NCBI RefSeq assembly: GCF_009192775.1
Contig: NZ_VTFX01000001.1
Span: 186,001-250,000 of the forward strand
Origin: Arthrobacter yangruifuii
GTDB taxonomy: Bacteria > Actinomycetota > Actinomycetes > Actinomycetales > Micrococcaceae
DNA length: 64,000 nt
Reading direction: 5' to 3'
A program made the translations under genes and the position numbers. The first letter of the stretch is position 1, and the number at the start of each line of letters is the position of its first letter. The notes under the pieces were generated by a model. The model did not search any database and had not been told where the DNA came from. It worked only from the letters and a program-made list of their open reading frames with translations. Of this stretch, positions 1 through 64,000 are shown piece by piece.

Positions 1-207
1 GAAGTGGAGTTCGCGGACGCGGCGCCGGGTACGGTCTTCATGCAGAGCGTCCCGGGTGGCACCAACGTGGTCCCGGGAACTTCCGTGGTCCTGTCGATTG
101 CCAAGGCTCCGGCTCCGGAGCCGGCTCCCACGCCGACTCCATCGCCGTCGCCGTCGCCGTCCAGTACACCGTCCGCTACTCCTACCGCCCCCCAGGGACG
201 GCGCTGA
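1..207 (+). CDS. pknB: C-terminal end of PASTA-domain Ser/Thr protein kinase (PknB type), partial
   Basis: The reading frame is open from the first base of the window and ends at a TGA at 205-207, so only the last 68 residues are seen. They carry the end of one PASTA-like module (pattern VP-GG-x-V-PGTSVVLSIA), followed by a low-complexity tail rich in Pro, Ala, Ser and Thr. PASTA repeats are the extracellular muropeptide-sensing part of PknB/Stk1 kinases, and the Pro/Ser tail would sit in the cell wall. The kinase domain lies outside the window. The convergent trpG gene immediately downstream matches the actinobacterial pknB-trpG neighbourhood, which supports the PknB assignment over another PASTA kinase. 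Substrates of PknB in relatives include CwlM and MurJ-associated proteins, both represented in this window. Confidence 0.75.
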   Translation, partial: EVEFADAAPGTVFMQSVPGGTNVVPGTSVVLSIAKAPAPEPAPTPTPSPSPSPSSTPSATPTAPQGRR

Positions 208-228
208 CAGGACGGCGGCCTGGCGGAC

Positions 229-867
229 CTACCTGCTGATGAGCGGGCTGAGTGTGGCGGCATGGGCCGCGGCTCCCACCAGCCCGGCCGACTCGAGCCA
301 GTTTCCCAGCATCTGGTAGCCGCCCTCGGTGAGGACTGATTCCGGGTGGAACTGTACCCCGGACAGCGGCACCGCTGCGTGGCGCAGGCCCATGATAATG
401 CCGCTTGCCGTCCTCGCGGTGACCCGTAGCTCGGCAGGAATGCTGTCGGCAACGGCTGCGAGGGAATGGTACCGGGTGGCTGTCAGGGGACTGGGCAGTC
501 CCGCAAAGACATCCTCGCCGCCGTGTTCCACGAGCGAGGTCTTCCCGTGCATCAGCTCGGGTGCGTGCGTGACCGTACCGCCGTAAGCCTCTGCCAGCGC
601 CTGGTGGCCCAGGCAGATGCCCAGCATGGGAGTGGCGGAGGATCCGCACCAGCGGATCAGGTCCACCGATACCCCCGCCTCCTCCGGCGTTCCCGGCCCC
701 GGAGACACCAGCACACCGTCATGGCGGGCAGCCAGTTCCACGGCATCCGCCACGCTCAGGTCATCATTGCGGATGACGGTGGTCTGCGCGCCGAGTTCCT
801 GAAGGTAGCCCACCAGTGTGTAGACAAAACTGTCGTAGTTATCGACCACCAGGATCCGGGTGCTCAT
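229..867 (-). CDS. trpG: Aminodeoxychorismate/anthranilate synthase component II (glutamine amidotransferase)
   Basis: This is a 212-residue class I glutamine amidotransferase. It would hydrolyse glutamine and pass ammonia to a chorismate-binding partner (PabB or TrpE) for folate or tryptophan synthesis. The N terminus has the typical ILVVDNYDSFVY start. The nucleophile Cys lies in GICLGHQAL, and the His-Glu pair is in GVQFHPES near the C terminus, so the triad is complete. The ATG at 867 begins the family-typical N terminus; the longer upstream frame to 942 adds residues the family lacks. No trp genes are nearby, so a PabA role is as likely as TrpG. The symbol follows the naming used at this locus in mycobacteria. 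It converges with the kinase gene, leaving 21 bases between stops. Confidence 0.9.
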   Translation of the reverse strand: MSTRILVVDNYDSFVYTLVGYLQELGAQTTVIRNDDLSVADAVELAARHDGVLVSPGPGTPEEAGVSVDLIRWCGSSATPMLGICLGHQALAEAYGGTVTHAPELMHGKTSLVEHGGEDVFAGLPSPLTATRYHSLAAVADSIPAELRVTARTASGIIMGLRHAAVPLSGVQFHPESVLTEGGYQMLGNWLESAGLVGAAAHAATLSPLISR

Positions 868-871
868 GGTG

Positions 872-1042
872 CTAGGAACCGCCAATCGTTGAATCCGTGA
901 AAGAAGGAAGGAAGCTGCTCTCGGCAATCCAGGGGAAAACATACTCCATCAGGGCCAGCACTGCCGCGGCGATCAACACCGCGGAGAGAAGGACCCGGAC
1001 CCACAACGGACCGGGAAGGTGCCGGAACAACCATCCGTACAT
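872..1042 (-). CDS. Small single-pass membrane protein downstream of sortase
   Basis: This is a 56-residue protein with one hydrophobic segment at about residues 11-33 (WVRVLLSAVLIAAAVLALM), followed by a short acidic-aromatic tail that ends in a Ser/Gly-rich stretch. The ATG at 1042 lies one base after the sortase stop and is preceded by a GGAGG-type ribosome site inside the sortase 3' end, so the two genes are translationally coupled. A longer frame starting at 1072 would overlap the sortase and is less likely. It is followed four bases later by trpG. I do not recognise a named family. Small membrane proteins at this position are frequent in actinobacteria, and a role with the sortase is inference from context only. 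Confidence 0.7.
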   Translation of the reverse strand: MYGWLFRHLPGPLWVRVLLSAVLIAAAVLALMEYVFPWIAESSFLPSFTDSTIGGS

Positions 1043-1043
1043 T

Positions 1044-1844
1044 TTAGCGACCTCCGGAGGCATTGGCGGCAACGGCGGCGGCGATTGCCGGCGGCGGTCC
1101 TGCGTTCAAGGGCTGCCATGAATCCATCACGGCATAGGCAATAATGCGTTCCGCAGAGCCGAAGCGCGGGTTGCAGCTGGTGAGGGTGAGGAACCGTTCG
1201 CTCGGAACAGCTGCGGGTTCAGTGGGGACGGCTGCGAGTACGTCCACCCGGTCCGGCATCACTATCTGGGTGTTGCGGTAAACGTAGTCGTAGTAGCCGT
1301 CCGCAGTCTGCACATAGATATGGTCTCCCGGAACCAGGGTGTGGATGGGATCCAGTGCCTTGCCGTGGGTCTGCCGGTGACCCGCGACGGCGAAGTTCCC
1401 CACAGCTCCGGGCATTGCCGTGGCGGGGTAGTGCCCGAGGCCAAGCCTGTCCAGCACGGCGGTGCCCACACCGGTGGTCACGGGAGCCGAATAATCCGCG
1501 CCGAACCGGGGAATGTAAACAACGCCGAAGGTCTCCCCCTCCCGGTCTGAGGGCGGCAGCACCACCGGGTCCCCGTAATCCTGCGGTGCGGACGCCGGCT
1601 CCGGCGGATCCGTGGGGAGGTCAAAGTCATCGAACAGCGTATGAATGGCTTCCTGCTGTGCCTGGTTCGACTCGAGGTTGGTCCACCAGAGCTGCCAGGC
1701 AACGAACAGGGCCAGGACAAGCCCCAGCGTAATCAGAAGCTCACCTGCCACCTGGATAGCCATCCGGCCTTTTCCACCTGAGCGGCGGGAAGGGGCACGG
1801 CGTCCGGGGCGGTGCTGCGCGGTGGTCTCGACTGGTTCAGGCAA
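1044..1844 (-). CDS. srtE: Class E sortase
   Basis: This membrane-anchored transpeptidase attaches secreted proteins with an LAxTG-like signal to the cell wall. The 266-residue protein has a basic cytoplasmic N terminus, one membrane segment around residues 33-53, and a sortase barrel. The catalytic His is at about 156 (VAGHRQTH), Cys at about 224 (TLTSCNP) and Arg at about 233 (SAERII), so all three active residues are present. I chose the TTG at 1844 because a clear AAGGAGA lies 5-11 bases upstream of it. The GTG at 1865 is in frame but has no ribosome site. The upstream neighbour is crgA, divergent, as in other actinobacteria. The stop codon overlaps the ribosome-binding context of the following small membrane gene. 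Confidence 0.88.
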   Translation of the reverse strand: MPEPVETTAQHRPGRRAPSRRSGGKGRMAIQVAGELLITLGLVLALFVAWQLWWTNLESNQAQQEAIHTLFDDFDLPTDPPEPASAPQDYGDPVVLPPSDREGETFGVVYIPRFGADYSAPVTTGVGTAVLDRLGLGHYPATAMPGAVGNFAVAGHRQTHGKALDPIHTLVPGDHIYVQTADGYYDYVYRNTQIVMPDRVDVLAAVPTEPAAVPSERFLTLTSCNPRFGSAERIIAYAVMDSWQPLNAGPPPAIAAAVAANASGGR

Positions 1845-2047
1845 CGCTCTCCTTGTGACAGGCACCGTTTTTTAACGGCCTAGGCGACCGGCGACAGCTC
1901 GGCCGGGGAATTCGCTAGGATAATCAGAACAGGGATGACCCTAACAGGTCTGCGGGGTGAAGGAGACTTCTCTCGCGGGCTGTCGTTGTCCCAGACCATG
2001 ACTACCACCCGCCGGCGCCCGCAGAGCCGGTTCCGCTAGGAGGATCC

Positions 2048-2299
2048 GTGCCTGAGTCCAAATCCCGCAAGAAGGCGTCCCGCCCTGCCACCCCGTCCAG
2101 GAAGGCGTCGGCACCCACAGAGAACCCCGTCTGGTACAAGCCGGTCATGTTCGGGTTGATGATTATTGGCCTGCTGTGGATTATCACGTACTACATCACC
2201 CAGGGCCTGTACCCGGTGCCGGCTTTCGGTGCCAGCAACATCCTGGTGGGCTTCGGCATCGCGATTGTGGGATTCCTGATGACCACGCGCTGGCGCTGA
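2048..2299 (+). CDS. crgA: Cell division protein CrgA
   Basis: This 83-residue inner-membrane protein belongs to the CrgA family, which in mycobacteria and streptomycetes helps assemble the divisome and interacts with FtsZ, FtsQ and penicillin-binding proteins. It starts at GTG 2048 just after AGGAGGATCC. The N terminus is Lys/Ser-rich (MPESKSRKK), then NPVWYKPVM leads into the first membrane segment (residues 38-56). A short external loop follows and then a second segment (63-79) ends in TTRWR. Two transmembrane helices and this length are exactly the family norm. It is divergent from sortase E and followed by a strong terminator at 2319-2356. Confidence 0.95.
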   Translation: MPESKSRKKASRPATPSRKASAPTENPVWYKPVMFGLMIIGLLWIITYYITQGLYPVPAFGASNILVGFGIAIVGFLMTTRWR

Positions 2300-2318
2300 C
2301 CGCCGGCGTTCCCAGCTT

Positions 2319-2356
2319 GGCTTCCCCGTACCGTTCGGCATGGGGAAGCCTTTTTT
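2319..2356 (+). terminator. Rho-independent terminator after crgA
   Basis: GGCTTCCCC (2319-2327) pairs with GGGGAAGCC (2342-2350) around a 14-base loop and is followed directly by TTTTTT, a canonical intrinsic terminator for the plus strand. Confidence 0.9.
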
Positions 2357-2390
2357 GTGTCCGGGCGGCCGCTGTCCCCGGTTTTTCCTG

Positions 2391-2608
2391 TTGTTCACAG
2401 GTTGTGCACGGAGTTATCCACAGGTGTGGGTAACTCTGTGGGTTACTGAGAGAACTTCCTTGCAAATAAAGGGATGCAGGTTATCCACACCTGTGGAATT
2501 ACATGTGTGTAACTCTTCCCAGCCTCTGGATAACCCTGTGGATCGGGCCTCGGATCCGTAAATTACATCGATGTAGGTTATTAACACTGTGGGTATCCCT
2601 GTGGATAA
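2391..2608. promoter_or_regulatory. DnaA-box cluster in the crgA-rhomboid intergenic region
   Basis: Between the crgA terminator and the rhomboid terminator there is no gene. Instead there is a dense set of DnaA-box-like 9-mers on both strands. Perfect TTATCCACA occurs at 2414-2422 and 2481-2489, and its complement TGTGGATAA at 2600-2608. Close variants are TTGTTCACA (2391), TTGTGCACG (2402), TGTGGGTAA (2425), TGTGGGTTA (2437), TGTGTGTAA (2504), TCTGGATAA (2525), TGTGGATCG (2537) and TGTGGGTAT (2588). About eleven boxes in 220 bases rival the oriC region itself, 13.5 kb away. The spacer also holds AT-rich patches around 2461-2470 and 2560-2583. DnaA binding is inferred from the motif; function could be DnaA titration, reactivation or transcription control. 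Confidence 0.75.
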
Positions 2609-2635
2609 CTTTGTGGGGCTGGAGACGGTGTTAAC

Positions 2636-2673
2636 GTACTGTGCCCGCCGTCGGGAAACGGCGGGCACAGTAC
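2636..2673 (-). terminator. Hairpin terminator after the rhomboid gene
   Basis: A 16-bp perfect stem (2636-2651 with 2658-2673) with a 6-base loop lies just past the rhomboid stop. On the minus strand it is not followed by a long U-run, so its strength as a terminator is uncertain. Confidence 0.6.
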
Positions 2674-2687
2674 GCGGTGGGGGCCGG

Positions 2688-3548
2688 CTACCCCGGGATG
2701 ATCCGTACGGGGGCCTGCCACAGCACAGCCGCCGCGATCAGCAGCAGCGCTATTCCCGCCAGCCCGGCGAACTGGATGGCAGTGCGGTGCTTCCCCCTCG
2801 GGGTATACGCAAGAATGGCGGCACACGCCGCGCCGGCCAGCAAACCGCCCACATGGGCCTGCCAGGCGATCCCCGGCACGACAAATCCGAGCACCAGGTT
2901 CGCCGCCACCAGGATAAGGAGTGACCGCAGCTCTCCACGCCGCTGCCGGATCACCACGAACAGGGCACCGAAGAGGCCGAAGACAGCACCTGAGGCACCC
3001 ACCACGGCGGTGACGGGATCTGCGAGGTACAGAACGCCCACGGAGCCGCCCAGTGCGGAGATCAGATAGAGCAGCGCAAAGCGGGTGCGGCCGAACAGCG
3101 GTTCCAGGCTGCTGCCCAGGAACCACAGGGCATAGAGGTTGAAGGCAATGTGAAGGGGACTGCCCTGGGAATGCAGGAAGGCAGCGGTGAGCATCCGCCA
3201 GGGTTGGGAGTCCGTCAGCACGGGGGCGTAGAAGAAGGTGCGCGTGAATTCCGGCACCAGCAGCTGAAGAATGTAGGCCACAGCGCAGACGGCCATGATG
3301 GTGATGGTTACCACCGGCTTGCCACCGGGATCTACGCGGCCTCCGAACGAGGTGCGGTAGGCGGGCTGGGCCTTTCGCTGCTGGTTGAAGCAATCCACAC
3401 ACTGCACACCTACGGCGGCGTTCTGCTGGCACTCAGGGCAGGCCGGGCGCCCGCAGCGCTGGCAGCGGATATAGCTGACCCGGTCCGGATGGCGCGGACA
3501 CACGGGCACCTGCGACGCCGGCTCCTGGGCCGGCACACCATATGACAT
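2688..3548 (-). CDS. Rhomboid-family intramembrane serine protease with N-terminal B-box-like zinc finger
   Basis: The 286-residue protein begins with a Cys/His-rich zinc-binding module (residues 17-53, CPRHP, CQRCG, CPEC, CVDC). Six or seven transmembrane helices follow. The rhomboid catalytic Ser is at about 186 in GASGAVFG and the His at about 232 in AHVGGLLAG, with the oxyanion-type HIAFN at 133-137, so it should be an active protease cleaving membrane proteins within the bilayer. This domain order is usual for actinobacterial rhomboids encoded between crgA and the cyclophilin gene. The start at ATG 3548 gives the intact zinc finger. Substrates are unknown. Confidence 0.92.
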   Translation of the reverse strand: MSYGVPAQEPASQVPVCPRHPDRVSYIRCQRCGRPACPECQQNAAVGVQCVDCFNQQRKAQPAYRTSFGGRVDPGGKPVVTITIMAVCAVAYILQLLVPEFTRTFFYAPVLTDSQPWRMLTAAFLHSQGSPLHIAFNLYALWFLGSSLEPLFGRTRFALLYLISALGGSVGVLYLADPVTAVVGASGAVFGLFGALFVVIRQRRGELRSLLILVAANLVLGFVVPGIAWQAHVGGLLAGAACAAILAYTPRGKHRTAIQFAGLAGIALLLIAAAVLWQAPVRIIPG

Positions 3549-3570
3549 TGCTGGAACTCCCGGATTGAAG

Positions 3571-3601
3571 AAAGGCCCCGGCCGGAGAGTCCGGCCGGGG
3601 C
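3571..3601 (-). terminator. Rho-independent terminator after the cyclophilin gene
   Basis: A 12-bp GC stem (3575-3586 with 3590-3601) with a 3-base loop is followed on the minus strand by a CTTTCTT tract, just past the cyclophilin stop and before the rhomboid start. Confidence 0.85.
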
Positions 3602-3614
3602 ACCTTCGAACAGA

Positions 3615-4157
3615 TTAAAGCTGTTCGACGGTAATGCTGTTGATGACCACGTCTTCGGTCGGCTTGTCGCGTCCGTCGGTGGAAACAGCGTTGAGCTGAT
3701 CTACCAGTGCACGCGATTCCTCGTCGGCAACCTCACCGAAGATGGTGTGCTTGCCCTGCAGCCACGTGGTGGGTACGGAGGTGATGAAGAACTGCGAGCC
3801 GTTCGTGCCCCGGCCCATCTGCACGCCCGCATTGGCCATGGCCAGCTTGTACGGAGCGGAGAAATCAAGATCAGGGTTGATCTCGTCGTCGAACTGGTAG
3901 CCCGGTCCACCGGTGCCGCGGCCCAGGGGATCGCCGCCCTGAATCATGAAGTCCTTGATGATGCGGTGGAAGATCGTTCCGTCGTAGAGCGGGCGGCTGG
4001 TCTTTTCGCCCGTCGCCGGATCGGTCCACTCGATCTCGCCGGTCGCCAGGCCCACGAAGTTCTTTACCGTCTTGGGGGCGTGATTTCCGAAGAGGTTGAC
4101 ACGGATGTCGCCCAGGGAAGTGTGGATGGTTGCTTTTGCTGTAGGAATAGCAGTCAT
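3615..4157 (-). CDS. ppiA: Cyclophilin-type peptidyl-prolyl cis-trans isomerase
   Basis: This 180-residue protein catalyses cis-trans isomerisation of peptidyl-proline bonds to help folding. Cyclophilin motifs are clear: FHRIIKDFMIQGGDP holds the catalytic Arg and the substrate-contact Phe, Met and Gln, and MGRGTNGSQFFI and LQGKHTIFGEV follow. No signal peptide is seen, so it is cytoplasmic. The ATG at 4157 begins MTAIPTAKATIHTSLG, matching the family N terminus. No good ribosome site precedes it, which may mean leaderless or weak initiation; the longer frame to 4268 is not family-like. It lies between the rhomboid and a divergent repeat protein, as at the equivalent mycobacterial locus. Confidence 0.95.
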   Translation of the reverse strand: MTAIPTAKATIHTSLGDIRVNLFGNHAPKTVKNFVGLATGEIEWTDPATGEKTSRPLYDGTIFHRIIKDFMIQGGDPLGRGTGGPGYQFDDEINPDLDFSAPYKLAMANAGVQMGRGTNGSQFFITSVPTTWLQGKHTIFGEVADEESRALVDQLNAVSTDGRDKPTEDVVINSITVEQL

Positions 4158-4309
4158 AAGGACATTGTTCCACGGCACTCCAGCCTGCGGGCGGAAACGG
4201 CATTGTTCAGCGCACAGTGAAAACCGCGCCCGGCCAGGGCCCCTAATAGCAGAGACCAGCCGGAACACGTAGGCTAAGGCTGAAACGACAACTATCCCGG
4301 GAGGTAGTT

Positions 4310-5356
4310 TTGAAGAAGGACCGCATCACCCATGATCTCGAAGCCAACGTCGCAGCAGGCATCGTAACTGCCCGCGACTGGGCATCACCCAAGGTCGAAG
4401 CAGCCAGGGACTGGGCCGTTCCGCGCATCGAAAAGGGGATCGAGACCGCATCTCCGAAGATCCAGGACGGCATCAAGCGTGCAGCCGACGAAATTGCCCA
4501 GGGCGTAGCGACCGTGACGCCCCGCATCCAGGGCGGCCTCGAGAAGGTTGGGCCACGCATCAGCCACGCTGTGGATGAAGCCGCTCCCCGGATCCAGGGC
4601 ACCCTGGACCGTGCAACCCCGGCGCTGAACACTGCCAAGGACCGGGTTGTGGACGACTACATTCCCGCACTCTCCACCCGCATCGGCGTCGCAGCAGACA
4701 ACGTTTCGCGCAGCCTGACGGCGGCCAACGTGCCCGTGCAGACGGCTGTAGCCAAGGTCACCGGCAACAAGAAGGCGCTGAAGCGTGCACAGAAGGCTGC
4801 TGCACAGGCTGCCAAGGAAGCACGCAAGAGCCAGAAGCGCGGCAGCAAGGGTTGGCTGGTCTTCGGCATCATCGCTGCTGCACTCACGGCCGGGGTAGCG
4901 GCCTGGCGCGCTTCCCGTCCTGTCGAGGATCCGTGGAAGACTCCGGCACCGGCTCCCAAGCCCGCCTCCGCCACCACGTCGGCTCCGAAGCCCGCCGCGG
5001 CCACGACCCCTGCTGCCAAGCCGGCAGCCGCAGAGACCCCGGCCTCCAAGGCCGCGGCTACGGCCCCGGCCAGCGCGGGTACGTCCGCAGCGGCTAAGCC
5101 CGCCGAGGCGGCCAAGCCGAAGGTCGAGACCAAGACGGCGGCAAAGCCTGCTGCAAAGGCCACGGAGGCTTCCACGCCTGCTGCAGCCGACACTGCGGAG
5201 ACCGTTGCCAGCATCAAGGAGGCCGCTGAGCGCGCTGCCGCCCGTTCCGGCGAGAAGGATTCCGACGCCGGGAAGCACAGCAAGGGAACCGCCGGCAATG
5301 CCAAGGGAGCTGCAAAGCCCTCCGGCGCCCACTCCGAGAACAACACCGGCAAGTAG
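4310..5356 (+). CDS. Membrane-anchored protein with eight tandem 11-residue repeats
   Basis: This 348-residue protein has no function I recognise. It starts at TTG 4310, six bases after a strong GGGAGG. Residues 25-112 form eight head-to-tail 11-mers of the pattern x-x-Pro-Arg/Lys-Ile-x-x-x-hydrophobic-x-x (ASPKVEAARDW, AVPRIEKGIET, ASPKIQDGIKR and so on). That periodicity is like the amphipathic hendecad repeats of apolipoproteins and LEA or synuclein proteins. A Lys/Ala-rich helix (about 145-178) precedes one membrane segment (about 181-200). The rest is a Pro/Ala/Lys/Thr-rich tail beginning PVEDPWKTP. Positive charge before the helix suggests the repeats are inside and the tail outside. 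Such a repeat could lie on the membrane surface. It is a single transcription unit closed by the terminator at 5427-5461. Confidence 0.85.
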   Translation: MKKDRITHDLEANVAAGIVTARDWASPKVEAARDWAVPRIEKGIETASPKIQDGIKRAADEIAQGVATVTPRIQGGLEKVGPRISHAVDEAAPRIQGTLDRATPALNTAKDRVVDDYIPALSTRIGVAADNVSRSLTAANVPVQTAVAKVTGNKKALKRAQKAAAQAAKEARKSQKRGSKGWLVFGIIAAALTAGVAAWRASRPVEDPWKTPAPAPKPASATTSAPKPAAATTPAAKPAAAETPASKAAATAPASAGTSAAAKPAEAAKPKVETKTAAKPAAKATEASTPAAADTAETVASIKEAAERAAARSGEKDSDAGKHSKGTAGNAKGAAKPSGAHSENNTGK

Positions 5357-5426
5357 CAACACCGGGAACCAGCATTCCCCGTTCCGTCATCGGCTCCTAG
5401 GCCGGTGCAGGAGCGAGTTGCAAAGC

Positions 5427-5461
5427 AAAGAAGGGCCCCGCCACCGGCGGGGCCCTTCTTT
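5427..5461. terminator. Bidirectional terminator between convergent genes
   Basis: A 16-bp perfect stem (5427-5442 with 5446-5461) flanked by AAAG and CTTT runs can act in both directions. It separates the repeat protein from the convergent EamA transporter. Confidence 0.9.
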
Positions 5462-5477
5462 GCTGCCTGGGCGGCTG

Positions 5478-6398
5478 CTACAGGCCGTCTCCGCCCAGTG
5501 CAGGAGGAGCAGGCGGCACCGGCACCTCCGGCTCCTCATCGGACTGCCGGCGTACCTGACCCGCAATGACCACGGCGAGTCCCGCCAGAATCAGTGCCAG
5601 GCCGGCATAGGTCCCGGCCGGAAGCTGCTCGTGGAGGAAGACGGCCGCCAAAATGGCCGCACCCGGGATCTCCAGCAGAATGATCATGGAGACCAGCAGC
5701 GGACTCATCACTGCCAGTAGATGGTTGAACACCGTGTGGCCCAGGATCTGCGCCACGATGGTCACCGCAAGGATTCCCAGCCATGCCGCCGGCGGAAAAC
5801 CCGTAATCGGCTGCCGGAAGGCGGCACAGAGGCCAAGGAGCAGGACGGCGCAGGCGCCGTAGCAGAGGGACGTGTAGGCGCCGGTGGACATGGATTCGCG
5901 CGCCTTCCCTCCCGCGATGGTGTAAACGCCGGCCAGGGCGCCGCCGGCCACTGCCAGCACGTCGCCAAGAAGGGCTTCCCTGGACAGGCCGAGATCGAAC
6001 CCGGAGATGACCACGACGCCGGCAAACGCGGCTGCAAGGCCGGCCAGGACCACTGGAGGGACCCGGATGCCCCGCAGCACGTTGAACAGGGCTATCCAGC
6101 CCGCCTGGAGACATACCAGTGCCGTGGCCGCGGCAACCGAAGTCAGCTGCAGGGCCGTGATGAAGCAGGCAAAATGCAGGGCCAGCGCCACCGCGGCGAC
6201 AGCAGTCCACTGATAGTCCCGTGCGCGCAGCTGACCGAAGTCCCTGCGGCGCCGCAGCACGGCCGGACCGCCCATCAGGACGGCGCCCAGGGCGTTGCGC
6301 CAGAAGGCTATGGCGAGGGCCGGAGCGGCAGTAGCCGCCATGATGGGACCGGAGGCGGAGACGCCCAGCACGCCTACCGCGGCGAGGAAAAGATTCAC
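5478..6398 (-). CDS. EamA/DMT-family transporter
   Basis: The 306-residue integral membrane protein has ten predicted hydrophobic segments in two halves, each with the EamA pattern (for example FWRNALGAVL near the N terminus and MSPLLVSMIILLEIPGAA in the second half). EamA/DMT proteins export amino acids, nucleobases or other metabolites; the substrate cannot be read from the sequence. The C terminus is a short acidic, Pro-rich tail. The start used is GTG 6398. No ribosome site is obvious, so a slightly later start is possible. It is isolated between a terminator and the tRNA block. Confidence 0.85.
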   Translation of the reverse strand: MNLFLAAVGVLGVSASGPIMAATAAPALAIAFWRNALGAVLMGGPAVLRRRRDFGQLRARDYQWTAVAAVALALHFACFITALQLTSVAAATALVCLQAGWIALFNVLRGIRVPPVVLAGLAAAFAGVVVISGFDLGLSREALLGDVLAVAGGALAGVYTIAGGKARESMSTGAYTSLCYGACAVLLLGLCAAFRQPITGFPPAAWLGILAVTIVAQILGHTVFNHLLAVMSPLLVSMIILLEIPGAAILAAVFLHEQLPAGTYAGLALILAGLAVVIAGQVRRQSDEEPEVPVPPAPPALGGDGL

Positions 6399-6476
6399 AG
6401 GCCAACACTAGTGCAGGGCCGGCGAGTCATCGGGCCGCTGTCACGGGAGGCAACGGGGCGGCGTCGGGCACAAAAG

Positions 6477-6512
6477 CAGAAGGTCCCCGCTCCGAAGAGC
6501 GGGGACCTTCTG
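6477..6512. terminator. Strong hairpin terminator after tRNA-Ala
   Basis: A 16-bp perfect stem (6477-6492 with 6497-6512) with a CGAA tetraloop lies just downstream of tRNA-Ala on the minus strand. Confidence 0.8.
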
Positions 6513-6521
6513 TATTTCCGG

Positions 6522-6594
6522 TGGAGGCACGGGGACTCGAACCCCGAACCCCCTGCTTGCAAAGCAGGTGCGCTACCAATTGCGCCATGCCCCC
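6522..6594 (-). tRNA. alaT: tRNA-Ala (TGC)
   Basis: The minus strand folds into a full cloverleaf. The acceptor GGGGGCA pairs with TGCCTCC (one G-T), the D-arm is GCGCAATTGGTAGCGC, and the anticodon loop TTTGCAA gives anticodon TGC. The T-arm holds GGTTCGAGTCC and the discriminator is A. CCA is not encoded. It follows tRNA-Ile and the DLW-39 gene on the same strand, as in the ileT-alaT pair downstream of gyrA in mycobacteria. Confidence 0.96.
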
Positions 6595-6660
6595 GAAAGG
6601 AGAACTTGTCCAGTATAACCTACCGTTGCCGGGGTTATCGCCAGAACCACCTTTTGGCTG

Positions 6661-6780
6661 TCAGTCGACCTTATCGGTCGAATCCTTCCAAACGGTTTTC
6701 TCAGCGGCAGCTTCCTGCCACTTTTTGTAAGCAAAAATCCCCGCAGCGGCTGCTGCCGTAGCTGCCAGCAACTTTTTCAC
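6661..6780 (-). CDS. DLW-39-type small protein (39 residues)
   Basis: A 39-codon gene lies between the two tRNAs and is too short for most gene callers. It starts at GTG 6780 with an AAGGAGAATTTCC ribosome site just upstream and ends in TGA at 6661-6663. The peptide begins MKKLLAATAAAAAG, a short hydrophobic helix, then IFAYKKWQEAAAEK and ends TVWKDSTDKVD. The length of exactly 39, the N-terminal helix, the internal YKKWQE and the Trp-Lys-Asp-(Ser/Ala)-Thr-Asp tail fit the actinobacterial DLW-39 family, whose function is unknown. Here the family's Asp-Leu-Trp is Thr-Val-Trp. A single membrane-anchored microprotein is the likely product. Confidence 0.82.
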   Translation of the reverse strand: MKKLLAATAAAAAGIFAYKKWQEAAAEKTVWKDSTDKVD

Positions 6781-6827
6781 GGAAATTCTCCTTGCCGTTG
6801 TGGTCCACCTTTATCCAAGGTGTTCCG

Positions 6828-6901
6828 TGGGCGTACCAGGACTTGAACCTGGGACCTCTTCGTTATCAGCGAAGCGCTCTAACCGCCTGAGCTATACGCC
6901 C
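6828..6901 (-). tRNA. ileT: tRNA-Ile (GAT)
   Basis: The minus strand gives a cloverleaf with acceptor GGGCGTA/TACGCCC, anticodon stem CTTCG/CGAAG and loop CTGATAA, so the anticodon is GAT. The T-arm is CCAGG-TTCAAGT-CCTGG and the discriminator is A. CCA is not encoded. Confidence 0.96.
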
Positions 6902-6967
6902 CGAACCTTTTCGGGCCGAGATAAAACTTTACCGCACCTTGGGCCCGGCGCCAAATCGAGCCCTTTT

Positions 6968-7006
6968 GCGGTTCCGCAGCCTCTCTGCGAGGTGCTGCGG
7001 AACCGC
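6968..7006. terminator. Hairpin downstream of the DUF3566 gene
   Basis: A 13-bp stem (6968-6980 with 6994-7006), flanked by TTTT and AAAA, sits between the DUF3566 stop and tRNA-Ile. The tract order favours termination less than a classic hairpin plus U-run on the minus strand. Confidence 0.5.
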
Positions 7007-7012
7007 CAAAAA

Positions 7013-7522
7013 CTAGTCGTCCGTGAGTGTCACACCGATGCCGCCCACCAGGGTGGAGGCGATGTTGTACAACACGGCCGCAAGCATCGACAGGGCTGTC
7101 AGCAGCAGCACGTTCACTACGGCAATGATGGTGGCGAAGGAAACCACCTGTCCCAGCGACGCGAAGTCACGGAGGTCGAATCCGCCGGACTCACTGCCGG
7201 CAATCTCGCCGAGCAGCGTGTTAACCCGGTCGAAGATGCCCGTCAGGTCCAGCACGGTCCACAGCACGATGGCGGCCACCACGGTGACGACGCCGAGCGC
7301 CACGGACAGCAGGAACGCCATCTTCAGGACGGACCACGGGTCGATCTTGCTGACCAGCAGCCGGGCCTTGCGGGGCTTGGCCCTGGGTGCAGGCTTCACG
7401 AGTGACGGATTGTTTCCCGAGGTGCCCTGGCCCCCTGCAGGACGCTGGGCAGGCCGGGCGGGGGCTTTCACCCGCGGCCCGCCGCCCGAGGACGGCCTGG
7501 GGCCTGGGTTGGTCGAGCTCAC
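7013..7522 (-). CDS. DUF3566 domain membrane protein downstream of gyrA
   Basis: The 169-residue protein has a Pro/Gly/Arg-rich cytoplasmic N terminus (about 1-52), then [18 protein letters not shown], which is the DUF3566 hallmark. Two membrane helices (about 67-92 and 130-152) flank an external loop, and the end is [16 protein letters not shown]. This family is found next to gyrA across actinobacteria (Rv0007 in M. tuberculosis) and its function is not established. The GTG start at 7522 overlaps the gyrA stop codon (GTGA arrangement), so translation is coupled to gyrA. Any role linking membrane and DNA topology is only suggested by position. Confidence 0.92.
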
Positions 7523-10167
7523 TCGCTACCTCCATCTTGTACTGACGGTGCGTCCGGCGCAGCCGTTTCGTCTGTAGACAACGGTACTTCATCGCCTGCA
7601 GGCTCCACAGGTTCCGCTCCCGGCTCTGTCGGCACCGTTTCGGTGCCGGCTTCCGCGTCATCGTCTATGCCCAGGTCCCGTTCGGAGTTCCGGGCAACGG
7701 CAATGATCCTGTCATTCTTATCCGGCTTGGCAAAGATCACGCCCATCGTGTCGCGTCCCTTGGCCGGCACACCGGTGACGGAGGAACGCACAACCTTGCC
7801 GCCCTGCATCACCACGAGGACCTCGTCCTCTTCCTGCACCACCATGGCACCGACCAGATGGCCGCGTTCCTCGGCAAGCTTTCCAACCTTGATGCCAAGA
7901 CCGCCGCGGCCCTGGACCCGGTATTCATCGGAGCTCGTGCGCTTGGCGTAGCCGCCTTCCGTCACCGTGAAGACAAAGGAGTCCTCCGTGACGACGTCGG
8001 CCGCCAGCAGTTCATCATCCTCGCGGAACTTCATCCCCGTGACGCCGGAGGTGGCCCGTCCCATCGGACGCAGGGCGTCGTCGGTGGCGGTGAAGCGCAG
8101 GGACTGGCCCATGCGGGACACCAGCATGAGGTCATCGGTTTCCGACACCAGCTGTGCGGACACCAGTTCGTCGCCGTCGCGCAGGTTGATGGCAATGACG
8201 CCGGCGGACCGGTTGGTGTCGTAGTCCTCCAGGCGGGTCTTCTTGACCAGTCCGCGTTTGGTGGCCAGCACCAGGTAGGGAGCGGCGTCGTAGTCCGGCA
8301 GCGCCAGTACCTGGGCGATGTGTTCCTCCGGCTGGAAGGCTAGAAGGTTGGCCACGTGCTGGCCCTTGGCATCCCGGCCTGCCTCGGCCAGTTCATAGGC
8401 CTTGGCCCGGTAGACCCGGCCCAGGTTGGTGAAGAACAGCAGCCAGTGGTGTGTGGTGGTGACGAAGAAGTGCTCCACCACGTCATCCCCGCGGAGCTGG
8501 GCTCCCTTGATGCCCTTGCCGCCGCGGGCCTGCTGGCGGTAGTTGTCGCTGCGGGTGCGCTTCACGTAGCCGCCGCGGGTAATGGTGACCACCATTTCCT
8601 CTTCGGGAATGAGGTCTTCCATGCTCATGTCGCCGTCGTAGCCCATCAGGATGTGGGTGCGGCGGTCGTCGCCGTACTTGTCGGCGATTTCCTGCAGTTC
8701 CTCGCTGACGATGGACCGCTGGCGCTCCTCGGAGGCCAGGATGACGTTGTATTCGGCGATTTCAGCTTCGAGCTTGGCGTGCTGGTCCTGGATCTTCTGG
8801 CGTTCCAGGGCAGCGAGGCGGCGCAGCTGCATGTCCAGGATGGCCTGGGACTGGATCTCGTCGATGTCCAGCAGGCCCATCAGGCCGTTCCGGGCATCCT
8901 CCACGGTGGAGGAGCGGCGGATCAGGGCAATAACCTCGTCCAGGGCGTCCAGGGCCTTGAGCAGGCCGCGCAGGATGTGCGCGGCTTCCTCGGCCTTGCG
9001 CAGCCGGTACCGGGTGCGGCGGACAATAACTTCGAGCTGGTGGGTGACCCAGTGCCGGATGAAGGCGTCCAGGCTCAGGGTGCGGGGCACGCCGTCCACG
9101 ATGGCCAGCATGTTGGCACCGAAATTGTCCTGCAGCTGGGTGTGCTTATAGAGGTTGTTCAGGACCACCTTGGCGACGGCGTCGCGCTTGAGCACAATCA
9201 CCAGTCGCTGTCCGGTGCGGCCCGAGGTTTCATCGCGCATATCGGCGATGCCGGTGATCTTGCCGTCCTTGACCAGTTCGGCGATCTTCACGGCCAGGTT
9301 GTCCGGGTTGGCCTGGTAGGGCAGTTCGGTGACCACCAGGCAGGTGCGGCCCTGGAGTTCCTCCACGTTGACTACGGCGCGCATGGTGATGGAGCCGCGG
9401 CCTGTGCGGTAGGCATCTTCGATGCCCTTGTGCCCCAGGATGGTGGCACCGGTGGGGAAGTCCGGTCCCTTAACCCGGCGGATCAGTTCCTCGAGCAGCA
9501 CGTCGTTCGGTGCATCGGGGTTCTGCAGGTACCACTGCACGCCGTCGACAACCTCGCGCAGGTTGTGCGGCGGAATGTTGGTGGCCATCCCCACGGCGAT
9601 GCCGGAGGAGCCGTTGACCAAAAGGTTCGGGAACCTGGAGGGCAGGATGGTCGGTTCCTGGTTGCGGCCGTCGTAGTTGTCCTGGAAGTCGACGGTCTCC
9701 TCGTCGATGTCCCGGACCATTTCCATGGCCAGCGGAGCCATCTTGGTTTCCGTGTACCGGGGCGCTGCGGCGCCGTCGTTGCCCGGGGAACCGAAGTTGC
9801 CCTGGCCCAGGGCCAGCGGGTAGCGCATGGTCCAGTCCTGGATGAGCCGGACCAGGGCGTCGTAAATCGCCGAGTCACCGTGCGGGTGGTACTGGCCCAT
9901 GACCTCGCCCACCACGCGGGCACACTTGTTGAAGGAGCGGTCCGGGCGGTAGCCGCCGTCGAACATCGCGTACAGCACACGGCGGTGCACGGGCTTCAGA
10001 CCGTCCCGCACGTCCGGCAGGGCGCGTCCCACGATGACCGCCATGGCGTAGTCAAGGTAGGAGCGCTGCATCTCCGTCTGCAGGTCAATCTGTTCAACCC
10101 GGTCAGTCAGTGCGGTCCCGGCCAGGGGAGTCTCGTCCCCGGTTACCTCGGGAGTCTCATCACTCAT
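7519..10167 (-). CDS. gyrA: DNA gyrase subunit A
   Basis: This 882-residue type IIA topoisomerase subunit breaks and rejoins DNA for negative supercoiling. The catalytic Tyr is at 138 in AAPRYTE. The quinolone-determining region [10 protein letters not shown] has Ser99 and Asp103, the wild-type residues for quinolone binding. The GyrA box, QARGGKG, opens the C-terminal DNA-wrapping propeller. The C terminus carries an acidic Pro/Glu-rich tail of about 60 residues past the last blade, longer than in E. coli. ATG 10167 has a GGAAG ribosome site. It follows gyrB by 76 bases on the same strand, and the DUF3566 gene overlaps its stop. Confidence 0.98.
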
Positions 10168-10243
10168 AGTTCTGCTTCCGTTTCTAAATCGCTAAAGTCC
10201 ATATGCGTTGCTCGCCGGCTGCAGGCGCCGGCACCGGGATCGC

Positions 10244-12569
<2,326 letters not shown>

Positions 12570-13109
12570 CTACCCGTAGGTGTCGCGCGGTCCCCGTCCC
12601 TTGACGCTTCGCAGCCCCTTGCGCCAGTTGGGTGCCGCCGGCCCGATGACCTCGATCTTGGTGACGACGCCGGAGCCCAGTTCCGCGTCGAAGCGGGCGA
12701 TGAGCGTGTCCCGGAGCAGCCGAAGCTGGGTAGCCCATGCAGTCGAGTCGCACCGGACCTGCACCGTGGTGTCGGAGAATGATTCCGGCTTGCAGTGGGC
12801 GCTGACCTCGCTTCCGACCAGTTCCTCCCACCGGGAAATCACCGAGCCGACAGCCACCGGCGAATTCCAGCCGCGCTCATTGACGAAGCGGGTGAAGACC
12901 TTGCCCAGGCCCTGCGGGTCCCGGCCGACGTATTCCCCCGGGATGAAGGGGGCCTGCCGGCCGCGGGCGGCTTTGCGGCGGGTGGCGGGAGTGCGCTGGT
13001 TTCCTCGCGCCTGGGCGGCCTGGCGCATGCGGTTGAGCTGCTCCCGGGCTGCGTCGGGCCGGTCCTCGGGCTCCTCGCCGGGGAGCACACGCTCAGGAGA
13101 CGGGCACAC
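12570..13109 (-). CDS. dciA: DciA-type DUF721 protein (DnaB helicase loader/operator)
   Basis: The 179-residue protein has an Arg/Ala-rich N-terminal region with [15 protein letters not shown] and then a DUF721 core. The core runs from [23 protein letters not shown] to [18 protein letters not shown] and IEVIGP. DciA helps load the replicative helicase DnaB in bacteria that lack DnaC, and it sits between recF and gyrB in most actinobacteria. The GTG start at 13109 overlaps the end of recF; a second GTG at 13088 ([10 protein letters not shown]) is an equally possible start. The partner dnaB is at 60790 in this window. Confidence 0.88.
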
Positions 13110-14277
13110 TGATGCCCCCGGGAACCACGGTAATGACCCGCCCCGTCAAGGCCTGCGGGATGTCGTCACCGACTGCCGCGGTCACCAGCACCTGCTCGGC
13201 GCCGGCAACGATGCCGGCCAGCCGTTCGCGGCGCTGGACGTCCAGCTCGGCAAACACATCGTCCAGGATCAGGATCGGCTCCGCCCCGGGAGTGGGGTCG
13301 TCACTGGCCAGCAGGTAGTAGGAGGCCAGGCGAAGCGCCAGCGCGAAGGACCAGGTTTCCCCGTGGGAGGCGTACCCCTTGGCCGGGGCCTGTCCCAGGA
13401 TCAGTTCCAGTTCGTCCCGGTGGGGTCCCACCAGGGAAATTCCACGTTCCAGTTCGCGGCGCCGGTTGGCGGCAAACGCCTGCAGGAACCGCTCGGTCAG
13501 GCCCGGTATGTCGAGCCCGTACAACTCGTCCGGATCCTGCGCGGCTTCCACTGCGCCGTCGTCGTTCACCGCGCCCTGCAGAGTGGAGCGGTAAACCGCC
13601 CGGGCCGTCTTGGAGCCGTCGGTCAGGTCCCGGTACGCGGACTGCAGGTGTGGCTGCAGCTGTTGCAGCGCTTCAAGCCGTGCAGCCACCAGCTGGGCGC
13701 CGGCCACTGCCATGTGCTGGTCCCAGACATCCAGCGTCGCTTCGTGGGCCGAGGTAAAACGGCCGGCCGCACGGGCGGACTTCAGCAGTGCATTGCGCTG
13801 CTTCAGCACACGCTCATAGTCCGACCGCGTCGCGGCATGGCGCGGCACGAGGGACACAATCAGCTCGTCCAGGAAACGACGGCGGCTGCCGGGATCGCCT
13901 TTGACCAGGGCCAGGTCCTCCGGCGCGAAGAGCACCGTCCGGCACAGGCCGAGGATGTCGCGGGCACGGACCGGGTTGGCACGGTTGATCCGCGCCCGGT
14001 TGCCGCGGCCGGGGTTGAGCTCCAACTCCACCCCGGTGGCCTGCGGGCCGCGCACCAGCCGCGCGCGGATCAGCGCCTGGCCGGCATCGAAGTTCACGAG
14101 CGGAGCATCCGTGCTCACACGGTGGGAGGAGAGCGTGGCCAGGTAGCCGATGGCCTCGACAATGTTGGTTTTCCCGGTGCCGTTGGGGCCGACAAACACC
14201 GTCACGCCCGGTTCCAGCCGGACGTCCAGCTGGCTGTAACTGCGGAACCCGGTCAGGGACAGGTGGTCAACGTACAT
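13093..14277 (-). CDS. recF: DNA replication and repair protein RecF
   Basis: This 394-residue SMC-like ATPase binds single-/double-strand junctions and loads RecA with RecO and RecR. Walker A is GPNGTGKTN at about 29-37, the signature region is [15 protein letters not shown], and Walker B is [11 protein letters not shown]. The N terminus [14 protein letters not shown] is typical. ATG 14277 follows AGGAGAGGAACAGGAACG. It is one of the replication genes dnaN-recF-dciA-gyrB on the minus strand, and its last bases overlap the dciA start. Confidence 0.97.
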
Positions 14278-14458
14278 CGTTCCTGTTCCTCTCCTGTCCG
14301 TTCAACCCGTCCAGCTGCCTTCCGGCTGATGAAGCGCCAGTCACAACGGACAAAGTCAAATTGTGTTACATCGGCATTGTTACGCCTTTTGTGAATGCGC
14401 CCGCCCGCTTTCTCCGCCGGCGAACGGCAGCCGGAAAAAGCGGACGGACGGCCGGAGA

Positions 14459-15583
14459 CTACTGGTTCGGGAGCCGCACCGGCATCAGCAGGTAGCGGTA
14501 ATCGGCCTGGTCGTCACCGGTGAGCTCTTCCTGAGCGGAAATCACGGCCGGCTTGGGCGGCGTCGTGAAGGAGAAGCGAACATATTTGCTGGGGAACGCG
14601 CTCAGGCCTTCGCTCAGGTAATGCGGGTTGAAGGCAACGGTGATGTCGTCGCCGACCAGTGCTGCTTCCAGCGCTTCGGATGCCTGGGCATCTTCGCCGG
14701 TGCCCGCGTCAAGGGTGAGCTGGCCATCGGTGAAGGCCAGGCGAACGGGGGTGTTGCGCTCGGCGACGAGGGAAACGCGGCGTACTGCCTCCACCAGAGC
14801 GTGGGTTTCCACCGTGGCGTGAATCGGCGTGTTTTCGGGGAAAAGCGACCGGATCTTGGGGTAGTCGCCGTCCACCAGCAGCGAGGTGGTGCGCCGTCCG
14901 CCGCTTTCAAAACCAATAAGTTCGCTGTCATCGGAGAGGGCGATGTTGAGGTCGCCGGCTCCGCCGAGGGTCTTGGCAACTTCGTTGAGGGTTTTGGCCT
15001 TGACGAGTGCGCTGGTGGAGATTCCCGGAGTTGCCGGCTTCCAGGACAGTTCCCGCAGGGCCAAACGGTACCGGTCCGTGGCAAGGAAGGTGATGAGGTC
15101 ATCCTCGATCTCCATGCGGACACCGGTGAGGATGGGAAGGGTGTCATCGCGGCTGGCCGCAATGATGACCTGGGAGACGGCCTGGGCAAAAGCATCGCCG
15201 TCGACGACGCCGCTCACTTCGGGAAGTGCGGGAAGTTCCGGATATTCCGCTTCAGGCATGGTGGCCAGGTTGAACCGGCTGTTGCGGCAGGTGAGCGTGA
15301 CCTTCGCACCGTCGGTTTCCACTTCCACCGGGGCGGAAGGCAGGCTGCGGCAGATCTCGGCGAGCAGGCGGCCGGAGACCAGGATGGTGCCTTCTTCGCT
15401 GACATCGGCAGGGATCTGCAGACGGGCGGAAATCTCGTAATCGAAGCTGGCGATGCTTAGCGAACCGTTTTCAGCTTTGATAAGCAGTCCCGAAAGGACC
15501 GGAACCGGAGGGCGCGGGGACAGGGAACGTGCTGTCCACGTGACGGCCTCGGCCAGGACATCCCGCTCAACTCGAAACTTCAC
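14459..15583 (-). CDS. dnaN: DNA polymerase III sliding clamp (beta subunit)
   Basis: The 374-residue processivity clamp forms a dimeric ring around DNA. The N terminus MKFRVERDVLAEAVTWTAR, three repeated clamp folds and the C-terminal YRYLLMPVRLPNQ (binding-pocket end) are all present. The start is GTG 15583 with no obvious ribosome site. It lies next to oriC, as is usual in actinobacteria, and is followed by a 181-base gap and recF. Confidence 0.98.
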   Translation of the reverse strand: MKFRVERDVLAEAVTWTARSLSPRPPVPVLSGLLIKAENGSLSIASFDYEISARLQIPADVSEEGTILVSGRLLAEICRSLPSAPVEVETDGAKVTLTCRNSRFNLATMPEAEYPELPALPEVSGVVDGDAFAQAVSQVIIAASRDDTLPILTGVRMEIEDDLITFLATDRYRLALRELSWKPATPGISTSALVKAKTLNEVAKTLGGAGDLNIALSDDSELIGFESGGRRTTSLLVDGDYPKIRSLFPENTPIHATVETHALVEAVRRVSLVAERNTPVRLAFTDGQLTLDAGTGEDAQASEALEAALVGDDITVAFNPHYLSEGLSAFPSKYVRFSFTTPPKPAVISAQEELTGDDQADYRYLLMPVRLPNQ

Positions 15584-16184
15584 TGAAGGGTGCCGCCTTT
15601 CGCAACGTACTTCTCAGTACAACTGATTTTGTGGGGAGCTCGGTATGAGCCCTGTGTGGTGGAACGGGTTGGTGCATCCGCTGACAAGTCCGGTCCGGGG
15701 GCGGGTACCGGGGCTTTATGCCCTGTCAGCCGGACCGTTCGGGTGTGCATGCGAATGACAACCATACTCTGTGACAGCTTAGCCCCGTCTGCCGGTGGAC
15801 TGCACCGGGAGAGGTTCAGAGCCCACAAGGGTCCGGGACCGGATCCCTCGTCCAAGGATTTTTGGTCTGGACGTGTCGGTCGGTTCGAGGGTGTCGAAAG
15901 CATAGTTGTTATTTGGTGGAACCGAATTTCTTAAGATCCGTAGTGTTAATAACTCCTGTGGATACTGTGGATAACTGCCTGCATCGCGGGGCCCCGGCTG
16001 TTTAAGCCTGTTGATAACCTGTGGACCCGCCGCAGCGGCTGCGGCCGAGGCTGTTGGAAACTTTTGAAGGATTCCGCGTATCCACAGGGAAGTGTGCGTA
16101 ACCACGGGTTGTCCACCGGGTTATCCACACCCTTGTCCACAAATGTTAATTCGAGCCCCTTCGGGGCCCGTTTCCCCCGCAGTC
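15584..16184. other. oriC: oriC region between dnaN and dnaA
   Basis: No gene is present. DnaA-box matches on both strands cluster at 15958-16141: TGTGGATAC (15958), perfect TGTGGATAA (15966-15974), TGTGGACCC (16020), GTATCCACA (16078), TTGTCCACC (16109), perfect TTATCCACA (16121-16129) and TTGTCCACA (16133-16141). An AT-rich stretch at about 15893-15955 next to the boxes is a plausible unwinding element. The dnaA-dnaN interval is the standard origin position in actinobacteria, so origin function is a strong inference. The dnaN promoter must also lie here. Confidence 0.88.
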
Positions 16185-17606
16185 TCAGGCCTCGCGCTGC
16201 TGCTGCTTGATCCTGTTGGTCAGTTCAGTGACCTGGTTGTAGATGGCCCGCCGCTCGGCCATCAGTTCGCGGATTTTGCGGTCGGCGTGAATGACGGTGG
16301 TGTGATCCCGTCCGCCAAGTTCCTGTCCGATCTTGGGAAGCGACATATCCGTCAGCTCCCGGCACAGGTACATGGCGATCTGCCGGGCGGTAACCAGGGT
16401 GCGGGTCCGGGACTTGCTGCACAGCTCCTCCAGGCTGATCTGGAAGTACGCGGCCGTCTGCCCAAGGATGGATGCTGCAGTGATTTCCTGCGCGCCGTCG
16501 TCGGTAATCAGGTCCTTCAGCACAATTTCGGCCAGCCCCACATCCACCTGCTGCCGGTTCAGGCTGGCGAACGCGGTGACGCGGATCAGCGCGCCTTCCA
16601 GTTCACGGATGTTGGTGGAGATTTTGGAAGCGATGTATTCCAGGACATCGTCCGGTGCGCTCAGGCTGTCGCCGATGGCCTTTTTCCGCAGAATCGCGAT
16701 ACGCGTCTCAAGTTCCGGCGGCTGCACGTCGGTCAGCAGGCCCCACTCAAAGCGCGAACGCATGCGTTCCTCGAACCCGGAAAGCTGCTTGGGCGGCAGG
16801 TCCGAGGTGATGACCACCTGCTTGTTGTGGTTGTGCAGTGCGTTGAACGTATGGAAGAACTCTTCCTGCGTTGCATCCTTGTTGGCCAGGAACTGGATGT
16901 CATCAATGAGCAGGATGTCGACGTTGCGGTACAGCTGCTTGAAGCTGGCACCCTCGTCATAGCGGATGGAGTTGATGAAGTCGTTGGTGAACTCCTCGGA
17001 ATTCACGTAACGGACGCGGATCCCGGTGTACAGGTGGCGGGCGTAGTGCCCGATGGCATGAAGCAGGTGGGTCTTGCCCAGTCCCGAGTCACCGTAGATG
17101 AACAACGGGTTGTAGGCCTTGGCCGGCGCTTCGGCCACCGCCACGGCCGCAGCATGGGCAAACCGGTTGGAGGAACCGATCACGAAGGTTTCAAAGACGT
17201 ATTTGGGGTTGAGCCGGCCGAATTCCTGGCTGGTGCTCGGCGGCGTCGGAGAGGGAGCACCGCTTTCCCCGGAAGGAACCGGGCTGGGGGCCGCCGGCTG
17301 TTCCTCGGGCTCGGGTTCTGCCTCCGCCACAGGTGTGAGATCGGAATCGATGACGAATGCACACTGGATATCAGCCTGGAATACGCCCCGGAGAACCTCG
17401 TCAAGGATGTTCTTCAGCTGGGTCTGCAGCACCTCGCGGGTGAGTTCGTTGGGAACCGCCACCAGGAGGGTGGTGCCGATCAGACCCTGGGCTTGGGCCA
17501 GCACCACGAATCCACGCTGTCGGGGAGTGACCCGGTCATCGGTCTCCAGTGTCCGAATGACCTTGCGCCAGGAGCTGCCAACATCGTTGATTTCGTCCGT
17601 ACCCAC
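16185..17606 (-). CDS. dnaA: Chromosomal replication initiator DnaA
   Basis: The 473-residue AAA+ initiator binds DnaA boxes and opens oriC. Domain I covers residues 1-90. A short Glu/Pro/Ser-rich domain II linker runs to about 128. Domain III has Walker [10 protein letters not shown] (172-180), Walker [10 protein letters not shown] and sensor motifs. Domain IV ends with the box-recognising helix-turn-helix, including [14 protein letters not shown]. The linker is much shorter than in Streptomyces. The start is GTG 17606, as in many actinobacteria. It has no gene-sized partner upstream; rpmH is divergent. Confidence 0.98.
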
Positions 17607-17939
17607 AAAAACCTCTCATGACGCCCTGCGGCTGTCTAAGAAAACCAGGGACCCCGGCGGGGATCCCGGTACTTCATCCACAGAGTTATACACAGATAGT
17701 GGATAAAGTACCCGTCGCCAAGCCTAGAGGATGATTTCCCGTGGTGGTAGCTGGAAATCCGCCGGAACGCAGGCCTGTCGGCCGTCTCACAGCGCCGCAG
17801 GACGCAGGATACCCACAGTAGTTGTCCACAGCTGTTGAAAAACGGAGGTGCACAGCCGGGGAGCGGGTATCCACAATCTGTCCACAGGCTGTCCACAGCT
17901 TCCCCGGCGGCGGCGGAATCCCGCCGGCCGTATCCCGGT
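17607..17939. promoter_or_regulatory. DnaA-box cluster upstream of dnaA
   Basis: The region between dnaA and the divergent rpmH promoter contains TCATCCACA (17674), TTATACACA (17686), AGTGGATAA (17698), ATACCCACA (17809), TTGTCCACA (17822-17830), GTATCCACA (17867), CTGTCCACA (17878) and CTGTCCACA (17889). No ORF is credible. Boxes here probably serve dnaA autoregulation and may extend the origin. Confidence 0.75.
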
Positions 17940-17968
17940 TTGACTGGTGTCCCCGTCTCACCTAACGT
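17940..17968 (+). promoter_or_regulatory. Promoter of the rpmH-rnpA operon
   Basis: TTGACT (17940-17945) and TAACGT (17963-17968) are 17 bases apart, an excellent match to a housekeeping sigma-factor promoter. The leader to rpmH would then be about 165 bases. Confidence 0.65.
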
Positions 17969-18141
17969 GGAGTAGTCCTTTGTGTCTGCTATCTGTACTC
18001 ACACATGCCCTGCAGGGGTTCTGGAAATCAGGGTCCAGGTCCGGGCGAGTACAGACAGACACATGAAAAAAGCGCCGCTTGTTCTTCCCCCTTGTCGCAA
18101 CAAGTGCCGGCGCGACTCAAGATTGTCTTGGAGTAACTACC

Positions 18142-18279
18142 GTGAGCAAGCGGACTTTTCAGCCGAATAACCGCCGTCGTGCCAAGAAGCACGGCTTCCG
18201 CCTTCGCATGCGTACCCGTGCCGGCCGTGCCATCCTTTCTGCACGCCGTGGCAAGGGCCGTACCGAACTGTCGGCCTAA
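18142..18279 (+). CDS. rpmH: 50S ribosomal protein L34
   Basis: The 45-residue ribosomal protein starts [20 protein letters not shown] at GTG 18142, preceded by GGAGTAACTACC, and ends [11 protein letters not shown]. Sequence, length and place next to dnaA and rnpA are diagnostic. It is the first gene of the plus-strand rpmH-rnpA-yidD-yidC-khpB-rsmG operon. Confidence 0.98.
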
Positions 18280-18342
18280 ATAACCTCAAAGTTTGTCGAT
18301 GCTGCCTCTAAGCAGCTCTAGCCCGGATTCCAGGTGGTCTTA

Positions 18343-18708
18343 GTGTTGGCCGTACGGAACCGGGTCAGGGTATCGGCAGATTTTTCTCGTACTGTACGTT
18401 CCGGTGCCCGAAGTGGGCGCCGGAACGTAGTGCTATACGCTGTGGAAACCGGCGAGCAGCCGAGCCGCTTTGGCTTCATTGTGGCCAAAACTGTTGGGAA
18501 CGCGGTGACACGCAACCTCGTTAAGAGAAGACTGAGGGAAGCGGCAGCGCAGAGCCTTGCTCTGAACCCGACGGGACTGGACATAGTGGTGCGGGCTTTG
18601 CCTGCGTCCGCTTCGGCGTCGTGGGCCGAGCTCAGCGCCGACTACCGCAACGCCTTCAGTACCTGTACAGCCAAACTTTCGCAGAGACATGCCAGGCAGG
18701 GAGGATGA
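18343..18708 (+). CDS. rnpA: Ribonuclease P protein component
   Basis: The 121-residue basic protein assists the catalytic RNA in cutting tRNA 5' leaders. The start GTG 18343 gives [21 protein letters not shown], the family N terminus; a longer frame from 18334 adds three residues. The conserved RNA-binding motif appears as [14 protein letters not shown]. The end overlaps the ribosome site of yidD. Confidence 0.95.
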
Positions 18709-18715
18709 GCCAGCG

Positions 18716-19087
18716 ATGAGGGACTCCGGATCTCATCCGTTGAGGGCCTTGATCGCCGTTGCCCATTTCCTGTGGAATCTTCCACGGACGGTCCTTATTG
18801 GACTCCTCATCGCGTACCGCAAGGTCGTGTCGCCGCTCTACGGCCAGGTCTGCCGATTTTTCCCCTCATGTTCCGCCTATGCCCTCGAAGCAGTCACCGT
18901 GCATGGAGCCGTCAAAGGCTCCTGGCTGGCTTTCCGACGGCTGATCCGCTGCCACCCGTGGAACGGCGGAGGCGTGGACCACGTTCCTGAGGGACACCGG
19001 ATTTGGGACACAAAGAAGGTCCCGAGAATCATTGTGCTGAATCACCCCGTGATTCCAGCCGACGAAGACAGCCGCTCGGCGGCCTGA
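18716..19087 (+). CDS. yidD: Membrane protein insertion efficiency factor YidD
   Basis: The 123-residue protein has an N-terminal amphipathic/hydrophobic helix and the YidD signature ([18 protein letters not shown] ... [16 protein letters not shown]), with its conserved cysteines. It sits between rnpA and yidC in most bacteria and assists YidC-dependent membrane insertion. ATG 18716 is preceded by GGGAGG at 18699-18704, 11 bases upstream, inside the end of rnpA. Confidence 0.95.
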
Positions 19088-19096
19088 GGAGAGTAA

Positions 19097-20059
19097 ATGG
19101 GTTTCTTCGAGACGATACTGTTTCCCTTTAAGTGGGTAGTGTCATGGATCATGTGGATCTTCCACGAGGGGTTCGTTTTCCTCGGGATGGATGCAGCATC
19201 CGGCTGGACCTGGACCTTGTCCATCATCGGCCTGGTGATTGTGATCCGTGCAGCGCTGATCCCTGTTTTCGTCAAGCAGATCAAGGCGCAGCGCGGCATG
19301 CAGTCCCTGCAGCCGGACCTGAAGAAGCTGCAGCAGAAGTACAAGGGCAAGACCGATCAGCTCTCCCGTCAGGCAATGACGCAGGAGCAGATGGCCCTGT
19401 ACAAGAAGCACGGCACCAACCCGTTCGCGGCCTGCCTGCCGATGCTGATCCAGATGCCGTTCTTCTTCGCCCTGTTCCAGGTGCTGAACGGCGTATCCAA
19501 GGCCAGCGCCAACGGCCAGGACATCGGCGCCCTGTCTTCCAAGGCCATTCAGCAGTTCGATGAAGCCACCATCCTCGGCGCTCCCCTGTCCTCCTCGCTG
19601 CTCCACGGCGGCGGCGGCGACGGCCAGGTTGCCGTTGTCATCCTGTCGATCGTGATGATCCTGGCCATGACCGCTTCGCAGTTCATCACGCAGAAGCAGA
19701 TCATGTCCAAGAACATGTCTGAAGAGGCTCTTGCCAGCCCCTTCATGAAGCAGCAGAAGATGATGCTTTACGTCCTTCCGCTCGTCTTCGGCGTCGGTGG
19801 TATCAACTTCCCCATCGGTGTCCTGATCTACTGGACCACCACTAACCTGTGGACCATGGGTCAGCAGTTCTTTGTCATCCGCCGTATGCCGACGCCGGGA
19901 TCCCCCGCTGCGAAGGCCATGGCGGAGCGCCGTGCACGCAAGGGCCTTCCGATGGTTCCCCTGCTCGGGGAACCGAAGGGTGAAACCCCTGTGGAAGTTG
20001 CGGCAGCACCGAAGGGTCAGCGGCCCCAGCCACAGCGGAAGAACAGGAAGAGAAAATGA
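19097..20059 (+). CDS. yidC: Membrane protein insertase YidC
   Basis: This is a 320-residue Gram-positive-type insertase that inserts membrane proteins alone or with SecYEG. There are five main membrane segments. The conserved core includes ALIPVFVKQIKAQRGMQ with the groove Arg-containing helix, a cytoplasmic coiled hairpin rich in Lys and Gln (about 70-115), and the LPMLIQMPFFFALFQVL segment. The basic C terminus (RPQPQRKNRKRK) is typical for ribosome contact. Its stop overlaps the khpB start (ATGA). Confidence 0.97.
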   Translation: MGFFETILFPFKWVVSWIMWIFHEGFVFLGMDAASGWTWTLSIIGLVIVIRAALIPVFVKQIKAQRGMQSLQPDLKKLQQKYKGKTDQLSRQAMTQEQMALYKKHGTNPFAACLPMLIQMPFFFALFQVLNGVSKASANGQDIGALSSKAIQQFDEATILGAPLSSSLLHGGGGDGQVAVVILSIVMILAMTASQFITQKQIMSKNMSEEALASPFMKQQKMMLYVLPLVFGVGGINFPIGVLIYWTTTNLWTMGQQFFVIRRMPTPGSPAAKAMAERRARKGLPMVPLLGEPKGETPVEVAAAPKGQRPQPQRKNRKRK

Positions 20060-20601
20060 GCCCTGAGCACATTGATGATCCGGTAGCCCCCGTAGAGGAA
20101 GCTTCGGAACCTGTTCAGGGCCGCACCGGCCGGCTGGAGGAAGAAGGCGACGTAGCCGCCGATTACCTGGAAGAGCTGCTGGACATCGCCGACATCGACG
20201 GCGATATCGACATCGAGGTCCGCAGCGGCCGCACTTATATCTCCATCGTCTCCGAGGAAGGAGACGACTCCGCCCTCCAGGCACTGGTGGGAGGCGACGG
20301 AGAGGTGCTGGAGGCTCTTCAGGAGCTCACGCGGTTGTCCGTGCTGACCGCCACCGAGAACCGCTCCCGGCTCGTCCTGGACATCACCGGGTACCGTGAA
20401 GAGCGCGGCGAGCAGCTGCAGTCCATTGCCGAAGATGCAGCCAAGCGCGCCAGGGACACGGGACAGGACATAGCGCTCGTTCCCATGAGCGCCTATGAGC
20501 GCAAAATCGTTCACGACGCCGTCGCTGAACTGGGTCTGGTCAGTGAATCCGAGGGTGAAGGCGCAGACCGCCACATCGTCGTATCCCTGCCTGCATCCTA
20601 G
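20056..20601 (+). CDS. khpB: RNA-binding KH/R3H protein KhpB (Jag)
   Basis: The 181-residue protein has an acidic N terminus (1-45), a KH domain at about 50-105 with the VGGDGEVLEALQ loop, and an R3H domain with YERKIVHD (Arg and His of R3H). KhpB works with KhpA as a global RNA-binding protein and affects cell division in Gram-positives. It overlaps yidC by four bases. The Jag N-terminal domain of Firmicutes is absent, as is normal in actinobacteria. Confidence 0.93.
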   Translation: MSPEHIDDPVAPVEEASEPVQGRTGRLEEEGDVAADYLEELLDIADIDGDIDIEVRSGRTYISIVSEEGDDSALQALVGGDGEVLEALQELTRLSVLTATENRSRLVLDITGYREERGEQLQSIAEDAAKRARDTGQDIALVPMSAYERKIVHDAVAELGLVSESEGEGADRHIVVSLPAS

Positions 20602-20641
20602 TTATCCGGCTTCGGCAGTGCAGACAAGGAATATCAAGTAA

Positions 20642-21274
20642 GTGGTTGAAACAACTCCCGCAGAACTGGATGCTGCCCGGGCGGTGTTCGGCGACCGGCT
20701 GAACCTCGCGCAGCGGTACGTTGAGCACCTCGCGACGTCGGGCATGGAACGCGGACTCCTGGGCCCGCGCGAAGTTCCCAGGCTGTGGAGCAGGCACGTG
20801 CTCAACTGCGCCGTGGTTGCCGAACTCATTCCAGCGAATGCCACTGTTGCCGACGTCGGCAGCGGCGCCGGGCTGCCCGGCCTATGCCTGGCTATTGCGC
20901 GCCCGGACCTTTCCATGACGCTCATTGAGCCGCTCGAACGGCGGGTGATCTGGCTCAACGAAGTCGTTGCGGACCTCGGTCTCGACAACGTGAAGGTGCT
21001 CCGCGGCCGGGCTGAGCAGGTGGTCGACGAGGTCAATGTTGACGTCGCAACGGCGCGCGCTGTTTCGGCACTGGGCGGATTGGCGGGCCTCACCGTACCG
21101 CTGCTGCACGGCAAGGGGCAGGTGCTCGCCATCAAGGGGCGCAGTGCCGAAGAAGAAGTTCAGAAGGCCGCGAAAGCGATTCGTAAACTGGGCGGCCGCG
21201 AGACGGCAGTACTCACCGTAGGTGCAGACGTGCTCGAGGAACCGACCACAGTGGTGCGTATCTCCGTAGGTTGA
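20642..21274 (+). CDS. rsmG: 16S rRNA (guanine527-N7)-methyltransferase RsmG (GidB)
   Basis: The 210-residue SAM-dependent methyltransferase modifies G527 of 16S rRNA. The SAM site is VADVGSGAGLPGLCLAIARP with the acidic strand-2 end TLIEPLERR, and later motifs SALGGLAGLTVPLL and VLAIKGRSAEEE follow. GTG 20642 is the start. It is the last gene of the rpmH operon and is followed by parA in the universal order rsmG-parA-parB. Confidence 0.96.
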   Translation: MVETTPAELDAARAVFGDRLNLAQRYVEHLATSGMERGLLGPREVPRLWSRHVLNCAVVAELIPANATVADVGSGAGLPGLCLAIARPDLSMTLIEPLERRVIWLNEVVADLGLDNVKVLRGRAEQVVDEVNVDVATARAVSALGGLAGLTVPLLHGKGQVLAIKGRSAEEEVQKAAKAIRKLGGRETAVLTVGADVLEEPTTVVRISVG

Positions 21275-21361
21275 GCCCTCACTTCCATGCACACACCGAC
21301 GCCGGTCCCGGGGAATGGCGGAGAAGCGGATAGTCTAGATGGACTAATGCCGTAACGCTTT

Positions 21362-22570
21362 ATGTTGGAAAGTGAGCATGACCAGGTGAGTGCGCGTGAT
21401 TCTGCCGCAAAACGAATTCCCCCTTTTGCCGCACTCGGTTCTGCCCTGTCTGCATCATTTGGCCGAAAGCAACCGGAACTGACTGCGGTTCAAGATTCAC
21501 CCGCGATTGTTTCACGTGAAACAGCTGCAATTGCGTCGCCGCAGCCTGCACAGCCCGCGCAGCCTGAAACCAGCGTTGCGCCCGTGAAGCCTCAAAGCAG
21601 TGCTGCGACCGTGCCAGCCCCCCCAGCTATCGAAGGTGGTGTATCCGATGAAGCCGCTTCCGCGCCGGCATCGGTAGACGTTATGGATTTGATGGATGAG
21701 AGCACCCCTTTGGCCCGGGAACTGGTGAGCGAAACCCGCCGCCGTGAAAAGCTGCGCGGCCGCGTTCTGCCCCGCCCGCCCCAGACCCGGATTATGACGG
21801 TGAGTAACCAGAAGGGCGGGGTCGGGAAAACCACCACCACGGTCAATCTGGCTGCTGCTCTGGCAACCGCAGGGCAGAATGTCCTGGTCATCGACATGGA
21901 TCCGCAGGGAAACGCTTCAACCGCCCTCGGGATCGACCACCGTGCCGAGGTGGAGAGTATTTACGATGTGCTGATCGACGATCTGCCCTTGGCCGACGTA
22001 GTGGCACCGTGCCCCGACATCAGCAACCTTGTCTGCGCGCCCGCCACCATTCATTTGGCCGGTGCCGAGATTGAACTGGTGTCCCTCGTGGCCCGGGAGC
22101 AGCGGCTGAGCCGTGCACTTAGCGCTTACGCTGCTGAGCGCGAAAGGCGGGGCCTGGAACGGCTCGATTACATCTTTATCGACTGCCCGCCCAGTCTAGG
22201 ACTGCTGACCGTCAATGCCTTTGTGGCGGCCAGGGAAGTGCTCATCCCCATCCAGTGCGAGTACTACGCGCTCGAGGGACTGAGCCAGCTGCTGAAGAAC
22301 ATCGAGATGATCCAGAAGCACCTGAATGCGGATCTGGTTGTCTCTACCATTCTGCTGACCATGTATGACGGACGGACCAACCTTGCCGCACAGGTTGCAG
22401 CGGAGGTCCGTGAGCACTTCCCGGAGCAGGTGCTGAATGCTGTCGTTCCGCGCTCGGTACGGGTCTCCGAGGCACCCAGTTATCAGCAGACGGTCATCAC
22501 TTATGACCGGTCTTCCACCGGTGCCCTGTCTTACCTGGAAGCTGCAGCCGAAATAGCCCAGCGCGCCTAG
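21362..22570 (+). CDS. parA: Chromosome partitioning ATPase ParA (Soj)
   Basis: The 402-residue deviant Walker ATPase drives origin segregation with ParB. The P-loop KGGVGKTTTT is at 151-160; MDPQGNASTALG and the CPPSLGLLTVNA strand follow. An unusually long N-terminal region of about 140 residues is rich in Pro, Ala and Gln and ends in a basic helix (ETRRREKLRGR). The first ATG at 21362 has little ribosome-site signal, so a later start is possible. A perfect parS site (21508-21523) lies inside this region and is translated as IVSRETA. It is followed by parB after 105 bases. Confidence 0.93.
   Translation: MLESEHDQVSARDSAAKRIPPFAALGSALSASFGRKQPELTAVQDSPAIVSRETAAIASPQPAQPAQPETSVAPVKPQSSAATVPAPPAIEGGVSDEAASAPASVDVMDLMDESTPLARELVSETRRREKLRGRVLPRPPQTRIMTVSNQKGGVGKTTTTVNLAAALATAGQNVLVIDMDPQGNASTALGIDHRAEVESIYDVLIDDLPLADVVAPCPDISNLVCAPATIHLAGAEIELVSLVAREQRLSRALSAYAAERERRGLERLDYIFIDCPPSLGLLTVNAFVAAREVLIPIQCEYYALEGLSQLLKNIEMIQKHLNADLVVSTILLTMYDGRTNLAAQVAAEVREHFPEQVLNAVVPRSVRVSEAPSYQQTVITYDRSSTGALSYLEAAAEIAQRA
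21508..21523. other. parS site inside the parA coding sequence
   Basis: TGTTTCACGTGAAACA is a perfect 16-bp palindrome matching the ParB-binding consensus. It is read as codons for IVSRETA in the non-conserved N-terminal part of ParA. Confidence 0.95.
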
Positions 22571-22675
22571 AGACACCCCGGCCGGGTTCAGCTGTCAGGC
22601 CGGTGCCGCGCCATAGAATACTCTCACTATCAATCCGTGCCGCTTGATTGGCGTGCATAAGGGAAGGACTTACCC

Positions 22676-24175
22676 ATGGCCGAGAAGCGTCGTGGTTTGG
22701 GCCGCGGTCTGGGAGCATTGATTCCCAGCAGTGCCGAGCCTGCGGAGACTGAAAGTCCGAATCAGGTAAACGTTGCTTCCGGCCGCCCGGTTGATTTGTT
22801 TTTTGCCGCAGCCGACGAGTCGCGTTCGACTTCCGGCACCGCCGGCCCCAGGCGGGGAGCGGGGATCAACAAAGACGCCCTCCGCGGCCCGGCAAAGAAG
22901 TCGACTACACGCAGTTCCAACGCGCGGCAGGCGGCAAAGACTGCTTCCTCCGAATCCGCGTCAGCCGAGGATGGCTCTAAGGTTGTCCCCAGTGCCACAC
23001 CGGAGGCCGGGGCCGCAGTGCCCGGCGTCGAAGGTGGCTCTTCCGTATCGCTCGGTGATAAGGCTCGCAAACGGGGAGGGAAGTCCTCCCCTGCTCCCGT
23101 GGAAGGGACCTCCGCCGGAGCCGCTGTAGCGCGGCAGGACGCCCCTGTAGCGCCGCAGGACGGCGCGGGAGCGCAGGGCGGGCCGAAGACTGGGGACGTA
23201 CCTGAAGCGGGCCCCAGGACGCCTGTGGACGCCTCTCCCAATACCTCCGCACCGCAGGACGAGAACAACGTGTCTGAAGTGGGTAGCCATGTGCAGCCCG
23301 GGGATGTTTCACGGGAAACGTCCACAGGGGATGCCGGCGGTACCGGGCTGGTCCAGGTTCCGGGTGCGACCTTTGCGGAACTGCCGATCGATTCCATTCA
23401 TCCGAACCGGAAGCAGCCGCGTTCAGTCTTCGATGAAGACGACATGGCCGAGTTGGTGCACTCCATCCGCGAGATCGGGGTACTGCAGCCGATTGTGGTG
23501 CGGCCTTCCCCCGAGGATGATGCCGAACACCCTTATGAGCTGGTTATGGGCGAGCGGCGGTGGCGGGCATCCCGTGAAGCCGGGCTGGATGCCGTTCCGG
23601 CGATTATCCGATCCACGCAGGACGTCGACCTCCTTCGTGACGCCCTGTTGGAGAACCTGCACCGCAGCCAGCTGAACCCGCTTGAAGAGGCAGCTGCCTA
23701 TCAGCAGCTTCTGGACGACTTCGAGTGCTCACATGAGGAGCTGGCCGAACGTATCGGCAGGTCACGGCCGCAGGTAACCAATACATTGCGGTTGCTGAAG
23801 CTTCCCCCACTGGTACAGCGGCGCTTGGCTGCTGGGATCCTATCCGCGGGGCACGCCCGTGCCCTGTTGGGGCTCGGTGATTCCGCGGAAATGGAGAAAC
23901 TGGCGCAGAAGATCGTGGCTGAGGGACTCTCGGTGCGGGCGACCGAAGAGATTGTCTCGCTCTCTGACGGTCTGCGGAAGCCGGCCAAGACGTCTAAGCC
24001 GAAGATCGGTGCGCGTCACGAACGACTTGACTACCTGGCGACGTCGCTCTCTGACCGGCTGGATACCAACGTGAAAATTACTCTCGGTGCCCGCAAGGGC
24101 AAAGTTAGCATCGAATTCGCGAGCGTCGATGACCTGAACCGGATCATGGGAGTTCTTGCTGCTCCCAGCGAGTAG
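22676..24175 (+). CDS. parB: Chromosome partitioning protein ParB
   Basis: The 499-residue CTP-dependent clamp binds parS and spreads over DNA. It begins [19 protein letters not shown], the ParA-stimulating motif of the family. A low-complexity region of about 200 residues follows. The CTPase/ParB domain runs from about 235 ([22 protein letters not shown]). The parS-binding helix-turn-helix is around 355-385 ([19 protein letters not shown]), and the dimerisation domain is C-terminal. A degenerate parS at 23305-23320 lies in the linker. The linker is far longer than in M. tuberculosis or B. subtilis. The gene ends 31 bases before a parS palindrome. Confidence 0.95.
23305..23320. other. Degenerate parS-like site inside parB
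   Basis: TGTTTCACGGGAAACG differs from the palindrome at one core position and at the final base. It is translated as VSRET in the ParB linker. Binding is possible but weaker. Confidence 0.55.
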
Positions 24176-24198
24176 CCGCTTTGCGGTATGCCTAAGAA

Positions 24199-24230
24199 AA
24201 GGCCGGTGTTTCACGTGAAACACCGGCCTT
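24199..24230. other. parS embedded in a 32-bp perfect palindrome after parB (possible terminator)
   Basis: The parS 16-mer at 24207-24222 is extended by 8 bases of perfect inverted repeat on each side (AAGGCCGG and CCGGCCTT). In RNA this is a 16-bp stem right after the parB stop with A-rich sequence before it, so it may also end parAB transcription, though no long U-run follows. Confidence 0.8.
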
Positions 24231-24581
24231 AGCATTTAACAGTCTGGTGCTTTAGCCGGCGTATTCAGGTCCGCGGCAGAGGCTGCCGGTTCAATGAGTC
24301 CTCTGCCGGTGGCGGGCTGGCGGTCGCCGTTGCAGCCAGAGTTCCGCGGCGTGGGCGTCCTGCTTCTAGTAGATGGCCCAGGTCCTAGAATGGGAGATGT
24401 TTCCGAGACATCGCATGAAACGAGATGTTCTTCGGTTGTGTATGCGTCCCCGCCATGCCCGACATCTACGCTTTGCTGTGGCGGCTAGGGGTCTTGTGAT
24501 TGTAAGAACAGAGGATGGAGTTAGCCGGGTGCTCCGCGGCAGTCCGTGACTGCTCTACTGAATGGACGTGCACGACTGCCG

Positions 24582-24597
24582 TGTTTCACGTGAAACA
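24582..24597. other. parS site
   Basis: Perfect TGTTTCACGTGAAACA palindrome, 375 bases after the previous site, in non-coding DNA. Confidence 0.95.
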
Positions 24598-24946
24598 CCC
24601 CGATTGCCGACTCGACATTCCCGGGCCGTGCAGTGCTGGAGTAGGTCAGGCAACTGGCCCGTTCGGGAGAGAAATCTACACTGGCGGCAAAGCGTCCGCA
24701 GTTCGTGCCTACCCCACGAGGCGCGCCCACCGGATCTATGAAATCCGCGGCCCGATGTGACTGGCTGTGTGGCTCCGGGACTACCCAGCCAGCCAGACGG
24801 CAGGCCCGACTCCGTGCTTTCGGCCCTGACTCTTCAGTGGCCTCGCATAGCGGGCATCGCAAACGCCGGTAGTGCGCCGGCGTTCTTGGAAAGGGCGTCG
24901 CGTTGGATGATGAACGAGCCTTTCTTCTCGCGCCAGCAAGCAGCAT

Positions 24947-24962
24947 CGTTTCACGTGAAACA
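24947..24962. other. parS site
   Basis: CGTTTCACGTGAAACA: perfect 14-bp core with one outer mismatch, 365 bases after the previous site. Flanks AGCAG and CTGCT extend the symmetry. Confidence 0.92.
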
Positions 24963-25296
24963 GGCTGCTATGAGCAGTAATGACGAAGGCAGTAGAGAAA
25001 ACAGCACAGAATAATCGACACGTCGACGGACAAACAGCAGCGTTGACCTGCCCCGCTGCACCGGCATGGTGTTGCGTCGCGATATGACTCCGGCGATCGC
25101 AGCGCAGCCATATCTGGCGGACACTGCATCTAGGGTTTCTGACATAGGGAGTGAGCATCGTATTCATGAGAATAGGACCCCCAGCGCCTTTCGAGCGCGG
25201 TTAGTGGCTTCTTTCAACGGTCTGGGTAGGGCTCAACCTAGGGAACCAGGGACAAATCTCCACTTGGTGCGCGGGGAAAGACCGCTACCGCCGCAG

Positions 25297-25312
25297 TGTT
25301 TCACGTGAAACG
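25297..25312. other. parS site
   Basis: TGTTTCACGTGAAACG: perfect 14-bp core, 350 bases after the previous site. Confidence 0.92.
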
Positions 25313-25789
25313 GCTCCGCATCTCCGGCACCACGCGTCTGCTTGCCGTCAATAGTCCCGACTTACCGATGCCAGCTGTCTCGCCGCAATAATCCGGAAGT
25401 CGCTAGTCCATCTCCGTGCAGCCGCCAGGCCCTGAGAGTTTACGGGCGCAAATAGCCGGCCGGCTGGTTGTCTATCTGGACCGGCCTTCCGGAAGAACAG
25501 GTCGTTATGTGGGGCGCACATGAACCGCGTCCGATCTCTATCCGCCCCAACCAGGTTCTGGGGTGAGTGCGTTTCACTAGCCCGTGGCCACTCCTGTACG
25601 GGCGTGTGGATGACATGGTACCCCTGCGCACGGTAGTTCCGCATGGGTACATGATCGGTGGCGACCTGTTCTGAACTCCCGTGGGCTGCTCCCGTGCGAG
25701 CCGGATCGGTGCCCGTCATGAGGCGACTCGTACGAAGCGGTCTGGTTTGAGGGCTCCGATCGGTCCTAGAGAGTTGGTCCCGGGGCGTG

Positions 25790-25805
25790 TGTTTCACGTG
25801 AAACG
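25790..25805. other. parS site
   Basis: TGTTTCACGTGAAACG: perfect 14-bp core, 493 bases after the previous site. GGGCG before and CGCCC after give partial extended symmetry. Confidence 0.92.
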
Positions 25806-26113
25806 CCCTGGACTCGTGCGGGGCCCTTCGCCGACAGGCCAGGCAAATTATGAATACGAGCACGCGAGGTAGCCAACCCATCCGCTCCAGTGAGTGAAGG
25901 CGGGCACTCACGACACGACCTCGGTGAATTGGCTTCAGTTTATTAGGGTCCCTTCGCTGTTAGCAAGGCGACTATCGCCGCACTCCGCCGTGGTACCTGA
26001 TTGGCCCGTGTACCGGGCGCGGGCCGCAGGGTAATGCGCAGAGAGCCAACTCTGGCGGCACCCCGTTCAATACCCATCGGCAGTCCGGCTCGGACGGACG
26101 ACCTGAGACGTAC

Positions 26114-26129
26114 TGTTTCACGTGAAACG
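26114..26129. other. parS site
   Basis: TGTTTCACGTGAAACG: perfect 14-bp core, 324 bases after the previous site. Confidence 0.92.
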
Positions 26130-26490
26130 CAGCCATGCCCAGGACTGGCGCAGCACTGGACAAGGAGCGACAAGCTTTAGCGTGGCTTAGCTGAATCGCA
26201 GGATTCAACCGTTGTGGTCCCTGACGGACATTGCTGATCCTGCAGAAGACGGGCCGCGGAGGATCTTCCGGCGTCGGACCTGGCATCTGGCAACCCAAAT
26301 TTCACCACCTGCCAAGGCAGCCTGGACGTGGTCGGACAACGCTCACCGTAGGTGGCGGAGGTGGGCGCCGTGGGATCACAGCAAGCGGGCTTCCAGCGTT
26401 CCCACGTTCGTCATTCGAAGGGCACATACGATTTTGTCAGGGGGACCCATCTTTTTCAGGGTGTCCCATCACAGTCCTGGAGGAATGCAC

Positions 26491-26524
26491 GCGGGCAAGC
26501 CCCTGCGGGCAAGCCCCTGCGGGT
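26491..26524. repeat. Short tandem repeat, 14-bp unit
   Basis: GCGGGCAAGCCCCT occurs twice in direct tandem (26491-26504, 26505-26518), followed by a partial third copy. Each unit also contains the small inverted repeat GGGC/GCCC. Confidence 0.8.
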
Positions 26525-26840
26525 GGCACTTGTCGTTATCGTGGTTTGTTGTTGAGGAATGCATCCTTGCGTAGTTGACTCGCCGAAGGCACCTCGCCGC
26601 CGGGCGGGTGGATCAGTCTCTGTATGCAAGGAAGGGGCACAGCTGCGCTACGGTTGCGGCAGTCCAGAATCAGAGGAATGTTTAGGGATTAGCTGGCCCG
26701 CCCGCATCAGGGACCGAGTGTTTCTTGAGCTGCACTCTCAGCGTCCAACGGCGCAGCTGTATTGGCCACGCTGGCCAGGAAATTTCAGAGGTGCCACTCG
26801 GGCGCATCGCCACCGCACCCGATGGTGTGCGTATTCCTGC

Positions 26841-26927
26841 CCTGCCCTGGTGAGGCCTGCCTTGCCCCGCCTTGGTGAGGCCTGCCCTGCCCCGCCTGGC
26901 CAGGGCAGGGCAGGGCAGGGCGGGGGA
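26841..26927. repeat. GC-rich repeat block with tandem 25-mers and an inverted arm
   Basis: Two adjacent 25-bp copies (26848-26872 and 26873-26897, one difference) are followed by a CAGGGCAGGG tract (26900-26925), which is the inverse complement of the CCCTGCCC motifs before it. The block could form a long hairpin or slipped structures. Confidence 0.8.
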
Positions 26928-27560
26928 CGAGGCACACCTCGCTGTGAACAATGGGGGCTGGGTTCCGCATTTGTCCGCCTCCCACATCACGCCCGCTGCG
27001 CGCCTCCCGCCGAAGGCTCGGGGCAGGTACGGCGGCAGCGCCTCGTCCCAGTTGTAGCTGCACATCGATGCACCTATTCCCGGCCACCTGCGGCTGCCCC
27101 GCGGACAAGGACACATCAAGGCCGCCCCACAGGAACGACGCTGCCGGCGGCACCCCTTTACCAGCCGTCCGTACGTGCTCCCGGTGCATTCTTCGGATTT
27201 TTGCCTGCGTGGGCGGGGCCGGCGGCACAACAGGGAACGACGGAGTTAGGACTCCTGCTTCCGGAACAACGCCGCAACCGGCCGACGGCTTCCCGTGTCT
27301 CAAATGAGTATCAGTGCCGACAGTGCGCCGGCATGGGGCCAGGGGCAGGGTGGAAGCGGCTGCAGATACTCGTGTGACGGTATGCGAATGAAGGAGCACA
27401 GGCGAAGTGTCCGGCAACGCCGCCTATGCGCCCTGACGCCGGAAGCAGACCGGAACGGGCTACTGGAGGGGCACCAGACCCTCTATAACAATTGCAGTGG
27501 GTTGGATTTAGACACCTAGGTCAGACATTTTCGCTCGCCGACCGTTCTTTCCGAGTCAAC

Positions 27561-27576
27561 TGTTTCACGTGAAACG
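27561..27576. other. parS site
   Basis: TGTTTCACGTGAAACG: perfect 14-bp core. It stands apart, 1447 bases after the previous site and about 1 kb from the cwlM 3' end. Confidence 0.92.
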
Positions 27577-28597
27577 CTGAGGGAAGACGCCTGCAGGTGC
27601 TCGTAGGCATCGCTGAACGACTGTAGCCGAGGGGCGAAAACGGTGGGCCCGGTAGGCCGCCGGTGGGCACGGTTGCGTCGAGGTGCAACGGTGGCACGAG
27701 TCGGTGAAGGGTAGTGGACGCGTCGTCCAACTCGTAGGGAATCCCTCGCCCACCCAGTGCTGGTATCCGCAAGGTTGGATGCTCGGCCCACGCGACATCG
27801 AAGAGGGCGCCGTCAGGTCTACCCTCTCAAAGAGGGGCATCGTCAGTTCTACCAGCTCTGCGGGAGTACCGACGGAGACGGGCCTCAGCGAAGGGGCTGG
27901 GCCGCGGCGGTTCCGCCCAGCCCGAGTGCTTCCCCAATGAGGCTTTCGCCTCCGCTGTACCCCAGGGCGTAGGAGCTTCAGGGTGCCGGAAAGCTTTGTG
28001 GGAAACCCGGAGACGGGCGGCCGCAGTGCACGGAACCATTGCCCGGAAACGCCGGAAACGCCGAACACCAAACTCCTTCTCGTGCATCCTGCACGTCGCC
28101 ATGGCTGCCGCGAAAGTGGTTGCGGATGCGGCGGAGGGGATTGCCGGCCGCTCAATCGTCATGGCCATCTGCAGTGTGGAGGTAGGCCGGCAATGCTGCG
28201 GCGTACCTGTTCATCCTGCAGGTTGCCGTTCTGCAGGTCTGCCCGGCAACCGGTCCTTCACCACAAGAGCCGCCATTGAAGCGGTGCAGACCCCGGTGAG
28301 CGACCCACGCTGCAGCACTCGTGACGGGAGCCCAGCCGGATAGCGCCGGAACGGAGCAAGGTATCGGCGTCAGCTTCAAAGGAGGTCCGACCTTCAGATA
28401 ATGCTGCGCCAACAACCGCTAAGGGTTGGAATCCGGTGTAATCCTGCCAGCCGATTGGTTCCCCGAGACGGGAATCGTGTCTTTGCCCATGCCCATGCCC
28501 GGAACGGCGGCCGGAGCACGGCAGGCGCAGGGATTCATCAGCGCCCTCAATTCGTCCTGACGAAACGGGGCATGAGGGCATCCACGATGCAGGAAAC

Positions 28598-29791
28598 CTA
28601 CAGTCCGGAAACCCGCCGGGCAGCCGGCTCTTCCCTCGGGTTGAACTTCAGCACGTCATCGAGGGCCAGGGTCCCCGTGGGCTGGTCTTCCTCTTCCAGC
28701 AGATACAGCCGCTGGATTCCGATCACGATGGAATCGGCAACCGTCTGGCGGAAGACCGGATCGGCAAGGCGCTCGGCGTCGTGCGCGTTGCTGAGATAGC
28801 CCAGGTCGAGCCCCACGGAGGGTACGCCGGGGACCTTCAAGGTGTCCCAGGTCCGGGCATGGACGCCCAGATTGTCCAGGTCGGTACGGGCACCGAGTTC
28901 CTTCAGCAACAGGACAGCGGCACGGTGGCCGATGGGGGACCGCGCCTCGCCGGTGCCCGGAAGGCCCCAGTAGTAGGCGGCCATGCCGGAGGCTGCCTGC
29001 TGGTCCAGCCAGTCACAGTGGATGTCCAGATTCAGGCTGGGAGTGTTCCGGCGTGACCCCGGCTCGCGCAGCAAATCGGGCTGCTGGGGAACCAGACGGG
29101 CACCGAACTCCCGCAGGATGCGTTCAACGCGCCCCGCAATGTCCGTGGTGACCAGCTGCTCGGTCAGCGGTTCCCCGCTGAGGCGCTCCACGGCGTGCGG
29201 GGACTGCAGCCGGGACCGGCCGATGTTAACGGAAATGACTCGCCCGCGCAGGGCTGCCGTGGAACGGTCCAGCCGCTCGTAGTCACGCAGGGCGAAGGCC
29301 TGGCTGGGTGTAATGGCGCGGTTCACCCGGGACATCGCCTGCATGGTGTCACCGTCGCAGACACCGCTGCCGGGCAGGCCGAGGTTCTGCTGCAGCTCGG
29401 CCACGGCGTAACGGGTACGCACGCCGAAACTGCCGTCAATATGACCGTAATAGAAGCCCAGGTGGGATAGGTGCCGCTGCAGTTCGGCGACGTCGTCGCC
29501 CCGCAGCTGCCCGCCCTCGACGAAGCTAAGGGTACGGTCTCCGAACCGGAATTGCGCCTCGGACAGCGCACGCTGGGTGTCCGGACCGGCAACGCCGTCA
29601 ACAATCAGGCCGCGGCTCTGCTGGAACGCACGGACCGCGGCGTCCACATGGTCATCAAAGATCGTCGGATCATTTACGGCGTCGGGTGCCAGGTAGGACA
29701 GGGTGACGCCAGCGCGCAGCAACGCTTCACGAAGCGTCACTACGCGCCGGCTGGCATCCAGCCTTCGCAGGCTCTCACCATGCACAGTCAT
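28598..29791 (-). CDS. cwlM: CwlM-type degenerate N-acetylmuramoyl-L-alanine amidase (regulator of peptidoglycan synthesis)
   Basis: The 397-residue protein has two peptidoglycan-binding-type modules (about 45-80 and 105-155) and an Amidase_3 fold (about 183-365). It lacks a signal peptide, so it is cytoplasmic. The first zinc-His motif of active amidases (DPGHGG) reads VNIGRSR here (Arg192 in place of His). The catalytic Glu before GFLSN is Asp329 in GLDLGYLSN; His258 is kept. This matches CwlM, which in mycobacteria is not a working hydrolase: PknB-phosphorylated CwlM stimulates MurA and the unphosphorylated form contacts MurJ. Thr372 and Thr374 near the C terminus are candidate phosphosites (inference). 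It lies beside trxA and parB, the M. tuberculosis order. Confidence 0.88.
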   Translation of the reverse strand: MTVHGESLRRLDASRRVVTLREALLRAGVTLSYLAPDAVNDPTIFDDHVDAAVRAFQQSRGLIVDGVAGPDTQRALSEAQFRFGDRTLSFVEGGQLRGDDVAELQRHLSHLGFYYGHIDGSFGVRTRYAVAELQQNLGLPGSGVCDGDTMQAMSRVNRAITPSQAFALRDYERLDRSTAALRGRVISVNIGRSRLQSPHAVERLSGEPLTEQLVTTDIAGRVERILREFGARLVPQQPDLLREPGSRRNTPSLNLDIHCDWLDQQAASGMAAYYWGLPGTGEARSPIGHRAAVLLLKELGARTDLDNLGVHARTWDTLKVPGVPSVGLDLGYLSNAHDAERLADPVFRQTVADSIVIGIQRLYLLEEEDQPTGTLALDDVLKFNPREEPAARRVSGL

Positions 29792-29797
29792 TGATAT

Positions 29798-30124
29798 TTA
29801 CTTCAGGAAAGCCGCGAATTCCTGCTCCAGGACCTGCTTCGGCTTGGCGCCGATGGACGTCGCCGCAACCTTACCGTCCTGGAACACGTAGACGGCCGGA
29901 ATGGAAGTGATGCCGTACTGGGCTGCGATCGCGGGGTTTTCGTCCACGTTCACCTTCACCACATCGACCTTGTCGCTGTACTGAGCCGCAATGTCGTCGA
30001 GGATGGGGGACAGCATGCGGCACGGACCGCACCATTCGGCCCAGAAATCCACGATGACCGGCTTGTTGGCGGTCAGGACGTCGGTGCCGAAGGAAGCATC
30101 GGTTACTGCTTTTGCACTGCTCAT
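29798..30124 (-). CDS. trxA: Thioredoxin
   Basis: The 108-residue cytoplasmic thioredoxin has the active site WAEWCGPCRM and the cis-Pro loop TSIPAVYVF. It reduces protein disulfides and is itself reduced by the adjacent thioredoxin reductase. ATG 30124 is preceded by AAGGAG nine bases upstream; the slightly longer frame to 30133 starts inside that ribosome site. It lies 27 bases after trxB on the same strand, so they form an operon. Confidence 0.96.
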   Translation of the reverse strand: MSSAKAVTDASFGTDVLTANKPVIVDFWAEWCGPCRMLSPILDDIAAQYSDKVDVVKVNVDENPAIAAQYGITSIPAVYVFQDGKVAATSIGAKPKQVLEQEFAAFLK

Positions 30125-30151
30125 TTTTTGCACTCCTTATGAAGAACGGGA

Positions 30152-31192
30152 CTAGAGGGCTGCGTGTTCGGAAACAGCCTCGGCCGGCGGGGTGGGGACC
30201 TCCGCCGCGGTGGAGACGGAATCGCCGAGATCGGCGAGGTAATGCTCGACGTCGACGGCGGCCACGCAGCCGGAACCGGAGGCCGTGATGGCCTGGCGGT
30301 AGGTCGGGTCGATGACGTCGCCGGCCGCGAATACGCCCGGCAGGGAGGTCTTGGAGGTGCGGCCGAGGACGGCGATGGTGCCTTCCTCGGTGAGTTCCAG
30401 CTGGCCGCGTACCAGGTCCGTGCGGGGGTCATTGCCGATGGCAACGAACACGCCTGTGACATTCAGCTCGGACTCGGAGCCGTCCTTGGTGTTGCGCAGG
30501 ACGAGGCCCGTGACCTTGTCCTCGCCGCGGATGGCAGCTACTTCCGAATCCCAGGCGAAGCGGATCTTTTCGTGGGCGAGGGCCCGCTCCTGCATGATCT
30601 TGGAGGCACGCAGGCTGTCCCGGCGGTGGACGACCGTCACGGACGAAGCGAACTTGGTGAGGAAGAGGGCCTCTTCCAGGGCTGAATCGCCGCCGCCGAC
30701 GACGGCAATGTCCTGACCCTTGAAGAAGAACCCGTCGCAGGTGGCACACCAGCTGACACCGCGGCCGGAGAGGCGCTTCTCATCGGGCAGGCCGAGTTCC
30801 CGGTAGGCGGAACCGGTGGAGATGATGATGGCCCGGGCACGGAAGGTCTCGCCGGTACCGATGGTGACGGTCTTGATGTCGCCGTCGAGCGTTACCTCGG
30901 TGACGTCCTCGAAAAGGATTTCCGTGCCGAAACGCGCGGCCTGCTTTTCGAAGTTCGCCATCAGGTCCGGACCCATGATTCCTTCGGGGAACCCGGGGAA
31001 GTTTTCCACGTCCGTGGTGTTCATCAGCTCGCCGCCGGCGGTGACGGAGCCGGCGATCAGCAGCGGCTTCAGGTTGGCGCGTGCTGCGTAGACGGCGGCG
31101 GTGTATCCGGAGGGTCCGGAGCCGACAATGATGACCTCGCGGACGTCGCCGGCTGCGGCGCCGTCGGTGGCTACGGGGTTTGCGGTGCTCAC
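30152..31192 (-). CDS. trxB: Thioredoxin reductase
   Basis: This 346-residue flavoenzyme transfers electrons from NADPH to thioredoxin. It has the FAD site GSGPSGYTAAVYAARAN, the redox motif WCATCDGFFF, the NADPH site GGGDSALEEALFLTKF and the C-terminal FAD motif GVFAAGDVIDPTYRQA. The C terminus extends about 25 residues beyond the core and is Ala/Pro-rich. The start is GTG 31192 with AAGGAAGAGGA upstream. Confidence 0.97.
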   Translation of the reverse strand: MSTANPVATDGAAAGDVREVIIVGSGPSGYTAAVYAARANLKPLLIAGSVTAGGELMNTTDVENFPGFPEGIMGPDLMANFEKQAARFGTEILFEDVTEVTLDGDIKTVTIGTGETFRARAIIISTGSAYRELGLPDEKRLSGRGVSWCATCDGFFFKGQDIAVVGGGDSALEEALFLTKFASSVTVVHRRDSLRASKIMQERALAHEKIRFAWDSEVAAIRGEDKVTGLVLRNTKDGSESELNVTGVFVAIGNDPRTDLVRGQLELTEEGTIAVLGRTSKTSLPGVFAAGDVIDPTYRQAITASGSGCVAAVDVEHYLADLGDSVSTAAEVPTPPAEAVSEHAAL

Positions 31193-31361
31193 GGGGTGTT
31201 CCTCTTCCTTGTTGAACTACAGTCTCGAACTACATCTGCGGACCGGGAGACCCGGTACCTTGGTGGTTACCCTGCACAACCACTATTGTTGCCAGCTTAT
31301 TCCGGCGGTGCCGCGCGGGTCATGCCCGTTGCGGCTACACGGCCGGATCGGTGCACAGGAG

Positions 31362-32849
31362 TCAGGAAACGCCGATTTCGGCGATCCTCAGGCCCCACGG
31401 GTACTGGGCCTGGACCCCGTTGAGACGGGGCAGCTGGGTGAAGTTAACGATGACGTAGCGGGCAGAGGCAACCTGGCCGTCCGTCTTGGGCACCGGGATG
31501 CTGCTGGTCGGGCCGGTGAACCCGCTCTGGGCCACCGGTGTTGCCCCCTCCAGGTCCGGAGTGTCGTTGAGCATCACGGTGAAGCTGCCGCCCGTGCCGT
31601 TGACCTGGGTGATGTTGACCTCGTTCACGGCCGATTCCTCACCCAGGTCCACCACCAGGGCCAGGCTCGGGGCGAGTCCGCCGAAGGTGTCGCTGGCGTA
31701 GACAAAACTGGACCAGTACGAGGAAGGGTTGCCGTCGATGATCTGCGGCAGGGTTCCGTCATTGTCCGCGTCCAAGAGCGTGTTTTCCGGAACGAAGCGG
31801 GTGATGCCGGCGATTTCCGGCGCGGGCGCGGGCGCCGGAGCGGCTTCGCCGGCGTCCGTAGCTTCCGCTGAAGGCTCCTGCGCGGGCTCCGTTGACGTTC
31901 CCGCTTCCGAAGTGGACCCGAACATTTCCCCCATTTTGCCCAGCTGGGAGACTGCGAGGACCACGGCCAGGACGAGCACAAGGCTCAGGATCGCACCGAT
32001 AAGGACGCGGCCGGATTTGCGGTTCGGCTTGTCGCCGGTGTCGTTTGCGTCAGCATCGTAGTCGTCGTCGAAGCCGAACGGGTCATACCCGTCCTCCTCG
32101 TAGGACCCGTCCGCCACGGCGGATTTGGGGAAGGTCGAGGCGGAACGGGCGTTGCGTTCGGGCACCGGAACCGCGCGGGGTTCATCCTCTTCCCATTTGG
32201 TGACCTTGGCAGTCGCTGAGGACCCGGACTGCCCGGGCCGGCCAACGGGGGCCGGGGGAACATTGGCACCGCCGGTTGCGGCTTCCGCCGGGGCGTCGGC
32301 GGCGTCGCCGAATTCGAGGTCCCGTTCCGCGCCGGCGGACCCGACGGCGGCTGCGGTTCCTGCGGCTCCGGTCCTGCCGAGCCGGGACTTCCTGGGCTTG
32401 GTGCCGCCGGAGAGCAGCGGCCTGCGGGGCTCACGCTCCGCGTAGTCCTCTTCGTCGTCATTTTCCGGTTCCCGGGAGCGGGGCATGCCGAAGATTTCCG
32501 AGCCCAAAGTGTCAGTGAAGAACGGCTCTACGTAGGGAGCGTCCCGCTCAATCACCAGATCCAGGAGATCTGCGGCGTTGGCATTGTTCGTGATCAAGTA
32601 GGTACGGCCGTCGCTGACGCCCAGATCCAGCACCTGGACGTTGCTGTTGCGTTCACCGGTGGCGATTTCACGGGCACTGGCCGAGACCTGGCTGGCGTTG
32701 ACGGGGGCAGCGACGAGGATGCTCACAGATCGGTTGAGGACCTGGTCCACGCCGTCGAGAACCTGATCCTGCTCCGCTGAGGCAAGCACCCGGGCAGTTA
32801 CCTTGTAACGGCCGCCCAGTACTGAACCGACGTCTAGCGACTGTGGCAC
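31362..32849 (-). CDS. Half-kinase (N-lobe-like) membrane protein with extracellular discoidin-like domain
   Basis: The 495-residue protein starts like a Ser/Thr kinase N-lobe: GGRYKV at 12-17, RSVSILVAA at about 40-48, and an end near residue 100 (LDLGVSDGRTYLITN). It has no VAIK lysine and no HRD or DFG motifs, so it cannot be an active kinase. A 180-residue acidic, Pro/Ala-rich linker leads to one membrane helix (281-301). A Pro/Ala-rich stalk and a discoidin/F5-8C-like beta domain (about 350-495; DGNPSSYWSSF, ALVVDLGEE) follow outside. In mycobacteria MurJ itself carries a pseudokinase and an extracellular domain; here this module is a separate protein encoded 173 bases downstream of murJ. 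That link is inference from layout and domain appearance. Confidence 0.8.
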   Translation of the reverse strand: MPQSLDVGSVLGGRYKVTARVLASAEQDQVLDGVDQVLNRSVSILVAAPVNASQVSASAREIATGERNSNVQVLDLGVSDGRTYLITNNANAADLLDLVIERDAPYVEPFFTDTLGSEIFGMPRSREPENDDEEDYAEREPRRPLLSGGTKPRKSRLGRTGAAGTAAAVGSAGAERDLEFGDAADAPAEAATGGANVPPAPVGRPGQSGSSATAKVTKWEEDEPRAVPVPERNARSASTFPKSAVADGSYEEDGYDPFGFDDDYDADANDTGDKPNRKSGRVLIGAILSLVLVLAVVLAVSQLGKMGEMFGSTSEAGTSTEPAQEPSAEATDAGEAAPAPAPAPEIAGITRFVPENTLLDADNDGTLPQIIDGNPSSYWSSFVYASDTFGGLAPSLALVVDLGEESAVNEVNITQVNGTGGSFTVMLNDTPDLEGATPVAQSGFTGPTSSIPVPKTDGQVASARYVIVNFTQLPRLNGVQAQYPWGLRIAEIGVS

Positions 32850-33022
32850 GTGTTCCTCCCATGAAACGGCAATAAGACTGCGGCGCGTTTTGTTGCGACC
32901 ATTGCGTATTTGACCATGCGTACTTTATTCACGGACATGGAACACGGCCGGCTGCCGCAGTCCTGACCTGCCTGCTTTGCTCCCATGCTACCTGTGACGC
33001 GGAAGAATGCCGGAAGCGCGCT

Positions 33023-34684
33023 TTAGGGAGTCCGGCGGAGTTTGGCAAGGAGCGGTGCCAGGAAAGCGTCCAACTCGGTGACTTTCAGGACGCGCAGCAG
33101 CAGGTAGTACGCCACTGCCATCAACGCGCCGCAGACCACCAGCACCACTGTGGCCGAGGGGACGGAATGCCAGGCAAACCCGTCCGTTGAGTAGCCGCCC
33201 ATCAGGGCCAGCATGGCCGAGCCGACGACGCCCGCACCCAGGGCAGCAACCACGAGGCGCACATGGACGTCGAAGATCCGGGCTCCGCCGTAGTCGCCCA
33301 GACTGCGCCGCAGGAAGATATGGCTGACCACGACGGCGGCGATGTTGCCAAGGGAATAGGCCACGGCCAGGCCGAAGATGATTTTGTCAGCGGGCAGGGC
33401 GGCCGCGCCCACGGCCAGGGCAACGCCGAAAGCCGAGAGGATCACCTGCATGATCATCGGGGTCTTGGCATCTTCGTTGGCGTAGAACGCCCGGTTCATC
33501 AGGAAGGTGGCGCTAAGGAAGGGGGCCGTGACCGCCAGCAGCACCAGGACCTGGGCCTGCAGGGTGGCCGAGACGGGCGAACCGCCGCTGAACCAGACGC
33601 TGATGGGACCGGCCAGGACAATCAGCACCGCCGAGCAGAAGACCGTGGCCACGCCGATGGCCCGCAGCCCCTGGGAAAGGGTTTCCCGCACGCCGTCGTA
33701 GTTCTTCTCGGCGTAGGCATGGGACATGTTGTTGAACAGCACCGTGGCCAGGGACAGGGTGATGACCGAGTGCGGGATGATGTACAGCATCGACGCCGTT
33801 TCCAGGTTCAACTGCCCGGCGATCTCCTGGCCCCTGGCCAGATACGCGGGCCGGGCGTCCGAGGCGATCGTGGCCACGTGGGTGTAGACCAGATAGGCGC
33901 CGTTGCCAATCAGCATGGTGATGATGGTCCACTTGGCCACATGGCCGGTCTCCCGCAGCCCCACGCCGCGCAGTCCGAAGGAGGGCCGCAGCCCCAGGCC
34001 CAGCCGGCGCAGCGGGAACACCAGGACCAGTGCCTGCAGCGCAATGCCGAGGGTGGTGCTTCCGGCCAGGATCACCGTGGCCTGCGTGGTCCAGGTCTCC
34101 GGGGAGAACGACGACGCCTCCTCGCGGCCAACGAACGAAATGAAGACGAGGAGTCCGGCAATGGCCACGATGTTGTTCACCACGGGCGCCCACATATAGG
34201 CGCCGAACCTGCCGTTGGCGTTGAGGATCTGCCCAATCACCGCGTACGCACCGTAGAAGAAAATCTGCGGGAAGAGCCAATAGGCAAAGGTCGTCGCCAG
34301 GGTCAGCCGATCGCCGCTCAGCGACAGGACGGCAGACAGGATCACGGGCGCCGCCAGCGTGGCCACCAGGGCAATGCCGCCCAGCAGCACGAGGCTCAGC
34401 GTGAGCACCCTGGAGACGTAGTCCGTACCCCGGTCCGGCCGCTTGCTGGCCTTAATGATCTGCGGCACCAGCACTGCGTTGAACACGCCGCCGGCCACCA
34501 TCAGGTAGATGAAGTTCGGCAGCACGTTGGCGGAGCTGAAAACATCGCTGACCAGCCCGGTGTTGCCGATGGCAACAGCCAGCAGGGCGGTGCGGACGAG
34601 TCCAAGGAGGCGGGAAACCAGCGTTCCGGCTGCCATTACGGCACTCGAGCGCGCGGTACTGGGGGCTATAGTCTTTTCGGCCAT
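33023..34684 (-). CDS. murJ: Lipid II flippase MurJ (MviN)
   Basis: The 553-residue MOP-family protein has about 14 membrane helices and translocates the peptidoglycan precursor lipid II across the membrane. It begins MAEKTIAPSTARSSAVMAAG with the LVSRLLGLVRTALLA helix, and NVLPNFIYLMVAGGVFNAVLVP follows, both typical of MurJ. It ends soon after helix 14 and does not carry the pseudokinase extension found in mycobacterial MviN. ATG 34684. The adjacent half-kinase gene and cwlM suggest PknB-dependent control. Confidence 0.95.
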   Translation of the reverse strand: MAEKTIAPSTARSSAVMAAGTLVSRLLGLVRTALLAVAIGNTGLVSDVFSSANVLPNFIYLMVAGGVFNAVLVPQIIKASKRPDRGTDYVSRVLTLSLVLLGGIALVATLAAPVILSAVLSLSGDRLTLATTFAYWLFPQIFFYGAYAVIGQILNANGRFGAYMWAPVVNNIVAIAGLLVFISFVGREEASSFSPETWTTQATVILAGSTTLGIALQALVLVFPLRRLGLGLRPSFGLRGVGLRETGHVAKWTIITMLIGNGAYLVYTHVATIASDARPAYLARGQEIAGQLNLETASMLYIIPHSVITLSLATVLFNNMSHAYAEKNYDGVRETLSQGLRAIGVATVFCSAVLIVLAGPISVWFSGGSPVSATLQAQVLVLLAVTAPFLSATFLMNRAFYANEDAKTPMIMQVILSAFGVALAVGAAALPADKIIFGLAVAYSLGNIAAVVVSHIFLRRSLGDYGGARIFDVHVRLVVAALGAGVVGSAMLALMGGYSTDGFAWHSVPSATVVLVVCGALMAVAYYLLLRVLKVTELDAFLAPLLAKLRRTP

Positions 34685-34750
34685 CGTGACCCTATGTTCT
34701 CACCTCGGGCAGGGATTCCCTCAACCGACGGCCCGGCCGGGCCGGAAGTA

Positions 34751-35281
34751 TCAGAGGTAACGCGGGAGGATTTCGCGGGCCAGGTCCGCGATGCGGCGTT
34801 CGTTGGGGAAGGACAGCTTCCGGCCGAGTTCCGCCAGCGGAATCCAGGCAACGTCGACGGCCTCGTGGTCCGGATCATTTTCTATGGTCAGGTGCCCGCC
34901 GCAGGCCTCGAGCAGGAAATGATGGACGGTTTTATGCACGCGGTGACCGCTGACCGTGAACCAGTAGTCGATGCTGCCCAGAGCCGTCAGGATGCGGCCG
35001 TCGATCCCCGTTTCCTCGGCAATTTCCCGGATGGCGGCACTCTGGTTGTCTTCGTCGTTCTCGGGATGGCCTTTCGGGAGGCACCATTCCAGCCGCCCGC
35101 CGCGGTTCAGCCGGGCGATAATGGCGACCTGCAGCAGCTCGGTTGAGGTATCCACCACAATCCCGCCGGCGGAGACTTCTTCGACCGTGGGCAGCGGTGC
35201 ATGTACCGAATGCGCACCGGCGCCGCCCATTGACGCTGTCAACGGGGTCCGCTTGGGGGCGCTCGGTACGGGATGGGCCAT
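34751..35281 (-). CDS. Nudix hydrolase (MutT4-like)
   Basis: The 176-residue protein has a full Nudix box: Gly of KGHPENDE through REIAEETGI, matching Gx5Ex7REUxEExGU. The N-terminal 35 residues are variable. Nudix enzymes split nucleoside-diphosphate-linked compounds; the substrate is not readable. It is divergent from pcnA and upstream of murJ, the same neighbourhood as mutT4 in mycobacteria. The start used is ATG 35281; a later start cannot be excluded. Confidence 0.9.
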   Translation of the reverse strand: MAHPVPSAPKRTPLTASMGGAGAHSVHAPLPTVEEVSAGGIVVDTSTELLQVAIIARLNRGGRLEWCLPKGHPENDEDNQSAAIREIAEETGIDGRILTALGSIDYWFTVSGHRVHKTVHHFLLEACGGHLTIENDPDHEAVDVAWIPLAELGRKLSFPNERRIADLAREILPRYL

Positions 35282-35424
35282 ACTCCCACTGTAACGATCT
35301 TTGCCCGGCGATGATGACTGTTATCCGGGCAGCCGGGAGGGAAGCGGGAACCCTCGGCGTGTCCGCGCACGGGTGAGCCCCGGTTGTCGGTCTTCGCTGT
35401 TTTATCTGGCAGGCTTAAAGCACT

Positions 35425-36951
35425 ATGGTGCACCTTTTTGATAGCTCGGCTTTGAACTCCCCCTTACCCGACGTGATTCCGGAACTCGGTGCGCGCTTCG
35501 AGGCTGCCGGGTATGAGCTCTCACTGGTGGGAGGTCCCGTCCGCGACCTGTTCCTGGGCCGGGTGTCGCCGGACCTGGATTTCACCACCAATGCACGCCC
35601 GGATGACATCATCAGGGTCATCAAGGGCTGGGCCGATACCTTCTGGGAGATCGGCCGGGAGTTCGGCACCATCGGAATGCGCAAGGACGGCTACCAGGTG
35701 GAGGTCACCACCTACCGGGCCGATGCCTATGATCCCGACTCCCGCAAGCCCGCCGTGGCTTTCGGCGACAAGCTTGAAGACGACCTGTTCCGCCGTGACT
35801 TTACGATGAACGCGATGGCACTGCGGCTGCCGTCCATGGAACTGGTGGATCCCTTCGGCGGAGCCCGCGACCTGCACGCCGGCATGGTGCGCACTCCCGG
35901 TGCGCCGTCGACGTCGTTCTCCGACGATCCGCTGCGCATGATGCGGGCCGCCCGCTTCGCCTCCCAGCTGGGAGTGCAGGTAGCACCGGATGTCTTTGAA
36001 GCGATGCGGGAGATGGCCGGGCGGATCGGGATCATCTCCGCGGAACGGGTCCGGGATGAACTGACCAAGCTGATCTGCGGCAAGGCTCCGTGGACCGGCG
36101 TGGACCTGCTGGTGGAGAGCGGGCTGGCCGACCATGTGCTGCCCGAGGTCTCGGCGCTTCGGCTGGAGATCGACGAGCACCACCGGCACAAGGACGTGTA
36201 CCAGCACTCGCTGACGGTGCTCCGCCAGGCCTGCGAGCTGGAAACCGGAAGCGATGGTCCGGTGCCGGCGCCGGACTTCGTGCTGCGTTTCGCCGCCCTG
36301 ATGCACGACGTCGGCAAGCCGGCTACGCGGCGTTTTGAACCGAACGGATCCGTGAGCTTCCTCCACCACGACGGTGTGGGGGCCAAACTCACCGCCAAGC
36401 GCATGAAGGCCCTGCGGTTCGACAACGACACTACGAAGGCCGTTGCACGGCTCGTGGAACTGCACATGCGCTTCTATGGTTACGGGGACGCAGGCTGGAC
36501 CGATTCAGCGGTGCGGCGGTATGTAAATGACGCCGGACCGCTGCTGCAGCGGCTGCACCGCCTCACCCGGTCCGACGTCACCACCCGAAACCGGCGCAAG
36601 GCCGAGCGGCTGGCCTTCGCCTATGACGACCTGGAGCAGCGGATTGCCGCGCTGGCAGAGCAGGAAGAGCTGGCCGCCATTCGTCCGGACCTGGACGGTG
36701 AGCAGATCATGGCCCTGCTGCAGATCCGGCCCGGTCCGGTGGTGGGCCGGGCCTACCGGTTCCTGCTGGAGGAACGGATGGAAAACGGACCGCGCAGCGA
36801 GGCTGAAACCGCGGAGCTGCTGCACGCGTGGTGGGCCGACCAACCGGAGAACCCGATTGCCGGCACTGGCACAATCCCTGATACAACGGAAAGGGAATCC
36901 CGGGAGCAACCGGAAGCAGCAGGACCGAACGAGAAGGACAGCAAAAAATGA
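35425..36951 (+). CDS. pcnA: CCA tRNA nucleotidyltransferase / poly(A) polymerase family
   Basis: The 508-residue enzyme adds or repairs the tRNA 3' CCA. The nucleotidyltransferase head shows LVGGPVRDLFLGR and the metal-binding SPDLDFTT, followed by RRDFTMNAMAL. An HD-type domain follows with HRHKDVYQHS, LMHDVGKPATR and VELHMRF. This HD-containing form is usual in actinobacteria. tRNA genes in this window lack encoded CCA, so the enzyme is needed. It overlaps the following phosphatase gene by four bases. Confidence 0.94.
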   Translation: MVHLFDSSALNSPLPDVIPELGARFEAAGYELSLVGGPVRDLFLGRVSPDLDFTTNARPDDIIRVIKGWADTFWEIGREFGTIGMRKDGYQVEVTTYRADAYDPDSRKPAVAFGDKLEDDLFRRDFTMNAMALRLPSMELVDPFGGARDLHAGMVRTPGAPSTSFSDDPLRMMRAARFASQLGVQVAPDVFEAMREMAGRIGIISAERVRDELTKLICGKAPWTGVDLLVESGLADHVLPEVSALRLEIDEHHRHKDVYQHSLTVLRQACELETGSDGPVPAPDFVLRFAALMHDVGKPATRRFEPNGSVSFLHHDGVGAKLTAKRMKALRFDNDTTKAVARLVELHMRFYGYGDAGWTDSAVRRYVNDAGPLLQRLHRLTRSDVTTRNRRKAERLAFAYDDLEQRIAALAEQEELAAIRPDLDGEQIMALLQIRPGPVVGRAYRFLLEERMENGPRSEAETAELLHAWWADQPENPIAGTGTIPDTTERESREQPEAAGPNEKDSKK

Positions 36952-37604
36952 GCAACGGAGAAAACTTCGGACCGGCAGTTCCGGACCTGACTCCGTCCGG
37001 AACGCGGCTGCCCCGGCTCTGGCTGCTGCGTCACGGAGAAACTGAATGGTCCCGCGAAGGCAACTACACCGGCCTGACGGACATCCCCCTCACCGCAGAG
37101 GGTGAAGGCCAGGCCCGGGCAGCGGAAAAGAAGATCGGCCCGGTGACCTTCGACCGGGTGCTCACCTCCCCGCTGATCCGTGCCCGCCGTACCGCTGAGC
37201 TGGTGGGCTACCCCGACGCCGAAGTGGTTCCCCACGCACACGAATGGGACTACGGCGACAACGAGGGCCGCAACAGCCGTCAGGTGCGGGCCGAAAACCC
37301 CGGCTACCTGATCTGGAAGGACGGCGTGCCCAACGGCGAGACGCTGGCCCAGGTTGCTGAACGTGCTGACCGCATCATCTCCTCGGTGCAGGCCGGCTGC
37401 GGCACCGCAATGGACCGCGATCCCGGGGCGACGCCGGTGGAGAAAGTCCTCTTGGTGGCACATGGCCACTTCCTGCGCATCCTGGCAGCGCGGTGGCTTG
37501 GTCTTGCCCCCGAGATGGGCAGGCATTTCGCGTTGAGCACCGCCGCCGTCTGCGTCCTCGGCTGGGACAAGCACACCCCGGCCGTTGTCGGATGGAATCT
37601 CTAA
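36948..37604 (+). CDS. Histidine phosphatase family protein
   Basis: The 218-residue protein has the phosphoglycerate-mutase-like catalytic motif LLRHGETEWSREGNYTGLTDIPL with the nucleophile His. RVLTSPLIRARRTAEL supplies Arg, and LLVAHGHFLRIL supplies the second His. The substrate is not known; such enzymes range from phosphoglycerate mutase to sugar and nucleotide phosphatases. ATGA overlap with pcnA indicates cotranslation. Confidence 0.9.
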   Translation: MSNGENFGPAVPDLTPSGTRLPRLWLLRHGETEWSREGNYTGLTDIPLTAEGEGQARAAEKKIGPVTFDRVLTSPLIRARRTAELVGYPDAEVVPHAHEWDYGDNEGRNSRQVRAENPGYLIWKDGVPNGETLAQVAERADRIISSVQAGCGTAMDRDPGATPVEKVLLVAHGHFLRILAARWLGLAPEMGRHFALSTAAVCVLGWDKHTPAVVGWNL

Positions 37605-38288
37605 CCCCGCATTAAGGCCGGTTCCTCCTGGCCCGGCATAAACTTTTTCAGGAATTTTATTGAAAGTACTAGGCAGGACCCTGATGCCTGTTGTACCTTT
37701 CTTTTGCAGGCACTTTTACGGCCTGCAGACCTAAATGGATTTCCGGCTTATGGCGCTGCTAGGCGTCCCCGTGCCGGGTCCAGGACCCCGGGTACCGCTA
37801 ACAGGAGGTGGAGATTGATGAATATTCATGGCATGCACGGTGCAGTCACCGGCGGCAATCTCCGGCCATCCTTCCGGGCTCCCCGGGTCCCGACTTCGGT
37901 CCCCGCGGGCCGGCTGTCTCCGCGGTTTACCGCGGCCACGGGCCTGCCGGGCGTTTCAGCGTAACAGCTGCCGCCCGGGCAACCGCCCACGCCGGCAACC
38001 GCCCGTCACGGTCACTTTGCCCCGCGCCACCGGCGCCGATGTCAGCACAGCTTCTTCGCCTGGACACCCCGGCGCCGCTTCCTTAAGGCGTCCGCGGTTT
38101 TTACGCATCTGCTGATCCGCAGCCGGTTTTCCCCTTTGAATGGCATTTTTACGTCATAGTCGGGCATTTCCCGAAAATCGCCTTGATGTGATTAGTTGCG
38201 CCGTTCCATAGGGTCTTCGCATCAATTGGATGCCTTTTACCCCGTTATTTCCCGTGCCCTATTCGGGCTTTTCCCGTCGGAGATTCCA
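37605..38288. other. Intergenic region with one possible micro-ORF
   Basis: Apart from the micro-ORF at 37818-37964 I see no gene. Relatively AT-rich sequence at 37640-37660 and 38120-38200 and a GC hairpin near 37771-37795 may be regulatory. No riboswitch class was recognised. Confidence 0.5.
37818..37964 (+). CDS. Possible 48-residue small protein
   Basis: ATG 37818 follows a near-perfect AGGAGGTG seven bases upstream, which is the main support. The peptide begins MNIHGMHGAVTGGN and is Pro/Arg/Gly-rich without a membrane helix or known motif. High GC at third positions fits coding but also fits the region. It could be a leader peptide. Family unknown. Confidence 0.4.
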   Translation: MNIHGMHGAVTGGNLRPSFRAPRVPTSVPAGRLSPRFTAATGLPGVSA

Positions 38289-38609
38289 GTGCCTAAATAT
38301 CCCCTGCCCAATACGAGCCTGCCCAATACGAGCCTGCCCAAAACCACCCTCCTCGAAAATGATCTCCCCACCCGGACCGGGCCGGGCAGCGACACCACCG
38401 GCAATGCCGTGCAGCTGCTTCCCCCCGCCAGGCCTCCGGAACAACCCGCTCCGCTCCTTCGACGTGTAGGGAAGGGGGTGTATCAGATGCTCAAGCGCCT
38501 GCGAAGCTCCTACCTCCGCTCCGAGGCCGTCCGTGAATCGCGCATGGACGCTGCGCTGAACGGCAGGGACGGCTATCTGCTCCTGCACTACTTCAATTCC
38601 GTCAAGTAA
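38289..38609 (+). CDS. Hypothetical small basic protein with an N-terminal pentapeptide repeat
   Basis: The 106-residue ORF starts at GTG 38289, with GGAG at 38279-38282. Its N terminus holds in-frame copies of LPNTS (15-bp DNA repeats at 38303-38332). A Pro-rich middle follows, and then a basic C-terminal half (LLRRVGKGVYQMLKRLRSSYLR) ending RDGYLLLHYFNSVK. The C-terminal half looks like a folded small protein. An internal ATG at 38488 with a purine-rich ribosome site would give just the last 40 residues. No family recognised. Confidence 0.45.
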   Translation: MPKYPLPNTSLPNTSLPKTTLLENDLPTRTGPGSDTTGNAVQLLPPARPPEQPAPLLRRVGKGVYQMLKRLRSSYLRSEAVRESRMDAALNGRDGYLLLHYFNSVK

Positions 38610-38620
38610 TCCCGCTCCGG

Positions 38621-38660
38621 CACAGCCCGGTCCTGCACGGCACAGCCCGGTCCTGCACGG
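38621..38660. repeat. Tandem 20-bp repeat
   Basis: CACAGCCCGGTCCTGCACGG occurs twice back to back (38621-38640, 38641-38660), and a third, diverged copy forms the left arm of the following hairpin. Confidence 0.85.
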
Positions 38661-38700
38661 CACTGCCCGGTCCCTCCGCGGGGGACCGGGCAGTGCCGTG
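38656..38700 (+). terminator. Strong 19-bp hairpin upstream of mshA
   Basis: Bases 38656-38674 pair perfectly with 38682-38700 around a 7-base loop. There is no U-run, so it may be a terminator or a structural or attenuation element before mshA. Confidence 0.6.
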
Positions 38701-38809
38701 CCGGGCCTGCGGCGGGCCGGGGAAACGTGTTCCGCATGACAGGAAACAAAGCTGCACCCCGCGGCGTTATAAAGTCGATAGAGAAGAAGTCTGTCAGGAA
38801 GGGAGCAAG

Positions 38810-40054
38810 GTGCCCCAGGTCAATCGCGTGGCCATGCTCTCCCTCCATACCTCCCCGCTTGAACAGCCAGGCTCCGGCGACGCCGGGGGCATGAACGTCT
38901 ACGTGCGCTCCGTGGCACTTGAACTTGCCCGCGCCGGGACCGAGGTTGAGATCTTCACCCGGGCCACGAACCCGCGGCTGACAGGGAACGTGGAACTGGC
39001 ACCCGGAGTCACCGTCCGCCATGTCACGGCGGGTCCGGTCCGGAAAGTACCCAAGGAACAACTGCCTTATCTGGATCTGGCCCATGCGGTGGCTGACGCG
39101 CAGCCGTTCCTGCTGGACGGTGGGTTTGACGTGGTGCACTCGCACTACTGGGTATCCGGTACCGCAGGGCTGTCCGTCGCGCAGCAGTGGGACCTTCCTC
39201 TGGTCCACACCATGCACACCATGGCCCGCGTCAAGAACCTCCAGGTCCAGCCCGGCGAAGCCGCGGAGCCGCAGGTCCGGATCGACGGAGAACAGCAGGT
39301 GGTCCGCGGGGCCACCCGCCTGATTGCCAATACCAGCACCGAAGCAGCCGAACTGGAAACGCTTTACGGCGCCGATCCTGCCGCCGTGGACGTGGTGGCG
39401 CCGGGCGTGGACCTGAATGTGTTTTCCCCCCGGGGCAGGACCGCGGTGCAGGCCGGGACGGGTTTCCCCCGCGGCGTTTTCCACGTGGTCTTCGCCGGGC
39501 GGATCCAGCGGCTGAAAGGCCCCCAGGTGCTGGTCGAGGCGGCCGCGGAACTGCGCAGGCGCCGTCCGGACATTCCCCTGCGGGTGAGCATCCTCGGCGC
39601 CGGCAGCGGCTCTTCCGTCCTGGACCTTGCCCCGCTGATCCGCAGGCTGGGCCTGCAGGACACTGTGTTCCTGCGCCCGCCCGTGGGGTCCCACCAGCTG
39701 GCCGACTGGTTCCGCGCAGCAGACGTTGTTGCCGTGCCGTCCTTCAGCGAATCGTTTGGCCTGGTTGCCCTCGAGGCCCAGGCCTGCGGTACCCCCGTCC
39801 TAGCCGCGAATGTGGGCGGGCTGCCCAAGGCCGTGCATCACGGCCGAAGCGGCGTCCTGGTGGACGGACACGCTCCCGGCCGGTGGGCCGCGGAACTGGA
39901 GGCACTCTACGAAGGCCCCGAACGCCGTCGGGCGCTGGGGGAAGGTGCGGCTGCGCACGCCCAGGCGTTCGGCTGGCGCCGGACGGCCATGCTGACGGCG
40001 GAAAGCTACCGGGAGGCCGCGGACCAGTTCGCCAGCCGCTCCGTCCGCAAATAG
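38810..40054 (+). CDS. mshA: D-inositol-3-phosphate glycosyltransferase (MshA)
   Basis: This 414-residue GT-B retaining glycosyltransferase adds GlcNAc from UDP-GlcNAc to inositol-3-phosphate, the first step of mycothiol synthesis. It has the N-terminal acceptor loop GSGDAGGMNVYVRSVALELA, then VVHSHYWVSG, and the donor site SFSESFGLVALEAQACGTPV with the EX7E motif. GTG 38810 gives the family start MPQVNRVAMLSLHTSP, with GGAAGGGAG upstream. The ino1 gene 3.2 kb away makes its substrate. Other GT4 functions are less likely because of the exact MshA-type N terminus. Confidence 0.92.
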   Translation: MPQVNRVAMLSLHTSPLEQPGSGDAGGMNVYVRSVALELARAGTEVEIFTRATNPRLTGNVELAPGVTVRHVTAGPVRKVPKEQLPYLDLAHAVADAQPFLLDGGFDVVHSHYWVSGTAGLSVAQQWDLPLVHTMHTMARVKNLQVQPGEAAEPQVRIDGEQQVVRGATRLIANTSTEAAELETLYGADPAAVDVVAPGVDLNVFSPRGRTAVQAGTGFPRGVFHVVFAGRIQRLKGPQVLVEAAAELRRRRPDIPLRVSILGAGSGSSVLDLAPLIRRLGLQDTVFLRPPVGSHQLADWFRAADVVAVPSFSESFGLVALEAQACGTPVLAANVGGLPKAVHHGRSGVLVDGHAPGRWAAELEALYEGPERRRALGEGAAAHAQAFGWRRTAMLTAESYREAADQFASRSVRK

Positions 40055-40163
40055 GCCAAACCGGCCCCGGCGTCCCGGCACTGCTGATAGCTTGGCTTCC
40101 ATCCAAAGACCAGCAGCCGTCGAGTGACATCCGTTGACGGCACAGCGGAAGGAACGCAGACCC

Positions 40164-41849
40164 ATGCGTATCAGTGCCGAGATGCCCTCCGACCTGGAAA
40201 TCTCCCGGGCGGCCCGCCTGCTGCCCATCACCGAGGTTGCCCGAGCCGCGTCGATTCCCGACGCCGCACTGGAATCCTACGGACGGTACAAGGCGAAGAT
40301 CGACCCGGCCCTCCTCCGGGAGGATTCGGCCCGCGGCCGGGTGGTTCTGGTCACTGCCATGAGTCCCACGCCTGCCGGCGAAGGCAAATCAACTGTCACG
40401 GTGGGACTGGCGGACTCCCTGCACCGGGCAGGCCAAAACGTGATGATCGCCCTTCGCGAGCCGTCCATGGGGCCGGTTCTCGGCATGAAGGGCGGCGCCA
40501 CGGGCGGCGGTTATTCACAGGTGGTGCCCATGGAAGACATCAACCTGCATTTCACCGGCGATTTCCACGCCATTACCTCAGCCAACAACGCGCTTGCCGC
40601 GCTGCTGGACAATCACATCTACCAGGGCAACCAACTGGGCCTGGATCCGCGCCGCATCACTATTAAACGTGTCCTGGACATGAATGACCGCGCACTGCGC
40701 GACGTCGTCATCGGCCTGGGCGGCCCGGCCCAGGGCGTGCCGCGCCAGGACGGCTTCGACATCACCGTGGCCTCGGAAGTGATGGCGGTTTTCTGCCTGG
40801 CCCGGAACCTTACGGACCTCACGGACCGCCTGTCCCGTATCACCGTGGGCTACACCTACGACCGCCGGCCCGTCACCGTAGCCGATCTCGGAGCCCAGGG
40901 CGCCATGACGCTGCTGCTGCGTGACGCACTGAAACCGAACCTGGTGCAGACCCTGGCCGGCACCCCGGCGCTGGTCCACGGGGGACCGTTCGCCAATATT
41001 GCGCACGGCTGCAATTCGGTGATTGCCACTTCCGCGGCGCTGCGCCTGGCTGATGTGGTGGTGACCGAAGCCGGGTTCGGGGCTGACCTCGGGGCGGAGA
41101 AGTATCTGGACATCAAGTCCCGGGTGGCGGATGTTGCCCCGGACGCCGTGGTGGTCGTGGCGACCGTCCGTGCGTTGAAAATGCACGGAGGCGTGTCCAG
41201 GAACAGCCTGGCGGCGGAAAACCTTCCGGCGCTGCAGGCCGGCGTCGTCAACCTGCACCGGCATCTGGACAATGTCCGCCGGTTCGGGATCAACCCCGTG
41301 GTGGCGGTCAACCGCTTCACCACGGATACGGACGCCGAACTGGGCTGGCTCATGAACTGGTGCGCCGAACAGGGCGTCAGTGCCGCGGTGGCCGAAGTAT
41401 GGGAGAACGGCGGCGGCGGGCCGGGCGGTGACGACCTGGCGGCGGCCGTGCTCCGGGCCCTGGAACGGCCGGCGGACTTCCGGTTCCTCTACCCGGACGA
41501 GATGCCGGTGGCAGAGAAGATCCGTACCGTGGCCCGGCAGATCTACGGTGCCGCAGACGTCGAATTTGCTCCGCCCGCACTGCGCCGCCTGGAGGAGATC
41601 GCCGCGCGCGGACTGGAGCACCTGCCGGTCTGCATGGCCAAGACGCCCTATTCCTTCTCCGACGATCCGGCCGTGCCGGGCGCACCGTCGGGCTTCACCC
41701 TGCATGTGCGGGATCTGTCCATCAAGACCGGGGCAGGTTTCGTGGTGGCATTGACCGGCGCGGTCATGACCATGCCGGGACTGCCCAAGGAACCGGCGGC
41801 GCTGCGCATGGGCGTGGCCGCGGACGGAACGCCGAGCGGCCTCATCTAG
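40164..41849 (+). CDS. fhs: Formate-tetrahydrofolate ligase
   Basis: The 561-residue enzyme makes 10-formyl-tetrahydrofolate from formate, ATP and THF. It shows the P-loop [40 protein letters not shown] and [16 protein letters not shown], and the ending typical of the family ([15 protein letters not shown]). Length is usual for the monofunctional form. ATG 40164 has GGAAGGAACG upstream. It faces ino1 across a strong terminator. Confidence 0.97.
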
Positions 41850-41871
41850 GGTTCCATCCGCTGACACGGCA

Positions 41872-41909
41872 AGGCCCCCGGCTCCGGAACGTTCCGGAGC
41901 CGGGGGCCT
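41872..41909. terminator. Bidirectional terminator between fhs and ino1
   Basis: A perfect 19-bp inverted repeat without spacer (41872-41890 with 41891-41909) lies between the convergent stops. Confidence 0.85.
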
Positions 41910-41924
41910 GATGCTGCCGGGGGT

Positions 41925-43010
41925 TTAGCGTTCAACCTCGCCGCGGATGAACTGCTCCACTTTTTCCTTGGCGATGTCGTCGTTGTACTGCTCCGGCGGA
42001 GACTTCATGAAGTAGCTCGAAGCCGAAAGGATCGGTCCGCCGATGCCCCGGTCCAGGGCAATCTTGGCGGCGCGCACGGCGTCGATGATGACGCCGGCGG
42101 AGTTGGGGGAGTCCCAGACCTCCAGCTTGTATTCCAGGGACACCGGAGCGTCGCCGAAGTTGCGGCCCTCGAGGCGCACGAAGGCCCACTTGCGGTCATC
42201 CAGCCAGGCAACGTAGTCCGACGGGCCAATGTGGACGTCGTCGGCCTTCAGGTCGGCGGACGTGTTGGAGGTGACGGCCTGGGTCTTGGAGATCTTCTTG
42301 GACTCCAGGCGCTCACGCTCAAGCATGTTCTTGAAGTCCATGTTGCCGCCGACGTTCAGCTGGTACGTGCGGTCCAGGACCACGCCGCGGTCCTCGAACA
42401 GTTTGGCCATCACGCGGTGGGTAATGGTGGCGCCGATCTGGCTCTTGATGTCATCGCCGATAATCGGGACGCCGGCAGCGGTGAACTTGTCCGCCCACTC
42501 CTTGGTGCCGGCAATGAAAACGGGCAGTGCATTCACGAAGGCAACGCCGGCGTCGATGGCGCACTGCGCGTAGAACTTTGCAGCCTGCTCGGAGCCCACG
42601 GGCAGGTAGCAGACCATGACGTCCACGGCGTTGTCCCGCAGGGCAGCGACAATGTCCACCGGCGAGGCATCGGATTCGGTGATGGTTTCCCGGTAGTACT
42701 TGCCCAGCCCGTCCAGCGTGTGCCCGCGCTGCACCGTGATGCCGGTCTGCGGAACGTCGGCAATCTTGATGGTGTTGTTTTCGCTTGCACCGATTGCGTC
42801 AGCCAGGTCGAGGCCGACCTTCTTGCTGTCGACGTCGAAGGCTGCGACGAACTGGACGTCATTGACGTGGTAGTCGCCGAACTTGACGTGCATCAGGCCA
42901 GGGACGGTTTCGTTGGGGTCGGCACTGCGGTAGTACTGGACACCCTGCACCAGCGAAGCTGCACAGTTTCCAACACCGACAATTGCCACCCGAATGGGGT
43001 TCTCGGACAC
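41925..43010 (-). CDS. ino1: Inositol-3-phosphate synthase
   Basis: The 361-residue NAD-dependent enzyme converts glucose-6-phosphate to inositol-3-phosphate for mycothiol and phosphatidylinositol. It starts [20 protein letters not shown] (NAD Rossmann motif) at GTG 43010 with AAAGGAGAACT just upstream. It continues [31 protein letters not shown] and [11 protein letters not shown], all typical of the actinobacterial short form. The pairing with mshA nearby supports a mycothiol role. Confidence 0.97.
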
Positions 43011-43184
43011 AGTTCTCCTTTGAAGAAAATGTTGAACGCCCGCCGCGGGCGCAGACAACCCCCACAGTCTACGTGCAACGGATCACATCCGAGGTTTAGC
43101 CAGGCCCGGCCGGGTCCCGCAGCCCGCGGCACCCGGCGTCGAAGCCGCGCCGGAGGCCGCGGCCGTCTGATGGATACTTGACCC

Positions 43185-44645
43185 ATGCAGCCCAACTCCC
43201 GGCGCGGTCCGCAGCGCATTGCGGCGCCGTCCCGCAATGACCCGTTCCTGCGGAAGTTCTCGGAGGGCATCGGCGGCCCGCTCGGCCGGCATGCCGCCCC
43301 GGGCATCGTGTCGCCGGGATTCTTCACCGTGGAACGGGTGCTGATCCTGTTCACCACTGCAGCCGCGCTGCTGGCCGTCCTGGTCAAAACCCCCTGCCGG
43401 GCCGGCGGGTGGGGCACCTCCGAGCAGTTTTATGCCGCCTGCTATTCGGACTGGCCGGAGCTCTTCCGCACCCGGGGGCTGGGGGACGGAGTTTTTCCCT
43501 TCTTCACGGAGGGCGCGTTTTTTGAGTACCCGGTCCTCCTGGGGCTCCTGGCCGGTGCCGCCGCCCTGTTGGTGCCCGGTGACGGCGCAACGGCGCTGAG
43601 GTCCCTGCAGTTCTTCGACGTGAACGCGGTGCTGGCCACGGGCGCGTGGATCGCCACGGTCATCGCCACCATGCGCCTGGCCGGGCGCCGGCCCTGGGAT
43701 GCCGCCATGGTGGCCGTGGCCCCGGCGGCGGTCCTGTCCATGTTCATCAACTGGGACATCTTTGCCGTGATGCTTGCCACGCTGGGCATGCTGGCGTTCG
43801 CCCGGAACCGGCCGGTGGCGGCGGGGGTGCTGATAGGGCTGGGGACCGCGTTGAAGCTCTACCCGGTGTTGATCCTCGGCGCCGTGCTTGTGCTCGCACT
43901 GCGGACCCCGCGCCCGCGCCCGGCGGTCCTGGCCTTTGCCGCCGCGGCGGTCACCTGGCTGGCGGTGAACCTTCCCTTCCTGCTCCGGGACTACGAGTCC
44001 TGGCGCTTCTTCCTGACCTTCACCGCGGACCGACCGGCCGGCTACTCCTCCGTCTGGTTCGCCTGGAACCTGACGGTGGAACAGGCCGGCGGAACCGGCG
44101 TCGGCGCGGAGTTCATCAATGTCTGGGCCTACCTGCTTTTCGCGCTTGCATGCGGAGGAATCGCCGTGCTGGCGCTTCGGGCCCGGCGCCGGCCGCGTAT
44201 GGCGCAGCTGGTTTTCCTGATCGTGGCGGCGTTCATCCTGACCAACAAGGTGTACTCCCCGCAGTTTGTCCTCTGGCTCCTTCCGCTGGCCGCCCTCGCC
44301 CGGCCCAGATGGCTCGACTTCCTGATCTGGCAGTTCTTCGAAGTGATGCACTGGTGGGCCATCTGGCTGTACCTCGCCAAGGAAACGTCCGGCGGCGCGG
44401 CGCAGAACAACCTCGATTCGCCCTATTACGTGCTGGCCGTCATGGGCCATGTGCTGGCCACCGGCTACCTGATGGTCCGCGTGGTTTCCGACATCCTGGA
44501 GCCCGACGGCGACCCGGTGCGCCGCTCCGGCGTCGATGATCCCCAGGGCGGGCCCTTTGACGGTGCCCCGGACCGCTGGGTGCTGCGCAGGCGAAGGCCG
44601 GTATCCTTGGAAACGCATGCGGCCCCGGCGAAAGAAGCACAGTGA
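43185..44645 (+). CDS. GT87-type (DUF2029) membrane glycosyltransferase
   Basis: The 486-residue polytopic protein has about ten membrane helices and a basic N terminus. An early acidic loop contains CYSDWPEL; FFTEGAFFEYP and LINW/FINWD motifs follow. KVYSPQFVLWLLPL near the C-terminal helices matches polyprenyl-phosphate-mannose-dependent alpha-mannosyltransferases of the GT87/DUF2029 family. The likely acceptor is a lipoglycan or glycolipid, but this is not readable. ATG 43185. It overlaps the femAB-like gene by four bases, so cotranslation is likely. Confidence 0.85.
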   Translation: MQPNSRRGPQRIAAPSRNDPFLRKFSEGIGGPLGRHAAPGIVSPGFFTVERVLILFTTAAALLAVLVKTPCRAGGWGTSEQFYAACYSDWPELFRTRGLGDGVFPFFTEGAFFEYPVLLGLLAGAAALLVPGDGATALRSLQFFDVNAVLATGAWIATVIATMRLAGRRPWDAAMVAVAPAAVLSMFINWDIFAVMLATLGMLAFARNRPVAAGVLIGLGTALKLYPVLILGAVLVLALRTPRPRPAVLAFAAAAVTWLAVNLPFLLRDYESWRFFLTFTADRPAGYSSVWFAWNLTVEQAGGTGVGAEFINVWAYLLFALACGGIAVLALRARRRPRMAQLVFLIVAAFILTNKVYSPQFVLWLLPLAALARPRWLDFLIWQFFEVMHWWAIWLYLAKETSGGAAQNNLDSPYYVLAVMGHVLATGYLMVRVVSDILEPDGDPVRRSGVDDPQGGPFDGAPDRWVLRRRRPVSLETHAAPAKEAQ

Positions 44646-45733
44646 CCCCCGTTCCATACCGTTCCGAGCAGCTCAGCAACGAGGAGTTCGAGGCGCTCGC
44701 CGCCGCGCACCCCGATGTGGTGATTCCGCTGGAGCAGACCCCGTACTGGGCGGATTTTGAGCGGAAACTCGGCCGCAGCCCGTACGGCATCTGGGCCTAT
44801 TACGACGGCGGCACGCTGGTTGCCACCGCGAGCTACCTCCGCTCCGAACGGCGGCTGCGTCCGTCGCTGGTAGTGGTCAACGGTCCCGTCTGGTTCGCCA
44901 AGCGCACGCACAACGCCGAAGCGCGGCTGGTCTCCACGGTGCAGGAACAGTTCCGGGCAGATCCCGCCGTGGACCCCCTGTATATCCGCATGCAGATTGA
45001 GCATCCGCAGCCTCCGGTCACCGGGCCGCTGGAACACGGCTGGTACGAACGCGAAATCGTGGTTGACCTCACCCCGGACACGGATCAGATCTTCGCGTCC
45101 TTCCGTTCCAATGCGCGGAACCTGATCCGCAAGGCCGAGAAGCTGGGCGTTAAGGTCCAGACCATTGAGCAAAGCCGGTGGGCCGAGGTGTTCCGCACGG
45201 AGCTCTTCCCGATCATGCAGGAAACCGCTTCGCGGGACGGCTTCTCCAGCTTCGAATCCACCTTCTACGAAACCCTGCTCACCGAACTCGGCGACCATCT
45301 GCGCCTCATGGTGGCGTACATGGACGGGCAGGCCGTGTCCTGGCTGATCACCACCGAGTACCGCGGGTACTCCGTCTACTATTTCGCGGCCAGCTCGCAC
45401 AGTGCCCGGAAGACCAACGCGCCCTACCTGCTGCTCTGGGAGGCCTTCAAGGTGCTCAAGGAGGCGGGAAACACGGCGTGCGGCCTGACCGGCATTGTCA
45501 GTGACAACTATCCGAGCCTGATCAACGTCACCACGTTCAAACGGAACTTCTCCAAGACCGTGGTCAGCATTCCCACCACCTATGACATTCCCCTGCATCC
45601 GCTGCGGTACGCTCTGGTGGCAAACGCCCTGAAGGTGCGGCGCGAGGCGCCCGCGAAGCTGCGCAGCCTCCCGGCATCCGCCAAGGGGCTCGCGGGCCGG
45701 ATCACCGGACGGAAGGGCGGCGGGGAAGCCTAA
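44642..45733 (+). CDS. FemAB-family aminoacyltransferase (peptidoglycan bridge)
   Basis: The 363-residue protein has the two GNAT-like folds of FemX/FemAB enzymes (early TPYWADFERKLGRSPYGIW; later FRSNARNLIRKAEKLGVKV). The family motif SWLITTEYRGYSVYYF-AASS and the end VTTFKRNFSKTVV are also present. These enzymes use aminoacyl-tRNA to add residues to the lipid II peptide. The GTG at 44642 overlaps the previous stop. No coiled-coil tRNA-synthetase-like insertion is seen. Amino-acid specificity is unknown. Confidence 0.9.
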   Translation: MTPVPYRSEQLSNEEFEALAAAHPDVVIPLEQTPYWADFERKLGRSPYGIWAYYDGGTLVATASYLRSERRLRPSLVVVNGPVWFAKRTHNAEARLVSTVQEQFRADPAVDPLYIRMQIEHPQPPVTGPLEHGWYEREIVVDLTPDTDQIFASFRSNARNLIRKAEKLGVKVQTIEQSRWAEVFRTELFPIMQETASRDGFSSFESTFYETLLTELGDHLRLMVAYMDGQAVSWLITTEYRGYSVYYFAASSHSARKTNAPYLLLWEAFKVLKEAGNTACGLTGIVSDNYPSLINVTTFKRNFSKTVVSIPTTYDIPLHPLRYALVANALKVRREAPAKLRSLPASAKGLAGRITGRKGGGEA

Positions 45734-47173
45734 ATGAGTGATGTCAGTGTAGTCGGGGCCGGTCCCAACGGACTCGCGGCCGCGGTCATCATGGCCCGCG
45801 CCGGCCTCACTGTCCGGGTGTTCGAAACAGGGTCCACGGTGGGCGGCGGCAGCCGTACCAAGGAACTTCTGGAACCCGGCCACCTGCACGACATCTGCTC
45901 CGCGGTACACCCCATGGCCCTGGCCTCCCCGTTCTTTCGGAGCTTTGAACTCCAGAAGCGGATAGACCTGGTTGTTCCGGAGATTTCCTATGCCTCACCG
46001 CTCGACGGCGGACGGGCGGCACTGGCGTATCGGGACCTGGACCGGACCGTGGCCGGGCTGGGACGCGACGGTGCTGCCTACCGGCGCCTGATGGAGCCGC
46101 TGGTGAAGCGCAGCGAAGCCGTCACCGAACTGCTGATGGGCTCGCTGCTGAGCGTTCCCCGGGATCCGATTGCACTGGCGGGCTTCGGCCTGGCTGCCCT
46201 GGACCAGGGCACCCCCCTGTGGAACCGGCGGTTCGTGGAGGACGCCGCTCCGGCCCTGCTCTCCGGAGTCGCGGCACACCCCGTGGGCAGAATGCCCTCG
46301 CTGCCTTCCGCGGGCGGCGGCCTGATGCTGGGCACCCTGGCCCACTCGGTCGGCTGGCCCCTCCCGGTGGGCGGTTCGCAGGCGATCGCCGAGGCAATGG
46401 CCGATGACCTGCGGGCCCACGGCGGCACGATTTCCACCGGCCACCGGATCACCTCCCTGGACGAGGTGGCGGATTCCCGCGCGGTCATCCTGGACGTCTC
46501 CCCGTCGGTACTGCTGGAGCTGGGCGGGGACCGGCTGCCGCCGCGCTACGCCAGGGCCCTGGAACGGTTCCGCTACGGGAACGCTGCATGCAAGGTGGAC
46601 TTCATCCTCTCCGGCCCGGTGCCGTGGACCAATCCGGAGATGGCGCACACGGGAACCGCCCATCTGGCCGGCACCCGGGCGGAACTGGCGGCGGCCGAGG
46701 ATGACGTCGCCTCCGGACGGCATCCGCGCCGCCCTTACGTGCTGCTCTCCCAGCCCAGCGGCTTCGACCCCACCCGCGCCCCCGCAGGCCGCCACATCCT
46801 CTGGTCCTACTGCCATGTGCCGGCCGGTTCCACGGTGGACATGACCGAAGCGGTCACGGCCCAGATTGAGCGTTTCGCCCCCGGTTTCCGTGACGTGATT
46901 GTCCGGTCGCAGGTCACGACGGCGGCGGATCTGGCGCAGTACAACGCCAACTACGTGGGCGGCGACTTCGGCGGCGGAGCCGTAACGCTGGCCCAGATGC
47001 TGATCCGGCCGGTCCTGTCGCCGAAACCGTGGCGTACCCGGGTTCCCGGCGTTTACCTCAGTTCCGCCTCCACCCCGCCGGGACCCGGAGTGCACGGGAT
47101 GGGCGGCCTGCACTCAGCCCGGCTGGCGCTCAAGGATGTGTTCGGCCTGCCGGTGCCCTCACTGGCCCCCTAG
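45734..47173 (+). CDS. Phytoene-desaturase-like FAD-dependent oxidoreductase
   Basis: The 479-residue flavoprotein has an N-terminal dinucleotide site (GAGPNGLAAAVIMARAGL) and the C-terminal FAD motif GVHGMGGLHSARLAL typical of the CrtI/amine-oxidase-like family. ATG 45734 directly follows the stop of the FemAB-like gene, so it belongs to the same operon. It is not next to carotenoid genes, and its substrate cannot be deduced. YVGGDFGGGAVTLAQM is a family hallmark. Confidence 0.88.
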   Translation: MSDVSVVGAGPNGLAAAVIMARAGLTVRVFETGSTVGGGSRTKELLEPGHLHDICSAVHPMALASPFFRSFELQKRIDLVVPEISYASPLDGGRAALAYRDLDRTVAGLGRDGAAYRRLMEPLVKRSEAVTELLMGSLLSVPRDPIALAGFGLAALDQGTPLWNRRFVEDAAPALLSGVAAHPVGRMPSLPSAGGGLMLGTLAHSVGWPLPVGGSQAIAEAMADDLRAHGGTISTGHRITSLDEVADSRAVILDVSPSVLLELGGDRLPPRYARALERFRYGNAACKVDFILSGPVPWTNPEMAHTGTAHLAGTRAELAAAEDDVASGRHPRRPYVLLSQPSGFDPTRAPAGRHILWSYCHVPAGSTVDMTEAVTAQIERFAPGFRDVIVRSQVTTAADLAQYNANYVGGDFGGGAVTLAQMLIRPVLSPKPWRTRVPGVYLSSASTPPGPGVHGMGGLHSARLALKDVFGLPVPSLAP

Positions 47174-47320
47174 GGCGGCGTCCACGCACGCCGGACCCGG
47201 TGTGGACGGCCCGGCGGAACCCCTGATCCGCATGGTCGGGGGAGATTGTGGGCCATGCCGCAAAACCTTGTAAGTTATCGGGTACCGGCGCCGCAGCGGT
47301 ACCGAAACAGGGAAAACGTC

Positions 47321-48514
47321 ATGGGGGACAGACAGATGGACAGGAACGGACCGACAGCTGACGCACAGGGATACCAGGGGACACCGCCGCCCGGCGCCGG
47401 TGCCCATGGACCAGCCCGGGAACAGTCGCCCTATGCGGTTCCGCCGGGCTACGGGCAGCACGGCGCTCCGGCGCCGGCGCCGAAAAAGGCAAATCCGAAG
47501 CTGCGCAAACGCCTGATCATTGCGGGCAGCATTGTCGCCGGGCTGTTGGTGCTTCTGGTGGTGGGAGGTTTCTTCGGCTACAAGCAGCTGAGCGAGAAAT
47601 ACAACCCCAAGCTGCAGGTGGAGGACTATCTCCAGGCAGTTGTCGACGGAGACATCGAAGGGGCCATGGACATGGTCACGGCCTATGACGAGATGGGCTA
47701 TTACCAGGCGCAGGACTATTCCCTGATGACCAATGAGATCTATTCGAAGGCCGCCAACCGGATCAGCGGATTCGAGATAACCGATGTGGAGGCCTCCGGG
47801 ATCTTCGCTGAAGTGACCGCGGACGTCAAACAGGGCGACAAGACCACATCCGTGACCTTTGACCTGACCTCCGCAGGGGATGCGGCGCTGTTCTTCGAGA
47901 AATGGGAACTCACCTCGCCGTTGAACGAAACGGAGATTGCGTACCGGGTGGATGCGGGCGCCTCGGAGCTGGCGGTGAACGGTGTCGGCATCGACACGTT
48001 CGAGGAATCCAAGTACTTCGCGGTCTTTCCCGGTGACTACACGTTCAATACGCCTACCGGTTCCGACTACATCGGTTACAGCGGCGAAGAGAAGGTGAGC
48101 GTGGAGGTGCGCACCGGTGACGAGATCGGGGAGCCGGTGGATGTCACCTACCGGGCAGAACTCACCGATGCGGCCCGCGAGGAGATCAAGGCCCAGACGA
48201 AGGCCCACCTTGCCGCGTGCGTGAAGGCAACGGAACTGCAGCCTCAGGGCTGCCCCAATAAGGCGGACGGTGAGGACCCCAAGAACTTCCGCAACATCAA
48301 GTGGAGCATGACCAAGGAGCCTACGTACGAGTCGATCGAAGGCAGCCCGGCCTCTCCGTTCCCGCTCACCGCGAAGAACGGACAATTCACCCTGGAAGCA
48401 GAGGAGAAGCAGGGCGACTCCTGGGGGCCGATCAAGGGAACGGTTGAGCTCTACTCGATGCCGGCCATGGTGGATGTCCAGCCGGACAAGATCAACATCG
48501 CGTTCGGGGACTAG
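47321..48514 (+). CDS. Membrane-anchored protein with large extracytoplasmic domain
   Basis: The 397-residue protein has a Pro/Gly/Ala-rich cytoplasmic N terminus, then a basic stretch (KLRKRLII) before one helix (about 64-84) and a long external part. Near the C terminus there is an ACVKATELQPQGCPN motif whose two cysteines probably form a disulfide; similar C-x(n)-P-x-x-CP motifs occur in other actinobacterial surface proteins. The segment KLQVEDYLQAVVDGDIEGAM resembles DUF4878/lumazine-like domains. Start ATG 47321; ATG 47336 is an alternative. Function unknown. Confidence 0.8.
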   Translation: MGDRQMDRNGPTADAQGYQGTPPPGAGAHGPAREQSPYAVPPGYGQHGAPAPAPKKANPKLRKRLIIAGSIVAGLLVLLVVGGFFGYKQLSEKYNPKLQVEDYLQAVVDGDIEGAMDMVTAYDEMGYYQAQDYSLMTNEIYSKAANRISGFEITDVEASGIFAEVTADVKQGDKTTSVTFDLTSAGDAALFFEKWELTSPLNETEIAYRVDAGASELAVNGVGIDTFEESKYFAVFPGDYTFNTPTGSDYIGYSGEEKVSVEVRTGDEIGEPVDVTYRAELTDAAREEIKAQTKAHLAACVKATELQPQGCPNKADGEDPKNFRNIKWSMTKEPTYESIEGSPASPFPLTAKNGQFTLEAEEKQGDSWGPIKGTVELYSMPAMVDVQPDKINIAFGD

Positions 48515-48549
48515 CCGCAGGCCGAACGCCGGGGTCTCACGAACAGGCG

Positions 48550-48592
48550 CCGGTCATGGGGAACCGGATATCAGCAGGTTTCCCATGACCGG
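48550..48592. terminator. Bidirectional terminator hairpin
   Basis: A 16-base stem (48550-48565 with 48577-48592, one G-U) lies between the convergent genes. Confidence 0.75.
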
Positions 48593-48608
48593 GCACCGGA
48601 ACATAGTC

Positions 48609-48929
48609 CTACTCGACGGTGAGTTCACCCATCCGGGACCACTCTTCGCCGTCAATGACGGTATTGATGATCTTCGGGGTTTCCACCAGTGCCTGGACCA
48701 TGTCCTTCATGGCCTGCTGGAAGTGCTCGCTCTGGACGTGGGCCGCCGCGGCGTCGTCCTTGAAGGCTTCGACGAGCACAAACTCGTTCGGGTTTTCCAG
48801 GCTGCGGGACCAGTCGAACCAGAGGTTGCCCGGCTCCGCCCGGGTGGCTGCGGTGAAATCGGCGGTCAGCTCCGGGAAGCGTTCGGTCCATTCGGGCTTG
48901 ACGAGGAATTTGACGGTAATAAAAATCAT
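48609..48929 (-). CDS. Antibiotic-biosynthesis-monooxygenase-fold protein (putative quinol monooxygenase)
   Basis: The 106-residue ABM domain protein starts MIFITVKFLVKPEWTERFPEL and has EPGNLWFDWSRSLENPNEFVLVEAFKDDAAAAHV and HFQQAM, which is the ABM dimeric ferredoxin-like fold (YgiN type). ATG 48929 is the family-typical start; the longer frame to 49040 is spurious. Its biochemical role (quinol oxidation, stress) is uncertain. Confidence 0.88.
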   Translation of the reverse strand: MIFITVKFLVKPEWTERFPELTADFTAATRAEPGNLWFDWSRSLENPNEFVLVEAFKDDAAAAHVQSEHFQQAMKDMVQALVETPKIINTVIDGEEWSRMGELTVE

Positions 48930-49014
48930 GGATTCATCGTATGCCCCGGACGGGCGCCCCTGAACGGCGGAGGGCGCGCCGGGGCGGGTTCGGTGGAGAT
49001 GCGAGTATGGATAC

Positions 49015-50697
49015 GTGGCGCATCTCGACGTATCCAACATTGACTATTTCCTCTCCGACGGCCGGCAGCTGCTCAACGGTGTCAGCTTCAAGGTCGGCGA
49101 CGGGCATAAAACCGCCCTGATCGGCCCCAACGGCACCGGGAAAACCACACTCCTGCGCATTATTGCCGGTGACCTGCAGCCGGACGAGGGCACGGTTTCA
49201 CGGTCCGGCAACATGGGCATCATGCGCCAGTTCGTCGGCCAGGTCCGCGATGACAGCACCGTCCGTGACCTGCTGGTCTCCGCCGCCCCGCCGGCCCTCG
49301 CCGCTGCGGCCCGGGAAGTGGACGCCGCCGAGCTGGCCATGATGGAGCACGACGACGAACCCACCCAGATGCGGTACGCCATCGCCATCACCGACTGGGG
49401 CGACGTCGGCGGCTACGAGCAGGAGACCGTCTGGGACGAGGTGACCATGGCCGCGCTGGGCCTGCCCTTTGACCGGGCCCAGTACCGCAGGGCCGCTTCC
49501 CTCTCCGGCGGTGAACAGAAGCGCCTGGTCCTGGAGGCGCTCTTCGCCGGGCCGGATGAGCTGCTGCTGCTGGACGAACCGGACAACTACCTGGACGTTC
49601 CGGGCAAGCGCTGGCTGGAGGACAAGCTGGCGCAGTCCAAAAAGTCCGTGCTGTTCGTCAGCCACGACCGGGAGCTGCTGGACAACGCCGCCACCCGCAT
49701 CGTGACCCTGGAGCCGGGGATCAACGGTGCCTCCGCCTGGATCCACGGCGGCGCCTTCAGCAGCTACGTCAAGGCACGCGAAGACCGCAATGCCCGGTTC
49801 GAGGAACTGCGCCGGCGCTGGGACGAGGAGCACCTCAAGCTCAAGGAACTCGTCAACATGTACAAGAACAAGGCGGCGTTCCGTTCCGATATGGCCAACC
49901 GCTACCAGGCGGCGCAGACGCGGCTGGCGAAGTTCCTCGAGGCCGGACCGCCCGAAGCGCTGCCGATCGAGCAGAACGTCAAGATGCGGCTGCGCGGCGG
50001 GCGTACCGCCAAGCGTGCCGTGGTGGCGCAGAAGCTGGAGCTGACGGGGCTGATGAAGCCCTTCAGCACCGAGATCTGGTTCGGGGACCGGGTGGGGGTG
50101 CTGGGCTCCAACGGCTCCGGAAAGTCCCACTTCCTGCGCCTGCTGGCCCTGGGCGGCAGCGACCCGGACCGGGAACACCAGCCCGTTTCGGAAGTGGAGA
50201 TCGCGGCGGTGCCGCACGAGGGTTCCGTGAAGCTCGGTGCGCGCATCCGGCCGGGGTTTTTTGCACAGACCATGATGCGCCCCGACCTGGCGGACCGGAC
50301 GCTGCTGGACATCCTGCACCGCGGTGACGAGCACCGGTCCGGGCTCGGCCGCGAAGCCGCGGCCGGCGCGCTGGACCGCTACGGTCTGGCGTCCTCCTCG
50401 GAGCAGAAGTTCGAGTCCCTGTCCGGCGGCCAGCAGGCGCGGATGCAGATCCTGCTCCTGGAGCTCTCCGGCGCCACCCTGCTGCTGCTGGACGAGCCCA
50501 CCGACAACCTGGACCTGCACTCGGCCGAAGCCCTGGAGAAAGCCATCGATGCCTTCGAAGGGACGGTCCTGGCGGTCACCCACGACCGCTGGTTTGCCCG
50601 CAGCTTCGACCGGTTCCTCGTCTTCGGCTCCGACGGCCGGGTCTATGAGTCCGAGGCGCCGGTCTGGGACGAGAAACGGGTGGACCGCGTCCGGTAG
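49015..50697 (+). CDS. ABC-F family ATPase
   Basis: The 560-residue protein has two ABC ATPase domains and no membrane segments. Walker A motifs are GPNGTGKTT and GSNGSGKSH, signatures SLSGGEQKR and SLSGGQQAR, and Walker B LLLLDEPDNYLD and LLLLDEPTDNLD. The basic linker region (about 265-330) is the ribosome-contacting arm. ABC-F factors protect or adjust ribosomes. GTG 49015 starts MAHLDVSNIDYFL. Confidence 0.93.
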   Translation: MAHLDVSNIDYFLSDGRQLLNGVSFKVGDGHKTALIGPNGTGKTTLLRIIAGDLQPDEGTVSRSGNMGIMRQFVGQVRDDSTVRDLLVSAAPPALAAAAREVDAAELAMMEHDDEPTQMRYAIAITDWGDVGGYEQETVWDEVTMAALGLPFDRAQYRRAASLSGGEQKRLVLEALFAGPDELLLLDEPDNYLDVPGKRWLEDKLAQSKKSVLFVSHDRELLDNAATRIVTLEPGINGASAWIHGGAFSSYVKAREDRNARFEELRRRWDEEHLKLKELVNMYKNKAAFRSDMANRYQAAQTRLAKFLEAGPPEALPIEQNVKMRLRGGRTAKRAVVAQKLELTGLMKPFSTEIWFGDRVGVLGSNGSGKSHFLRLLALGGSDPDREHQPVSEVEIAAVPHEGSVKLGARIRPGFFAQTMMRPDLADRTLLDILHRGDEHRSGLGREAAAGALDRYGLASSSEQKFESLSGGQQARMQILLLELSGATLLLLDEPTDNLDLHSAEALEKAIDAFEGTVLAVTHDRWFARSFDRFLVFGSDGRVYESEAPVWDEKRVDRVR

Positions 50698-50711
50698 GGG
50701 AGAATACTTGC

Positions 50712-51914
50712 GTGAACTCCGTCAGTGATACCGCCCTGAACAAAGCCCTCATCGCCGTCTTCACGGTTTTTGGCCTCAACGGCCTGGTTTTCGCCAGCTG
50801 GGCGGCGCGCATTCCCGCCGCCGCTGAGGACCTTGGAGTGGGCGCGGCCGGCGTGGGTCTGCTGCTGCTGTTCTCGGCAATCGGCTCCGTGGCGGCGCTG
50901 CCGCTGGCCGGTTCCGTGGCGCAGCGCATCGGAACCGCCGGCACGGTAAGGGCCGGCGGCATCACGACGTCGGCCGCCTCCCTGGTTATTGCCGCCGGAC
51001 TGCATCTGGGTTCGATTCCGCTGGCCGGTGCCGGCCTGCTGGTGTTCGGGGTGGGCATTGCCGGCTGGGACGTGGCCATGAACCTCGAGGGCGCCGACGT
51101 CGAACGCCGGCTGGGGCGGAACATCATGCCGCGGTTCCATGCCGCGTTCAGCGCCGGATCGTTCATCGGCGCCCTCATCGGCGCGGCGCTCTCCTTCGCG
51201 GGAGTCCCGCTGTCCCTGCATTTGTTGGGGATCCTGACCGTGGTCTGCGTTGTGGTGCTGATCGTGCCGCGGAATTTCCTGCAGCTGCCGCACCCCGCCC
51301 AGGCACCGGCGGAAGGGGACGCTCCTGCCGCAGTGTCCAGGTTCGGGGCCTGGCGCGAGGGACGCACGCTGCTGATCGGCGTCGTCGTCCTGGGCGCTGC
51401 CCTGACCGAAGGGGCGGCCAATGACTGGGTCGCCAAAGCCACCGTGGACGGCCTGGGCACCAGCGAGTCCGCGGGCGCCATGATGTTCGCTGTGTTTGTA
51501 GCGGCCATGACCCTGACCCGATGGTTCGGTGCCAAGCTGATCGACCGGATGGGACGGGTGCCCGCCCTGCGGATATGCATGTCTGCCTCCCTGGCCGGAC
51601 TGCTGCTCTTTGTGTTCGCCCCGAACGTCGGACTCGCCGCCGCGGGTGCCGTGCTCTGGGGGATCGGCGCGGCCCTGGGGTTCCCGATGGGCATGTCCGC
51701 CGCCGGAGAGGACCCGGTGCATGCAGCCGGACGGGTATCGGTGGTCTCCACCATCGGGTACATGGCCTTCTTTGTCGGTCCGCCGGTCCTGGGATTCCTC
51801 GGCGAGCACTGGGGTGTGCGTAATGCCCTGCTGGTGGTGGGTGCGGCCATGCTGGTCTCGGTGGTGTTCGCCCCCGCAGCCGCTGAACAGAAAGCCGTAC
51901 CGAAACCGGCCTGA
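50712..51914 (+). CDS. MFS transporter
   Basis: The 400-residue protein has 12 predicted membrane helices with MFS-like features (GWDVAMNLEGADVERRLGR in the helix 4-5 region; ANDWVAKAT). FASWAARIP near the N terminus is typical of the YbjJ-like subgroup. Its substrate is unknown. GTG 50712. The gene follows ABC-F by 14 bases. Confidence 0.85.
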   Translation: MNSVSDTALNKALIAVFTVFGLNGLVFASWAARIPAAAEDLGVGAAGVGLLLLFSAIGSVAALPLAGSVAQRIGTAGTVRAGGITTSAASLVIAAGLHLGSIPLAGAGLLVFGVGIAGWDVAMNLEGADVERRLGRNIMPRFHAAFSAGSFIGALIGAALSFAGVPLSLHLLGILTVVCVVVLIVPRNFLQLPHPAQAPAEGDAPAAVSRFGAWREGRTLLIGVVVLGAALTEGAANDWVAKATVDGLGTSESAGAMMFAVFVAAMTLTRWFGAKLIDRMGRVPALRICMSASLAGLLLFVFAPNVGLAAAGAVLWGIGAALGFPMGMSAAGEDPVHAAGRVSVVSTIGYMAFFVGPPVLGFLGEHWGVRNALLVVGAAMLVSVVFAPAAAEQKAVPKPA

Positions 51915-51980
51915 GTCTGCGGACCGATCCTGTCCGCATTACCCGGGCGCGCCGGGGCCGTCCGGCCCTACCCTCGACGC

Positions 51981-52985
51981 ATGTCCTTTTCCCCAGAGTC
52001 CGCGCCGTTGATCTCGGCCGAGGGGCTGACCAAGGTCTATTCCTCCAAATCCGGCCCGGTCCATGCCCTGGACGGCCTGGATATCGCAGTTCCCGAAGGG
52101 ACGGTCACCGCCCTGCTGGGCCCTAACGGGGCCGGGAAAACCACCGCCGTCAAGGTGCTCACCACCCTGATCAGGCCGGACGCCGGCACCGCCGTCATTG
52201 ACGGCATCGACGTGGCCGGCGATCCCAAGGCCGTGCGCCGCGTCATCGGTGTGTCCGGCCAGTATTCGGCCGTGGATGAGAACCTCACCGGGCTGGAGAA
52301 CCTGGTGATGGTGGGACGCCTGTACCACCTGTCCGGCCCGCGGGCGAAGGAACGGGCGGCCGAGCTGATCGACATGTTTGAACTTACCGACGCGGGAAAC
52401 CGGCCGGTGAAGGGTTACTCCGGCGGCATGCGCCGCCGGCTGGACCTCGCGGGGGCACTGGTCAACCAGCCCCGGGTGCTGTTCCTCGACGAACCCACCA
52501 CGGGCCTGGATCCGCGGTCCAGGATTGCGCTCTGGGGCGTCATCACCGATCTTGTGTCCCGGGGCACCACCCTGCTGCTGACCACCCAGTACCTGGAGGA
52601 AGCAGACCAGCTGGCAGACAAGGTGGCGGTCATCGACGAGGGGAAAATCATTGCCGAGGGCACCTCGGATGAGCTGAAGGCGCAGATCGGGGGACACCGG
52701 GTGGCCGTGGCGCTGCTTCGCCCGTCCGATGCCGAGGCGTCCATGTCCATCCTCGGCCGGCACGGCTCCGGCGAGCCGCACGTGTCCGGCGACGGCCGGA
52801 CGCTGGAGGTCGCCGTCGTCGACGGGCCCGCAGCCCTGCAGCGCATCCTGTCCGAACTGGAGGCCGGCGGCATCGAACTGCACGACGCCGGCATCCGCCG
52901 CCCCACCCTGGATGACGTGTTCCTGCAGCTCACGGGCAAACCGGCCGAAGAGGAAGAGGAACTGAAAGAGGAGGCACGCCGATGA
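51981..52985 (+). CDS. ABC transporter ATP-binding protein (DrrA-like)
   Basis: The 334-residue ATPase has Walker A GPNGAGKTT, signature YSGGMRRRLDLA, Walker B VLFLDEPTTGLD and a long C-terminal extension typical of DrrA-type drug and lipid exporters (DDVFLQLTGK near the end). It overlaps the permease by four bases. The likely function is efflux of a hydrophobic compound. Confidence 0.9.
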   Translation: MSFSPESAPLISAEGLTKVYSSKSGPVHALDGLDIAVPEGTVTALLGPNGAGKTTAVKVLTTLIRPDAGTAVIDGIDVAGDPKAVRRVIGVSGQYSAVDENLTGLENLVMVGRLYHLSGPRAKERAAELIDMFELTDAGNRPVKGYSGGMRRRLDLAGALVNQPRVLFLDEPTTGLDPRSRIALWGVITDLVSRGTTLLLTTQYLEEADQLADKVAVIDEGKIIAEGTSDELKAQIGGHRVAVALLRPSDAEASMSILGRHGSGEPHVSGDGRTLEVAVVDGPAALQRILSELEAGGIELHDAGIRRPTLDDVFLQLTGKPAEEEEELKEEARR

Positions 52986-53824
52986 GCGCGGCAGTGCCGG
53001 CAACCGGGGTCCGGACCGGCGCCTCCAGTCTTCCGGCCCGCTGGGCCGGTGACGGCTGGACCGTGACCAAGCGGAACCTGATCAAAATCAAGCGCTCGCC
53101 GGACATGATTATTTTCGCCGTCCTGCAGCCGATCATGTTCGTCCTGCTGTTCAGCCAGGTCTACGGAGGGTCCATCGCCGTGGCCGGCACCGACTACACC
53201 CAGTTCCTCATGGCCGGCATCTTCGCCCAGACGGTGGTGTTCGGGTCCACGTTCTCCGGCTCCGCCATGGCGCAGGACCTGAAGGAGGGCATCATTGACC
53301 GGTTCCGGACCCTGCCCATGAGTCCGTCCGCGGTGCTGATCGGCAGGACCAACGCAGACCTGGTGCTCAATGCCATTTCCATGCTCATCATGATGGGGAC
53401 GGGCCTGCTGGTCGGCTGGCGGGTAAACACCACACCTAGCCGGTTCCTGGCCGCCATCGCCCTGCTGCTGCTGTTCTCCTACGCGTTCAGCTGGGTCATG
53501 GCCCTGCTCGGAATGTCCGTACGCTCGCCGGAGACAATCAACAACGCGTCCTTCATGATCCTCTTTCCCATCACCTTCATTTCCAATGCGTTTGTCCAGA
53601 GTTCCAACCTCCCCGGACCGCTGCAGACGTTCGCGGACTGGAATCCGGTCTCGGCGCTGGTGCAGGCTGTTCGGGAGCTGTTCGGAAACCTCGGCAGCAC
53701 TCCCGTACCGGACACCTGGCCGATGCAGAACGCGGTGGTCACCGTGCTGATCGGCGCGGCCGTGATGCTCGTGGTCTTTGTTCCGCTGGCCGTGCGCAAG
53801 TTCGAATCAATCAGCTCCCGGTAA
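52982..53824 (+). CDS. ABC-2 type permease (DrrB-like)
   Basis: The 280-residue permease has six membrane helices. The ABC-2 coupling segment EGIIDRFRTLPMSPSAVLIGR follows helix 2, and NNASFMILFPITFISNAFV is typical of DrrB/NodJ permeases. It is the membrane partner of the overlapping ATPase. Confidence 0.9.
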   Translation: MSAAVPATGVRTGASSLPARWAGDGWTVTKRNLIKIKRSPDMIIFAVLQPIMFVLLFSQVYGGSIAVAGTDYTQFLMAGIFAQTVVFGSTFSGSAMAQDLKEGIIDRFRTLPMSPSAVLIGRTNADLVLNAISMLIMMGTGLLVGWRVNTTPSRFLAAIALLLLFSYAFSWVMALLGMSVRSPETINNASFMILFPITFISNAFVQSSNLPGPLQTFADWNPVSALVQAVRELFGNLGSTPVPDTWPMQNAVVTVLIGAAVMLVVFVPLAVRKFESISSR

Positions 53825-53854
53825 AGGGCTCCGAAGAGGGAACGAGGTACCAGC

Positions 53855-54796
53855 GTGATTGAAGCCCGGGGCTTAGCGAAGCGCTACGGCGCCAAAACCG
53901 CCGTCGACGGCATCACCTTCGATGTGCAGCCGGGCAAGGTCACCGGCTTCCTCGGACCCAACGGCGCCGGCAAATCCACGACCATGCGGATGATCCTGGG
54001 ACTGGACCGCCCCACCGCGGGGTCCGTGACAGTCAACGGTGCTCCGTATGCCAACCACAAGGCGCCGCTGCGCGAAGTGGGCGCCCTGCTGGAGGCCAAG
54101 GCCTTCCATCCCCGCCGGACTGCCTACAACCACCTGCGGGCGCTCGCCGCCACGCACAGCATCCCCAAGGCGCGCATCAACGAAGTCATCGAGCTGACGG
54201 GACTCGGACCCGTAGCCCGGAAACGCGTGGGCGGCTTCTCCATGGGCATGGGCCAGCGGTTCGGGATTGCCGCGGCCTTGTTGGGAAATCCGCAGACCCT
54301 GATCCTGGATGAACCGGTCAACGGCCTGGACCCCGAAGGCGTGCAGTGGGTCCGGCATCTGGCCAGGGGACTCGCCGCGGAGGGGCGCACGGTGTTCATC
54401 TCCTCGCATCTGATGAGCGAGATGGCGCTGACCGCCGACCACCTGATCGTGATCGGCAGGGGCAGGATCCTGGCGGACGCGCCGATGGATGAGGTCCTTG
54501 CCGGCAGCAGCCGGGAACGCACCCTGGTGCGCACCGATGATGCTGAGGCCCTGGCAGCTGCACTGGGCTCCGGCTCCGGTCCGGTGGAGGTGCGCCGGCC
54601 GGCTCCGGGCCGGCTGGAAGTCCTCGGAGTGTCTGCGCGGGGCATAGCCGAGGCCGCGCTTTCGCGGCGGATCCTGATCACTGAACTGACACCGCAGCAG
54701 GCATCCCTGGAGGACGCCTATATGGACCTGACCCGGGGTGAGGCCGAATATCAGTCCCTGACCACGGACCACCGGGAAACCCCTGGTCATCCCTAA
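53855..54796 (+). CDS. ABC transporter ATP-binding protein, paralogue 1
   Basis: The 313-residue BcrA-type ATPase has Walker A GPNGAGKSTTM, signature-like FSMGMGQRFGIA and Walker B LILDEPVNGLDPEG. It is highly similar along its whole N-terminal 220 residues to the next ATPase at 54900. GTG 53855 follows GAGG. No permease lies directly after it; it may share the permease at 55858 or heterodimerise with its paralogue. Confidence 0.9.
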   Translation: MIEARGLAKRYGAKTAVDGITFDVQPGKVTGFLGPNGAGKSTTMRMILGLDRPTAGSVTVNGAPYANHKAPLREVGALLEAKAFHPRRTAYNHLRALAATHSIPKARINEVIELTGLGPVARKRVGGFSMGMGQRFGIAAALLGNPQTLILDEPVNGLDPEGVQWVRHLARGLAAEGRTVFISSHLMSEMALTADHLIVIGRGRILADAPMDEVLAGSSRERTLVRTDDAEALAAALGSGSGPVEVRRPAPGRLEVLGVSARGIAEAALSRRILITELTPQQASLEDAYMDLTRGEAEYQSLTTDHRETPGHP

Positions 54797-54899
54797 GGGG
54801 GACCCCTGAATCATCCCTTGGACCGGTCCCGTTGCGGTGCTGGACGCCTATGGTGGAGGTAGACCCCCCAGCTTTAGCTTCCCAACGTGAGGATCACCC

Positions 54900-55853
54900 A
54901 TGATCGAGGCATCCGGCCTCTCTAAGCGTTACGGCGACAAAACCGCCGTCAACAACATTTCCTTTACTGTCCAGCCCGGCAAGGTCACCGGTTTCCTAGG
55001 TCCCAACGGGGCCGGTAAATCGACCACCATGCGCATGATTGTGGGTCTGGACCGTCCGACCTCGGGGCGGGTGCTGGTCAACGGCAAACCCTATGCCCGG
55101 CACAAGGCACCGCTGCGCGAGGTCGGTGCCCTGCTCGACGCGAAAGCCGTCCACACCAAGCGCAGCGCATACAACCACCTGCGGGCCATGGCGGCTACCC
55201 ACGGCATTTCCGCCAAGCGGGTCAACGAAGTCATTGAGCTCACCGGCCTGGGCCCGGTGGCCAAGAAGCGGGTAGGCGGCTTCTCCCTGGGTATGGGGCA
55301 GCGGCTTGGTATCGCCTCCGCACTGCTGGGAGACCCGCACACGGTCATCCTGGACGAGCCGGTCAACGGACTCGATCCGGAAGGCGTCCTCTGGGTCCGC
55401 CACCTGGCCCGGGGGCTGGCCGCGGAAGGCCGCACCGTGTTCCTCTCCTCCCACCTGATGAGCGAAATGGCGCAGACGGCGGACCACTTGATTGTGATTG
55501 GCCGCGGCCAGATCATTGCCGACGCGCCCATCGCCGAGATCATTGCCGGCCAGAACAAGGTACGCGTCCTCGTCCGTACGGACAGCCCGCGCGAACTGCT
55601 GGAAGCGCTGACCGGACCGGGGGTCTCCGGCGTGGAGAAGGAATCCGGGCTGCTGGAGGTCACGGGGGCGGAACCGCGTACCATCGCCGAGGCCGCACTG
55701 GACCGCCGGATCCTGGTGTACGAACTGACGCCCCTGCAGGTTTCCCTTGAGGACGCCTACATGGAGCTGACCCGAGATGACGTTGAATACCGGTCCCAGG
55801 ACCTGCCGCCGGAGCTAACCGCCGCGGGAACTGCCTCCGGGAAGGGGAAATAG
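54900..55853 (+). CDS. ABC transporter ATP-binding protein, paralogue 2
   Basis: The 317-residue BcrA-type ATPase has Walker A GPNGAGKSTTM, signature FSLGMGQRLGIA and Walker B VILDEPVNGLDPEG. It is 4 bases upstream of the permease, so these form the core exporter. The 103-base gap before it shows GGTGGAGG and may hold its own promoter. Confidence 0.9.
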   Translation: MIEASGLSKRYGDKTAVNNISFTVQPGKVTGFLGPNGAGKSTTMRMIVGLDRPTSGRVLVNGKPYARHKAPLREVGALLDAKAVHTKRSAYNHLRAMAATHGISAKRVNEVIELTGLGPVAKKRVGGFSLGMGQRLGIASALLGDPHTVILDEPVNGLDPEGVLWVRHLARGLAAEGRTVFLSSHLMSEMAQTADHLIVIGRGQIIADAPIAEIIAGQNKVRVLVRTDSPRELLEALTGPGVSGVEKESGLLEVTGAEPRTIAEAALDRRILVYELTPLQVSLEDAYMELTRDDVEYRSQDLPPELTAAGTASGKGK

Positions 55854-55857
55854 AACC

Positions 55858-56736
55858 GTGAGTACCGCTACAACATCCAAGAATCCCGCGTCATCGCCGG
55901 CGTCCTCCTCCGGTTCCGGGCTGAGCTTCCTCCGGGTCCTGAAATCCGAGTGGATCAAGATCACCACGGTCCCTTCCACGGTGATCCTCCTGGCCATCAC
56001 CGTGGTGGTGATGGTCGGCCTGGCAGCTCTCGCTGCCTGGGGCACAGCCCAGATTGTCACTGAATTCGGCGGCGGTGCCGGCAGCCCGGAAGCAGCGCAG
56101 GCCGGGCCGCCTGCGGCCGACAGCCTGGTTCCGGAGATCCCCGCCAGCGGACTCTTCTTCGGCCAGTTGCTCATCGCTTCCCTCGCGGTGGTGCTCATCG
56201 CCTCGGAATGGGGCACCGGAATGATCCGCTCCACCTTCAGCGCTGTTCCGAAGCGCATTCCGGCGCTGCTGGCAAAGAACCTGCTTATCGCCCTGATTTC
56301 CTTCGTGGTCGGTGCCGGTGCCGCCTTCATTTCCTTCCTGGTGGCCCAGCCGATCCTGGGCAGCGCGGACCTCACCCTGTCCCTGGACGATGACGGCGTG
56401 CTTGCCAGCATCCTCAACACCGGAACGTGCCTGGCGCTGATCGCCGTGTTTGCCATGGCCATCGGAACCCTGCTTCGGAACACCGCCGGAGGCGTGGTGA
56501 CCGCCATCGGCATCATCTTCGTCCTGCCCCTGGTAGTGGCCATCGTGGAGAACCTGGCGGACTGGATTCCGGACGCCGCACGGTTCCTGCCGAGCAACGC
56601 GGGAACCCAGCTGGTGACGGCCGGCCCGATTGCGGACGGAGCCCTCACCCAGCTGCAGGGCGGCCTGGTCCTCGCAGCCTGGGCAGCCGTACTGCTGATC
56701 GCTTCCCTGATCGTCACCAAGAAACGGGACGTCTAG
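55858..56736 (+). CDS. ABC-2 type permease
   Basis: The 292-residue protein has a Ser/Ala/Thr-rich N terminus and six membrane helices. The first is preceded by FLRVLKSEWIKITTVPST, typical of BcrB-like permeases with an EWIK start. External loops occur after helices 1 and 3. It partners the upstream ATPase pair. GTG 55858. Confidence 0.88.
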   Translation: MSTATTSKNPASSPASSSGSGLSFLRVLKSEWIKITTVPSTVILLAITVVVMVGLAALAAWGTAQIVTEFGGGAGSPEAAQAGPPAADSLVPEIPASGLFFGQLLIASLAVVLIASEWGTGMIRSTFSAVPKRIPALLAKNLLIALISFVVGAGAAFISFLVAQPILGSADLTLSLDDDGVLASILNTGTCLALIAVFAMAIGTLLRNTAGGVVTAIGIIFVLPLVVAIVENLADWIPDAARFLPSNAGTQLVTAGPIADGALTQLQGGLVLAAWAAVLLIASLIVTKKRDV

Positions 56737-56822
56737 GGCTTCCATGCTTCGGTGGGGCCGGCGGCGGAAGAACGGCCGCTTCCGGCTCCACCGGATACCC
56801 ATCTGCTTCACAGCTCCTCCAC

Positions 56823-56855
56823 AACCCCCGGCGTCGGCGACGCCGGGGGTTCTTT
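56823..56855 (+). terminator. Terminator after the ABC permease
   Basis: A 13-bp perfect stem (56823-56835 with 56839-56851), a 3-base loop and CTTTA after it lie between the permease and the M18 peptidase. Confidence 0.8.
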
Positions 56856-56911
56856 ACGCCCGGAACGGCCCGCGGTTACGCCGGGACCGGGCGCTCTGGT
56901 TGAATCAGAGC

Positions 56912-58192
56912 ATGTCTGACGCATTGGCCCACGTAAATGACCTCGGCGCGTTTGTCAGCGCCTCCCCCTCCAGCTTCCACGCAGCCCGCGAAGGTGCACG
57001 CCGCCTCACGGAGGCAGGATTCACCGAAGTGCTGGAGACCGGGGATTTCCCCCGCTCGGCCGGAAAATTCTTTGTGGTGCGTGACGGTGCCTTCATCGCT
57101 TGGGTCACCCCGGACGCCGCCGGTCCCGCCACCGGTTTCTCGATCCTGGGCACCCACACGGACTCCCCGTCCTTCAAGCTCAAGCCGCGGCCCACCACGG
57201 GACGGTTGGGCTGGCTGCAGGCCGGCGTCGAGGTGTACGGCGGCCCGCTGCTGAACTCCTGGCTGGACCGGGAGCTGCAGCTTGCCGGGCGCATGGTCAC
57301 CCTGGACGGCGAGGAGCGGCTCGTGGAGACCGGCCCGCTGATGCGCTTCCCGCAGCTGGCCATCCACCTGGACCGGGCCGTGAACGAGGGCCTCAAACTG
57401 GACAAGCAGCAGCACATGAACCCGGTCTGGGGGCTGGGGGACCCCTCCACCTCGGACCTCATGGAGCTGCTGGCCGCGAAGGCCGGCCTGGCGCCGGAGC
57501 AGATCGGCGGATACGACATTGTTGCCGCCGACACCCAGGCGCCGCAGGTCTTCGGCGCCCAGGGCGAGTTCTTCGCCTCGGGGCGGCTGGATAACCTCTC
57601 CTCCGTCCACGCCGGTGTGGTCGCACTTATTGCCGCCGACGTCGCACCCACCGCACCGGTAGCCGTGCTCGCGGCCTTCGACCATGAAGAGGTGGGCAGC
57701 GGCAGCCGGTCCGGAGCCGCCGGGCCGTTCCTCGAAGACGTGCTGATGCGGATCAGTGACGGATTGGGTGCCACGACGTCGGAGCGCGCCCGGGCGCTGG
57801 CGGCATCCTTCTGCATTTCCGCCGACGTAGGCCATGCGGTCCACCCCAACTACGCGGAACGCCACGATCCCGCCAACCACCCGGTGCTCAACGGCGGGCC
57901 CCTGCTGAAGATCAACGCAAACCAGCGCTACACCACCGATGCGCCCGGCACGGCCCGCTGGGCGGCACTCTGCGCCGCCGCGGGGGTGCCGTACCAGGAA
58001 TTCGTGTCCCACAACTCCGTTCCCTGCGGTTCCACCATCGGCCCCCTGACCGCCACGCGGCTGGGGATCCGCACGGTTGACGTGGGGATTCCCGTGCTGT
58101 CCATGCACTCGGCCCGGGAAATGGCCGGGGTGGAGGATCCCCTGCGCCTGGCGGCCGTCGCTGAGCTGTTCTTCGCCAACGGTGCCGCCTGA
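56912..58192 (+). CDS. M18 family aminopeptidase
   Basis: The 426-residue metallopeptidase has the M18 sequence elements HTDSPSFKLKP (zinc His), ASGRLDNLSSV (bridging Asp), FDHEEVGS (catalytic Glu pair) and SMHSAREMAG (zinc His near the end). It removes N-terminal residues, preferring acidic ones in relatives. ATG 56912 starts MSDALAHVNDLGAFVSASPSSFHAA, the family N terminus; the longer frame to 56744 is not family-like. Confidence 0.95.
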   Translation: MSDALAHVNDLGAFVSASPSSFHAAREGARRLTEAGFTEVLETGDFPRSAGKFFVVRDGAFIAWVTPDAAGPATGFSILGTHTDSPSFKLKPRPTTGRLGWLQAGVEVYGGPLLNSWLDRELQLAGRMVTLDGEERLVETGPLMRFPQLAIHLDRAVNEGLKLDKQQHMNPVWGLGDPSTSDLMELLAAKAGLAPEQIGGYDIVAADTQAPQVFGAQGEFFASGRLDNLSSVHAGVVALIAADVAPTAPVAVLAAFDHEEVGSGSRSGAAGPFLEDVLMRISDGLGATTSERARALAASFCISADVGHAVHPNYAERHDPANHPVLNGGPLLKINANQRYTTDAPGTARWAALCAAAGVPYQEFVSHNSVPCGSTIGPLTATRLGIRTVDVGIPVLSMHSAREMAGVEDPLRLAAVAELFFANGAA

Positions 58193-58260
58193 ACCCTGCT
58201 GCGGAGTCCTTCACAGCCGGCACGGATGCCGGCGTGTCAATCCGGGCTTCGGAAATCGGA

Positions 58261-58266
58261 TAGGAT
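58261..58266 (+). promoter_or_regulatory. Possible -10 element of the rpsF operon
   Basis: TAGGAT lies about 140 bases upstream of rpsF and fits the actinobacterial -10 pattern. No convincing -35 is at 17-18 bases, so it is a weak call. Confidence 0.35.
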
Positions 58267-58350
58267 AAGAAAGTCTGTGCTGTCGGCTTAGGTCGGCAGA
58301 TTCCCCCCGCTGCGGATCAGCTGCATGCCGAGGGGAGACAACGCAAAAGA

Positions 58351-58395
58351 ACCTCCTGTTACGGAAATACCGTGACCGTACAGCCCAAAGGAGGT
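58351..58395 (+). promoter_or_regulatory. rpsF leader hairpin that masks the ribosome-binding site
   Basis: ACCTCCT (58351-58357) is exactly complementary to AGGAGGT (58389-58395), which is the rpsF ribosome site. A second stem, GTTACGG with CCGTGAC (58358-58364 with 58370-58376), sits inside it. The fold would hide the ribosome site in a stem. S6:S18-binding leaders are known upstream of rpsF in many bacteria; the match to that consensus was not tested. Confidence 0.55.
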
Positions 58396-58405
58396 GGGTT
58401 CACAA

Positions 58406-58762
58406 ATGCGTGCTTATGAACTGATGGTAATCATCGACCCCGAGGTCGAAGAGCGTACCGTCGAGCCTTCGCTCGACAAGTTCCTCAATGTTGTCCGCAA
58501 CGATGGTGGAACCATCGACAAGGTAGACATCTGGGGCCGTCGTCGACTGGCCTACGAAATCCAGAAAAAGACTGAAGGCATCTACGCGGTGGTTAACTTC
58601 ACCGGTACGCCTGCAGCAGCAGCTGAGCTTGATCGCCAGCTGAGCCTCAATGAGACCATCATGCGCACCAAGATCATCCGCCCTGAAGAGCAGAAGATCT
58701 CGAAGAAGGATGCCAAGAAGGCCGCCAAGAAGGACGCCGCTGCAAAGGTTTCCGCAGAGTAA
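58406..58762 (+). CDS. rpsF: 30S ribosomal protein S6
   Basis: The 118-residue protein starts [23 protein letters not shown] at ATG 58406 after AAAGGAGGTGGG, and has the S6 core [24 protein letters not shown]. The C terminus carries a Lys/Ala/Asp-rich extension. It forms a complex with S18, encoded downstream. First gene of rpsF-ssb-rpsR-rplI. Confidence 0.98.
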
Positions 58763-58797
58763 TTTCGGACAACCCGTACTGATATCAGGAGGCTTTC

Positions 58798-59364
58798 ATG
58801 GCAGGCGAGACAACAATCACCGTCGTCGGTAACCTAACCAACGACCCGGAACTGCGGTTCACTCCGTCCGGTTCGGCAGTGGCGAACTTCACCATTGCTT
58901 CAACCCCCCGGACCTTCGACCGTCAGTCCAACGAGTGGAAGGACGGCGAAACGCTGTTCCTCCGCGCGTCTGTCTGGCGTGAAGCTGCTGAAAACGTCGC
59001 CGAGTCCCTCACCAAGGGAACCCGCGTAGTTTGCCAGGGCCGCCTGAAGTCGCGTTCGTACGAAACCAAAGAGGGCGAAAAGCGCACCGTCATGGAGCTT
59101 GAGGTCGACGAAATCGGCCCCTCGCTCCGTTATGCCTCTGCCAAGGTCACCCGCACCCAGCGCTCCGGCGGTGGCGGCGGCGGCTTCGGCGGTAACAACG
59201 GCGGCGGTGGCGGCGGCTTCGGCGGCAATTCCAACTCCGGTTGGGGCGGCGGCCAGCAGCAGCAGACGCAGTCCGCACCGGCTGACGATCCCTGGGGCGC
59301 CCCTGCGGGCGGCAACTCCGGTGGATGGGGCAGCGGCCCGGATTCCAACGATCCGCCCTTCTAA
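58798..59364 (+). CDS. ssb: Single-stranded DNA-binding protein
   Basis: The 188-residue protein has the OB-fold start [21 protein letters not shown] and [15 protein letters not shown] long Gly/Asn/Gln-rich linker (about 120-165) follows, and the acidic tail ends SNDPPF, the conserved partner-binding tip. It lies between rpsF and rpsR as in most bacteria and coats unwound DNA. Confidence 0.97.
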
Positions 59365-59514
59365 ACCTCTTCATTCGAGGAGCGGCTACCTCCTTTACGG
59401 AGCAGCGGCCCTTCACCCGGCGTCTTCGGACGCCATCCTCAGACGGCAACCGCCGTCGAGCCCATCCCGTGGAAAATGTATCCACGGGCTCCACTAGACA
59501 TAAGGAGCTCCACG

Positions 59515-59754
59515 ATGGCTAAGGCTGAACTTCGCAAGCCCAAACCAAAGTCCAATCCCTTGAAGGCCGCTGACATCACTGTCATCGACTACAAGGACGT
59601 AGCATTGCTGCGCAAGTTCATTTCCGACCGCGGAAAGATCCGCGCCCGTCGCGTAACTGGCGTATCCGTGCAGGAACAGCGCAAGATCGCCCAGGCAATC
59701 AAGAATGCCCGCGAAGTTGCTCTCCTGCCGTACTCCGGCGCTGGCCGCGGCTAA
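59515..59754 (+). CDS. rpsR: 30S ribosomal protein S18
   Basis: The 79-residue protein begins [20 protein letters not shown] and has [18 protein letters not shown] and [29 protein letters not shown]. No cysteines are present, so it is the zinc-free form. ATG 59515 follows AAGGAGCTCCACG. Confidence 0.98.
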
Positions 59755-59772
59755 AGGAAAGGAACCTAATTC

Positions 59773-60222
59773 ATGGCAAAGCTCATTCTGACCCACGAAG
59801 TAACCGGTCTCGGCGCTGCCGGCGACGTCATCGAGGTTAAGGACGGTTACGCACGTAACTACCTCCTGCCCCGCGGCTTCGCTCTGACCTGGACCAAGGG
59901 TGGCGAGAAGCAGGTTGAGTCCATCAAGGCTGCCCGCGCTGCCCGCGAGCACGCTTCCTTGGAAGATGCTCAGAAGCAGGCTGCTGCTCTCTCCGCCAAG
60001 CCGGTCAAGCTGACCGTCAAGGCCGGCGAGTCCGGACGCCTCTTCGGTACCGTCAAGCCCGGCGACGTTGCCGCTGCTGTCGAAGCCGCCGGTCTCGGCG
60101 CCATCGACAAGCGCAAGGTTGAACTGCCGACACACATCAAGTCGGTTGGTTCCTTCCAGGCCAACGTCCGCCTGCACAACGACGTTGCAGCCGTCATCGA
60201 CCTCGAGGTCGTTGCAGGCTAA
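59773..60222 (+). CDS. rplI: 50S ribosomal protein L9
   Basis: The 149-residue protein starts [36 protein letters not shown], a diagnostic L9 N-terminal domain, then a long connecting helix and a C-terminal domain ending [11 protein letters not shown]. It ends the rpsF operon; a terminator follows. Confidence 0.98.
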
Positions 60223-60243
60223 CGTCTGACGCAGACACGCAAC

Positions 60244-60278
60244 AGCACCTTCCGGCCTTCGGTCCGGGGGGTGCTTTT
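60244..60278 (+). terminator. Terminator after rplI
   Basis: AGCACC pairs with GGTGCT, with an inner GC stem and a TTCG loop region; TTTTGT follows. Confidence 0.8.
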
Positions 60279-60326
60279 GTGTGTCCCGTGCATGTTCCGG
60301 CGGCTGCAGCGTCGGCCCCGGACACG

Positions 60327-60596
60327 CAATCCACAGACTCGGGACCGGGATTGTGGATATCCGGAGGGCCAGGTGTGGATTTCGCCACCCTTAGGCGTGT
60401 TTTTGCCGCCTGTCAACACGGCGCCAAGGGCCGGGCGTGGCGGAAAAATACTTTGTTTGCACAGGTGTGGACAAGCATTTGCCCTAGTCAGAGCCGTATT
60501 TGTGGAAAAACCCAAGATTTATCCACATGCTTATACCCAGCCTGTGCACAAGACACGCCGCGTTATCCACATACTGTCCACAGGAGCTGTGGATAA
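60327..60596. promoter_or_regulatory. DnaA-box cluster upstream of dnaB
   Basis: No gene lies between the rplI terminator and dnaB (about 510 bases). Boxes on both strands include CAATCCACA (60327), TGTGGATAT (60352), TGTGGATTT (60374), TGTGGACAA (60466-60474), TGTGGAAAA (60501), perfect TTATCCACA (60519-60527, 60563-60571), CTGTCCACA (60574) and TGTGGATAA (60588-60596). Three are perfect TTATCCACA-type and one is a perfect TTGTCCACA-type. The last five lie within 100 bases, about 190 bases before the dnaB start. Binding by DnaA is inferred from sequence. Confidence 0.75.
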
Positions 60597-60789
60597 CGCG
60601 TTTGTCGGCAGGGCGCGGGGGGCATACGGTTGCGGTGAATCCCTTCTTCAGACGCATGCCAGCCGGTAGAGGATCCGTCAGCACCGCCGCCGCCGATCCG
60701 GCCGAAAGTCAGTGCGGGCTGATAGAGATAGACCAGCCCTCCGGCAGGGCAGGGATCGAAACGTCTTAGCCTTTATGGAAAGGGTCACA

Positions 60790-62172
60790 GTGTCGCTCAC
60801 GCATACGGACTCCCCGGCATCAACATCAGGTCCGGACTTCGCGAGGACACCGCCCCAGGACCTGGTGGCCGAACAATCGGTATTGGGCGGCATGATGCTG
60901 TCCAAGGATGCCATCGCGGACTGCGTGGAGGTCCTGCGCGGCATCGACTTCTACCGTCCGGCCCATGAGGCCATCTACGAGGCGATCATTGACCTCTACG
61001 GCCGCGGTGAACCGGCCGACGCCGTCACCGTGTCGGATGAGCTCACCAAGCGCGGCGAGATCGGCCGCATCGGCGGCCCGGCGTACCTGCACACCCTGAT
61101 CCAGTCGGTACCCACCGCGGCCAATGCCGGATTCTATGCCGAGATTGTGCGCGAACGGGCCGTCCTGCGCCGCCTGGTCGGTGCCGGAACGAAGATCGTC
61201 CAGCTGGGCTACTCCAATGAAGGCATGGAGGTGGATGACATTGTCAACGCCGCCCAGGCCGAGATCTATGCGGTGGCCGAGCGCCGGACGGCGGAAGACT
61301 ACGTTCCGCTGAAGGACATCATCGAGGGCACCGTGGATGAGATCGAATCCGCAGGCCACCGCGGGGAAGGAATGACCGGCGTTCCCACCGGCTTCTACGA
61401 ACTCGACGAGCTCACCCAGGGCCTGCACCCCGGCCAGATGATTGTTATCGCCGCCCGTCCCGCCGTCGGTAAGTCCACCTTTGCCCTGGACTTCGCCCGC
61501 TCGGCCGCCATCAAGAACAACATGACCACCGTCTTCTTCTCGCTGGAAATGGGCCGCAACGAAATTGCGATGCGCCTGCTCTCCGCGGAGGCGACCATCG
61601 GCCTCCAGGACCTGCGCAAGGGCACCATCAAGGATGAACAGTGGGGCAAGATCGCCACCACCATGGGCCGGATGAACGACGCACCGCTGTTTATCGATGA
61701 CAGCCCCAATATGTCCCTGATGGAAATCCGCGCCAAGTGCCGGCGTCTGAAGCAGCGTCATGACCTCAAGCTCGTGGTGCTGGACTACCTGCAGCTGATG
61801 TCCTCGGGCAAGCGCGTGGAATCCCGCCAGCAGGAAGTGTCCGAGTTCTCGCGTGCCCTGAAGCTGCTGGCGAAGGAACTCGAAGTGCCCGTCATCGCGT
61901 TGTCTCAGCTGAACCGTGGCTCCGAGCAGCGTACGGACAAGAAGCCGATGGTTTCGGATCTGCGTGAATCCGGCTCGATCGAGCAGGACGCGGACATGGT
62001 GATCCTGCTGCACCGCGAGGACATCTATGACAAGGAGTCCCCGCGCGCCGGCGAGGCCGACGTGATTGTGGCCAAGCACCGTAACGGTCCCACCAAGACC
62101 ATCGTGGTGGGTTTCCAGGGCCATTACTCGCGCTTCTCGAACATGGCTGTCGAAGGCGGCAGCGGCTTCTAG
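60790..62172 (+). CDS. dnaB: Replicative DNA helicase DnaB
   Basis: The 460-residue hexameric helicase has an N-terminal domain (PPQDLVAEQSVLGGMMLS) and a RecA-like motor: Walker A AARPAVGKSTFALDFAR, Walker B KLVVLDYLQLM and the PVIALSQLNRG sensor. RQQEVSEFSRALKLLAKEL follows the Walker B region. There is no intein, unlike the M. tuberculosis gene. GTG 60790, preceded by GGAAAGGG, gives MSLTHTDSP; the in-frame ATG at 60775 lacks a ribosome site. The partner loader DciA is encoded at 12570-13109. Confidence 0.96.
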   Translation: MSLTHTDSPASTSGPDFARTPPQDLVAEQSVLGGMMLSKDAIADCVEVLRGIDFYRPAHEAIYEAIIDLYGRGEPADAVTVSDELTKRGEIGRIGGPAYLHTLIQSVPTAANAGFYAEIVRERAVLRRLVGAGTKIVQLGYSNEGMEVDDIVNAAQAEIYAVAERRTAEDYVPLKDIIEGTVDEIESAGHRGEGMTGVPTGFYELDELTQGLHPGQMIVIAARPAVGKSTFALDFARSAAIKNNMTTVFFSLEMGRNEIAMRLLSAEATIGLQDLRKGTIKDEQWGKIATTMGRMNDAPLFIDDSPNMSLMEIRAKCRRLKQRHDLKLVVLDYLQLMSSGKRVESRQQEVSEFSRALKLLAKELEVPVIALSQLNRGSEQRTDKKPMVSDLRESGSIEQDADMVILLHREDIYDKESPRAGEADVIVAKHRNGPTKTIVVGFQGHYSRFSNMAVEGGSGF

Positions 62173-62231
62173 CCGTCTCCCGCTGCGCCGCCTACCCTTT
62201 TCAGTTCCACCACCACAGCAGGAGATCCGCC

Positions 62232-62849
62232 GTGCCCAAGTCCAAGCCCCGCAAGAAGGCCGTTTCCAAGAAAAAGCAGGCCCGCCGGGCCGAGCATGAG
62301 ATCAACGCCATGCTGAGCGGAGAGACCGCCTATTTCAGTGATGAGGCCGAGGCGCTGCTGACTTCGCGCGGCTGGATCAGCGAGCGGGACCAGCCCGGCG
62401 GACCTGACCAGGGCGACGCCTGGTACTGGATGCCCTCCCAGCTGCCTGCCTACCTGGAGGAAGGCGAGCCGGTTCCCACGTCCATCTATCCGTCCTCCGA
62501 CAGCACCTTCGTCAGCCAGCTGGCGACGCCGGACGGTTCCGTTCCCCCGGAGGCGCAGACGGAGTACGACTCCCTGGACGGACTCGAGGCGGATCTCGAC
62601 CGGCTGGAGGCCTACCGGGTCCCCGATGGCGCCTGGACGGTCCTCAACGGCGGGCCGTCGGACGAGGAAACGCCGGAGGACCTCATCAACTCCGTGGCGG
62701 AGGAGTGGGAGCTCATTGCCGAGCTCATCCACTTCCCGTACAGCGATGAGGGTCCGCGCTCCTTTGCCGCCGTGGAACAGGCCGTGCAGGACGGCCGGCT
62801 CACCGAGTATGCCTACCGTTCGGTCCTGGCCGGCCGCAGCGGCCGGTAA
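62232..62849 (+). CDS. Hypothetical acidic protein after dnaB
   Basis: The 205-residue protein starts with a strongly basic segment (MPKSKPRKKAVSKKKQARRA) and is otherwise acidic with Trp- and Tyr-rich stretches (DAWYWMPSQLPAYLEEGE; EEWELIAELIHFPYS). No family recognised. GTG 62232 with AGGAGATCCGCC upstream. Followed by a terminator shared with the convergent permease. Confidence 0.8.
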   Translation: MPKSKPRKKAVSKKKQARRAEHEINAMLSGETAYFSDEAEALLTSRGWISERDQPGGPDQGDAWYWMPSQLPAYLEEGEPVPTSIYPSSDSTFVSQLATPDGSVPPEAQTEYDSLDGLEADLDRLEAYRVPDGAWTVLNGGPSDEETPEDLINSVAEEWELIAELIHFPYSDEGPRSFAAVEQAVQDGRLTEYAYRSVLAGRSGR

Positions 62850-62870
62850 CGGCGCGGCGCTAGGAAACTA

Positions 62871-62910
62871 CGGCGCATCCGGAGCGGGATACCCCGTTCC
62901 GGATGCGCCG
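62871..62910. terminator. Bidirectional terminator between convergent genes
   Basis: An 18-bp stem (62871-62888 with 62893-62910, one G-U) with a 4-base loop. Confidence 0.85.
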
Positions 62911-62918
62911 AGCTGTAT

Positions 62919-64000
62919 CTAGCCCCGGGTGTTCGCGCCGGGGCCGCCTGCGGGCTCCCCGTTGGCGTCATGGCTGGAGACAAGCTGCCACGGCACGCTG
63001 GCAACCATGGTTGCCGGCTCGAAGTGCAGCCGGGCCTTGATCCGCAGGGCTGTCTGGTTGTGCAGCAGCTGCTCCCACCATCGCCCCACCACATACTCGG
63101 GGATGTACACCACGAACAGCTCGCGCGGGGCGTTGCGGCGGGCCTCGCGCAGGTATGCCAGCACCGGGGAGATGGTTTCGCGGTAGGGCGAGGACAGGAC
63201 CGTCAGGGGCACCGGGATCTCCAGGCGGTCCCATTCGGCCAGCGTGCGCCGGGTCTCCTCCGGGTCGATGTCCACGGTGATGGCATTGAGGCTGGACGGA
63301 CGGGAAGCGCGGGCGTAGGCGATGGCCCGCAGCGCCGGCTTGTGGATCTGGGAAATCAGGATCACGGCGTTGACCCGGGAGGGCAGGGCCAGGCCGTGCT
63401 CGTCCGCCTTGAGCGCCAGCTCCCGCGCGACGGTGTCATAGTGGACGCGGATGCTGTACATGATCACGTAGAGGACGGCCATGGCAAGCAGGGCAATCCA
63501 GGCGCCGTGCAGGAACTTGGTGATGATCACGATCAACAGCACCAGGGCCGTCATTCCGAACCCGAGGGCGTTGATGGCCCGTGAGCGCTGCATCCGGCGT
63601 CGTGCGTCCTTGTCCCGCTCGATGCGCAGCTTGCCCGTCCAGTGCCGGATCATGCCCAGCTGGCTGGCAGTGAAGGAGACGAACACTCCCACGATGTAGA
63701 GCTGGATCAGCCGGGTGACGTCCGCATCGAAGGCCGCAATCAACACCAGGGCGCCCAGGCCCAGGGAGATAATGCCGTTGCTGAAGGCCAGCCGGTCCCC
63801 GCGGGTGCGCATCTGGCGCGGCAGGTATCCGTCCTTGGCCAGGATGGAGCCGAGCACCGGGAAGCCGTTGAATGCGGTGTTGGAGGCGAAGACCAGGATG
63901 AGTCCGGTGGAAGCCACCACAATGTAGAAGAAAATGCTGCCGCCGCCGAAGATGGTCTCGGCCAGCTGGCTGATGACCGGGTGCTGGATATAGTCCTCGC
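62919..64000 (-). CDS. APC-family amino acid permease with C-terminal UspA-like domain, partial
   Basis: The frame is open to the window edge; 359 residues of the C-terminal part are visible. The first visible residues (EDYIQHPVISQLAETIFGG) and helices such as FYIVVASTGLILVFASNTAFNGFPVLG belong to an APC-type permease. After the last helices, a soluble part of about 180 residues (VNAVILISQIHKPALRAIAYA ...) resembles universal-stress domains found on some actinobacterial permeases. The N-terminal half lies beyond 64000. Substrate is not readable. Confidence 0.85.
   Translation of the reverse strand, partial: EDYIQHPVISQLAETIFGGGSIFFYIVVASTGLILVFASNTAFNGFPVLGSILAKDGYLPRQMRTRGDRLAFSNGIISLGLGALVLIAAFDADVTRLIQLYIVGVFVSFTASQLGMIRHWTGKLRIERDKDARRRMQRSRAINALGFGMTALVLLIVIITKFLHGAWIALLAMAVLYVIMYSIRVHYDTVARELALKADEHGLALPSRVNAVILISQIHKPALRAIAYARASRPSSLNAITVDIDPEETRRTLAEWDRLEIPVPLTVLSSPYRETISPVLAYLREARRNAPRELFVVYIPEYVVGRWWEQLLHNQTALRIKARLHFEPATMVASVPWQLVSSHDANGEPAGGPGANTRG

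Follow-up and report, generated by a model that had tools for sequence, protein, structure and literature searches.

A parS array in a largely gene-free interval beside parAB of Arthrobacter yangruifuii: a probable centromere domain of the chromosomal ParABS system

Introduction

Clustered parS sites have been described in several bacteria. In Corynebacterium glutamicum, ten parS sites, nine of them intergenic, form a cluster that extends over 35 kb at a distance of 73 kb from oriC (PMC7083940). Myxococcus xanthus possesses 22 parS sites, which are covered by a 3.1-kb probe and located about 4 kb from parA (PMC3899335). For Bacillus subtilis, whose main parS sites are spread over about 60 kb, clustering of the strong sites was proposed to limit SMC collisions (PMC8357415).

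Here we report the analysis of a parS array in Arthrobacter yangruifuii, located in a stretch of 64 kb (the window; all coordinates refer to it). Like that of C. glutamicum, from which ParB and SMC work, it is an actinobacterial parS cluster; unlike that 35-kb cluster, its seven sites occupy 3.4 kb of one gene-free interval adjoining parB (PMC7083940). It shares its compactness with the array of M. xanthus, which is denser, has another consensus and is positioned upstream of parA (PMC3899335). The rationale of SMC collisions would fit such a compact array, although the B. subtilis sites are far more dispersed (PMC8357415).

Results

The interval (24176..28597) is bordered on the left by parA and parB, which are adjacent and near the presumed oriC, at 6-12 kb from the array, with dnaN, yidC and rsmG nearby and DnaA boxes at 15957-16141 and 17674-17897. 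The parA gene (21362..22570, plus strand) matches ParA-type ATPase families, none of them above its own cut-off among the best 25 of 28 listed, and its product contains KGGVGKTT, which we take to be the ParA-type ATPase motif. It harbors a perfect in-frame parS (21508-21523, read as V-S-R-E-T), which is present at a comparable position in most relatives. The parB gene (22676..24175, plus strand) encodes a ParB/Spo0J-type partition protein (TIGR00180, 195.6 bits, cut-off 58.45); its in-frame site (23305-23320) is degenerate, with two mismatches to the 16-mer and one to the core, and many relatives have a perfect parS within parB. The right border is formed by a peptidoglycan amidase gene (28598..29791, minus strand; Amidase_3 and two PG_binding_1 stretches), named cwlM-like in an earlier reading of the sequence alone (hereafter the sequence-only reading), and is followed by trxA, encoding thioredoxin (29798..30133, minus strand; TIGR01068), which served as border where a relative lacked an amidase match. 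The flanking transcription units are convergent, with parAB pointing rightwards and trxBA-amidase leftwards. ScpA is also encoded in the genome.

A motif scan recovered seven perfect parS cores (GTTTCACGTGAAAC) in the interval, starting at 24208, 24583, 24948, 25298, 25791, 26115 and 27562 (16-mers at 24207..24222, 24582..24597, 24947..24962, 25297..25312, 25790..25805, 26114..26129 and 27561..27576). Their core-to-core distances of 375, 365, 350, 493, 324 and 1447 bp are those given in the sequence-only reading, and its nine sites within 6.1 kb, counting those in parA and parB, were measured at 6.07 kb. With up to three mismatches to the 16-mer, nine sites were observed in the 64-kb window against 0.11 expected by chance, and the window contains all eight perfect cores present in the genome. 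The spacing had been called a fairly even ladder. This description fits the first six sites (CV 0.153, P 0.0013, a subset chosen post hoc), whereas the seven together are not evenly spaced (CV 0.717, P 0.39); family-wide, parS spacing is more even than random, and no helical phasing of the spacings at 10-11 bp was found.

The coding gap of 4,422 bp is the largest of 294 called in 430 kb (next 1,490 bp, median 76 bp), in line with the proposed desert in a tightly packed chromosome. The array domain proper (24176..27430) contains six parS in its first 1.95 kb, followed by about 1.3 kb without a site, and is non-coding by codon scores and ORF statistics, both of which resemble those of shuffled sequence. 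Coding-like codon use was absent from all 32 interval ORFs of 60 aa or more (best score -5.8 versus -9.0 +/- 5.2 for the best of the shuffles), and in number and length these ORFs were comparable to those of shuffles. The codon model was initially trained on the longest ORFs, some of them probably antisense (e.g. 16092-17621, plus strand); retraining by score gave the same outcome. No interval ORF of the window passed the conservation test, an Rfam scan of 20-32 kb yielded no match at the gathering score and six below it at E <=1, and two promoter-like sites were found versus 1.0 +/- 1.0 in shuffles. A GC-rich repeat (26856-26926) carries four of the six sub-threshold Rfam matches.

The claim that the interval has no credible gene is limited to intact genes, because comparison with sister loci revealed a decayed AllG-like gene, a relative of PF06545 proteins, at about 27.5-28.5 kb (27519..28494, ends approximate, minus strand). 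Its pieces are distributed over all three minus-strand frames with internal stops, and homologues are intact in sister species. Relative to the locus of the nearest relative (L005), the remnant is about 260 bp shorter around an 82-bp segment (28087..28168, now on the plus strand) that is inverted with respect to loci L005-L008 and matches the opposite strand of L005 at 89% identity. On sequence comparison, the right quarter of the reported interval, roughly the last kilobase, is thus a gene remnant and not desert. The seventh parS is intact at the 3' end of this wrecked gene, and the matching place in L005-L008 also has a perfect parS.

Immediately downstream of the parB stop, the first parS forms the center of a perfect 32-nt palindrome (24199..24230, plus strand), a terminator-like hairpin with a predicted fold of -26.1 kcal/mol (z -5.3), which the sequence-only reading had missed. 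With hairpin model R1, of which the window is itself one row, the window scores 50.4 bits and a bare parS 18.5 bits. The arms covary across 49 loci: 89.3% of cells are paired, a share that no shuffle reached (0 of 500; 64.8 +/- 1.2) and that fell to 38-51% on sliding the alignment; cells with double changes numbered 211 versus 72 in shuffles, and the covariation score was 0.618 versus 0.172. It is on these three measures that the evidence for compensatory change rests, because change on both sides in all 12 arm pairs, dropped as evidence, also occurs in 476 of 500 shuffles. Arms extended by at least 5 bp are found at 36 of 50 first sites versus 10 of 444 other downstream sites, and a T-run follows the stem at 35% of 49 first sites versus 3.6% of the 444 others. 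In the window, this run is weak on the plus strand and consists of four T on the minus strand, and a terminator scan of the window did not list the hairpin. The hairpin site is not universal, since 32 of the 81 loci lack a parS at a distance of up to 60 bp from the parB stop. A search of 149 genomes of the order (at most 40 candidates scored per genome, strict filters) gave no match in 99, some of them of the same family; similar hairpin-parS sites are located near parA elsewhere in the order.

The array was compared across 81 loci, i.e. the window and 80 named loci (the best 80 of 233 matches), of which 62 have both borders; many others end at contig ends, and L012 was excluded by hand for its cut amidase match. 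In 58 of the 62 (window included), the interval between parB and the amidase or trxA gene measures 1.5-9.7 kb, with a median of seven sites; the cut-off of at least 1.4 kb was set by ourselves, and related loci are not independent. A reduced set of 25 loci was hand-picked. Together, the 58 deserts (292 kb) contain 350 perfect parS versus 0.0006 expected. Irrespective of length (Spearman 0.10, P 0.44), 48 of them have 5-9 sites; 42 lack coding-like ORFs, and GC content is lower than in the flanks in 45. Short intervals of 100-388 bp occur in four of the 62 loci, so a desert is not required for ParABS. Five loci with few perfect parS (L021, L023, L031, L032, L039) were rejected as counter-examples; their arrays consist of half-changed sites, mostly GTTCCACGTGAAAC or GTTTCACGTGGAAC. 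Gene-freeness is not absolute either, because coding-looking or conserved ORFs lie between sites in some relatives (L005-L008, L021, L031, L058, L059, L061, L072, L074).

All five array sites of L005 align to window sites; spacer identity is 0.507, compared with 0.645 at 4-fold sites. Aligned spacers were less identical than 4-fold silent sites in all nine pairs compared, as expected from the claim that spacers drift freely between kept sites; two of the pairs (L021-L031 and L059-L061) include coding-like ORFs. Raised mutation is not proven by this result, because codon selection may act on 4-fold sites. Spacers without remaining similarity still reach an identity of about 0.43-0.46 in global alignment, and the window and L005 spacers resemble each other no more than shuffled sequence does. 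In three of the nine pairs, the sites align incompletely (2/8, 4/7 and 2/6). The proposed conservation of parS number and spacing with diverged spacers is supported for number (mostly 5-9) and divergence, but the distances between sites are similar, and then roughly, in near relatives only. Spacer length was dropped as a selected trait; close pairs are roughly alike and further relatives are not, which does not separate selection from plain inheritance. Within the window's clade (46.4 kb, ends hand-set), no strong second shared motif was found; none of the top 8- to 10-mers is present in more than 7 of 14 loci, and a small number of 7-mers occur in 11-12 of 14 (z 4-5).

In a large sister clade, one parS in the middle of the array is bracketed by a module of DnaA boxes. 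The window's own desert has no perfect DnaA box and two with one mismatch. DnaA-box clusters such as the datA-like DnaA sinks offer a comparison: the boxes of the sister clade are likewise grouped and away from the dnaA-dnaN boxes, but differ in bracketing parS within a ParB array.

Discussion

The interval is very probably the cis component of the chromosomal ParABS system, a dedicated centromere for putative ParB loading between convergent transcription units. This reading rests on the sites, the lack of intact genes in the window, the kept sites, the covarying hairpin and the recurrence in the family; the function of ParB is suggested by analogy with known ParB proteins. The dedicated centromere block of the sequence-only reading is accordingly retained as a mostly non-coding parS domain with drifting spacers that recurs in the family, but without its right quarter.

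In the proposed mechanism, about 3.2 kb of non-coding DNA would hold an array of point-like loading sites, at each of which ParB dimers would load, form CTP-dependent clamps and spread into the spacers by sliding. ParA would move the region so loaded, which may serve as entry point for SMC-ScpAB. With convergent borders and a terminator-like hairpin that carries parS, RNA polymerase would be excluded and the clamps left to slide undisturbed; close grouping would concentrate ParB loading at one place, and the spacers would matter only as unobstructed length, not by sequence.

It appears improbable that the desert is chiefly a graveyard of genes, in which a convergent locus tolerant of insertions gains and loses genes over time and parS sites are incidental in idle DNA. 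This reading would account for the decayed AllG-like gene, for the MFS and regulator genes of L005-L008, which are absent from the window (no tblastn trace of the L005 genes at E <=1), and for the different coding-like ORFs in the intervals of L012, L013 and L015. However, the coding-like ORFs of L005-L015 begin on the right-hand side of the main array, 34 of the 49 intervals measuring 3.5 kb or more are without any coding-like ORF, and the 350 perfect sites are beyond chance. Even less plausible, to the point of being highly unlikely, are spacers that encode unrecognized small proteins or structured RNAs. The tests covered curated families and ORFs with a minimum length of 50-60 aa, and a few relatives have interval ORFs common to other loci; against this stand the Rfam and ORF conservation results for the window, where neither conserved coding nor RNA genes were found in the spacers, the spacer divergence from L005, and the lower GC content of most deserts. 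As regards the first-site hairpin, we see roughly even chances that it is a mere terminator grown around parS, with termination and ParB unlinked: the palindrome is a ready hairpin core, and hairpin-parS sites near parA occur elsewhere in the order, but the long arms are specific to first sites.

Beyond the centromere reading itself, we tentatively consider a bacterial regional centromere, in which selection might keep a multi-kilobase transcription-free domain with a fairly constant number of ParB-loading points (mostly 5-9), spacers whose turnover exceeds that of silent sites, a terminator with a ParB site at its tip as one border and, in one large clade, a DnaA-box module that would bring the control of replication start and that of segregation together in one locus. 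Among the papers listed by searches of the open-licence part of PubMed Central, we found no description of a parS-in-terminator hairpin or a parS-DnaA-box module in Arthrobacter; earlier mention is possible, e.g. in the 2007 parS survey by Livny and co-workers.

The dozens of natural array variants would permit a direct test of whether ParB clamps need a transcription-free track and of the roles of site number and spacing, and the parS-in-terminator hairpin and the parS-DnaA-box module provide testable links of segregation, transcription and replication control.

The 4,422-bp interval between the parB stop and the amidase/trxA border (window positions 24176–28597) ranks first among the gaps between called genes in 430 kb of the contig; the second-largest gap, 1,490 bp, contains two ORFs (124 and 132 aa) that the gene caller did not accept, and the median is 76 bp. 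Eight perfect 14-bp cores of parS, the ParB-loading palindrome, are present in the whole genome (3.54 Mb, 9 contigs), all within the window (C1:186001–250000): one in parA (21362–22570, plus strand) and seven in the interval, whose number and spacings had been described in a sequence-only reading and were confirmed as stated. A ninth site, with one mismatch in its core, lies in parB (22676–24175, plus strand). A single further copy of this degenerate core stands isolated outside the window, at positions 15569–15582 of contig C6.

The interval was compared among 81 loci, comprising the window and the best 80 of 233 matches. Arthrobacter zhaoxinii (locus L005) is the nearest named relative by ParB rank among these matches, and the two are joined (support 89) in a tree built from the ParA, ParB and TrxB of 61 loci. 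Both borders were found in 62 of the 81 loci, and the interval measures at least 1.4 kb in 58 of these (range 1.46–9.7 kb, median 5.0 kb). The 58 intervals contain a median of seven sites of the form GTTNCACGTGNAAC, with 5–9 sites in 48 of them and no dependence of site number on interval length. In the other four loci, L037 (named Kocuria), L025 and L048 (both named Zhihengliuella) and L071 (Psychromicrobium), the interval spans 100–388 bp and most of the parS lie before the parB stop. Six loci (L021, L023, L031, L032, L035, L039) have arrays of mostly half-changed parS (GTTCCACGTGAAAC or GTTTCACGTGGAAC), and their parA site is still perfect. Perfect parS was present in 190 of 197 sampled family genomes. 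As judged from these comparisons, the parS array is a family trait.

Coding-like ORFs were absent from 42 of the 58 intervals; some of the remainder have ORFs between sites. In the window interval, no ORF of 60 aa or longer (32 in all) had coding-like codon use, and ORF counts resembled those of shuffled sequence. The proposed gene desert holds for intact genes only: the stretch 27431–28494, which contains the remnant of an AllG-like gene, aligns to L005 with 75–89% DNA identity. The pieces of this remnant are spread over all three minus-strand frames, the longest single-frame read having six stops, and 82 bp within it (28087–28168) are inverted relative to four relatives (L005–L008). L005 and L008 have this gene, a member of the AllG family (PF06545), intact in the matching region. 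L005–L008 carry two further genes between array and AllG, one for an MFS transporter (two pieces in L007) and one for a winged-helix regulator, identified by Pfam on L005 and by tblastn; tblastn found no trace of either in the window. The seventh site (27561–27576) marks the remnant's 3' end, and L005–L008 carry a perfect site at the corresponding position; this parS has survived the decay of the AllG-like gene.

Nine locus pairs were aligned, and parS sites were counted when exactly aligned to parS. Spacer identity, fourfold-site identity and aligned sites were 0.507, 0.645 and 5/6 for the window and L005 (which has five), 0.556, 0.801 and 7/8 for L046–L047, 0.688, 0.805 and 11/12 for L021–L031, 0.482, 0.737 and 6/6 for L006–L007, 0.494, 0.725 and 8/10 for L075–L083, and 0.896, 0.921 and 5/5 for L059–L061. 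In three pairs the spacers no longer align and positions are unsure: L046–L081 (0.455, 0.778, 2/8), L047–L081 (0.446, 0.794, 4/7) and L006–L008 (0.430, 0.637, 2/6). The anatomy of the array and the keeping of its sites are direct observations; the alignments indicate that the parS points are kept while the spacers are fluid. In the window, the spacer stretch without parS contains a GC-rich 25-bp tandem and inverted repeat (26836–26925), whose counterpart in L005 is shorter.

Taken together, the seven sites of the window are not evenly spaced. Across 54 arrays with at least five sites, however, the gaps are more regular than uniform placement would give: their mean coefficient of variation (CV) was 0.617 vs 0.810 ± 0.034 (0/1000 simulations). 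A smaller, hand-chosen set of 25 arrays gave 0.609 vs 0.808 (0/5000); gaps below 120 bp numbered 36 of 358. We read this as weak pressure toward spread sites, with no ruler.

A parS site follows the parB stop within 60 bp in 49 of the 81 loci (50 sites, one locus having two), and the flanks of this first site form a hairpin with parS at its tip. Strict arm extension of at least 5 bp was found at 36 of 50 first sites, vs 10 of the remaining 444 downstream sites and none of the 151 upstream ones. In a gap-free alignment of 49 sequences (48 distinct), 89.3% of cells were paired over 17 pairs, which include five of the nearly invariant parS core itself, vs 64.8 ± 1.2% when shuffled (0/500) and 38–51% in slid controls; cells changed on both sides numbered 211 vs 72 in shuffles. 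T-runs follow 35% of first sites vs 3.6% of other downstream sites. In the window, the minus strand carries the better T-run of the hairpin, which may thus additionally shield parB against antisense transcription. The hairpin range seems to exceed that of the desert, because L037 and L048, neither of which has a desert, show long strict arms as well. Of 149 genomes in the order, 50 matched the hairpin model (E ≤0.001); among 30 listed matched loci of about 3 kb each, the hairpin lies within 63 bp after parB in five, window included, and 16 others contain a parA match. In L107, L112, L114, L116, L119 and others, from other families of the order, a hairpin-embedded parS lies about 0.8–1.3 kb from a parA match.

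A k-mer test of the 42 deserts without coding-like ORFs yielded one strong second motif, the DnaA box TTATCCACA (57 copies vs 0.6 expected, in 25 deserts), and a weaker AT-rich hexamer, AATATT. At least two perfect boxes occur in the interval of 27 loci, namely Sinomonas L079 and every member of a 26-locus tree branch (support 97) made up of Pseudarthrobacter, Paenarthrobacter and many loci named Arthrobacter. In 23 of the 27 (L034, L038, L041, L042, L046, L047 and 17 more), boxes bracket a mid-interval parS, 104–130 bp before and 214–286 bp after it, with little else conserved around. The module belongs to one clade alone, and the window's clade, including the window's own desert, lacks it. 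It may reflect a DnaA sink or regulator sited in the centromere. Outside the dnaA–dnaN region, the window has DnaA-box clusters at 2391–2608 and 60352–60596 (three and four perfect boxes, plus near matches), which are possible DnaA sinks.

ParB is a CTP-dependent sliding clamp, and SMC loads at parS. For the window array, which had been likened to a centromere block, we infer ParB loading, sliding and transcriptional silence. One study proposes that strong sites are clustered to limit SMC collisions (PMC8357415), and another suggests transcription as an influence on ParB spreading (PMC5815017). On these grounds, a compact parS array flanked by convergent units, in DNA free of transcription, would plausibly be an optimum.
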